From assembly GCA_036376135.1 (NCBI GenBank), contig DASVAW010000083.1:1-34121 (forward strand): a stretch of 34,121 nucleotides of DNA, given 5' to 3'. The stretch's first letter is position 1, and each line of letters starts with the position of its first letter. This document shows, one piece after another, positions 1 through 34,121 of the stretch. The notes beneath the pieces are model-generated. The model was not told where the DNA came from and ran no database searches. It saw nothing but the letters and a program-made list of their open reading frames with translations. The position numbers and the translations under genes were made by a program. This DNA comes from Candidatus Polarisedimenticolaceae bacterium. GTDB taxonomy: Bacteria; Acidobacteriota; Polarisedimenticolia; Polarisedimenticolales; DASRJG01.

Positions 1-995
1 ACATGGCGCAGCTCTTCAAGATCAAGACGATGCTGGACGACGTCGTGGCGTTCATCCAGCAGGTCTACCTCCCCGACGTCTGCGCGATCGGGGCGCTCTA
101 CGCCAACTGGCTTCCCTACGGGAAGGGCGTCACCAACTACCTCGCCGTCCCCGACCTTCCGCTCGACACCAAGGGCACGCAGTTCGATCTTCCCGGCGGG
201 ACGATCTTCGACGGCGACCTCGGCACCTACAAGCCGATCACCTCGTTCCAGGACCCGTACTTCCGCGACAACGTGACCGAGAACATCGAGCACGCCTACT
301 ACGACGGGAACTGGACGAAGCACCCGTGGGAGTCCGAGACCGTTCCCAAGCTCGTGGACTACGACGCGAACGGCAAGTACTCCTGGGTCAAGGCCCCCCG
401 GTTCATGGACAAGCCAACCCAGGTGGGTCCGCTGGCGCAGGTCCTCGTCGGCCTCGCCTCGGGTCACGAGCTCACGAAGAAGTGGGGCACCTACGCGCTC
501 GACACCGTCTCCGCGGTGGCGGGGACGAAGGTCGGCCCCGGCGCGCTGCACTCCACCCTCGGCCGGCACCTCGCCCGCGCGATCCGGTGCGCCACGATCT
601 GCGACCTCGCCCAGAAGCACTGGGAGCTTCTCGTGAACAACGTCGGCAAGGGCGACACGGCGATCTTCACGCCGTTCACCTTCCCGAAGGGAGAGCAGCA
701 GGGCTTCGGATTCCACGAGGCGCCGCGCGGCACGCTGTCCCACTGGATCGTCATCAAGGACGGCAAGATCAAGAACTACCAGGCCGTCGTCCCGACGACG
801 TGGAACGCCGGGCCGCGCGACTCCAAGGGGATGAAAGGCCCGTACGAGGCGTGCCTGATCGGCAATCCGATCGCGGATCCCGAGAAGCCCCTCGAGGTGC
901 TGCGCACGATCCACTCCTTCGATCCCTGTCTCGCGTGCGCCGTCCACACCGTCGATCCCGAGGGTCGCGAGATCGCGCGGGTCAAGGTTCTCTGA
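1..995 (+). CDS. [NiFe]-hydrogenase large subunit, group 1 uptake type (5' end outside window)
   Basis: Catalytic large subunit of a membrane-associated [NiFe] uptake hydrogenase, which oxidises H2 with its FeS small subunit. About 330 C-terminal residues are visible; the family is usually 550-600 aa, so the reading frame must continue upstream and the ATG at 3 is probably internal. The C-terminal nickel motif DPCLACAVH (visible residues 307-315) supplies the last two cysteine ligands. It is followed by a 15-residue tail that the maturation endopeptidase removes after the histidine. A segment of the form YYDGNWTKHPWE is typical of group 1 enzymes. The active-site residue is Cys, not Sec, so this is not a [NiFeSe] enzyme. 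The stop shares one base with the next start (TGATG), so the protease gene is translationally coupled. The exact subgroup cannot be fixed without the rest of the protein. Confidence 0.96.
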   Translation, partial: MAQLFKIKTMLDDVVAFIQQVYLPDVCAIGALYANWLPYGKGVTNYLAVPDLPLDTKGTQFDLPGGTIFDGDLGTYKPITSFQDPYFRDNVTENIEHAYYDGNWTKHPWESETVPKLVDYDANGKYSWVKAPRFMDKPTQVGPLAQVLVGLASGHELTKKWGTYALDTVSAVAGTKVGPGALHSTLGRHLARAIRCATICDLAQKHWELLVNNVGKGDTAIFTPFTFPKGEQQGFGFHEAPRGTLSHWIVIKDGKIKNYQAVVPTTWNAGPRDSKGMKGPYEACLIGNPIADPEKPLEVLRTIHSFDPCLACAVHTVDPEGREIARVKVL

Positions 996-1516
996 TGAGC
1001 GAGGTCGCGATCCTGGGGCTGGGCAACATCCTCATGCAGGACGACGCCTTCGGCCCCCACGTCATCCACGCGCTCGAGGCGGGTTTCCGCTTTCCCGAGG
1101 GCGTCGACGTGCTCGAGCTGGGGACCCCGGGATTCGACCTCGTGCCTTACATGACCGGGCGGCGCGCGGTGATCCTCGTCGACACGGCGATCACCGACGG
1201 GCCGCCCGGGACGATCAAGCTCTACCGGCGCGACGCCCTTCTCAAGGTCGCGCCCTCCCCCAGGCCCAGCGCCCACCAGCCCACCGTGCTGGAGACGCTG
1301 CTGTCGCTCCAGTTCTCCGGCTCCTGCCCTGAAGAGGTCCTGCTCGTCGGCGTCGTGCCGAAGTCGTGCGAGAAGGGAACCTCGATGTCGGCCGAGCTGC
1401 ACGCCGCGATCCCCGAAGCCTGCGAGGAAGTCGTCAAGGAACTCGCACGACTCGGCATCGAGGCGGAGCGTCGCTCGGTCCCTGCCTCCTCTCAGGTCTG
1501 GTGGGAAACCGCCTGA
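995..1516 (+). CDS. Hydrogenase maturation endopeptidase (HyaD/HupD/HybD family)
   Basis: A 173-aa nickel-dependent protease that removes the C-terminal tail of the large subunit once nickel is inserted. The start ATG at 995 overlaps the large-subunit stop by one base. Visible family features are the N-terminal G-L-G-N motif (residues 8-11), then D16-D17, D63 and H94. By comparison with HybD (E16, D62, H93) these match the nickel ligands, with Asp at 17 in place of Glu, a conservative change. Its position directly after the large subunit is the standard arrangement. The family assignment is secure; the symbol is left blank because HyaD, HupD and HoxM are not separable from this sequence. Confidence 0.94.
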   Translation: MSEVAILGLGNILMQDDAFGPHVIHALEAGFRFPEGVDVLELGTPGFDLVPYMTGRRAVILVDTAITDGPPGTIKLYRRDALLKVAPSPRPSAHQPTVLETLLSLQFSGSCPEEVLLVGVVPKSCEKGTSMSAELHAAIPEACEEVVKELARLGIEAERRSVPASSQVWWETA

Positions 1517-1902
1517 GCCGTCCCGGATTCCTGGAGCGCGCCGAGCCGTGGCTCGTCCACCTCGTCGCGCTCCACACGCTGGCGGTCGGCGTGGTGCTCT
1601 TGTTCGCCACGGAATGGGGCCTCCGTTTTGGCGGATGGAGCACCGCGCCGCCCCCCTTTTTCCCTCGTCAGGGGGGCGCCTTCCACCTCATCGCGGCCTT
1701 CGCCTACGTCTGGGAGTACCGCCGCCACGGAACCGTGAACGTGCTCCTCTGCGCGAAGGGGATCGCGACGGTTTTCCTCGCCTCGCACAGCTTCGGCACG
1801 GACGTGCCGTGGCTGATCCCCTTTTCCGCGGTGAGCGACGGGGCGATGGGGATCGCGGTGGCGTGGGTGCGGGCGAGGGTCAGGGCGTCCCGACCGGCGT
1901 GA
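1501..1902 (+). CDS. Small integral membrane protein of unknown function
   Basis: About 133 aa from the GTG at 1501, which overlaps the last codons of the protease gene by 16 nt. No strong ribosome-binding site is visible, so the start is uncertain; a downstream CTG near 1513 is an alternative. Three to four hydrophobic segments are visible, around residues 14-35, 50-68, 74-90 and 98-115, with a short basic C-terminus. I do not recognise the family. Its place behind the hydrogenase protease suggests co-transcription with the structural genes, but a role in hydrogenase function is only inference. Its 3' end overlaps the convergent SDR gene by 23 bp. Confidence 0.7.
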   Translation: MGNRLSRPGFLERAEPWLVHLVALHTLAVGVVLLFATEWGLRFGGWSTAPPPFFPRQGGAFHLIAAFAYVWEYRRHGTVNVLLCAKGIATVFLASHSFGTDVPWLIPFSAVSDGAMGIAVAWVRARVRASRPA

Positions 1903-3424
1903 CCGTCTCTCCCCCGGCCCGCCGCTGCTCGGCGAGGACGTCGTAACGGTCGAGGATGTGGTCGATGCCGAACTTGAGCGGCATCGTGACGTAGTCCTCG
2001 ATCTCCTCCCTCAGATCCGCGGCTTCCGGTTCCTCGAGGATCTCCTCCGCCGCGATCCGGCCGACGGTCTCGACGGCATCGCAGACCTCCGCCGCCGGGA
2101 ACCCCGCCGCGAACCGTCGATCCGCCAGCTCCTCGCAGAACGCGAAGAAGATGCCGCGCTCGCGGGTGCGGATGGCGTTCATGAGCGCGTGGAGCGCCTG
2201 GCCGTGTTGCCACTGCGGAGGGTCGTGGACCAGGCGCTGGTAGGTCGGGAACCGCTCTCCCGCGCGGGGCCCGTACATGAGATCGGTCAGCCGGGAGACG
2301 ATCTGCTTCTCGCGCTTCTCGAGCATCGCGTAGATACGGAGGTTCGGACCGACGCGCAGTCGGCGCATCGCCCAGTGGTTGCGGCGGTGCCACTCGATCG
2401 GGTCCATCTCGAGGTTCTCGATCAGGAACGGCATCCGGCGGAGGATCTCGAGGCGTTCGCGGGGCGCCCAGCCCAGAAGCGACCGCGTGCGGGCGGCGTT
2501 CACCGCCATCACCCTGTCGATGTATTTCGCCATCCAGGGGCGCTCGAACGGACGGTGTCCGCCGAGCCGTCCCGCGAGGTCCCGCACCCACATCCCCGGG
2601 CCGCACAGGGCCTTGGGGATGTGGATGGGTTCGCCCCCGTGGCGCCGGCCGTGCAGCGCGACCGCCTCGAACAACGCGTCCTGCGAGGTCGCGCCGTCCC
2701 CCGAGGCGATCACGACCCCGCGGGGCGCGAGCACCTCGAATCGATCGAAGACCCGACGGAGCATCGGGGGGATCTCGCGGACGTGGAGATACGGGAGCCC
2801 CGTCCGGCCCCGGCCCGCGACCAGGCGCCGGTTCCAGTTCCTTCCCGTCCAGGTCTCCATCAGCGCGAACAGCGGCGGGTACTCGCACCAGTCCGAGAAC
2901 AACGCCGCGAATCGCACGATCGACGACTTGATGGCGCCGTCGTATTCGCCGAGCATCCGCTCGCCGGCGGCCTTCGTGACGGAGTAGATCTCGACGCCGT
3001 CGGGGGGGCTCGTCTCGTCGAGGACCTTCCCCGGATCCGGAAATCGGCTCACCGCGAGGGAGGAGGAGAAGACGAAGTTGCGGATCCCCGACTCCTTCGT
3101 CGCCTCGAGGACGTGCCGCATCCCCTCGACGTTCGTCCTCCAGTACAGGGGGTCCTGCTCCCCCGTGAAGTCGTAATACGCCGCGAGGTGGACGACCGCG
3201 TCGACGGGGCCGTGGGCGACGATTCGCCGGAACGCGGCGCGCACCGACTCCCAGTCCGTGATGTCGGCGTGCAGCCACCGGACGTTGGAGTGCTCCGGGA
3301 CGCCGGCCCGGGACTGCGAGCGCCTCGACAACCCGTACAGGACGCAGTCGCCCCGCGCGGACTCGATGACGTGTCGACCGACGAACCCCGACGCGCCCGT
3401 CAGGATCAGCGAGCGCGGACGCAT
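1880..3424 (-). CDS. Extended SDR / NAD-dependent epimerase-dehydratase with extra C-terminal domain
   Basis: A 514-aa protein. Residues 1 to about 330 form an extended short-chain dehydrogenase/reductase. The nucleotide-binding motif TGASGFVG is at residues 9-16, the catalytic pair is Y147 and K151 (YSVTK), and the preceding serine is near 121-122. The remaining 180 or so residues are charged and helical (around 340-514) and are not part of a usual SDR, which is about 310-350 aa. The ATG at 3424 has a good Shine-Dalgarno (GGAGG, about 8 nt upstream). It lies 43 bp downstream of hypE on the same strand and could be the last gene of the hyp operon, although a -10-like TACACT sits in the gap. 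The substrate is unknown. Nucleotide-sugar or lipid-linked substrates are typical of the family. Confidence 0.85.
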   Translation of the reverse strand: MRPRSLILTGASGFVGRHVIESARGDCVLYGLSRRSQSRAGVPEHSNVRWLHADITDWESVRAAFRRIVAHGPVDAVVHLAAYYDFTGEQDPLYWRTNVEGMRHVLEATKESGIRNFVFSSSLAVSRFPDPGKVLDETSPPDGVEIYSVTKAAGERMLGEYDGAIKSSIVRFAALFSDWCEYPPLFALMETWTGRNWNRRLVAGRGRTGLPYLHVREIPPMLRRVFDRFEVLAPRGVVIASGDGATSQDALFEAVALHGRRHGGEPIHIPKALCGPGMWVRDLAGRLGGHRPFERPWMAKYIDRVMAVNAARTRSLLGWAPRERLEILRRMPFLIENLEMDPIEWHRRNHWAMRRLRVGPNLRIYAMLEKREKQIVSRLTDLMYGPRAGERFPTYQRLVHDPPQWQHGQALHALMNAIRTRERGIFFAFCEELADRRFAAGFPAAEVCDAVETVGRIAAEEILEEPEAADLREEIEDYVTMPLKFGIDHILDRYDVLAEQRRAGGETVTPVGTP

Positions 3425-3450
3425 GGCAGCATCCTCCGAGGGCCGACGGC

Positions 3451-3456
3451 AGTGTA
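3451..3456 (-). promoter_or_regulatory. Possible -10 element (TACACT) for the SDR gene
   Basis: Reading on the minus strand, TACACT lies in the 43-bp gap between hypE and the SDR gene, 27 nt before the ATG, with a GGAGG ribosome site between them. It would let the SDR gene be expressed apart from the hyp genes. No clear -35 was found. Confidence 0.3.
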
Positions 3457-3467
3457 GCGCTTTCGGC

Positions 3468-4538
3468 TCAGCAAATCCTCGGCAGCTGCTCCCCGGAGAG
3501 GAGGTCCACGACGCGGTCGCCGCCGACGCGACTGCGCAGCACGACCTGCCCCGCGGGCCCGTCGGTCACCTCCCCCACGATCGCCGATTGCCCTCCGAAC
3601 TCGTCGGCGCACATCACGGCGAGCGCCTCCTCCGCGCGCTCCCGCGCGACGATCGCGAGGCACTTCCCTTCGTTCGCGACGTAGAGCGGGTCGAACCCGA
3701 GGATCTCGCACGCGCCCCGAACCTCGTCCCGGACCGGAATCCGGCGCTCGTCGAGCCGGATCCCCACGCGGGCGGACTTGGCGATCTCGTTCATCGCCGA
3801 GGCGACCCCGCCGCGGGTCGGATCCCGAAGGACGTGGACGTCGTCGCCGAGCGCATCGAGCAGGCGGGCGACGAGCCGGTGCAGGGGCGCCGAGTCGGTG
3901 ACGATCGCCGTCTCGAACTCCAGTCCCTCGCGCACCGAGAGGATCGCGATCCCGTGGTCGGCGATCGGCCCGTTGATCAGGACGACGTCGCCCGGCCGCG
4001 CGCGCGCGGGATCGATCGAGATCCCCTTCGGCACGAGCCCGACCCCCGAGGTGTTCACGAACAGGCCGTCCCCCTTCCCGCGGTCGACGACCTTGGTGTC
4101 CCCCGTGGCGATGGGCACCCCCGCCGCCGCCGCCGCGGAACCCATCGAGCGGACGACGCGCCACAGGTCTTCCATGCGCAGCCCCTCCTCGACGATGAAG
4201 CCGCAGGAGAGGGCGAGCGGAGACGCCCCGCACATCGCGAGGTCGTTCACGGTCCCGTGAACGGCGAGGGAGCCGATGTCCCCTCCGGGGAAGAACATCG
4301 GACTCACCACGTACGAGTCGGTGGAGAACGCCAGGCGCGCGCCGCCGAGGTCGAGGACCGCGCCGTCGTGGAGCCGCGCGAGCGCGGGGTTGTCGAAGGC
4401 CTCGAGGAACATCCCCTCGACGAGGCGCTGGGAGAAGCGCCCCCCGCCCCCGTGCGCGAGGAGCACGTGCTCGTGTTCGGTCGCGGGGATGGGGCAGGCC
4501 AGGTGGCGAAGGGCCTCGCCCGGGTGCCGCTCGCTCAT
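3468..4538 (-). CDS. hypE: Hydrogenase maturation protein HypE (carbamoyl dehydratase)
   Basis: A 356-aa protein that dehydrates the carbamoyl group received from HypF on its C-terminal cysteine. The resulting thiocyanate supplies the cyanide ligands of the [NiFe] site. The protein ends PRIC, the conserved C-terminus carrying the acceptor Cys356. The AIR-synthase-like ATPase fold shows in the GDTKVV and LRDPTRGGV segments. The ATG at 4538 overlaps the hypD stop as ATGA, which fixes the start and indicates translational coupling. It is the last maturation gene in the hyp operon and acts in the cytoplasm with HypC and HypD. Confidence 0.98.
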
Positions 4539-5626
4539 GAACGGGCCCTCGCGTAGGAGAAGTACGCCGAACACGCCCCCTCGGTCGAGACCATCGGCGC
4601 GCCGAGCGGGTGATCGGGGGTGCAGCGCGTGCCGAACGCGGAGCACTCCGGAGGCTTCTTGCGTCCCTGGAGGATCAGCCCCGCGATGCACTCGGCGTTC
4701 TCGTCGGCTCGGACCGACTCGACGTCGAAACGCGTCACCGCGTCGAACGCCGCGTACGCGGGTCGCAGCTTGTACCCGCTCGCGGGGATGAAGCCGACGC
4801 CGCGCCAGGCGCGGTCTCCGACCTCGAAGACCTCGTGGACCGTCTCGATCGCGTGGCGGTTCCCCTCGCGCTGCACGGTCCGGGCGTACTGGTTCTCGAC
4901 GCCGTGGCGCCCCTCCTCGAGGGCGACGACCACGCGGTAGACCCCCTCGAGCAGGTCGAGCGGCTCGAACCCCGTGACGACGATCGGGATGCGGTACTTC
5001 TCCGCGATCGGCTCGTACTCCTCGAATCCCATCACGGTGCAGACGTGCCCCGCGGCGAGAAAGCCCTGGACGACGTTCCCGGGTGCGGAGAGGATCGCCT
5101 CCATCGCCGGCGGCACGAGGACGTGGGAGCACAGGACCGAGAAATTCGCGACGCCGGAGAGCTTCGCGACCCGCACCGCCATCGCGTTCGCCGGTGCGGT
5201 CGTCTCGAACCCCACCGCGAAGAAGACGACCTGCCGGTCCGGGTGCTTGCGCGCGAGCTCGACGGCGTCGAGCGGCGAGTAGACGACGCGCACGTCTCCA
5301 CCCGACGCTTTCACCCGAAGCAGGTCGTCGCCGGTCCCGGGCACGCGGAGCATGTCGCCGAAGGAGGTAAAGATCACCTCGGGCCGGCGCGCGATCGCGA
5401 CGGCGCGATCGATCATCTCGACCGGCGTCACGCAGACGGGGCACCCGGGGCCGTGGACGAGCGTGACCTGCTCCGGGAGCATCCGGTCGAGACCGAACTT
5501 CATGAACGTGTGCGTCTGGCCGCCGCAGATCTCCATCAGCGTCCAGGGGCGCGTGACCTTCCTGCGCAGCAGCTCGAGGAAGCGCTTCGCCTCCGCCTCG
5601 CCGCGGTATTCGTCGACGTACTTCAT
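4535..5626 (-). CDS. hypD: Hydrogenase maturation protein HypD
   Basis: A 363-aa [4Fe-4S] scaffold protein on which, with HypC, the Fe(CN)2CO unit is assembled. Conserved elements seen are EICGGQTH (Cys34), GPGCPVC (Cys62 and Cys65) and GFETTAP. A C-terminal cysteine-rich block ([24 protein letters not shown]) includes the cluster ligands. Length is normal for the family. The ATG at 5626 overlaps the end of hypC as ATGA, and its own stop overlaps hypE, so hypC-hypD-hypE are tightly coupled. Confidence 0.98.
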
Positions 5627-5880
5627 GGACGCTTCTCCCCGAACTCCTCGAGCTCCCCCATCTCCTCGAGGAACTTGAAGACCTCCCCCGCTTCCTTCTC
5701 GTCGATGCGGCTGATGGCGAAGCCGACGTGGACGAGGACGTAGTCGCCCACCTTCGCTTCGGGGACGTAGGCGAGGCAGATGTCCTTCACGATTCCCGCG
5801 AACGACACACGGCCCATCGGCATCGTGTCGACCGTCGCGGGGTCGATGGAGACGACTTTTCCCGGAACGCCGAGGCACAT
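5623..5880 (-). CDS. hypC: Hydrogenase maturation chaperone HypC
   Basis: An 85-aa chaperone that binds the iron centre with HypD and then the apo-large subunit. The N-terminus MCLGVPG carries the essential Cys2, exposed after Met removal, and His51 lies in the family segment YVLVHVGFA. The C-terminus is acidic, as is common in HypC. The start ATG at 5880 lies 4 nt after the hypF stop, and the stop overlaps hypD. This is a complete, ordinary member of the HypC/HupF family. Confidence 0.98.
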
Positions 5881-5884
5881 GGCG

Positions 5885-8185
5885 TCAGACCTCCTGCAGG
5901 CGCCGGGCGGCGACGACCGCCTGACCCAACGCGAGACCGCCGTCGTTCGGCGGGACGTGTTTGTGGAGCAGGATCTCGAACCCTTCCGCTTCGAGCGCCC
6001 GCGCGGCCCGCTCGGCGAGGGTGCGGTTCTGGAAGCAGCCTCCGGTGAGGGCGACGCGCGGTTCGGCCACGGCGCGGGCGACCTCGACGATCGCCGCGAC
6101 GAGAGCGGCGTGGAAGCGGGAGGCGACGACCCGGGCCTCCGCGCCCGCGGCGACGTCACGGACGATCTCCGCCACGAGCGGCCGCCAGTCGAGCTCGAGG
6201 CGGCCGTCGCCCGACACGACCGGAAGCGCGTAGGGCCGCGACGCGACGTCGGTCGCCGCGGACTCGAGGAGCATCGCGGCCTGGCCCTCGAACGCGCTGC
6301 GCTGGCGGATCCCGGCCAGCGCCGCGACTGCGTCGAACAGCCGGCCCATGCTCGAGGTGGTGGGCGTGTGAAGCCCGCGCTCGAGCTGACGCGTGAGCAG
6401 CCGCCGTTCGGCCTCGGTGAAGTCCGTGATCGTCGGCGGAGCGGGGTCTCCCAGCGCCCAGAGCAGCGCGAACGCCACCCGCCGGGGCTCGCGCGCGGCG
6501 GCGTCTCCCCCCGGGAGCGGGAAGGGACGCAGCGACGCGACGCGACGGTACCCCGCGGCGTCTCCCAGCAGGAACTCCCCCCCCCAGATCGTCCCGTCGT
6601 CGCCCAGGCCGGTTCCGTCCCAGACGACGCCGAGGGCGCGACCGTCGACGCCGTTCTCGGCGAGACACGACGCCAGGTGGGCGTGGTGGTGCTGGACCGC
6701 GAAGACGGGAACCGACGGCAGGCGCCCGGCCGGCGTCGCCGCCTCCCGCGCCCAGCGCGAGGAGGCGTAGTCGGGGTGGAGGTCGCACGCGATCGCTTCC
6801 GGGCGGACGTCCCAGAGCCGCAGGAAGTCGTCCGCGCAGCGTTCGAACGCCGCGAGCGCCTGAGGCGTGTCGAGATCGCCGACGTGTTGCCCGAGGAAGA
6901 CGCGAGGGCCGAGCGCGAGCGCCACCGCGTTCTTCTGGTGCGCACCGACGGCGAGCACCGCCGGAAGGGAGCTCGGAACGGCGACGGGGAGCGGGGCGAA
7001 TCCTCTCGCGCGGCGCAGAACGCGCGTCTCGCCCCTCAGCACCCACGCGACGCTGTCGTCGGCGTGCCGCGCGATCGGCCGGTCATGGACGAGGAAGACG
7101 TCGGCGATCCCGCGGAGGCGGTCGAGCGCCTCGCTCTCCTCGGTGCAAATCGGTTCATCGCTGAGGTTTCCGCTCGTCGCGACGACCGGGGCTTCGTACG
7201 CGCGAAGGAGCAGGTGGTGCATCGGCGTCGCGGGGAGCATGACCCCCAGCGTCGTCATGCCCGGCGCCACGTTGCGGGCCACCCGGGCCGACGCGTTGCG
7301 ACGCAGCAGGAGGATCGGGGCGGCGGCGCCCGCGAGGGCGGCTTCCGCCGCGGCGTCGGTTTCGGCGAGCTCCCGCACGGCGTCGAGGTCCCGGGCCATC
7401 AGGGCGAACGGCTTCTCCTCGCGGCGCTTGCGCTCGCGCAGGCGGCCGACGACCCCTTCGTCCGCCGCGTCGCACAGGAGCTGGAAGCCGCCGAGTCCCT
7501 TCACCGCCACGATCCGCCCGTCGCGCAAGGCGCCCGCCGCGGCGTCGATCGCGCCGCCTCCGGCGGCGAGCGCGCGGCCGTCGGCGTCCCGGAGCACGAG
7601 CGTCGGCCCGCACGCGGGGCAGGCCACGGGCTGCGCGTGGAACCGGCGGTCGGCGGGGTCCTCGTATTCGCGACGGCAGTCGGGGCACAGCGCGAACGCC
7701 GCCATCGTGGTCCGGGGGCGGTCGTACGGCAGCTCGCGAACGATCGTGAACCTCGGCCCGCACCGGGTGCAGTTGGTGAAGGCGTAGCGGTGGCGACGCC
7801 CCGCGGGGTCGAGCACCTCGTCGAGACAGTCGGGACAGGTCGCGAGGTCGGCGAGCACCGCCACGGTCTTCGTGCCGACCTGCTCGCTGGTCCGGATCGA
7901 GAAGGCGGAGCCCCCGTCGACCTCGACCCAGGTCGCCGCGATCGACTCGATGCGCGCGTTCGGCGGCCCGCCGGCGGTCAGGTCGCGCTCGAACGCCTCG
8001 ATCGCGGATGCGGGCCCCTCGACCTCGACGAACAGGCCCCGGGCGTCGTTCTGCACCCAGCCGGACAGACCGCGCAGGGTCGCCTCGCGGTAGACCCAGG
8101 GACGGAATCCCACCCCCTGGACCGCGCCGCACACCTCGAATCGCCTGCGGCGGGAGACGGGCGCGGCGGCGGGGGCTCGCGTCAC
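5885..8185 (-). CDS. hypF: Carbamoyltransferase HypF
   Basis: A 766-aa enzyme that converts carbamoyl phosphate to carbamoyl-AMP and passes the carbamoyl group to HypE. Domains in order are an N-terminal acylphosphatase (GAVQGVGFRPWVYR, about residues 20-33), two zinc-finger-like units with CxxC pairs (about 115-200), a YrdC-like nucleotide-binding domain (around GLGGFQLLCDA), and a Kae1-like C-terminal part (QHHHAHLASC, WDGTGLGDDG, GGCFQNR). The start is a GTG at 8185, 7 nt after the hypB stop. No strong Shine-Dalgarno is visible, so translation probably depends on coupling to hypB. Length is normal and all domains look intact. Confidence 0.98.
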   Translation of the reverse strand: MTRAPAAAPVSRRRRFEVCGAVQGVGFRPWVYREATLRGLSGWVQNDARGLFVEVEGPASAIEAFERDLTAGGPPNARIESIAATWVEVDGGSAFSIRTSEQVGTKTVAVLADLATCPDCLDEVLDPAGRRHRYAFTNCTRCGPRFTIVRELPYDRPRTTMAAFALCPDCRREYEDPADRRFHAQPVACPACGPTLVLRDADGRALAAGGGAIDAAAGALRDGRIVAVKGLGGFQLLCDAADEGVVGRLRERKRREEKPFALMARDLDAVRELAETDAAAEAALAGAAAPILLLRRNASARVARNVAPGMTTLGVMLPATPMHHLLLRAYEAPVVATSGNLSDEPICTEESEALDRLRGIADVFLVHDRPIARHADDSVAWVLRGETRVLRRARGFAPLPVAVPSSLPAVLAVGAHQKNAVALALGPRVFLGQHVGDLDTPQALAAFERCADDFLRLWDVRPEAIACDLHPDYASSRWAREAATPAGRLPSVPVFAVQHHHAHLASCLAENGVDGRALGVVWDGTGLGDDGTIWGGEFLLGDAAGYRRVASLRPFPLPGGDAAAREPRRVAFALLWALGDPAPPTITDFTEAERRLLTRQLERGLHTPTTSSMGRLFDAVAALAGIRQRSAFEGQAAMLLESAATDVASRPYALPVVSGDGRLELDWRPLVAEIVRDVAAGAEARVVASRFHAALVAAIVEVARAVAEPRVALTGGCFQNRTLAERAARALEAEGFEILLHKHVPPNDGGLALGQAVVAARRLQEV

Positions 8186-8192
8186 GGCCGAC

Positions 8193-8936
8193 TCAGGAGG
8201 GGTGGACGTGAGGGTGCGGACGGAGGTGGGCGTGCGCGCGGGGCTTGACGAGCAGCTCCTCCCGCCGCGCCTCGAGCCACTTCAGCCAGCGCTCGAATCC
8301 CTCGCCGGTGCGCGCGGAGACGACGAACACCTTCGGGTCGGGCATCACGCGACGGATCGCGTCCTCGATCGCGGCGACGTCCACCTCGAGGTGCGGAACG
8401 AGGTCGTGTTTGGTGATCAGCACGAGGTCGGCCTTGTGGAACATCGTCGGGTACTTGAGGGGCTTGTCCTCCCCTTCCGTCACCGACAGCGCGACCACGT
8501 TGAACGCCTGTCCGAGGTCGTACACCGCCGGGCAGACGAGGTTTCCGACGTTCTCGATGAAGAGGTACTCGACGTCGCGCCACGGGAACTGGTGGAGCGC
8601 GTCGTGGACCATCCTCGCGTCGAGGTGGCAGGCGGTCCCCGTCGTGATCGCCAGCGACGGGATCCCCGCGCGGTTCAGCCGGAGGGCGTCGCGGTCGGTC
8701 GCCAGGTCGGCGGTGATCGCGCCCAGCCGGAAACGTTGCGTGAACGCGGTCGCGGTGCGCTCGAGGACGGCCGTCTTCCCCGCTCCCGGCGAGCCCATCA
8801 GGTTGATCGCGAGCACGCCGCCTTCGGCGAAGTGCGCGCGGTTGTGCGCGGCGGTCCGGTCGTTCTCGACGAGAATCTTCTGCTGGATCTCGACGGGAAC
8901 GAGTTCGTGGTCGCCGCAGCCGCAGCTGTCGCACAT
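8193..8936 (-). CDS. hypB: Nickel-insertion GTPase HypB with C-terminal histidine tail
   Basis: A 247-aa GTPase that, with HypA, delivers nickel to the hydrogenase large subunit. The N-terminus has a CxxCxC nickel site (Cys2, Cys5, Cys7). The P-loop GSPGAGKT spans 48-55, and the metal pair Cys103-His104 sits in the G domain. Unusually, the histidine-rich segment is not in the N-terminal region but forms the extreme C-terminus, where five His occur in the last 14 residues (HAHLRPHPHVHPS). The ATG at 8936 follows the hypA stop by 2 nt. It may serve nickel storage as well as insertion. Confidence 0.97.
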   Translation of the reverse strand: MCDSCGCGDHELVPVEIQQKILVENDRTAAHNRAHFAEGGVLAINLMGSPGAGKTAVLERTATAFTQRFRLGAITADLATDRDALRLNRAGIPSLAITTGTACHLDARMVHDALHQFPWRDVEYLFIENVGNLVCPAVYDLGQAFNVVALSVTEGEDKPLKYPTMFHKADLVLITKHDLVPHLEVDVAAIEDAIRRVMPDPKVFVVSARTGEGFERWLKWLEARREELLVKPRAHAHLRPHPHVHPS

Positions 8937-8938
8937 GG

Positions 8939-9280
8939 TCAGTCCACCTCCATCTCGAGCCGTTCGAGGACGATCTCGTCCCCCGCGATCAGTCGGGCCC
9001 CGACCGCGCAGTCGGGACATTGCAGGAAGTCCCCGCGGTGCACCTCGCGCGAACATTGCGGGCAACGGTAACGCGCCGGGACCCGGACGATCTCGAGGGC
9101 CGCCCCTTTTGCCACCGTCGGCTCGCGGTAGACGTCGAAGGCGGTCGCGAGGAGCTCGGCCTCGACCCCGGCCAATTCGCCCAGCCGCAGGGTGACCTTC
9201 TGCACCGAGGTCGCCTTGTGGGCGCGCGCCTGGGATTCGACCTGCTCGAGCAGGGCCTGGACGATCGAGGTTTCGTGCAT
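8939..9280 (-). CDS. hypA: Nickel chaperone HypA
   Basis: A 113-aa protein that receives nickel and, with HypB, inserts it into the large subunit. It starts MHE, as the family requires; His2 and the N-terminal amine bind nickel. Zinc is held by Cys73, Cys76, Cys88 and Cys91 (CPQC and CPDC). I chose the ATG at 9280 for this reason; an upstream in-frame start would bury His2 and add 12 residues. GGAAAGG lies just upstream as a weak ribosome site. It is the first gene of the hyp operon; the 188 bp before it shows no promoter I trust. Confidence 0.97.
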   Translation of the reverse strand: MHETSIVQALLEQVESQARAHKATSVQKVTLRLGELAGVEAELLATAFDVYREPTVAKGAALEIVRVPARYRCPQCSREVHRGDFLQCPDCAVGARLIAGDEIVLERLEMEVD

Positions 9281-9468
9281 CGGGGCCTTTCCGTATCGGA
9301 CCCCGAGATTTTGCACGATCCGTACCGCCCCGCCGACGACCTAAATCACGCTCCTGGGCGCCTTTCCGGCGCAATTCGTGCGTGGCCGCAGCCGCCGGCC
9401 GAAAGAATCTCGCTGCGCCGCGGCATCGGCCCACATGGCGATTCCGGCCGGACGCAACGATTGCGGTG

Positions 9469-10380
9469 TCACGGGGCCGGGAATCGGACCCGCACGCCGA
9501 TGCACGCGCCCGGGAGCGACTCCACTCGCGTCTCCTCGACGCGGACCCCGGCCTCGGCCAGGGTTCGCCGACACTCCGGCCAGAGGCTCCTCGGCACGAT
9601 GACCTCCAGGATCCCCGGTCGGGACTCCGGTTGCGGCCTCGCACCCTGCCGTCGGAGCGCATCCTCGAGGGGACCACGAGCGATCGCGACGTCCGACGAC
9701 ACTTCGACGAACTCCACGACGCCGCAAGGTTCGTCGCCGAGGCCGGCACCGGCGCGCGCGGCGAGGTTCTCGTCGCGCTCGGGCGTCGCTTCCCGTGCCG
9801 AGGACGCCTTGGCCGTCGGGCGGGGCGCGGTGGTTTCCTCTCGCCGGAAGGAGTCGAGGACGCGCTCCCGCACCTCGGGCTCGAGCGCCGGGGCGTGCTT
9901 CGCCTCGGCGTCCCTCGCGGCGCCTTCCGTCGCGATCACCTCGGGCTCCGGCAGCGGCTTCGGCTTCGGCTTCGGCTTCCGCAGCGGCGGCGGCGGCGGT
10001 GTCGGCGGCGGCGGCGCGGCCTCGGGGGATCGCACCTCGGCGCTCGGAGCCTGCGGTCTGGGTGCTTCGGGCCCCTGGAGGTACCACGCGGTGGCGACGA
10101 GCCCCGCCGCGGCGAGCGAGGCCGCGGCGCCGAGCCACGCGCGACGCCCGGACGCGGGGGGGAGGATCGAGGACGCGATGCGCTCGCGAAGTCCCTCCGG
10201 AAGCTCCGGAGCGCCCAGCTGCGCCGATGCGTCGACGATCCGGCGAAGGTCCTCGAGGGTCGCGCGGCAGCTCTCGCACCCGGCGAGGTGAGCCTCGACG
10301 CGCGCGCGCTCCTCCGCCGTCGCCTCGCCGTCCAGGTGCGCGGAGAGGAGCTCGACCGGGAGGTGATCGGTCGCGCTCAT
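9469..10380 (-). CDS. Transmembrane anti-sigma factor (zinc-binding, ZAS type) with Pro/Lys-rich spacer
   Basis: A 303-aa protein. The cytoplasmic N-terminus has the HxxxCxxC anti-sigma motif (His31, Cys35, Cys38). One membrane helix lies at about residues 82-101. Outside the membrane comes a proline-rich stretch (about 104-148) with PPPPTPPPPP and KPKPKPKP runs like the TonB spacer. A further C-terminal domain of about 110 residues contains three cysteines. The ATG at 10380 overlaps the sigma-factor stop (ATGA), so the two are made together, as for ECF pairs in which the membrane protein sequesters the sigma factor until a signal arrives. The C-terminal sensor domain is not one I recognise. 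Confidence 0.9.
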   Translation of the reverse strand: MSATDHLPVELLSAHLDGEATAEERARVEAHLAGCESCRATLEDLRRIVDASAQLGAPELPEGLRERIASSILPPASGRRAWLGAAASLAAAGLVATAWYLQGPEAPRPQAPSAEVRSPEAAPPPPTPPPPPLRKPKPKPKPLPEPEVIATEGAARDAEAKHAPALEPEVRERVLDSFRREETTAPRPTAKASSAREATPERDENLAARAGAGLGDEPCGVVEFVEVSSDVAIARGPLEDALRRQGARPQPESRPGILEVIVPRSLWPECRRTLAEAGVRVEETRVESLPGACIGVRVRFPAP

Positions 10381-10985
10381 CGCGAGCCTCCTTCCACGCA
10401 GTCCTTGAGCGAGCCCCGGGCGCGGGCCAGGCGCGAACGCACGGTACCGAGCTCGATCCCGAGAACGCGCGCGATCTCCTCGTACGACAGCTCCTCGGCG
10501 TCGCGCAGCGCGACCACCGCCTTCCAGGTCGCGGGGAGCTTCTCGAGGCAGTCCGCGAGGCGACGCAGGAGCTCTTTCGACTCGAGGGCGCGCAGCGGCG
10601 TCTTCGCCTCCGAGGCGGCCAGCTCCGGCACCCCGTCGCCGTCGATCGGATCCGACGCGCGCGCGAGCCGGACCGAGGCTCGGTTCAGGTGGTTCAGCGC
10701 GCGGGTGACCGCGATGCGATGGAGCCACGTGGAGAACGCCGCGTCCCCGCGGTAGTCCGCGATCGAGCGATGCGCGGTGAGGAAGGTCTCCTGCACGACG
10801 TCCTCCGCGTCTTCGCGGTGCCGCACGATCCGCGCGACGACCGCCCAGACGCGCGGGAGATGGAGTCCGACCAGGCGGTCGAACGCGCCGCGGTCCCCCT
10901 CGCGGGCGCGTCGGACCAGGGCTTCCTCGATCGGGGCCGGCTCGGGGTCGGGATCCTCGGAGGCGCTTCGCACGGGGACGAGCAT
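10377..10985 (-). CDS. ECF-type RNA polymerase sigma factor
   Basis: A 202-aa protein with only sigma regions 2 and 4. Region 2 has the segment DAEDVVQETF, and region 4 has LSYEEIARVLGIELGTVRSRLARAR, described here by its ends L165 and R189 approximately. The intervening region 3 is missing, which defines the ECF group. The ATG at 10985 is preceded by a good ribosome site (GGAGGGA, 7-8 nt upstream). It is coupled to the anti-sigma gene by a 4-bp overlap. The regulon is not visible; it lies upstream of the hyp operon on the same strand, but a link to hydrogenase expression is untested. Confidence 0.95.
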   Translation of the reverse strand: MLVPVRSASEDPDPEPAPIEEALVRRAREGDRGAFDRLVGLHLPRVWAVVARIVRHREDAEDVVQETFLTAHRSIADYRGDAAFSTWLHRIAVTRALNHLNRASVRLARASDPIDGDGVPELAASEAKTPLRALESKELLRRLADCLEKLPATWKAVVALRDAEELSYEEIARVLGIELGTVRSRLARARGSLKDCVEGGSR

Positions 10986-11039
10986 GCCACGGTCCCTCCG
11001 AAGGGTTGGACCGGGGCGCGCCGGGGAAGTTCCCTCTGG

Positions 11040-11045
11040 TACGCT
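11040..11045 (+). promoter_or_regulatory. -10 element (TACGCT) for leaderless murB
   Basis: TACGCT ends 8 nt before the murB ATG at 11054, which places the expected transcription start at or next to the start codon. No Shine-Dalgarno and no clear -35 are visible. Confidence 0.5.
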
Positions 11046-11053
11046 TCGCGCGC

Positions 11054-11962
11054 ATGAACCCCGCCGAGAGCAGGGCCCGGGCGCTGCGCGACGCCGGATT
11101 CCGCGGCGAAATCCGGACGGAGGCGCCGCTCGCCCCGTTCACGACGTGGCGGATCGGGGGTCCCGCCGAGCTCCTCGCCACCCCCGACGACCCCATCGAC
11201 CTCGTCCACGCCCTGAAATGGGCCGCGGCATCGGGGACGCCGTGGCGGATCCTCGGAAACGGCTCGAATCTGCTGATCCGGGACGAGGGGGTGCGCGGTC
11301 TCGTCCTGCGCGTACGCCGGACCCTCGACGGGATCCACGTCGAAGGGACCAGGGTCGTCGCGGGGGCCGGAGCCTCGTTCCCCGCCGTGGCGAACGCCGC
11401 GGCGCACCACGGGCTCGCCGGGCTCGAGTTCGCCGCGGGGATTCCCGGCTCGGTCGGCGGGGCGGTCGTCATGAACGCGGGGTGGCACCAGTACGAAACG
11501 GGGAACGTCGTGCTCCGCGTGGACTTCCTGACCCCGGACGGCGAGCGCGAGCTCTGGCCTCGCGAGCGCTGCGCCTTCGGCTACCGGACGAGCGCGTTCA
11601 AGGGCCGCGCCGGAATCGTCCTCGAAGCGACCTTCGGCCTCGCCCAGGACGACCCCGAGGCCGTGCGCGCCCGTCTCGACCAGTTCGCGGCGTCGCGCAG
11701 GCAGAACCAGCCGACCGAGTTGCCGTCCTGCGGCTCGGTCTTCCTCAAGCCGCCCGGCGACTTCGCGGGGCGCCTGATCGAGGCGGCCGGCCTCAAGGGC
11801 GCGCGCGAGGGGGGCATCGAGGTCTCCACCAAACACGCGAACTTCTTCGTCAACGTCGGCGGCGGCACCGCGCACGACGTGCTGGCGCTCGTCGCCCGCG
11901 TGGAGCGCGAGGTGAACGAGCGGTTCGGCGTGAAGCTCCAGCGCGAGTTCGAGGTCTGGTAG
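11054..11962 (+). CDS. murB: UDP-N-acetylenolpyruvoylglucosamine reductase MurB
   Basis: A 302-aa FAD enzyme that reduces UDP-GlcNAc-enolpyruvate to UDP-MurNAc in cytoplasmic peptidoglycan precursor synthesis. FAD-binding segments are TTWRIGGPAE (30-39), LGNGSNLL (68-75) and GIPGSVGGAVVMNAG (129-143). The proton-donating serine is Ser228 in SCGSVF, and YRTS (177-180) matches the substrate-binding site. The absence of the large extra loop of E. coli-type enzymes makes it type II. I chose the ATG at 11054 because it fits the family and has a -10 element 8 nt upstream; an upstream in-frame TTG at 11006 is unlikely. It is divergent from the sigma-factor gene. Confidence 0.96.
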   Translation: MNPAESRARALRDAGFRGEIRTEAPLAPFTTWRIGGPAELLATPDDPIDLVHALKWAAASGTPWRILGNGSNLLIRDEGVRGLVLRVRRTLDGIHVEGTRVVAGAGASFPAVANAAAHHGLAGLEFAAGIPGSVGGAVVMNAGWHQYETGNVVLRVDFLTPDGERELWPRERCAFGYRTSAFKGRAGIVLEATFGLAQDDPEAVRARLDQFAASRRQNQPTELPSCGSVFLKPPGDFAGRLIEAAGLKGAREGGIEVSTKHANFFVNVGGGTAHDVLALVARVEREVNERFGVKLQREFEVW

Positions 11963-11969
11963 CGCGCGC

Positions 11970-12692
11970 TCAGATCTCCCGCCAGAGGAACTCCGCCCGG
12001 GCCATGCGACGCAGGAGCTTCTCCCGACGGGCCGCGGCGGTCCGGCTTCCCGTCGACGGATTCCACCCGTCCGGGTTGGGTAGCGCCGCCGCGAGCGCGG
12101 CCGCCTCCGGCTCGTCGAGCTCCGCCGCGGGCTTGCCGAAGTAGCGGCGGGCGGCCGCTTCCGCGCCGTAGACGCCGGGACCGAACTCGACCACGTTGAG
12201 GTAGACCTCGAGGATCCGTCGCTTCGGGAGGGCCGCCTCGAGCTGGCGGGTCAGGATGGCTTCCTTGACCTTCCGGAGCGGGTCGCGGGAGGGCGAAAGC
12301 CAGAGGTTCTTGGCCAGCTGCTGGGTGATCGTCGAGGCGCCGCGCGGGAGCTCGCGGTCGTCCAAGGCCTCGCGGAGCGCGACCTTCATCTCGGCGACCT
12401 CGAATCCGTGGTGCGAGAAGAAGTTCACGTCCTCGCCCACGAGCACCGCGCGCTTCAGGTGCGCCGAGATCCGCGAATAGGGCACGACCCGCCGGTCGAC
12501 GTCGGCGCGCATCCCCGCCTCGCGCCGCCGGTCCTTCCAACGCTCGATGAACGCGGTGGTGGTCGGGTCTTCGCGGCGAAGCGCCGCCACGTCGGGCCAG
12601 GTGAGGACCTCGACGCCGAGCCACACCCCGACGATCAGGAGCGTGACGAGGACGAGGCGCCGCAGCGGCCGGGTTCGTTTCCTTCGAGCCAT
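11970..12692 (-). CDS. mtgA: Monofunctional biosynthetic peptidoglycan transglycosylase (GT51)
   Basis: A 240-aa inner-membrane glycosyltransferase that polymerises lipid II into glycan chains. One N-terminal membrane helix lies at residues 11-31. GT51 motifs are EDVNFFSHHG (87-96, catalytic Glu87), RGASTITQQLAKNL (117-130), KVKEAILTRQLE (141-152) and RRILEVYLN (158-166). No transpeptidase domain follows, so it is monofunctional. It converges with murB with a 7-bp gap. The start at 12692 is preceded by TAGGCT 9 nt away and no ribosome site, suggesting a leaderless transcript. Confidence 0.95.
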   Translation of the reverse strand: MARRKRTRPLRRLVLVTLLIVGVWLGVEVLTWPDVAALRREDPTTTAFIERWKDRRREAGMRADVDRRVVPYSRISAHLKRAVLVGEDVNFFSHHGFEVAEMKVALREALDDRELPRGASTITQQLAKNLWLSPSRDPLRKVKEAILTRQLEAALPKRRILEVYLNVVEFGPGVYGAEAAARRYFGKPAAELDEPEAAALAAALPNPDGWNPSTGSRTAAARREKLLRRMARAEFLWREI

Positions 12693-12701
12693 CGTCGGCC
12701 C

Positions 12702-12707
12702 AGCCTA
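12702..12707 (-). promoter_or_regulatory. -10 element (TAGGCT) for leaderless mtgA
   Basis: On the minus strand TAGGCT ends 9 nt before the mtgA ATG. It lies 12 bp from the oppositely directed -10 of the sirtuin gene, so the two promoters overlap inside a 40-bp gap. Confidence 0.45.
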
Positions 12708-12719
12708 TCGCGAACGCGT

Positions 12720-12725
12720 TATCCT
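12720..12725 (+). promoter_or_regulatory. -10 element (TATCCT) for leaderless sirtuin gene
   Basis: TATCCT ends 7 nt before the GTG at 12733. No Shine-Dalgarno is present. The same hexamer and spacing occur before the GNAT gene at 32859 on the minus strand. Confidence 0.55.
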
Positions 12726-12732
12726 CTGCCCC

Positions 12733-13485
12733 GTGAGCGACGATGCCGTAACCCGCGCCGCAGACGCGATCGTGCGCGCCCGCAAGGCCGCCGCGCTGAC
12801 CGGAGCCGGGGTCTCCACCGAGAGCGGGATCCCCGACTTCCGGAGCCCCGGCGGACTGTGGTCGGTCTTCGACCCGATGGAGTACGCGACGCTGGCGTGT
12901 TTCCGGGAGGAGCCGGCGAAGGCGTGGACGCTGTTCCGCGCGCTGGGGAGGAGCTGCGTCGACCGGCGACCGAACGCGGGCCATCTGGCGCTCGCGGCGC
13001 TCGAATCGGAAGGGTGGATCGCCGGCGTCGTGACGCAGAACATCGACGGTCTGCACCAGGCGGCCGGCTCCCGGCGAGTCCTCGAGATCCACGGAAACGG
13101 CGAGCGGTTGCGTTGTCCGACTTGCGGCCGGTCGACTCCGTTCGAGCGGTCCCACCTCGAGGAGGACGCCCCGCTGCCCCGCTGCGCGGCGTGCGGCTCG
13201 ATCCTGAAGCCCGATGTGGTCCTGTTCGGTGAGCAAACCCAGGCCACGCAGGCGATCGCCGAGCTCGTTTCCGGATGCGAGGTGCTGCTCGTCGTGGGCA
13301 CGTCGGCGAACGTGGTCCCCGCGGCGTGGCTCCCGGATCAGGTGCGCGCGCACGGCGGCCGCCTGGTCGAATTCAACCTCGAGCGCTGCCTGGACGCCGA
13401 CGTCTTCGTCCCCGGGCCGGTCGGCACGACCCTCCCGGCGACGGTCGACGCGGTCGCGAAGCTGGCCCACGGAGGACGCGCGTGA
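12733..13485 (+). CDS. NAD-dependent protein deacylase of the SIR2 (sirtuin) family
   Basis: A 250-aa sirtuin that removes acyl groups from lysines using NAD+. Motifs are GAGVSTESGIPDFRS (24-38), TQNIDGLH (101-108) and the catalytic His120 in EIHGN. The zinc ligands are Cys128, Cys131, Cys151 and Cys154. Length and order are those of a housekeeping bacterial sirtuin, not of the long SIR2 domains found in defence systems. The GTG start at 12733 has a -10 box 7 nt upstream. The stop overlaps the next gene's GTG (GTGA), so an unknown 350-aa protein is made with it. Deacetylase or other acyl specificity cannot be read with certainty. Confidence 0.95.
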   Translation: MSDDAVTRAADAIVRARKAAALTGAGVSTESGIPDFRSPGGLWSVFDPMEYATLACFREEPAKAWTLFRALGRSCVDRRPNAGHLALAALESEGWIAGVVTQNIDGLHQAAGSRRVLEIHGNGERLRCPTCGRSTPFERSHLEEDAPLPRCAACGSILKPDVVLFGEQTQATQAIAELVSGCEVLLVVGTSANVVPAAWLPDQVRAHGGRLVEFNLERCLDADVFVPGPVGTTLPATVDAVAKLAHGGRA

Positions 13486-14534
13486 GAGGGCTCGTCTCGT
13501 TTCACCCGGCCGACGTCGCATTCTTCGACGACGTGATCGCGCCGCTCGTGGCGGGTCGCAAGATCAACCCCGAGCCCTACCTGCAGGAGGCGATCCGTCT
13601 CCGGAAGACGTGGTGGCGGGCCCGTCGCTGGCCCCGGGCGCTGACCGAACTCGTCGAGGCGGCGACGCCTCCCTCCGCCGACCCCACCGCCAGGCTCTGG
13701 GATCGCATCCGGACGAATCTCGAGAAGATCGATTTCCGCGCCCCGGAGCTCGCCCGCAAGGCGATGCAGCGGCTGGAGGCGGATCTCCACGTGGACGGGC
13801 GCCCGTTCTTCGTCGCCGAGGGCTCGGCCGAGCGCGTCGCCGCCGCCGTCGAGGCGTTCCGCACCGCCGACGGCGAGCCGGCCGCGGACCGGCTCGCCCG
13901 GGACCAGGCCTCGCGCCTCGATCCCTCCTTCGTCGACCAGGTGGAGCCGCGGGACGGCGAGGACCTTTCCGCCGACCTCCAGCATCGCAACGACCTGCTG
14001 GCCTCGCTCAAGCGCCTGTTCGATCTCGGCCGCGCCGCCCGCGAGGGGGGATCGTGGCCGGCGGAGGAGGGCCAGCCTTCGCGGCCGGCCGTCCAGGCGC
14101 TCGCGCAGGAGCTTGCCTGGCGGGCGGTCTGGCTGCACTCCCGCGTCCAGCCCTTCTGGGTCGGACGCGACGTCGACGGGCTGGAGACGATCTGCCGCGC
14201 GTCCGGGGTTCCCGCGCCGGACTGCCTCGTTCCGGCATGGCGGCTGTTCGCGGAGTCGTGCGACGCGTTCCCGGAGGTGAAGGAAGGGTTGCACCTCGAG
14301 ATCCAGGGCCCCAGGGACGTCGGCGCCTTCGTCGCGCCCGGCGAGGTCGGGGCTCTCGTCGAGTTCCTGACGCAGCACGGGACGAGGATCCTCGCCGCGG
14401 CGGCACGGGCGGGAGAAGGACCGGCCGCGACCGTCCTGCTCCGCAAGATCAAGGAATGCGCCGTGTACGCGGAGCGGCGGGGGCTCGGGTACCTCGAGGC
14501 CGCCGGAATCGTCCCCCCCGACCTCGAGGGATGA
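13482..14534 (+). CDS. Conserved-looking protein of unknown function coupled to the sirtuin
   Basis: A 350-aa soluble protein with no signal peptide or membrane helix. It starts at a GTG that overlaps the sirtuin stop by 4 bp. It is rich in charged residues, Arg and Trp (for example TWWRARRWPR near residues 43-52) and looks mostly helical. I recognise no catalytic motif. The coupling to the sirtuin makes a substrate or partner relation possible, but this is only inference from position. Codon use matches the neighbours, which supports it as a real gene. Confidence 0.82.
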   Translation: MRGLVSFHPADVAFFDDVIAPLVAGRKINPEPYLQEAIRLRKTWWRARRWPRALTELVEAATPPSADPTARLWDRIRTNLEKIDFRAPELARKAMQRLEADLHVDGRPFFVAEGSAERVAAAVEAFRTADGEPAADRLARDQASRLDPSFVDQVEPRDGEDLSADLQHRNDLLASLKRLFDLGRAAREGGSWPAEEGQPSRPAVQALAQELAWRAVWLHSRVQPFWVGRDVDGLETICRASGVPAPDCLVPAWRLFAESCDAFPEVKEGLHLEIQGPRDVGAFVAPGEVGALVEFLTQHGTRILAAAARAGEGPAATVLLRKIKECAVYAERRGLGYLEAAGIVPPDLEG

Positions 14535-14553
14535 ACACGACGTCGCTTCGCCG

Positions 14554-14559
14554 TACCAT
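14554..14559 (+). promoter_or_regulatory. -10-like element (TACCAT) before the DUF1573-cytochrome gene
   Basis: TACCAT ends 9 nt before the ATG at 14569. A GAGGG lies between them (14560-14564) and could act as a ribosome site, so this case is ambiguous between leaderless and normal initiation. Confidence 0.35.
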
Positions 14560-14568
14560 GAGGGTCCC

Positions 14569-15348
14569 ATGAACGTGCATCGGACCTCCCCCGGGGTCTT
14601 TCTCGCGGTCGCGTGCCTGTTCCTCGGAGCCGACACGCCGGAAAACCCGGCGCCGAGAACCCGGTGGGAGCACACCACCCACGACTTCGGAACGCTGGCG
14701 GCGGATGCGAAGGTCGACTACCGCTGGCCCGTCCACAACGACGGCACGGCCCCGCTCGAGATCGTGAACACGTTTCCTTCCTGCGGCTGCACCGCTTCGC
14801 TGATCGAGGGAGGCCCCATCGCTCCCGGGAAGAGCGGTTCGCTGCTCGTGACCTTCAACGCGGCCGGCCAGCAGGGAGACGTGCGGAAGACGATCGCCGT
14901 GGTGACCACCGACCCCGCGAAACCGCGCACGATCCTCACGATCAAGGCGAAGGTCCTCCCTCCCGCGAACCCCCGCGTCTCCGCCGGCCATCCGCCGATC
15001 CAGGGGCAATCGCTGCTCGGCGCGGGCTGCGCCGAATGCCACGCGAAGCCGGCGGCCGGGAAAACCGGCGAGCCGCTCTTCGCCGCCGTCTGCGCGATGT
15101 GCCACGGCGCCGACGCGAACGGGGGCCTCGCGAACGGGCTGCGCGACGCGGATTACCTCGCGTCGCGGGACGACCGCGCCCTCGCCGACGCGATCGCGTT
15201 CGGGACCGCGAACCCGCGCATGCCGGGGTTCTCGGTCGACATGGGCGGTCCTCTCACGCCCGCTCAGATCGACTCGATCGTCCGGCAGCTGCGCGCGTGG
15301 GGCCCCGTCTCCCGGCGGCCCGCCGCGGCCCCCCCCGCCCCCCGTTGA
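14569..15348 (+). CDS. Secreted DUF1573-cytochrome c fusion protein
   Basis: A 259-aa protein. Residues 1-20 are a Sec-type signal. Residues 30-132 form a DUF1573 domain with the diagnostic SCGCT segment (71-75). The C-terminal part carries two heme c attachment motifs, CAECH (154-158) and CAMCH (175-179), and ends in a cytochrome c-like fold with a possible axial Met218 in RMPGF. The two motifs are only 21 residues apart, so whether both bind heme is open. The likely site is the periplasm, with a role in electron transfer; partner proteins are not visible nearby. Its stop overlaps a TTG of the next frame. Confidence 0.88.
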   Translation: MNVHRTSPGVFLAVACLFLGADTPENPAPRTRWEHTTHDFGTLAADAKVDYRWPVHNDGTAPLEIVNTFPSCGCTASLIEGGPIAPGKSGSLLVTFNAAGQQGDVRKTIAVVTTDPAKPRTILTIKAKVLPPANPRVSAGHPPIQGQSLLGAGCAECHAKPAAGKTGEPLFAAVCAMCHGADANGGLANGLRDADYLASRDDRALADAIAFGTANPRMPGFSVDMGGPLTPAQIDSIVRQLRAWGPVSRRPAAAPPAPR

Positions 15349-15359
15349 GGGTACGCGGC

Positions 15360-16781
15360 GTGCGAAGGACCGCCTCCCTGACCGCCGAACGCGCGGTGCG
15401 GTACCTGCGCGATCACCCCGACGGCGCAACCGGCGTGGACCTGGCGACGGCGGTCCTCGCGACGCGCGTGGGCGACGAGGCGACGGCCGCTCTTCTCCTC
15501 GACGTCGCCTTCGCCTCCGACCCTCGCCTGGTTTACGACGGCGGAGCCTGGCGCCTCTCCGCCGCGCCCGCGCTCGTCGAGGACGAGGCTCTGGCTCCCG
15601 CTCCTGCCCCCGCCGCGGACCCCGACCTCGCCTTCGTCGTGATCGACGGAGAGCGCCCCGGACCCCGGCGTCCGTTCGTCCTGCGCTCGATCGCGGTCGT
15701 GCGCGCCGGCTCCGGGCGCGTGCTCGCCGCGTGCGCGGGGGACCCGGCCGATGCACGCGGTGCGGTGGAGCTCCGCTCGGAGGCGCTCGAAGCGCTCGAC
15801 GGCGCGATCGCGGTCCTCCACGACGCCCCGGGAGCGATCGAGGCGTTCGAGCGCTGGCTCGGCGAGCCGCTCGGGCGGCTCGTTTCCCTGCGGCGGCTGG
15901 GCCGCGTGCGCGCCGGCCTTCCCGGGTGGCACACCCTCGAGCAGCTGGCCGCGCGGCTGGGCGTGGGTTTCCGCGACGCGGCCGATCCCGGACGTGCCGC
16001 CGAGATCCTCGAGAATTGCCTCGGCGCCCTGCGGCGCCCCGGCGAGGGGTTCGCCCAACTCGAAGCCGCGGCGACCGGGGGCGCTCCGGCGATCCCCTGG
16101 TCCCGCTACGCCTTCGACCGGGAGTGGCTGCGCACGGTGCCGGCGGCGGCGGGAACGTACCGGTTCCTCGACGCCGACGGCGGCCTGGTCTACGTCGGCA
16201 AGTCACGGGACCTCCGGCGTCGCCTCGCCTCGTATTTCCGTGAAAGCGGCCCGCGGACCGCGCGGGTGCAGCGCCTGATCGATGCCGTGCACCGGATCGA
16301 GGTCGCGCCTTCGGGCTCCGATCTCGATGCGGTGCTCCGTGAAGCGGCGGAGATCGCCCGGCGCCGACCCGCCGCGAACGTCCAGCGGCACCACCATCCG
16401 ACGCCGGGACGCGGCGCCCGATTCGAGTCGATCCTGATCCTGGAGCCGGGCTGGCCTCCTCACGCGCTGCGCGCGTTCCTCATCCACGGCGGCGAATGGG
16501 TGGACGTCGTGCCGATCGGGCCACGGGGCGGAGGGCTTCGGCGCATCGAGCGACTGCTCGACGAGCGCTGCTTCGACCCGAGGCCCGGTCCCGTCTCACA
16601 GCCGGCGCGGCCGGTCGAAGTGGCGCTGGTCACGCGCTGGCTCGCCGCCCACCGGGACCGCGCGGTCGCCTTCGACCCGACCCACCTCCGGTCCGCGCGA
16701 GAAGTCGTCGAACGGCTGCGCTGGTTCCTGGGCGCCGGGACCCTCGGCGAGGGGGACGCCGGCCCGTGGGTGCCGCGGTGA
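15360..16781 (+). CDS. GIY-YIG nuclease with degenerate DnaQ-like exonuclease domain
   Basis: About 473 aa. Residues 85-225 resemble a DEDDh exonuclease (DNA polymerase III epsilon type): VVIDGE keeps the first D96-x-E98 pair, and VLHDAPG resembles the VxHNAxFD site. The later acidic residue and the terminal HxAxxD are not seen (GRAAEIL instead), so this part may be inactive. Residues 264-345 are a GIY-YIG domain (GTYRFL, then VYVGKSRDLRRRL) as in UvrC and Cho. Exonuclease/GIY-YIG fusions are known in GC-rich bacteria and are thought to act in DNA repair. A TTG at 15345 overlapping the upstream stop is an alternative start. The stop lies inside the next gene's 5' end. Confidence 0.87.
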   Translation: MRRTASLTAERAVRYLRDHPDGATGVDLATAVLATRVGDEATAALLLDVAFASDPRLVYDGGAWRLSAAPALVEDEALAPAPAPAADPDLAFVVIDGERPGPRRPFVLRSIAVVRAGSGRVLAACAGDPADARGAVELRSEALEALDGAIAVLHDAPGAIEAFERWLGEPLGRLVSLRRLGRVRAGLPGWHTLEQLAARLGVGFRDAADPGRAAEILENCLGALRRPGEGFAQLEAAATGGAPAIPWSRYAFDREWLRTVPAAAGTYRFLDADGGLVYVGKSRDLRRRLASYFRESGPRTARVQRLIDAVHRIEVAPSGSDLDAVLREAAEIARRRPAANVQRHHHPTPGRGARFESILILEPGWPPHALRAFLIHGGEWVDVVPIGPRGGGLRRIERLLDERCFDPRPGPVSQPARPVEVALVTRWLAAHRDRAVAFDPTHLRSAREVVERLRWFLGAGTLGEGDAGPWVPR

Positions 16782-18100
16782 GCACGCTTCCGTTCATCGC
16801 CGTCGCGTTCGCCCTCGTCGCGGTGAATGCCTTCTTCGTCGCCGCCGAGTTCGCGCTCGTCCGCGTGAGGGTCACGCGGATCGAGGAGCTCGTCGGCACC
16901 GGCGTGCGGCGGGCCGTCGCCACCCGCGAGGTCCTCCGCCACCTCGACGCGTACATCTCGGCGTGCCAGCTGGGCATCACGCTGACCTCCCTCGGCCTCG
17001 GATGGGTCGGTGAGCCCGCGTTCGCGCGGCTGTTCGAGCCTCTGTTCTCGTGGACGGGAGCGTGGAGCGTCGCCGCGGCGCACTCCGCCGCGATCGTCGC
17101 GGCCTTCGCCCTGATCACGTTCCTGCACGTGGTTCTCGGCGAGCTCGCCCCGAAGACCTTCGCGATCGCGCATCCGGAGTCGACCGCGCTCGCCGTGTCC
17201 TGGCCGCTTCACGCCTTCAAGACCGTCTTCTGGCCGCTCATCGCGCTGATGAACGGGACGTCCAACTTCATCGTGCGCCTGGCGGGTCTCACCCCCGCCA
17301 GCGAGGGATCGCTCGCCCACAGCGAAGCGGAGCTCCGGATGATCCTCGCGGTCAGCGAGAAGAGCGGCGTGCTCTCCGAGCCTCACGCGCGGCTGCTGTC
17401 CCGGGCCCTGGATTTCCCCGACCGGACCGTCCGGCAGATCCTCGTTCCTCGGGGGGACGTCGTCTACCTCGACCTGCGGAACGCCTACGCCGAGAACCTC
17501 GTCCGGGCCCGGGACTACGGACACACGCGGTATCCGCTCTGCGACGGCGGCATCGACCAGGTCGTCGGGGTGGTCAACATCAAGGACCTCTTCCCGCTCG
17601 CCGCTCCCCCCGCGACCGGAGGGGATCTGCGCGCGATCGCCCGCCCGCCGTTGTTCATCCCCGACACGGTGCGCATCGAACAGGCGTTGGCCCTGTTCCA
17701 GAAACGTCGGATCCACCTCGGCGTCGTCGTCGACGAATACGGCGGCACCGCCGGGGTGGTCACGCTCGAGGACGTCCTCGAGGAGCTGATCGGCGAGATC
17801 CAGGACGAATACGACCAGGAGACTCCCAAGGTGCAGCCCCAGCCCGACGGGCGGTTGCTCGTCGACGCGGCCCTCTCGCTCGACGACATGGACTCCGTCC
17901 TGGGGATCGCGGACGACGGCGAGGAGGACGTGGACACGATCGCGGGGCTCGTCCTCGCCCGGCTGGGCCGGATCGCGCGGGTCGGAGACGCCGTCCGGAT
18001 CGGCGGGCGACGCGTGGAGGTGGTCAAGGTCCGCGGTCGTCGGATCCTCCGTCTCGCCGTCTCCCCGCCGTCCCTTGACGGGGGTCAAGGGAAAAGCTGA
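16766..18100 (+). CDS. CNNM/CorC-HlyC family membrane protein (DUF21 + CBS pair)
   Basis: About 444 aa. The N-terminal 200 residues form a DUF21 membrane domain with an NAFFVAAEFALVR start and helices around the segments at 65-130. A CBS-domain pair follows (about 200-335, including VVDEYGGTAGVVTLEDVLEE, given by its ends near 315 and 335). A C-terminal CorC/HlyC domain completes it. Members act in magnesium or other divalent-cation export, and some were once called hemolysins; the cation here is unknown. I prefer the GTG at 16766, which has AGGGGG about 10 nt upstream, over the in-frame GTG at 16778. Confidence 0.92.
   Translation: MGAAVSTLPFIAVAFALVAVNAFFVAAEFALVRVRVTRIEELVGTGVRRAVATREVLRHLDAYISACQLGITLTSLGLGWVGEPAFARLFEPLFSWTGAWSVAAAHSAAIVAAFALITFLHVVLGELAPKTFAIAHPESTALAVSWPLHAFKTVFWPLIALMNGTSNFIVRLAGLTPASEGSLAHSEAELRMILAVSEKSGVLSEPHARLLSRALDFPDRTVRQILVPRGDVVYLDLRNAYAENLVRARDYGHTRYPLCDGGIDQVVGVVNIKDLFPLAAPPATGGDLRAIARPPLFIPDTVRIEQALALFQKRRIHLGVVVDEYGGTAGVVTLEDVLEELIGEIQDEYDQETPKVQPQPDGRLLVDAALSLDDMDSVLGIADDGEEDVDTIAGLVLARLGRIARVGDAVRIGGRRVEVVKVRGRRILRLAVSPPSLDGGQGKS
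18071..18092 (+). other. Perfect 9-bp hairpin at the 3' end of the CorC-like gene
   Basis: TCCCTTGAC, a GGGG loop and GTCAAGGGA form a perfect stem inside the last codons of the gene, 6 nt before its stop codon. There is no T-run after it, so it is not a standard intrinsic terminator. It could attenuate read-through into the Fur-family gene or protect the mRNA end. Confidence 0.45.
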
Positions 18101-18118
18101 TCTCGGAGAGGCGCGCCA

Positions 18119-18148
18119 TTGACGCGCCGCGGAGGCGTGCGATACGTT
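18119..18148 (+). promoter_or_regulatory. Sigma-70-type promoter of the Fur-family regulator
   Basis: TTGACG (18119-18124) and TACGTT (18143-18148) are 18 bp apart; shifting the -10 by one base gives ATACGT with 17 bp. The operator at 18160-18176 would lie at about +5 to +21, a good position for repression. Confidence 0.6.
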
Positions 18149-18159
18149 CCCGGCGTGGG

Positions 18160-18176
18160 TTGCGAACGGTTCGCAA
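18160..18176 (+). promoter_or_regulatory. Fur-family operator, copy 1 (TTGCGAA-N3-TTCGCAA)
   Basis: A perfect 7-3-7 inverted repeat (centre CGG), extended to 8-bp arms by flanking G and C. It lies between the promoter and the ribosome site of the Fur-family gene. An identical-arm copy precedes the porin gene at 18683. Its overall layout, TTGC ends in a 17-bp palindrome, resembles the published Nur (nickel) box more than the AT-rich Fur box. Confidence 0.75.
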
Positions 18177-18192
18177 CTGAGTCGGAGGCCCC

Positions 18193-18651
18193 GTGAAGGG
18201 CTCGATCGGAACGCTGGCGGAGCGGATGCGGGTCAAGGGCCTGCGGATGACCGGCCAGCGGCAGCTGCTCGTCGAGGTCCTCGAGGAGGCGACGGAGCAC
18301 CTGGATGCCGAGGCGCTCTACAAGCGCGCCAAGGTAAAGGACCCGACGATCCATCGGGCGACGATCTACCGGACGCTCAACAAGCTCAAGAAGCTCGGCC
18401 TCGTCGACGAGCTCGACCTGATGCACGTCAGCGGCGAGCGGCACTACTACGAGATCCGGCCCTCGTCGCTGCACATCCACCTCGTCTGCACGAAGTGCAA
18501 AGGGGTCCTCGAGCCCGAGGGTCCGTTCTGGGAGAGCATCAAGCGCCGCGTCCAGGAGGAGAGCGGCTTCCGGCCCGAGGTCGTGCGCATCGAGATGGCC
18601 GGCCTGTGCGCCGCGTGCCAGCACCCATCCCGCCGGGCGCACAGCGCATGA
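18193..18651 (+). CDS. Fur-family metal- or peroxide-responsive transcription regulator
   Basis: A 152-aa protein with an N-terminal winged-helix domain (about 8-88; recognition region around HRATIYRTLNKL at 54-65) and a C-terminal dimerisation domain. Structural zinc cysteines are Cys99, Cys102 (CTKC) and Cys139, Cys142 (CAAC). Further likely metal ligands are His36, His84, His94 and His96. The GTG start at 18193 is preceded by GGAGG. Palindromes TTGCGAA-N3-TTCGCAA lie at its own promoter and before the porin, so autoregulation and control of the downstream operon are likely. Which metal it senses (Fe, Ni, Zn, Mn) or whether it is PerR-like cannot be decided here. Confidence 0.93.
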   Translation: MKGSIGTLAERMRVKGLRMTGQRQLLVEVLEEATEHLDAEALYKRAKVKDPTIHRATIYRTLNKLKKLGLVDELDLMHVSGERHYYEIRPSSLHIHLVCTKCKGVLEPEGPFWESIKRRVQEESGFRPEVVRIEMAGLCAACQHPSRRAHSA

Positions 18652-18682
18652 CCGATCGCCTCGCCTCTTTTTTTGCCCCTTC

Positions 18683-18699
18683 TTGCGAATCTTTCGCAA
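18683..18699 (+). promoter_or_regulatory. Fur-family operator, copy 2 (TTGCGAA-N3-TTCGCAA), porin operon
   Basis: The arms are identical to copy 1, with the centre TCT. It sits 31 bp after the regulator's stop and directly abuts a -10-like TTAGAT (18700-18705), so a bound repressor would cover the core promoter of the porin operon. Confidence 0.75.
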
Positions 18700-18705
18700 T
18701 TAGAT
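18700..18705 (+). promoter_or_regulatory. Probable -10 element (TTAGAT) of the porin operon
   Basis: TTAGAT, or shifted by one base TAGATT, follows the operator directly and lies 53 nt before the porin ATG, leaving a leader of about 45 nt with an AGGAGG ribosome site. No convincing -35 is seen, which would fit a promoter whose upstream half is embedded in the operator. Confidence 0.4.
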
Positions 18706-18758
18706 TTCCGTGCCTGTCCGGTCGGAGCCCCCGGCCGCGACGAAGGCAGGAGGCCCCC

Positions 18759-20159
18759 ATGTCACGTTTCCTGAAGTCCCTCCTCCTTGGTGTCGCCGTC
18801 GCACTCACCTCGATTCCGGCGGCGGTGGCCGACGACGCCAAGACCGCCGAGCTCGAGCAGAAGGTGAAGGCCCTCGAGCAGGCCCTCGCGGACCTGCGGG
18901 CCCGATCGGGGGACACCCCCGAGATCGACGAGATCCGCCGGCAGATCGAGGTGCTCACCCAGGAGATCGAGAATCTCAGGATTGGCGACGCGGCGCCGTC
19001 CGCCGACGCGACCGCCGGCGGCAAGTACGGACTCGCGCCCAGCGCCTCGAAGGTCTACGGCGTGAAGCGCGGCGTGTCCATCGGCGGCTACGGCGAGATG
19101 ATCTACGAGAATCCGGACTCCACGCGGGAGGACGGCACGGCGTCGGGCCGCACGGATCAGCTCGACTTCGCCCGGGCGATCCTCTACTTCGGGTACAAGT
19201 TCAACGACCGCATCCTCTTCAACTCCGAGATCGAGTACGAACACGCCACGACCGGCGAAGGCGACGAGGAGAAAGGCGAGGTGTCGGTCGAGTTCGCCTA
19301 CCTCGACTTCCTCTTCCGCGATGCGATCAACGTCCGCACCGGGTTGATGCTCGTTCCGATGGGGTTCGTCAACGAGATGCACGAGGGACCGACCTTCCTC
19401 GGTGCCAAGCGCCCGCAGGTCGAGAACCGGATCATCCCGACGACCTGGCGCGAGAACGGCGTGGGCGTCTTCGGCGAGGCGGGCAAGGTCTCCTACCGTG
19501 CCTACCTCGTCACCGGGCTCGACGCGATCGAGGGCAGCTCTTCGGGCGCGGAAGGATTCCAGGCCTCGGGGATCCGCGACGGCCGGTCGGGCGGTTCGCA
19601 GTCGCCCGCGGAGGACTTCGCGCTCACCGGTCGGCTCGACGTCAAGCCGGTCGCCGGCCTCACCCTGGGCGGCGCCTTCTTCGCCGGAAACGCCGGCCAG
19701 GGCGAGACCGACGCCGAAGGGTCGATCGACGCGAAGACCACGCTTGTCGACCTCCACGCGGAGTACCGCTGGCGCGGGCTGCAGACGCGCCTGCTCTGGG
19801 TGAAGACGTCGATCGACGACGCCGCGAGGATCAACGCCGCGCAGGGGCTCACCGGCGCGGGTTCCGTGGGCGAGCGCCAGTACGGGATGTACGCGGAGGC
19901 GGGGTACGACGTCCTCGCCCACCGCGACGGCACGAAGCAGGCGCTGATCCCCTTCGTCCGCTACGAGCGCTTCAACACGCAGGACCGGGTCCCCGAGGGC
20001 TTCACCGCCGACCCGGCCAACGACGTAACGGTCACGACCGTCGGCGCGTCGTGGAAACCGATCCCGAACATCGCGATCAAGCTCGACTGGAACAAGTTCG
20101 AAAACGAGGCCCGCACCGGCGTCGACCAGGTCAACCTCGCCGTCGGCTACCTCTTCTGA
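18759..20159 (+). CDS. Outer-membrane porin (phosphate-selective porin O/P-like)
   Basis: A 466-aa protein with a signal peptide (cleavage expected after AVA at about residue 24). A short coiled-coil region follows (about 27-75, heptads of Leu/Ile with Glu/Lys), then a beta-barrel of about 390 residues that ends in phenylalanine (VGYLF), the usual outer-membrane sorting end. The barrel has alternating aromatic and polar strands like OprO/OprP-type porins, though the substrate cannot be inferred; the coiled coil may trimerise it. The ATG at 18759 has AGGAGG upstream. The Fur-type operator in front, and the FMN-binding and heme-like membrane genes behind it, suggest a metal-uptake setting. Confidence 0.87.
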   Translation: MSRFLKSLLLGVAVALTSIPAAVADDAKTAELEQKVKALEQALADLRARSGDTPEIDEIRRQIEVLTQEIENLRIGDAAPSADATAGGKYGLAPSASKVYGVKRGVSIGGYGEMIYENPDSTREDGTASGRTDQLDFARAILYFGYKFNDRILFNSEIEYEHATTGEGDEEKGEVSVEFAYLDFLFRDAINVRTGLMLVPMGFVNEMHEGPTFLGAKRPQVENRIIPTTWRENGVGVFGEAGKVSYRAYLVTGLDAIEGSSSGAEGFQASGIRDGRSGGSQSPAEDFALTGRLDVKPVAGLTLGGAFFAGNAGQGETDAEGSIDAKTTLVDLHAEYRWRGLQTRLLWVKTSIDDAARINAAQGLTGAGSVGERQYGMYAEAGYDVLAHRDGTKQALIPFVRYERFNTQDRVPEGFTADPANDVTVTTVGASWKPIPNIAIKLDWNKFENEARTGVDQVNLAVGYLF

Positions 20160-20173
20160 GACTCGGAGCGTTC

Positions 20174-20773
20174 ATGACTTCCTCCGCGCGTCCCGTTCCC
20201 GCGATGCAGGCCCCGCGCCGCCGGCCCCTCACGGCATTCGTCATGGCGGCGCTGCTCGCGGTCGCGGGGCGCGCGGAGGCAAAGGCCTTCCTCTCCCAGG
20301 AGCAGGCGCTCCGCCTCGCGTTCGGAGAGGGCGCCGCCAGCGAGAAGAAGACCGCGTACCTCACGCAGGCCCAGCTCGCCCGGGCCCGCGAGCTCGCGGG
20401 CCCGGGCGTCGAGGTCTCGTCCGCCCTCGTCACCCGCTACGAGGGCCGCCGCGACGGAGCCTCCCTCGGCTTCGCCTACTTCGACACGCACGTGGTCCGC
20501 ACGCTCCCGGAGACGCTGATGGTGGTCGTCGGTCCGGACGGCGCGATCGTCCGGGTGGACGTCGTGGTCTTCTCCGAGCCGGAGGACTACCTCCCCCGCG
20601 ACGCCTGGTTCGGGCAGTTCCGCGGCCGCCGGCTCGAGCGCGAGCTGTCGGTCAAGCGCGGCATCCACGGCATCACGGGAGCGACCCTTTCCGCCCAGGC
20701 GGCGACCGACGCCGCGCGACGGATCCTCGCGGTCCACCAGGCGCTCGCCGAGTCGCCGGGGACGGCCCGGTGA
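20174..20773 (+). CDS. Secreted FMN-binding domain protein
   Basis: A 199-aa protein with an N-terminal signal segment (hydrophobic about 20-33, cleavage near AEA-KA) and an FMN-binding domain. The flavin attachment motif is TGAT (168-171), so FMN would be bound to Thr171 by phosphoester linkage through ApbE. The usual Asp three residues before the motif is His165 here, which is unusual. The ATG at 20174 has CGGAG upstream, and its stop overlaps the next gene (GTGA). The family moves electrons outside the cytoplasm, as in RnfG and NqrC. With the four-helix membrane partner behind it, a membrane-to-periplasm electron relay is likely. Confidence 0.88.
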   Translation: MTSSARPVPAMQAPRRRPLTAFVMAALLAVAGRAEAKAFLSQEQALRLAFGEGAASEKKTAYLTQAQLARARELAGPGVEVSSALVTRYEGRRDGASLGFAYFDTHVVRTLPETLMVVVGPDGAIVRVDVVVFSEPEDYLPRDAWFGQFRGRRLERELSVKRGIHGITGATLSAQAATDAARRILAVHQALAESPGTAR

Positions 20774-21252
20774 ACCCCTTCGAGCGCTGGATGCTCTGGG
20801 GGTCGACGACGGTCGTCGGCCTTTCGGGGTTCGCGTTCCTCTGGCTCAAGCACGTCGCGGCCCCCGCGGACCCGTACGCGATCGTGAACCACCCGTGGCA
20901 GCCGTTCTTCCTGAAGCTGCACATCCTCTCCGCCCCGGTGCTCGTCTTCGCGGTGGGCGTCGTGTTCCTCCGGCACATCTGGCGGCAGTTCCGCTCCGGC
21001 CGCCCGGGAGGCCGTCGCACGGGCCTCACGGTGTTCGCCGTGATGGTGCCGATGGTCGCGTCCGGGTATCTGCTCCAGACCGTCGCCTCCCGCGACGCGC
21101 TGCGCTGGCTCGCCTGGATCCACATCGGCACCAGCACGGCGTACGTCCTCGCCATCGGGGGCCACCAGCTGCGCACCCTCGTCGTCGAGTCGGCCGCGCG
21201 CCGGGCGCGCGCCGCGTCCCGCCCGGCGGCCGAGGGCGAGCCCGCGGCCTGA
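20770..21252 (+). CDS. Four-helix membrane protein, possible di-heme b electron carrier (DUF4405-like)
   Basis: A 160-aa protein from a GTG overlapping the FMN gene's stop by 4 bp. Four hydrophobic helices lie at about 8-27, 46-70, 84-105 and 112-132. Helix 2 has His51 and His69, and helix 4 has His118 and His132. Helices 2 and 4 point the same way, so His51/His118 and His69/His132 could each hold a b-type heme on opposite sides of the membrane. This is the layout of cytochrome b561-like proteins. It would pass electrons from the quinone pool to the FMN protein. Heme binding is inferred, not proven. Confidence 0.78.
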   Translation: MNPFERWMLWGSTTVVGLSGFAFLWLKHVAAPADPYAIVNHPWQPFFLKLHILSAPVLVFAVGVVFLRHIWRQFRSGRPGGRRTGLTVFAVMVPMVASGYLLQTVASRDALRWLAWIHIGTSTAYVLAIGGHQLRTLVVESAARRARAASRPAAEGEPAA

Positions 21253-21258
21253 TACCAT
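21253..21258 (+). promoter_or_regulatory. -10 element (TACCAT) for leaderless ABC-exporter gene
   Basis: TACCAT begins one base after the stop codon of the membrane protein and ends 7 nt before the GTG at 21266, with no ribosome site between. The exporter genes may therefore have their own promoter besides read-through from the Fur-type operon. Confidence 0.5.
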
Positions 21259-21265
21259 CCCGCGC

Positions 21266-23005
21266 GTGCCGGTCGTCGCGCGCCTGTGGTCCCACGCCCG
21301 TCCCTACCGTCGGGAGTTCGGCTTCGGTTTCGCGCTCCTTCTGCTCACCAACGCGCTGGCCATGGGCGTTCCCTGGGTGCTGCGCGAGGCGGTACGCGCG
21401 CTCGAGGCCGGAACGACGCTCCCGGCGCTGGGCGGGTTCGCCCTCCTCATGGGTGCGCTCGCCGTCGCGCAGGCGTGGGTCCGCACCGCCTCCCGGTTGC
21501 GCATTCTCGGGGCCTCCCGGAAGATCGCGTTCGACCTGAGGGAACGTTTCTTCGCCAGGCTCCTGGTCCTGCCCGCGTCGTGGTACGACCGGCAACGCAC
21601 GGGCGACGTCATGTCCCGGGCGGTGAACGACGTGCAGCTGCTGCAGTCGTTGTACGGCCCGGGAGCGATGAACCTGCTGAACACCGCGATCGTGTACGTC
21701 GGCGCGCTCGCCGTCATGCTGGTGCTCGACCCCGTGCTCACGGCGGCCTCGCTGTCGCTGTTCCCGGCGCTCTACTACGGCGTGAACCGGCTCTCCAGGG
21801 GAGTGTACGCGCGCTCGATCGCCGTCCAGGAACAGCTCGGCCACCTGTCCAACCGCGCGCAGGAAAACCTCTCCGGCGCCGCGCAGGTCCGGATCTACGC
21901 CCAGGAGGAGCGCGAGATCGCCGCGTTCCGCCGGGCCTCCGCGGAGTTCCGCGACCGCACGCTCGCGCTGGCACGCCGCCGCGGGCTGATGATCGCGATG
22001 ATCGGCGTCTTCTCCGGGTGCGGCACGCTGCTCGTGCTCGTCGTCGGCGGACTGCGCGTGATCCGCGGCGACATCGCCTTCGCGGACTTCGTCGCCTTCA
22101 ACGCCTACCTCGGCATCCTGGCCTGGCCCACGGTCGCGCTCGGCTGGATCGTGAACGTGTTCCAGCGCGGCGCGGGGGCGCTCGAGCGCATCGAGCAGGT
22201 CCTCTCGGCGGAGACGGAGATCCCGGCCGGGGCCGACGAAGGCGGCCCCGGCCTCGACGGGGACCTCGAGATCCGGAACCTCACCTTCACCTATCCGGGG
22301 GCGACCTCCGCCGCCCTGCGGAACGTGAACCTGACGGTCCGCCGCGGGGCGCGCGTCGCGCTCGTCGGGCCGGTGGGCTCCGGGAAGTCCACGCTCGCCG
22401 GTCTCGTCGCCCGCGCCTACGCGGCGCCGCCGGGGACGATCCGGATCGGCGGCACCGACGTGACGACGGTTCCCGCGGCGCGCGTGCGGCGAAGCGTCGG
22501 GCTCGTTCCGCAGGAGGCGTTCCTGTTCTCGAAGTCGCTCCGCGAGAACGTGGCGCTGGGGCGGCCGGACGCGCCGGACGACGAGCTGTTCCGCGCCGTC
22601 GGGCTCGCGCGTCTCGACGCGGACCTGCCCGCGCTTCCGCGGGGACTCGACACCGTCGTCGGCGAGCGCGGGCACACCCTCTCCGGCGGCCAGCGCCAAC
22701 GCGCCACGATCGCGCGGGCGATCGTCCCCGGCCCGGGCCTGTATGTGCTCGACGACGCGCTCTCGGCGGTCGACGCCGACACGGAGCGTGCCATCCTCGA
22801 CGGGCTTCGAGACGGACTCCGCGACGCGACGCTGCTCCTGATCTCGCATCGCGTCGCCACCCTCGCCGCGATGGATCGCATCGTCGTCCTGGACGGCGGC
22901 CGAGTCGTGGAGGACGGCACCCACGACGCGCTGCTCGCCCGCGACGGCCTCTACGCCCGGCTCTTCCGGACGTCCCTGCTCGAGTCGAGGCTCGACGGCG
23001 CATGA
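21266..23005 (+). CDS. ABC exporter half-transporter A (membrane + ATPase), catalytic Glu replaced by Asp
   Basis: A 579-aa type-I exporter half: six membrane helices (about 20-300), then an ATPase domain. Walker A is GPVGSGKST (about 369), the signature LSGGQ is standard (about 472), and Walker B runs VLDDALSAVD (about 497). The catalytic Glu after Walker B is therefore Asp, as in the non-catalytic site of heterodimeric exporters such as BmrCD and TmrAB. Its stop overlaps the start of the second half (ATGA). The GTG start at 21266 has a -10 element 7 nt upstream. The substrate is unknown: drugs, lipids or peptides are possible. Confidence 0.93.
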   Translation: MPVVARLWSHARPYRREFGFGFALLLLTNALAMGVPWVLREAVRALEAGTTLPALGGFALLMGALAVAQAWVRTASRLRILGASRKIAFDLRERFFARLLVLPASWYDRQRTGDVMSRAVNDVQLLQSLYGPGAMNLLNTAIVYVGALAVMLVLDPVLTAASLSLFPALYYGVNRLSRGVYARSIAVQEQLGHLSNRAQENLSGAAQVRIYAQEEREIAAFRRASAEFRDRTLALARRRGLMIAMIGVFSGCGTLLVLVVGGLRVIRGDIAFADFVAFNAYLGILAWPTVALGWIVNVFQRGAGALERIEQVLSAETEIPAGADEGGPGLDGDLEIRNLTFTYPGATSAALRNVNLTVRRGARVALVGPVGSGKSTLAGLVARAYAAPPGTIRIGGTDVTTVPAARVRRSVGLVPQEAFLFSKSLRENVALGRPDAPDDELFRAVGLARLDADLPALPRGLDTVVGERGHTLSGGQRQRATIARAIVPGPGLYVLDDALSAVDADTERAILDGLRDGLRDATLLLISHRVATLAAMDRIVVLDGGRVVEDGTHDALLARDGLYARLFRTSLLESRLDGA

Positions 23006-24834
23006 GCGCGGCCCCCGACACGAAGGACGACGTCCTCGGGAAGGCCTACGATGCGCGCCTGGTCCGCCGGCTGCTGGCCTACGTCCGCCCCCACCGCGGC
23101 CTCGTCGCGCTGTCGCTCGGACTGCTGTTCGCGTCCTCGGCGGTCCAGCTGGTCCAGCCCTGGCTCGTCAAGGTCGCGATCGACCGGTACATCCTCCAGG
23201 GACACGCCGAGGGACTGGTCCTCCCGGCGGGACTGTTCGTCCTGACTCTCGCGGCCGAGTTCCTCCTCGGTTACGCGCAGATGATCGCGCTCGAGCGCAC
23301 GGGCCAGAACGTCGTCTTCGACATCCGGACGGAGGTCTTCTCCCACCTGCAGCGCCTCCCGGCCGCCTTCTTCGACCGGACCCCGGTCGGACGACTCATG
23401 ACCCGGGTGACCACCGACGTCGAGTCGCTGAACGAGGCGTTCACCTCGGGGCTCGTGCTCCTGCTCGCGGACTTCGTGAAACTTGCCGGCATCGTCCTGA
23501 TCCTGCTGGCGATGGACTGGCGGATGGCGCTCGTGACCTTCGCGAGCGTCCCGCCGATGCTGGCCGTCTCCTGGTATTTCCGCGTGCGCGTTCGCGACGC
23601 CTACCGGGACATCCGCACGGCCGTCGCCCGCCTCAACGCCGCCCTCCAGGAGAACGTCTCCGGAATGCGGATCGTACAGCTGTTCCGCCGGGAGGCCCGC
23701 CACGCGGAGGAGTTCCGGGAGCTCGACGCCTCGCACCGCGCGGCGCAGCTGCGCGGAGTACGCTACGAATCGGGGTTCTCCGCGGTCGTGGAGCTCATGG
23801 CGACGCTCGCCCTCGCGTCGATCGTCTGGGCCGGCGGCTGGCGGATGCTCGCGGGAACCGTCACCTTCGGAACCCTCGTCGCCTTCCTCGAGTACGCCAG
23901 GCGCTTCTTCCAGCCGGTGCAGGAGCTCTCGCAGCGCTACACGGTGATGCAGGCGGCGATGGCGTCGAGCGAGCGGATCTTCCAGCTGCTCGACACGCCG
24001 CCGTCGATCGTCTCGGCCCCCCGAGCCGCCCGGGTCCTCGAGCGCCCGCGCGGGGAGATCGCCTTCGAGAACGTCTCGTTCTCCTACGTGGCGGGGACGC
24101 CGGTGCTCCGGGACGTCTCGCTCCGGATCGCCCCCGGAGAGCGCGTCGCGGTCGTGGGCTGGACCGGCTCGGGGAAGAGCACGCTGATCCGCCTGCTCGC
24201 CCGCCTGTACGACGTCGACTCCGGGCGAATCGTCGTCGACGGCCGCGACGTCCGGGACTGGGACCTTCGGGACCTCCGACGCGCGGTTGGGATCGTGATG
24301 CAGGACCACTTCCTGTTCGCGGGGACGATCGCATCGAACATCTCGCTGGGGGATCCCGCGATCGACGACGCCGCGATCCGGCGCGCGGCGCGCGCCGTGG
24401 ACGCCGACCGTTTCCTCTCGCGCCTGCCGCGCGGGTACGACGAGGAGGTCCGCGAGCGCGGATCGAACCTGTCGGTGGGCGAGAAGCAGCTGCTTTCCTT
24501 CGCACGCGCGATCGCGTTCGACCCGGCGATCCTGGTCCTCGACGAGGCGACCTCGTCGGTCGACCCGGAGACCGAGCGACGCATCCAGCGCGCCCTCGAC
24601 GGCCTGCTCGCCGGGCGGACGTCGATCACGATCGCCCACCGCCTCGCGACGGTCGAGAAAGCCGACCGGATCCTCGTCCTGCACCACGGCGCCCTGCGCG
24701 AGGCGGGAACCCACGCCGAACTGATGGCGATTCCCGGCGGCATCTACCGGACGCTGCGATCGCTCCAGGCGGCGCGGGGGATCGACCACGTCGAGGGGGG
24801 TGCGAACGGCGTGCAGGGCGGGCCGTCGGTGTAG
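23002..24834 (+). CDS. ABC exporter half-transporter B (membrane + ATPase)
   Basis: A 610-aa partner of the preceding half. Six helices lie in about 30-320, Walker A GWTGSGKST at about 386, and Walker B VLDEATSSVD with the catalytic Glu at about 515. The signature reads LSVGE in place of LSGGQ (about 490). The two halves are complementary: A has the good signature and no catalytic Glu, B has the Glu and an altered signature. The heterodimer therefore has one proper and one degenerate ATP site. The last 91 bp overlap the convergent NRDE gene, and the final 20 or so residues are glycine-rich and probably unstructured. Confidence 0.93.
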   Translation: MSAAPDTKDDVLGKAYDARLVRRLLAYVRPHRGLVALSLGLLFASSAVQLVQPWLVKVAIDRYILQGHAEGLVLPAGLFVLTLAAEFLLGYAQMIALERTGQNVVFDIRTEVFSHLQRLPAAFFDRTPVGRLMTRVTTDVESLNEAFTSGLVLLLADFVKLAGIVLILLAMDWRMALVTFASVPPMLAVSWYFRVRVRDAYRDIRTAVARLNAALQENVSGMRIVQLFRREARHAEEFRELDASHRAAQLRGVRYESGFSAVVELMATLALASIVWAGGWRMLAGTVTFGTLVAFLEYARRFFQPVQELSQRYTVMQAAMASSERIFQLLDTPPSIVSAPRAARVLERPRGEIAFENVSFSYVAGTPVLRDVSLRIAPGERVAVVGWTGSGKSTLIRLLARLYDVDSGRIVVDGRDVRDWDLRDLRRAVGIVMQDHFLFAGTIASNISLGDPAIDDAAIRRAARAVDADRFLSRLPRGYDEEVRERGSNLSVGEKQLLSFARAIAFDPAILVLDEATSSVDPETERRIQRALDGLLAGRTSITIAHRLATVEKADRILVLHHGALREAGTHAELMAIPGGIYRTLRSLQAARGIDHVEGGANGVQGGPSV

Positions 24835-25502
24835 GTCATCGCGACCCGGGCCCGGTCCACGCGCACGATCGTGCGGCTGACCGTCCCCCCGTCCTCGCGA
24901 TGCATGCACACCGAGGCCGGTCCGCGCTCGGGCTCGTGCCCCGCGAGCCACGCCGCGAGGGCCGGCTCGTCGGGATCGCCCGCCCGGCGACGCATCGCCT
25001 CCCACGCGGCGAGCCGCGCGGCCGGGGCGCCGAAGGCGCCGAGCGTGGAGGAGACGTAGAGGGTCGTGGACGCGGCGCGCTCCCACGCCAGCGCGACGCC
25101 GTCCCAGACGCACGAGCTCAGCCCGGCGCCGTCCTCCGCCGCCACGAGGCGGAACGCACGGGTGGCCGCGAGCTCCGGGAGCGCCGCGTCGATCCGCGCG
25201 CGGACCTCGTCGAGCCCGCGACAACCCGCGGCCTCGGCGACGAGCAGGCCGCGGCTTCGAGGGTTGTCGGGAAGCGCACGCCCCTCGGTCTCGAGGGCGT
25301 TGAGGACGCAGACCGTGAGCCCCGCGTCGTTCGCGACGATCCAGGTCCCGCCCGCATCGGGGTCCCGGGGCGCGAGCCAACGCCGCCCCGCGGCGTCCCC
25401 TTGAGACGGGACCGCGCCGCGTCCGCGCGAGAGCCGCTCGTCGCGGTTGTGGCCGAGGAGGTAGCCGCCCCCGGGCAGGGGAACGTAGGCGACCGTGCAC
25501 AT
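24744..25502 (-). CDS. NRDE (TANGO2-like) family protein
   Basis: A 252-aa protein with the family's signature HNRDE (about residues 18-22) and an MCTVAY start. The Cys at position 2 would be N-terminal after Met removal, resembling Ntn-hydrolase-like relatives. This is why I chose the ATG at 25502 rather than upstream in-frame starts. The family occurs in bacteria and eukaryotes, and its biochemical role in bacteria is not settled. It follows the phosphotransferase-like gene by 14 bp, so both are likely one transcript. Its 3' end overlaps the ABC exporter gene by 91 bp in the opposite direction. Confidence 0.88.
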   Translation of the reverse strand: MCTVAYVPLPGGGYLLGHNRDERLSRGRGAVPSQGDAAGRRWLAPRDPDAGGTWIVANDAGLTVCVLNALETEGRALPDNPRSRGLLVAEAAGCRGLDEVRARIDAALPELAATRAFRLVAAEDGAGLSSCVWDGVALAWERAASTTLYVSSTLGAFGAPAARLAAWEAMRRRAGDPDEPALAAWLAGHEPERGPASVCMHREDGGTVSRTIVRVDRARVAMTYTDGPPCTPFAPPSTWSIPRAAWSDRSVR

Positions 25503-25516
25503 CGCACGCAACGATG

Positions 25517-26596
25517 TCACGCGCCCAGGTAGGTGTCCATCAACTCCGGATCGAAGACCGGCTCCGCGATCACACGGCAGACGAACGACGTCATGGTCCG
25601 ACGGGCCTGCGGCGAGAGCCCCGCGTCGCGCGCGGGACTCGCGAGCTCGAGCCCTCGCCAGGCGAGGAACGGCGGCGCGACCTCGAGGATCTCCCCGTCC
25701 CCCCCTTCGAGCAGGTAACGCGACCAGAAGCGACGGAACAGCGACTTGAGCGGGCCGTCGAAGCGGCCGCGATGGCGCAGCGCCTCGACGACGAAGTGGA
25801 GCGTCATGCACGCGACGTCGTCCGCGGGCTCCCCCCATTCGCCGTGGGCGCGCCCGATCACGGAGAAGTCGCATCCTTCGCGGAACAGGACGTGGTCGGG
25901 GCGAAACTCGCCGTGCACCCCGCGCAGCCGATGGCTCCGGCCCTTGATGCGCCAGCGCCAGCCGATGAGCCGCCGCTCGATCTCCTCGAGCGCGGCGGGG
26001 GCGAGACCGCCTTCGGTCTCGGGCCAGGCGTCGGCGAGCACCATCACCCCCTCCTCGCGCCCGAGCAGCCCGCGCAGGCGCTGGGAGTAGAGCGAGGGGT
26101 CGATCGTCCCGCGCTGCGCGTGCACGCGGAGCAGCCAATCGCACAACGCGTCGCAGCGCGCCGTATCGAGATCTTCGACGACCCCGTGGGCCCCCGCCCT
26201 CGCGAGATCCTCCGTGTACGGCCGTCCCTCCGCGCAGTCCTTCAGGAGGAAGAACTCCTCGGCGCGTCCGAGCGAGACGAGCCGTCCTCCTTTCTCGAGC
26301 GCGCCGACGTCGATCGCGCGGACGTGCCGTGGAAGGCGCGGCAGGTCCCGGTGGTCGGAGACGACGTCGCGGGCGAGCGACGCGGTGTGTTCGCACGGCC
26401 CCGCGCAGGCGCCGAGGGTCTCGAGAATCGCGCGTTGCCTGCGGCCGGAGATCTCGAAGTCGATGCGCAGCGCACCGTTGCCGTTGTCCGCGGCGCCGTC
26501 GGCGCCCGCGAGCGGGACGACATCGAGGACGCGGACGGGCCTGCCCTTGAGTCCTTCCAGGTAGCGTCCGACGCTTTCGAGGCTGGGCGCGTGCAT
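25517..26596 (-). CDS. Phosphotransferase (APH-like) family protein with altered catalytic residues
   Basis: A 359-aa member of the aminoglycoside-phosphotransferase-like fold, recognised from VHGEFRPDHVLF (227-238) and GEWGEPADDVA (252-262). The family catalytic loop is HGDxxxxN followed by a metal-binding LDR or IDF. Here the catalytic Asp is Glu230, the Asn is His235 and the metal Asp is Gly248, so all three key positions are changed. It may be a pseudokinase or have shifted chemistry. The ATG at 26596 has a good ribosome site (AGGAGG, about 7 nt upstream). It runs with the NRDE gene and diverges from the lipid-kinase-like gene; the substrate is unknown. Confidence 0.85.
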   Translation of the reverse strand: MHAPSLESVGRYLEGLKGRPVRVLDVVPLAGADGAADNGNGALRIDFEISGRRQRAILETLGACAGPCEHTASLARDVVSDHRDLPRLPRHVRAIDVGALEKGGRLVSLGRAEEFFLLKDCAEGRPYTEDLARAGAHGVVEDLDTARCDALCDWLLRVHAQRGTIDPSLYSQRLRGLLGREEGVMVLADAWPETEGGLAPAALEEIERRLIGWRWRIKGRSHRLRGVHGEFRPDHVLFREGCDFSVIGRAHGEWGEPADDVACMTLHFVVEALRHRGRFDGPLKSLFRRFWSRYLLEGGDGEILEVAPPFLAWRGLELASPARDAGLSPQARRTMTSFVCRVIAEPVFDPELMDTYLGA

Positions 26597-26667
26597 CCGT
26601 GGCCCTCCTGGGCCCGCCCGCACAATTTGCAAAGGTGGTGCCGCGCGGCGGAAGCCCTTCCCGCGAC

Positions 26668-26696
26668 GTGACGATAAAAAGATTCGCGCGTATGCT
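26668..26696 (+). promoter_or_regulatory. Sigma-70-type promoter of the lipid-kinase-like gene
   Basis: GTGACG (26668-26673) and TATGCT (26691-26696) are 17 bp apart. Transcription would begin near 26703, at the GTG of a short leader frame. The rest of the 203-bp region between the divergent genes (26597-26799) holds a small TTTGCAAA palindrome near 26626 and the ribosome site of the phosphotransferase gene. Confidence 0.55.
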
Positions 26697-26704
26697 CCGC
26701 GCCC

Positions 26705-26803
26705 GTGACCCACTCCCCCCCCTCCGCCCTCCTTCACCCGGTCGATTTTTTCGCCCGCTCGGGGGCCGGGGGACGGTGCCTTGCGCGGGGACGACACCCT
26801 TGA
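26705..26803 (+). CDS. Possible leaderless 32-aa leader peptide before the lipid kinase
   Basis: A GTG at 26705 lies 8 nt after the -10 TATGCT and opens a 32-codon frame ending in TGA at 26801-26803. That TGA overlaps the TTG start of the lipid-kinase gene (TTGA), so the two could be translationally coupled. The peptide has no recognised motif, and its third-position GC (about 75%) is lower than that of typical genes here, so it may be non-coding. A rival reading is that the kinase starts upstream, for example at the in-frame ATG 26692 or GTG 26776. Confidence 0.3.
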   Translation: MTHSPPSALLHPVDFFARSGAGGRCLARGRHP

Positions 26804-27693
26804 CGCGCCTGGTCGTGAACCCTCGCGCCGCGCGCGGGAACGTGCGCGGCCGGCTGGCTCGACTCGCGCGGCTGGCCCGGGAGGCGGGGATCGAGATGAC
26901 CGTCCCGGAGTCGGCGCAGCGGCTGTGCGAAGCCGCGGTCGCCGCTGCGGCGGCGGGGTGCGAGCGGCTCCTCGTCGCGGGAGGCGACGGCACGCTTCAC
27001 TGGGCGATCCAGGGTCTTGCGGGAACTCCATGCGCGCTGGGGGTGATCCCGCTCGGCCGCGGCAACGACGTGGCCCGCGAGGTCGGCGCCCCGCTCGAGC
27101 TCGATACGGCGTTCGCGGCGGCGTTGCGCGGGCCGGTCAGGAGCATCGACCTCGGGAGCGACGGCAGACGCTGTTTCGCCACCGTCGGGGGCGTCGGCAT
27201 CGACGGCGCCGTCGTGCGCCGGGTCGATCGAGGCCTGCCGTGGTTCGGCGGCCCGCTCGCGTATCCCCTCGCCGTCGTCCGGGCGTTGCATGCGTACCGC
27301 CCGCCGAACCTGCGCCTCGAGACCGACGCGGGGACCTTCGAGGAGCGGGTCGTGCTGGCCTCCGCCGCCAACCTCCCGTGGTTCGGAGGAGGGATGCGGA
27401 TCGCCCCCGACGCGGTCGCCGACGACGGCGAACTCGACCTCGTCGTGGTCCGGGCGATCTCGCCGATTCGCCTGCTGCTGGTCTTTCCGAGGGTCTATGC
27501 AGGGCGGCACCTCACCCACCCGGCGGTTCGCGTGATCCGCACGCGGCGGGTGACGTACCGTTCCGACCGCGCCATGGACCTCCAGGCCGACGGGGAGATC
27601 CTGCGGCAGGTTCATGAGGATCCGGTGACCCTCAGGGTCCTCCCGCGGGCGCTCCGAGTCGTCGAATCCCGGGACGCGATTACACGTTCGTGA
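26800..27693 (+). CDS. Diacylglycerol/lipid kinase-like protein (DAGK catalytic domain)
   Basis: About 297 aa from the TTG at 26800, preceded by GGGGA 9 nt upstream and matching the family's usual N-terminus (TRLVVNPRAARG). The DAGK catalytic domain shows VNPRAARG (6-13), VAGGDGTLHWA (about 64-74) with the ATP-binding GGDGT, and PLGRGNDVA (about 85-93). This fits YegS/DgkB-type cytoplasmic lipid kinases that phosphorylate diacylglycerol or related lipids. Alternative starts are GTG 26776 and ATG 26692. The following 118 bp to the next gene hold a hairpin and a 16-bp palindrome described separately. Confidence 0.9.
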   Translation: MTRLVVNPRAARGNVRGRLARLARLAREAGIEMTVPESAQRLCEAAVAAAAAGCERLLVAGGDGTLHWAIQGLAGTPCALGVIPLGRGNDVAREVGAPLELDTAFAAALRGPVRSIDLGSDGRRCFATVGGVGIDGAVVRRVDRGLPWFGGPLAYPLAVVRALHAYRPPNLRLETDAGTFEERVVLASAANLPWFGGGMRIAPDAVADDGELDLVVVRAISPIRLLLVFPRVYAGRHLTHPAVRVIRTRRVTYRSDRAMDLQADGEILRQVHEDPVTLRVLPRALRVVESRDAITRS

Positions 27694-27751
27694 TGCCGTG
27701 CGGGCCTCTCGCAGCGGCCCCCCGACTTAAAAGCTGGTCCCGGCGGGCCGG

Positions 27752-27767
27752 GCGACGTATACGTCGC
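27752..27767 (+). repeat. Perfect 16-bp palindrome GCGACGTATACGTCGC
   Basis: A 16-bp perfect inverted repeat with a TATACG core, 44 bp upstream of the gene at 27812. A GC-rich 5-bp hairpin (CCCGG-N4-CCGGG) precedes it. It could be an operator for a dimeric regulator or part of a promoter, since TATACG resembles a -10. Confidence 0.5.
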
Positions 27768-27775
27768 GGTGGCAG

Positions 27776-27801
27776 CCCGCTTGCCTCCTCAGGCCGGCGG
27801 G
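27776..27801 (+). promoter_or_regulatory. mRNA leader hairpin touching the ribosome site of the next gene
   Basis: CCCGC (27776-27780) pairs with GCGGG (27797-27801), and an inner GCCT/AGGC stem caps it. The 3' arm runs into the Shine-Dalgarno GGAGGAAGG (27800-27808) of the gene at 27812, so folding could limit translation. I recognise no known riboswitch class. Confidence 0.35.
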
Positions 27802-27811
27802 AGGAAGGTGC

Positions 27812-28456
27812 ATGAAGCAGCGCATCGGGTTACTGCTGCTCTGCGGGATCGCGACGGGGGTCGCCTGGGGCGGCGCCCGTGCGATCGAGCCCCCGGCCGC
27901 AAAGCGCCTCCCGTTCGGTACGGCGCTGCCCGACGGACGCCTGGCCCCGACGGCCCTGTCGCTGGCGAAACTTCCCCATGCGGCGCCGGCCCCTTCCGGT
28001 GCATTCCTCTCCTCCTACCTTGCGCCCCAGATGGCGCGGCGCCTCGCACCGCTGGGCGAGTGGTTCGCGTCCCCCACGCTCGAGCGGGACACCCGCACCT
28101 CCGTGTCGTGGATCGAGATGCAGCAGAACGCCGAGCAGCAGGCGTGGAAGGCGACCCGGAAGGCCGTGCGGTCGTACCTGGGCGATCGCCTGGAGCGCGA
28201 GATCACGATCGCCGCGGGGCTCCCGTCGGGTTCGACCTCCACGAAAGGCGGGACGCGGCTGAGCGTGGGGATCGCGAGCCTCACCCCGCGCATCATCGTC
28301 GAGCGAGCCGCGGGGAGCGGATTCGTCCGGTTCGGCGTCGACGCCACCGGGGACGTGAACGTCGACTGGCGCCCGAAGCATGGCGAGACGCGCCTGGGCG
28401 CGACCTTCGACGCGGACTCCCGCCGCCTCGGCCTGAACCTCAACGGGCGGTTCTGA
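27812..28456 (+). CDS. Secreted protein of unknown function, possibly outer-membrane associated
   Basis: A 214-aa protein with a clear signal peptide (hydrophobic about 5-20, likely cleavage near residue 24 after ARA). The strong ribosome site GGAGGAAGG fixes the ATG. The last 80 residues show alternating hydrophobic/polar strands (for example RLSVGIASL, FVRFGVDA, TRLGATFD, LGLNLNGRF), and the protein ends in Phe, as outer-membrane barrels do. The strand number is small, so a short barrel or a beta-rich lipid-facing domain is possible. I do not recognise the family. Confidence 0.83.
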   Translation: MKQRIGLLLLCGIATGVAWGGARAIEPPAAKRLPFGTALPDGRLAPTALSLAKLPHAAPAPSGAFLSSYLAPQMARRLAPLGEWFASPTLERDTRTSVSWIEMQQNAEQQAWKATRKAVRSYLGDRLEREITIAAGLPSGSTSTKGGTRLSVGIASLTPRIIVERAAGSGFVRFGVDATGDVNVDWRPKHGETRLGATFDADSRRLGLNLNGRF

Positions 28457-28462
28457 GCCCCG

Positions 28463-28729
28463 TCACCGCATCCGCTGCTTCGCGTTGCGCAGGATCATCA
28501 GCGCGGTGTTGAGGCGCTGGATCTTCCGGTTGCGCGTCTGGACCTCGGCGAGCTCCGCGACCGCGCTGTTGTCTCCCCGGATCTCGCGCAGGGCCTTCTC
28601 GATCTCGAACGCGAGCTGGTCCATGTCGCCGCGGGTGTAGCTCCTGAACGTCCGCTCGGTGACCGTCTGGTACCCCTCGCCGATGTCCCGCGCCATCGCG
28701 AACGCGCTGCCTCCCAGGAAGTTGGCCAT
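28463..28729 (-). CDS. Small helical protein of unknown function
   Basis: An 88-aa protein, strongly helical, with a charged middle and a basic C-terminus (RNAKQRMR). There is no signal peptide and no cysteine. The ATG at 28729 has TATAGT ending 8 nt upstream and no ribosome site, as for other leaderless starts here. It converges with the secreted protein gene with only 6 bp between them. I do not recognise the family; the codon usage and its own promoter argue for a real gene. Confidence 0.7.
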   Translation of the reverse strand: MANFLGGSAFAMARDIGEGYQTVTERTFRSYTRGDMDQLAFEIEKALREIRGDNSAVAELAEVQTRNRKIQRLNTALMILRNAKQRMR

Positions 28730-28737
28730 GGGCGCGG

Positions 28738-28743
28738 ACTATA
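28738..28743 (-). promoter_or_regulatory. -10 element (TATAGT) for leaderless small gene
   Basis: On the minus strand TATAGT ends 8 nt before the ATG at 28729 and contains the TAG stop of the aminotransferase gene. Confidence 0.55.
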
Positions 28744-29920
28744 CCGCGAGGCCGCCCCGCGACAGGGCGTCGATCGACGCGAAGAGCCGGTCCACGTCGG
28801 CATCCGCCGTGTAGACGTGGGGGGCCGCCCGGAGCCACCCGTCGCGAACCCCCAGGCTGATCCCCCGAGCGCCGAGCTCGCGGCACCACAGGTCCGGGTC
28901 CGGGACCCCCCCGAAGGAGACGATCCCCGAACGCTCGTCCGGGGAGACGGGACCGTGGACGGGAAGCCCTCGCTCGGCCAGCCCCGCGACGAGCCGTTCC
29001 ACGTGACGCTCGACCCGGGCGCGGATCGTCTCGAGGCCGATCCGCGCCGCGAGCTCGAGCGCCGCGCCGAGCCCCGCGATCCCGGGGACGTTCGGGTATC
29101 CGGGCTCGAACCTCCCGGAGCCGGGGCGCCACAACGGACCCAGGTCGAGCTGGCCGGAGGCGTCGAGCTCCCGCACCCATCGGAGCATGTCCCCCGCCCC
29201 CGTGACCGACAGCGCTCCCGCGGCGCGGGGACGGATCCGGTCGAGCCACTCCGGGGCCAGGTAGAGGAACCCGGTTCCCGACGGCCCCATGAGCCACTTC
29301 CTCCCCTCGGCCGCCAGCGCGCCGATCCCCAGGGCCTTCACGTCGACCGGGTAGACCGGCAGCCCCTGGATCGCGTCGACGACGAGCAACACGTCGTGCC
29401 GGCGGCACGCCTCTCCGAGACGTGCGAGATCGACGCGGTACCCGGTCGAGAACTGGACCTGCGACACCGTCAGCACGCGCGTCCGCGGTCCGATCGCGTC
29501 GATCAATCGCGATGCCGTGAGCCGCCCCCCCTCCGAACGGACGACGCGCAGTCCCACGCCGCGATCGCGCTGCACCGCCCACGGGTAGACGTTCGCGGGG
29601 TACTCGAGGTCGCCGAGAACCACCTCGTCCCCGTCGCGCCACGCGAACCCGTCGGCGACTTTCGAGATCGCCTCCCCCGTGTTCGCCGCGAAGGCGATCT
29701 CCGCCGGGGCCGCACCGATCAGCCGCGCGATCGCGCTGCGCGTGCCCTCGACCCGACGCATGTCGTCGGCCCAGGTGTGCACGCCGCGCTCCACTTGCGC
29801 GCGCAGCGTCCGCTCGACGGCCTGCGCGACGCACGTGGGCACGAGGGTTGCCGAGGCCGCGTTGAAATACGCGACCGACGCCGCCCCCGGGAACTCCGCC
29901 CGGATCTCCGCCTCGGTCAC
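28739..29920 (-). CDS. Class V aminotransferase (PLP-dependent, cysteine desulfurase/epimerase-like)
   Basis: A 393-aa PLP enzyme of fold type I. Visible features are the cofactor Asp182 in VVDAIQG and the PLP Lys208 in EGRKWLMGPSGTG, which matches isopenicillin-N-epimerase-like and related class V members. The substrate and reaction (desulfurase, lyase, epimerase or transaminase) cannot be told. The GTG start at 29920 overlaps the stop of the HD-domain gene (GTGA), so the two are co-expressed. A selenocysteine-lyase-like role is conceivable next to a selenoprotein 3 kb away, but I see no evidence for it. Confidence 0.9.
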   Translation of the reverse strand: MTEAEIRAEFPGAASVAYFNAASATLVPTCVAQAVERTLRAQVERGVHTWADDMRRVEGTRSAIARLIGAAPAEIAFAANTGEAISKVADGFAWRDGDEVVLGDLEYPANVYPWAVQRDRGVGLRVVRSEGGRLTASRLIDAIGPRTRVLTVSQVQFSTGYRVDLARLGEACRRHDVLLVVDAIQGLPVYPVDVKALGIGALAAEGRKWLMGPSGTGFLYLAPEWLDRIRPRAAGALSVTGAGDMLRWVRELDASGQLDLGPLWRPGSGRFEPGYPNVPGIAGLGAALELAARIGLETIRARVERHVERLVAGLAERGLPVHGPVSPDERSGIVSFGGVPDPDLWCRELGARGISLGVRDGWLRAAPHVYTADADVDRLFASIDALSRGGLAV

Positions 29921-30495
29921 GCACGCCCCGCGAGGCCGAGATCGGCGGCGACCGCCCGGAGCGCGTCGATCACGAAGGCGATGTGCGCGTCGAGCTCCAT
30001 GCCGATCCCCTCGGCCCCCTTGACGATGTCGTCGCGGCTGACGCTGCGGGCGAAGGCCTTGTCCTTCATCCGCTTGCGCACCGACTCGGGCTTGAGCTCG
30101 TGCAGCGACTTGTTCGGGGTGACGAGCGCGCAGGCGGTCAGGAAGCCGCACAACTCGTCGGAGGCGAACAGACACCGTTCGAGGTCGCTCTCGGGGACGA
30201 CTCCGGTGTGCGGCGCGTGCGCGAGGATCGCGCGGCGGAACCACTCCGGATACCCCCTCTCCTCGAGCACCTCCTGCCCGCGGAACGGGTGGTCCTCCAG
30301 CGACGGATACCGCTCGTAGTCGAAATCGTGGAGCAGTCCGGCGAGGCCGAAGGCGTCGGCGTCGCCGCCGACGCGGGCGGCGTGCGCGCGCATCGCCGCC
30401 TCCACGGCGTACGCGTGTTTGCGCAGCCCCGGTCCTTCGGTCCAGGCGTGCAGCAGGGCGATCGCCTCGTCGCGCGGAGGAAGTCTGGAGTCCAT
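29917..30495 (-). CDS. HD-domain protein (putative phosphohydrolase)
   Basis: A 192-aa protein with an HD metal-binding domain: His27 in the first helix, then His56-Asp57 in LLHDFDYE, and the later His in LAHAPH. This is a compact HDIG-like family often annotated as hydrolase. The ATG at 30495 has AGGAGG 6 nt upstream. Its stop overlaps the class V aminotransferase start. The substrate is not predictable from the sequence. Confidence 0.88.
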   Translation of the reverse strand: MDSRLPPRDEAIALLHAWTEGPGLRKHAYAVEAAMRAHAARVGGDADAFGLAGLLHDFDYERYPSLEDHPFRGQEVLEERGYPEWFRRAILAHAPHTGVVPESDLERCLFASDELCGFLTACALVTPNKSLHELKPESVRKRMKDKAFARSVSRDDIVKGAEGIGMELDAHIAFVIDALRAVAADLGLAGRA

Positions 30496-30550
30496 CGGAG
30501 CCTCCTGTCGGGTCGGTACAGGGTATCGCGTAGGCCTTGCCGTCGTGTGG

Positions 30551-30556
30551 TATCAA
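30551..30556 (+). promoter_or_regulatory. -10-like element (TATCAA) before the MFS gene
   Basis: TATCAA ends 6 nt before the GTG at 30563. Its last base does not match TAnnnT, so it is weaker than the others. The 67 bp between the HD and MFS genes must hold both divergent promoters. Confidence 0.35.
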
Positions 30557-30562
30557 GCCGCC

Positions 30563-31792
30563 GTGCTGCTCGCCCGCCTCAATCCCTGGAAAGGTGTCGG
30601 CGTCCTGCCGCGCGGGATGTGGGTCCTGTCCGGCACGATGCTCATCAACCGGCTCGGCACGATGGTGCTGCCGTTCCTGCTTCTTTATCTGACCGAGCAC
30701 CTCCACTACGACGCGAGCACCGCGGCGCTCGTCCTGACCTGCTTCGGCCTAGGCTCCATCGTGGCGGCTCCCCTCGCGGGTCGCCTCGCGGACCGCATCG
30801 GCCCGCTCTCCATCATGCGCGCCTCGTTGTTCCTGACCGCGGCGGTCCTTTTCGCCTTCCCGTGGTTCTCGTCGCTCCTGCCGGTCCTCGCGGGCACGGT
30901 CGTCTTCGCCGTCGTCTCGGAGTCGTACCGGCCGGCGAGCCTCGCGCTCGTCACCGAGATCGTGCCGGTCGAGTTGCGCAAGGCGGCGTATTCCCTGAAT
31001 CGTCTCGCCATCAACCTCGGGATGAGCGTCGGCCCCGCCCTGGGCGGGTTCATCGCCGACCGGTCGTTCGACGCCCTGTTCTGGGTGGACGGCGGCTCCG
31101 CTCTCGCCGCGGGGCTCGTGCTGGCACTCGTCCCGCTCGGCGCCGCCGCCGCCGAGCGCAGGAAGGCGGCCCGGGAGTCGGCCGCCTCGGAGCGGTCGGC
31201 ACCCGTCCACACCGACCTGCGTTTCCTGGCGTTCCTGATCGGCTCGACGCTTCTCGCCGCGGCGTTTTTCCAGCACATCGGCGCGATGCCGCTCTACCTC
31301 GTCCGCGACCTGGGGTTCACGAAGTCGTTCTACGGGCTGATGTTCACCCTCAACACGGTCGTCATCGTGATCCTCGAGGTGCGGCTCAACTTCATGACGT
31401 CGCACTGGTCGCATCGGCGCTCGTTGTGGCTCGGGTCGACCCTCGTCGCCTCGGGGCTCGGCCTGCTCGCGGTCGCGACGGCTCCGTGGGCGATCGCGGG
31501 GACGGTCCTCGTCTGGACCTTCGGCGAGATGATCCTTCTCCCCTCCATGTCCAATTTCGTCGCCGACATGGCCCCCCCCGACCGCCGCGGCGAATACATG
31601 GGCTGGTACACGATGTCCTGGGGCGTCGCTTTTTCGTTCGGCCCCTCGCTCGGCACCGTGGTGCTCGACGCGTGGGGCCCCCACGTCGTCTGGCCGGCGA
31701 CGTTCCTCGCGGCGATCGCGGGCGGAGCGCTGATGGCGCGTCGCGAGGACAACCTGCCGGGCGCCGCTCCCGCGGCCGGCGCGGAGGCATGA
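30563..31792 (+). CDS. Major facilitator superfamily transporter
   Basis: About 409 aa with 12 predicted membrane helices. The loop between helices 2 and 3 has the MFS motif GRLADRIGPL (about residues 71-80). A central cytoplasmic loop near residues 195-220 is charged. The substrate is unknown; drug-efflux-type MFS proteins are similar in size. The GTG at 30563 was chosen for its -10-like element and the hydrophobic start; an in-frame GTG at 30545 is possible. An O-methyltransferase follows with one base between. Confidence 0.9.
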   Translation: MLLARLNPWKGVGVLPRGMWVLSGTMLINRLGTMVLPFLLLYLTEHLHYDASTAALVLTCFGLGSIVAAPLAGRLADRIGPLSIMRASLFLTAAVLFAFPWFSSLLPVLAGTVVFAVVSESYRPASLALVTEIVPVELRKAAYSLNRLAINLGMSVGPALGGFIADRSFDALFWVDGGSALAAGLVLALVPLGAAAAERRKAARESAASERSAPVHTDLRFLAFLIGSTLLAAAFFQHIGAMPLYLVRDLGFTKSFYGLMFTLNTVVIVILEVRLNFMTSHWSHRRSLWLGSTLVASGLGLLAVATAPWAIAGTVLVWTFGEMILLPSMSNFVADMAPPDRRGEYMGWYTMSWGVAFSFGPSLGTVVLDAWGPHVVWPATFLAAIAGGALMARREDNLPGAAPAAGAEA

Positions 31793-31793
31793 C

Positions 31794-32420
31794 GTGGATC
31801 TCGTGGACCCTGCGATCGACCGGTGGCTCGCCCAGCGAGCCGCGCTTTCCGACCCGGTCCTCGAGGAGATGGAGCGGATCGCCGGGGAGCGCGACTTCCC
31901 GATCGTCGGGCCCCAGGTCGGGCGGATCCTCGAGGTCCTCGCGCGCGCGTCGGGAGCCCGCCGCGTGCTCGAGCTCGGCTCCGGGTTCGGATACAGCGCC
32001 TTCTGGTTCCTGCGCGGCATGCCGCCGGACGGAGCGATCCTCCTCACCGACGGATCGGCGGATCACTGCCGGCTGGCCCGGGAATTTCTGGGGGACCCGG
32101 CGCGGGTCCGGATCGAGGTCGGCGACGCCTTCGAAACCGCTTCCCGCGAGACCGGGGCGTTCGACATCGTCTTCTGCGACGTCGACAAACACGAGTACCC
32201 GAGGGCGCACGACGTGGCCGACCGGCTGCTGCGTCCCGGCGGCCTACTGATCGTCGACAACATGCTCTGGTACGGGAAGGTCCTCGAGCCGGCCGCGGAC
32301 GACCGCGCAACCGCCGGGGTCCTCGGTCTCCACGAGCGCCTCGCGACCTCCGGTCGGTTCACGGCGGCGACCCTCCCGGTCCGGGACGGGGTCACGGTCG
32401 CGGTGAAGCTGCCGGCCTGA
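31794..32420 (+). CDS. SAM-dependent O-methyltransferase (COMT-like)
   Basis: A 208-aa class I methyltransferase. The SAM-binding motif is LELGSGFGYS (59-68). Metal-site residues matching the catechol O-methyltransferase set are Asp129 (FCDVDKH) and Asp155-Asn156 (IVDNMLWYG). The GTG start at 31794 follows the MFS stop by one base with GGAGG about 6 nt upstream, so the transporter and methyltransferase are probably one operon. The substrate is a catechol- or phenolic-like compound by family, but this is not shown. Its 3' end overlaps the convergent acetyltransferase by 29 bp. Confidence 0.92.
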   Translation: MDLVDPAIDRWLAQRAALSDPVLEEMERIAGERDFPIVGPQVGRILEVLARASGARRVLELGSGFGYSAFWFLRGMPPDGAILLTDGSADHCRLAREFLGDPARVRIEVGDAFETASRETGAFDIVFCDVDKHEYPRAHDVADRLLRPGGLLIVDNMLWYGKVLEPAADDRATAGVLGLHERLATSGRFTAATLPVRDGVTVAVKLPA

Positions 32421-32859
32421 CCAGGCGCACGACGCGAATCCCGCCCGCGACGGTGCGGCGCTCCCGCTCGACGAACCCGAGCTTCGCGTAGAGGGCCAGC
32501 GCCGGGGCATTGGCGACGCCGGTGCCGACCGCGACCGGCCGATCCCAGGCCGTCTCGATCGCGCGACGCACCAGGGACGTTCCCACCCCGCGCCGGAAGG
32601 CGGCGGGATCCACGACGAGACTCGCGATGAGCAGCTCCTCGCCGAGATCCTCCAGCTCGACGTACCCGGCGAGGCGCCCCCCGTCGAAGCACCCGAGAAA
32701 CCGCGACGCCGCCGCGCGAAGGTCGCCGATCGTCCGGCGAAGCGGGGGGAAGTCGTCGGCGCCGAGAAGGCGCGCCTCCTCCTCGTAGCCGGCGAGGTGG
32801 ACGCGGAGCAGCTCCTCGGCGACGCCGGGGGCGTGGAGGTCGAGCGTCTCGATCGTCAC
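32392..32859 (-). CDS. GNAT-family N-acetyltransferase
   Basis: A 155-aa acetyltransferase. The acetyl-CoA-binding motif A region VVDPAAFRRGVGTSLV (about 88-103) contains the R-x-x-G-x-G/A pattern, and NAPALALYAKLGFVE (about 124-138) is the usual C-terminal part. The GTG at 32859 has TATCCT ending 7 nt upstream and no ribosome site. The substrate is unknown; such small GNATs act on amino groups of proteins or small molecules. Confidence 0.88.
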   Translation of the reverse strand: MTIETLDLHAPGVAEELLRVHLAGYEEEARLLGADDFPPLRRTIGDLRAAASRFLGCFDGGRLAGYVELEDLGEELLIASLVVDPAAFRRGVGTSLVRRAIETAWDRPVAVGTGVANAPALALYAKLGFVERERRTVAGGIRVVRLVRPAASPRP

Positions 32860-32866
32860 GGTGGGC

Positions 32867-32872
32867 AGGATA
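32867..32872 (-). promoter_or_regulatory. -10 element (TATCCT) for leaderless GNAT gene
   Basis: TATCCT on the minus strand ends 7 nt before the GTG at 32859, the same hexamer and gap as at the sirtuin gene. Confidence 0.55.
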
Positions 32873-32885
32873 ACGGGGGATCCGC

Positions 32886-32891
32886 TACAAC
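32886..32891 (+). promoter_or_regulatory. -10-like element (TACAAC) for the selenoprotein redoxin
   Basis: TACAAC ends 9 nt before the ATG at 32901, with no Shine-Dalgarno. It faces the GNAT promoter across 13 bp in a 41-bp divergent gap. Confidence 0.35.
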
Positions 32892-32900
32892 GTGGTCGCC

Positions 32901-33335
32901 ATGCCCGTTCCGACCCTCGGCTCCCACGCCCCCGACCGGCCCGAGCGGCGGTCGCGCCGCACGATCGTGGAGTTCCTCCGCGGCACCTGGTGACCGAACT
33001 GCGCCGGGCGCATCGCGCAGTTGCGCGACCGGTTCCCCGAGATCCGCGCGGCCGAGACCGACCTCGTGCTCGTCGCCTGCCAGGCCTCGACCGCCGTCGA
33101 GGCCTTCGCCGAGCGCGAGAAGCTCCCGTTCCCCATCGTCGCGGACGAGGACCGCTCGATCGCAAGGCTCTGGGGGGTCTACGTCGCCCTGAACTACGAA
33201 TCGATCCACATCGCCCGTCCGGCGACCTTCGGGGTCGACGCGCGCGGCGTCGTGCGGTACGCGCGCGTCTCCCGCAGCCAGTTCTCGCGGGCCCGGTTGG
33301 AGGAGGTCCTGGCGGCGTTTACAATCCGTCCGTGA
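32901..33335 (+). CDS. Redoxin (AhpC/TSA-like) selenoprotein with in-frame UGA (UxxC active site)
   Basis: A 144-residue thioredoxin-fold protein read through a TGA at 32991-32993 (residue 31). Before it the frame gives EFLRGTW (24-30), and after it PNCAGRIAQLRDRF (32-45). The site is thus TW-U-PNC, where redoxins have TWCPNC, so the nucleophilic Cys is replaced by selenocysteine and Cys34 is retained. The rest is intact: PFPIVADEDRSIARLWGVY, then ARPATFGVD, then the stop at 33333. A perfect 8-bp stem follows the TGA by 3 nt. The ATG at 32901 has a -10-like element 9 nt upstream, and the stop overlaps the next start. Without Sec the gene would be cut to 30 residues, or to a 104-residue piece lacking the active site. 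The likely role is peroxide or disulfide reduction in the cytoplasm. Confidence 0.87.
32997..33022 (+). promoter_or_regulatory. Putative bacterial SECIS stem-loop after the UGA
   Basis: AACTGCGC (32997-33004) pairs perfectly with GCGCAGTT (33015-33022) around a 10-nt loop, CGGGCGCATC. A G is in the second loop position, as bacterial SECIS loops need a G in the first two. CCG at 32994-32996 can further pair with CGG at 33030-33032. The loop starts 11 nt after the UGA, closer than the 16 or more usually described, so it may use a rearranged fold. Confidence 0.6.
33297..33325 (+). promoter_or_regulatory. Promoter inside the redoxin gene for the RibD-C-like gene
   Basis: TTGGAG (33297-33302) and TACAAT (33320-33325) are 17 bp apart, a good sigma-70 layout. 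The -10 ends 6 nt before the GTG at 33332, so transcription would start at the start codon. The gene can be made without translating the selenoprotein. Confidence 0.6.
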
Positions 33336-34015
33336 GCCGCCCCTTCGTCTACGTGAACATGGCGATGACCGCGGACGGGAAGATCACCTCGTCCGCCCGC
33401 GAGTACCCGAAGTTCACGACGCCCCACGACCGCCGCACCATGGACCGGCTCCGCGCCGAGGCCGATGCGGTCCTCGTGGGAGCGGGAACCCTGCGCGCCG
33501 ACGACCCGCCGCTGCACGTCCGCGACCCGGAGATGCTGCGGCGCCGCGCCGCGCTCGGGAAACCCGCCGGCCTCCTCAACGTTCTCGTCACCGCCAGCGC
33601 CTCCGTCGATCCCGATTCGGGGTTTTTCACGCACCCCGCGTCCGCCGGGAGGATCGTCGCGACCGTCGACGACGCCCCGCCCGAGTTCCTCGCGCGGCTG
33701 GCGGAGCGTGCGGAGGTCTGGACGCTCGGGTCGGGATCGGTCGATCTCGCGGTGCTTTGCCGGCGCCTGCACGCGCGCGGGGTCGCGCGTCTTCTGGTCG
33801 AGGGGGGAGGCGAGCTCAACTGGGGATTCTTCCGCGAGGGTCTGGTGGACGAGATCTACCTCACGATCGCCCCCGCGCTCCTCGGGGGCCGCCAGGCACC
33901 GACCTGGCTGGAGGGAGACGGGTTCGCCATGGGGGAGCGGCGCGCCCTCGAGCTCCTGGAGGTCGATCGGGTCGGGCACGAGCTGTACACGCGCTGGCGG
34001 GTCGTCCCGCGATGA
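33332..34015 (+). CDS. RibD C-terminal-domain (HTP/dihydrofolate reductase-like) protein
   Basis: A 227-aa stand-alone reductase of the RibD_C family. Features are YVNMAMTADGKI (7-18), VLVGAGTLRADDPPL (about 48-62), and LLVEGGGELNWGFF (about 153-166) with the NADPH-binding glycines. In riboflavin synthesis such a domain reduces the deaminated pyrimidine intermediate; stand-alone copies have diverse substrates. The GTG overlaps the selenoprotein stop (GTGA), and a promoter lies just upstream. The stop overlaps the PolX start (ATGA). Confidence 0.9.
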   Translation: MSRPFVYVNMAMTADGKITSSAREYPKFTTPHDRRTMDRLRAEADAVLVGAGTLRADDPPLHVRDPEMLRRRAALGKPAGLLNVLVTASASVDPDSGFFTHPASAGRIVATVDDAPPEFLARLAERAEVWTLGSGSVDLAVLCRRLHARGVARLLVEGGGELNWGFFREGLVDEIYLTIAPALLGGRQAPTWLEGDGFAMGERRALELLEVDRVGHELYTRWRVVPR

Positions 34016-34121
34016 GCGACAAGGCCGCGGTCGCCGACGCCCTCGAGGAGATCGGCCTCCTCCTCGAGCTCCTCGGCGAGAACCCCTTCAAGACGCGGGC
34101 CTACGCCAACGCCGCGCGGGT
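34012..34121 (+). CDS. DNA polymerase X family protein, N-terminal fragment (runs off the window)
   Basis: Only the first 36 codons are present. They encode the start of a helix-hairpin-helix domain (LLELLGENPFKTRAYANAAR) typical of bacterial PolX proteins, which fill gaps in base-excision repair and often carry a C-terminal PHP nuclease. The ATG overlaps the RibD-C-like stop by 4 bp. The family call rests on this short segment only. Confidence 0.7.
   Translation, partial: MSDKAAVADALEEIGLLLELLGENPFKTRAYANAAR

Follow-up and report, generated by a model that had tools for sequence, protein, structure and literature searches.

Palindromic operators around a fur-family gene of a Polarisedimenticolales bacterium probably belong to a small iron-type regulon

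In the 34,121-nucleotide stretch of Candidatus Polarisedimenticolaceae DNA analysed here (contig DASVAW010000083.1, referred to below as the window), a gene of the Fur family is flanked by two palindromes with identical arms, and a nickel hydrogenase is encoded in the same window. The locus raises the question of which protein reads these palindromes and to which metal that protein responds. From sequence comparison, we consider it highly likely that the Fur-family protein whose gene they flank uses them as operators and is an iron-responsive, autoregulated Fur.

The motif TTGCGAA-N3-TTCGCAA is present at positions 18160 to 18176 (TTGCGAACGGTTCGCAA) and 18683 to 18699 (TTGCGAATCTTTCGCAA), and no third copy was found on either strand of the window with up to two mismatches (shuffles predict 0.02). 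Pattern searches of the whole genome (4,376,251 bases, 97.6% complete) returned only these two palindromes at zero or one mismatch and a single additional match at two mismatches. Since base composition predicts 0.0015 exact copies per genome, the observation is real and far beyond chance. An earlier note on this DNA had reported the motif twice, with no other copy in the window, which both scans bear out.

The gene between the palindromes (18193 to 18651, forward strand) begins with GTG and encodes 152 amino acids containing a FUR domain (PF01475, 3.5e-24; 85.7 bits against a cut-off of 23.1). It is preceded by a putative promoter, TTGACG-N18-TACGTT (18119 to 18148, forward strand), read by eye and alike in G001 and G007, two other genomes of the order. 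The first putative operator (18160 to 18176, strandless), enclosed in a perfect palindrome (GTTGCGAACGGTTCGCAAC, 18159 to 18177), lies 11 nt past the fur -10 and 16 bp ahead of the GTG, covering the point where transcription is predicted to start; the same placement at fur is seen in G001, G007, G008 and G393. The second putative operator (18683 to 18699, strandless) begins 31 bp beyond the fur stop. One nucleotide past it starts TAGATT (18701 to 18706, forward strand), the putative -10 of the porin operon, recognized by comparing four genomes. This agrees with the earlier placement of one copy at the promoter of the regulator and the other after its gene, against the porin -10. The promoter scan called neither the fur nor the porin promoter, and the hexamers come from reading by eye and from cross-genome comparison.

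The operon behind the second palindrome comprises three genes on the forward strand. The first (18759 to 20159) encodes an outer-membrane porin-like protein of 466 amino acids, with a weak Porin_O_P match (21.0 bits against a cut-off of 20.9) and counterparts of 54 to 59% identity in G001, G007 and G008. It is followed by an FMN_bind protein of 199 amino acids (20174 to 20773, PF04205), 47 to 49% identical to its counterparts in G007 and G008, whose GITGAT motif resembles ApbE flavinylation sites and may be read as one. Its gene overlaps by 4 bases the third one (20770 to 21252), coding for a membrane protein of 160 amino acids in which helices and several histidines can be read, with no Pfam match; identity is 44 to 47% to a G007 protein and 26% to a protein of an FTR1 operon in the more distant genome G387. 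A single-sequence model of this protein was of low quality (pLDDT 67.6) and yielded no match by fold, so that a role as a cytochrome b-like electron carrier, which is possible, is read only from the helices and histidines.

Orthologues of the regulator (59 to 71% identity) occur in six of the nine other genomes of the order, and the boxes beside them were located with tblastn. The order fur, porin, FMN_bind, membrane protein is kept together with both boxes in G001, G007 and G008, which represent other genera and where the box arms are conserved and the adjacent sequence is not. Ahead of the porin gene, a single nucleotide separates the box from a -10-like hexamer in all four genomes (TAGATT, TATTGA, TATAAG and TATAAG). 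Along with the FUR domain, these conserved footprints support the earlier interpretation of the palindromes as Fur-family operators at the promoter of the regulator itself and at the porin operon. Alternatively, the second palindrome might be no more than an RNA hairpin that terminates fur transcription, as a scan calls there a terminator-like stem of seven pairs followed by TTAGATTT. However, its arms are identical to those of the operator at the fur promoter, and what follows the stem is CTATTGAA in G001 and GTATAAGG and CTATAAGG in G007 and G008, respectively, with no T runs. These three genomes nevertheless retain the box 1 nt away from a -10, and the box is also found at promoters where no fur gene ends nearby. 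We regard a role of this site as a terminator alone as extremely improbable and continue to treat it as an operator.

A further site points to the function of the regulator. The next best match genome-wide, TAGCGAACGAGTCGCAA, lies between TTGACT-N17-TATTCT and the feoB reading frame, just past the -10, so the three best sites of the genome are those of fur, the porin operon and feoB. Searching this genome with the 12-base core TTGCGA-N5-TCGCAA gives a sole one-mismatch match, which precedes feoB; a random match would take that position with a chance of about 1e-4. At two mismatches the core yields 49 matches, which is background (52 in total against 56 in the control), and for that reason no list of weaker targets can be given for this genome. 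A matrix trained on the fur and porin sites only scored the feoB promoters of the genome of the window (G000), G001 and G003 at 19 to 23, with the next best sites at 4.7 or below; in these three promoters the box lies 8 to 12 nt past the -10, a placement thus kept in G001 and G003. The regulon announced in the earlier note therefore holds in a small sense, as three sites in this genome. In G001 and G003 the box at feoB, with its TTGAGAA and TCGCAA arms, resembles a hybrid between the half-sites of this motif and of a sister palindrome described below.

Elsewhere in the order the boxes also stand at iron genes. G006 has two at feoA-feoB and four ahead of a siderophore-type TonB receptor, while in G005 three boxes precede a TonB receptor gene, behind which a ferric-type ABC permease and ATPase are encoded. 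These tandem boxes ahead of TonB receptors (three at L071, 8760 to 8943, and four at L072, 8955 to 9178) are spaced 64 to 94 bp apart. A gene for an iron-type substrate-binding protein, by sequence resemblance only, follows the fur of G005. The other two one-mismatch sites in the order fall inside open reading frames. No box was found near fur in G003, G005 and G006, indicating that autoregulation of fur is not universal, and no good feoB box was found in G005, G007 and G008. In the last two, feoB adjoins another Fur paralogue, and in G007 a sister palindrome, TTGAGATACTGTCTCAA, is located at the promoter of this second paralogue (L028).

Across the phylum, 24 of 396 genomes contain a close relative of the regulator (E value of 1e-30 or better), and those relatives in the genome collection that carry a name are MAGs of Acidobacteria. 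TTGCGACTCAGTCGCAA is located upstream of fur in G393, and the variant TTGCAA-N5-TTGCAA was found at or beside fur in G345, G387, G032 and G214. Altogether, a box lies beside fur in nine genomes from two distant groups: seven have it upstream (G000, G001, G007, G008, G393, G345 and G387) and two downstream (G032 and G214). No clear box was detected beside the fur orthologues of the class-level family f4. Among the f18 genomes, TTGCAA-N5-TTGCAA also precedes feoB in G032, and G387 has two boxes between fur and a divergent operon (L136, 183 to 4042) encoding a DUF6662 outer-membrane protein, FMN_bind, ApbE, a small membrane protein and an FTR1 iron permease, so that counterparts of the window operon keep the company of an iron permease elsewhere. 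Operators are thus located at feoB, feoAB, TonB receptors, a ferric-type ABC transporter and an FTR1 operon, all of them iron-uptake genes. The boxes might belong to a regulator encoded elsewhere, with fur as a mere target, given that we infer the link between the fur product and the box. Against this, the boxes track the fur orthologue in those nine genomes of two distant groups, and the genomes of the order that lack the orthologue (G002, G004 and G009) yield no more than scattered matches that are weak or intragenic. We find control by a protein from another locus very unlikely, and the product of the neighboring fur gene is the candidate considered below.

The predicted structure of the regulator (pLDDT 82) matches Fur structures with a probability of 1.00, and its best PDB sequence match is Fur of Magnetospirillum gryphiswaldense (4raz and 4rb1 to 4rb3, 1.9e-19). 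Regulatory metal site 1 of that protein is formed by H33, E81, H88, H90 and E101 (PMC4506495), and by alignment all five ligands are kept in the window regulator as H36, E87, H94, H96 and E107. Both CxxC pairs, the Zn(Cys)4 ligands, are kept as well. Site 2 (H87, D89, E108, H125 and Q111) is lost, with L93, I95 and V in place of H87, D89 and H125 and only E114 retained. On alignment grounds, this loss lowers the identity with the Magnetospirillum protein and would not lessen the case for a working iron-type repressor. The structural alignment was made without L004 and L006, which have a stop inside the given span. A 3-residue hinge insertion with H78 and H84 is conserved throughout the acidobacterial subfamily, and by alignment the two histidines are missing in Magnetospirillum Fur, Bacillus cereus Fur and Bacillus subtilis PerR.

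The site 1 ligands cannot discriminate iron from manganese, and the same boxes could be read by a Mur with Mn(II) as co-repressor. Mur structures 5fd5 and 5fd6 rank near the top of the PDB searches (identity 34%, TM-score to the target of at best 0.83), and Mur is reported to bind an unusual operator, according to the title of Diaz-Mireles 2005 as cited in PMC3788343. However, the targets recovered so far, an incomplete list, are ferrous and ferric iron systems and include no mntH- or sit-like gene for Mn transport. Manganese as the metal is unlikely, if slightly less so than a regulator encoded elsewhere, and we retain iron as the probable co-repressor.

Nickel was the metal hinted at in the earlier note, which had noticed a Nur-like layout and a nickel hydrogenase nearby. 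The hydrogenase is there: genes for a NiFe hydrogenase large subunit (3 to 992) and a hydrogenase maturation protease (326 to 1513), both on the forward strand, and HypE-, HypC- and HypB/CobW-type genes on the reverse strand between 3.5 and 9.7 kb (3471 to 9749). The likeness to Nur was apt too, because the published Streptomyces consensus, tTGCaa-N5-ttGCAA (PMC3919588), equals TTGCAA-N5-TTGCAA; this operator is exact in the f18 relatives and G/C-substituted in the window, where TTGCGA-N5-TCGCAA shares its layout. One could then imagine Nur boxes controlling a porin operon that imports nickel for the hydrogenase of the window, and the two extra conserved hinge histidines, H78 and H84, could be counted in favor of this reading. 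Nur is characterized by a four-histidine planar M site and a separate Ni site; the window protein has H36, H94 and H96 together with E87/E107, and V at the H125 position. However, no box was found in the hydrogenase/hyp locus of the window, Nur of Streptomyces coelicolor (3eyy) is outranked by Fur and Mur structures both by sequence and by fold, and the targets conserved across genera are of the iron type (feoB, feoAB, siderophore-type TonB receptors, the ferric-type ABC transporter and the FTR1 operon), with neither nickel transport nor SOD genes among those recovered. The check proposed in the earlier note, searching the genome for copies of the motif that precede genes of metal transport, thus led to iron instead of nickel: the Fur-family operator with Nur-like layout stands, and the nickel assignment finds no support. 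With conserved iron-type targets and a box-free hydrogenase region, we favor iron and consider nickel control very improbable.

The genome also encodes other regulators of the Fur and DtxR families. The sole other Fur-family gene found is PerR-like and located on contig C165, directly upstream of a katG-type catalase-peroxidase gene (L036, 5381 to 8166). It is a different gene from the window regulator, for which no peroxide-stress targets such as katG were recovered. Three DtxR-family proteins are also encoded. A second feoB adjoins a DtxR-family gene (contig C158, about 26784 to 28051), so that these two families may split or share the control of iron here.

The boxes cover the transcription start at fur and feoB and occupy the -35/-10 spacer at the porin operon, positions that suggest repression. 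When Fe(II) is sufficient, Fur would occupy three boxes and block RNA polymerase: the one where its own transcription starts, so that it represses itself, the one in the spacer of the porin promoter and the weaker one just downstream of the feoB -10. When iron is short, Fur would leave these sites and the porin, the periplasmic flavoprotein, the membrane electron carrier and FeoB would be made; the first three would probably form a ferric-to-ferrous reduction system, with FeoB importing the resulting Fe(II). Binding of the protein to the sites, iron as co-repressor, a repressive effect and ferric reduction by the operon products are all put forward here as predicted. A small, iron-type regulon acting through a GC-adapted Fur box appears to be the best explanation of the sequence data.

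The autoregulated iron circuit of the Fur family is known, and what varies here is the operator sequence, the subfamily devoid of site 2 and the porin/FMN_bind/membrane operon. With slightly less than even confidence, we suggest that a distinct Acidobacteriota Fur subfamily, without site 2 and with two extra hinge histidines, reads TTGC(G/A)A-N5-T(C/T)GCAA and controls an undescribed iron route, in which Fe(III), before import by FeoB or FTR1, would be reduced by three components: a porin or outer-membrane protein, a periplasmic protein flavinylated by ApbE and a small membrane electron carrier. We found no Acidobacteriota Fur box in the open literature searched, and papers beyond it could hold one. 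Neither TTGCGAA-N3-TTCGCAA nor TTGCAA-N5-TTGCAA qualifies as a canonical AT-rich Fur box, and standard AT-rich matrices would probably miss the GC-rich version. Once the motif is known, iron regulons can be mapped across this large phylum, most of which is uncultured. A further lesson is that TTGCAA-N5-TTGCAA need not imply nickel, as the same operator can precede iron genes.

Among known systems, Fur of M. gryphiswaldense is one of the best fold matches, has the five site 1 ligands in common and also has feoAB as a target (PMC3251581, PMC4506495). Unlike it, the window subfamily is missing three site 2 residues (H87, D89 and H125), adds the 3-residue hinge insertion (H78/H84) and the Cys4 site, and is associated with a GC-rich box, not GATAATGATAATCATTATC. 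Mur is similar in sequence (about 34% identity) and close in fold, and differs in that the targets here are iron genes. Nur of S. coelicolor belongs to the same family and has the same box layout, identical in the f18 version, although the genes found here are for iron uptake and the match to Nur in sequence and fold is below that to Fur. Finally, the FMN_bind protein of the window operon recalls flavinylated extracytosolic redox systems (ApbE/FMN_bind), and with its additional ApbE and FTR1 the operon of G387 resembles the P19/FTR1 clusters in which genes for FMN-binding proteins have been described (PMC8238504). In contrast to those systems, the operons described here include a porin or outer-membrane protein and a small non-Pfam membrane protein, under a local Fur.
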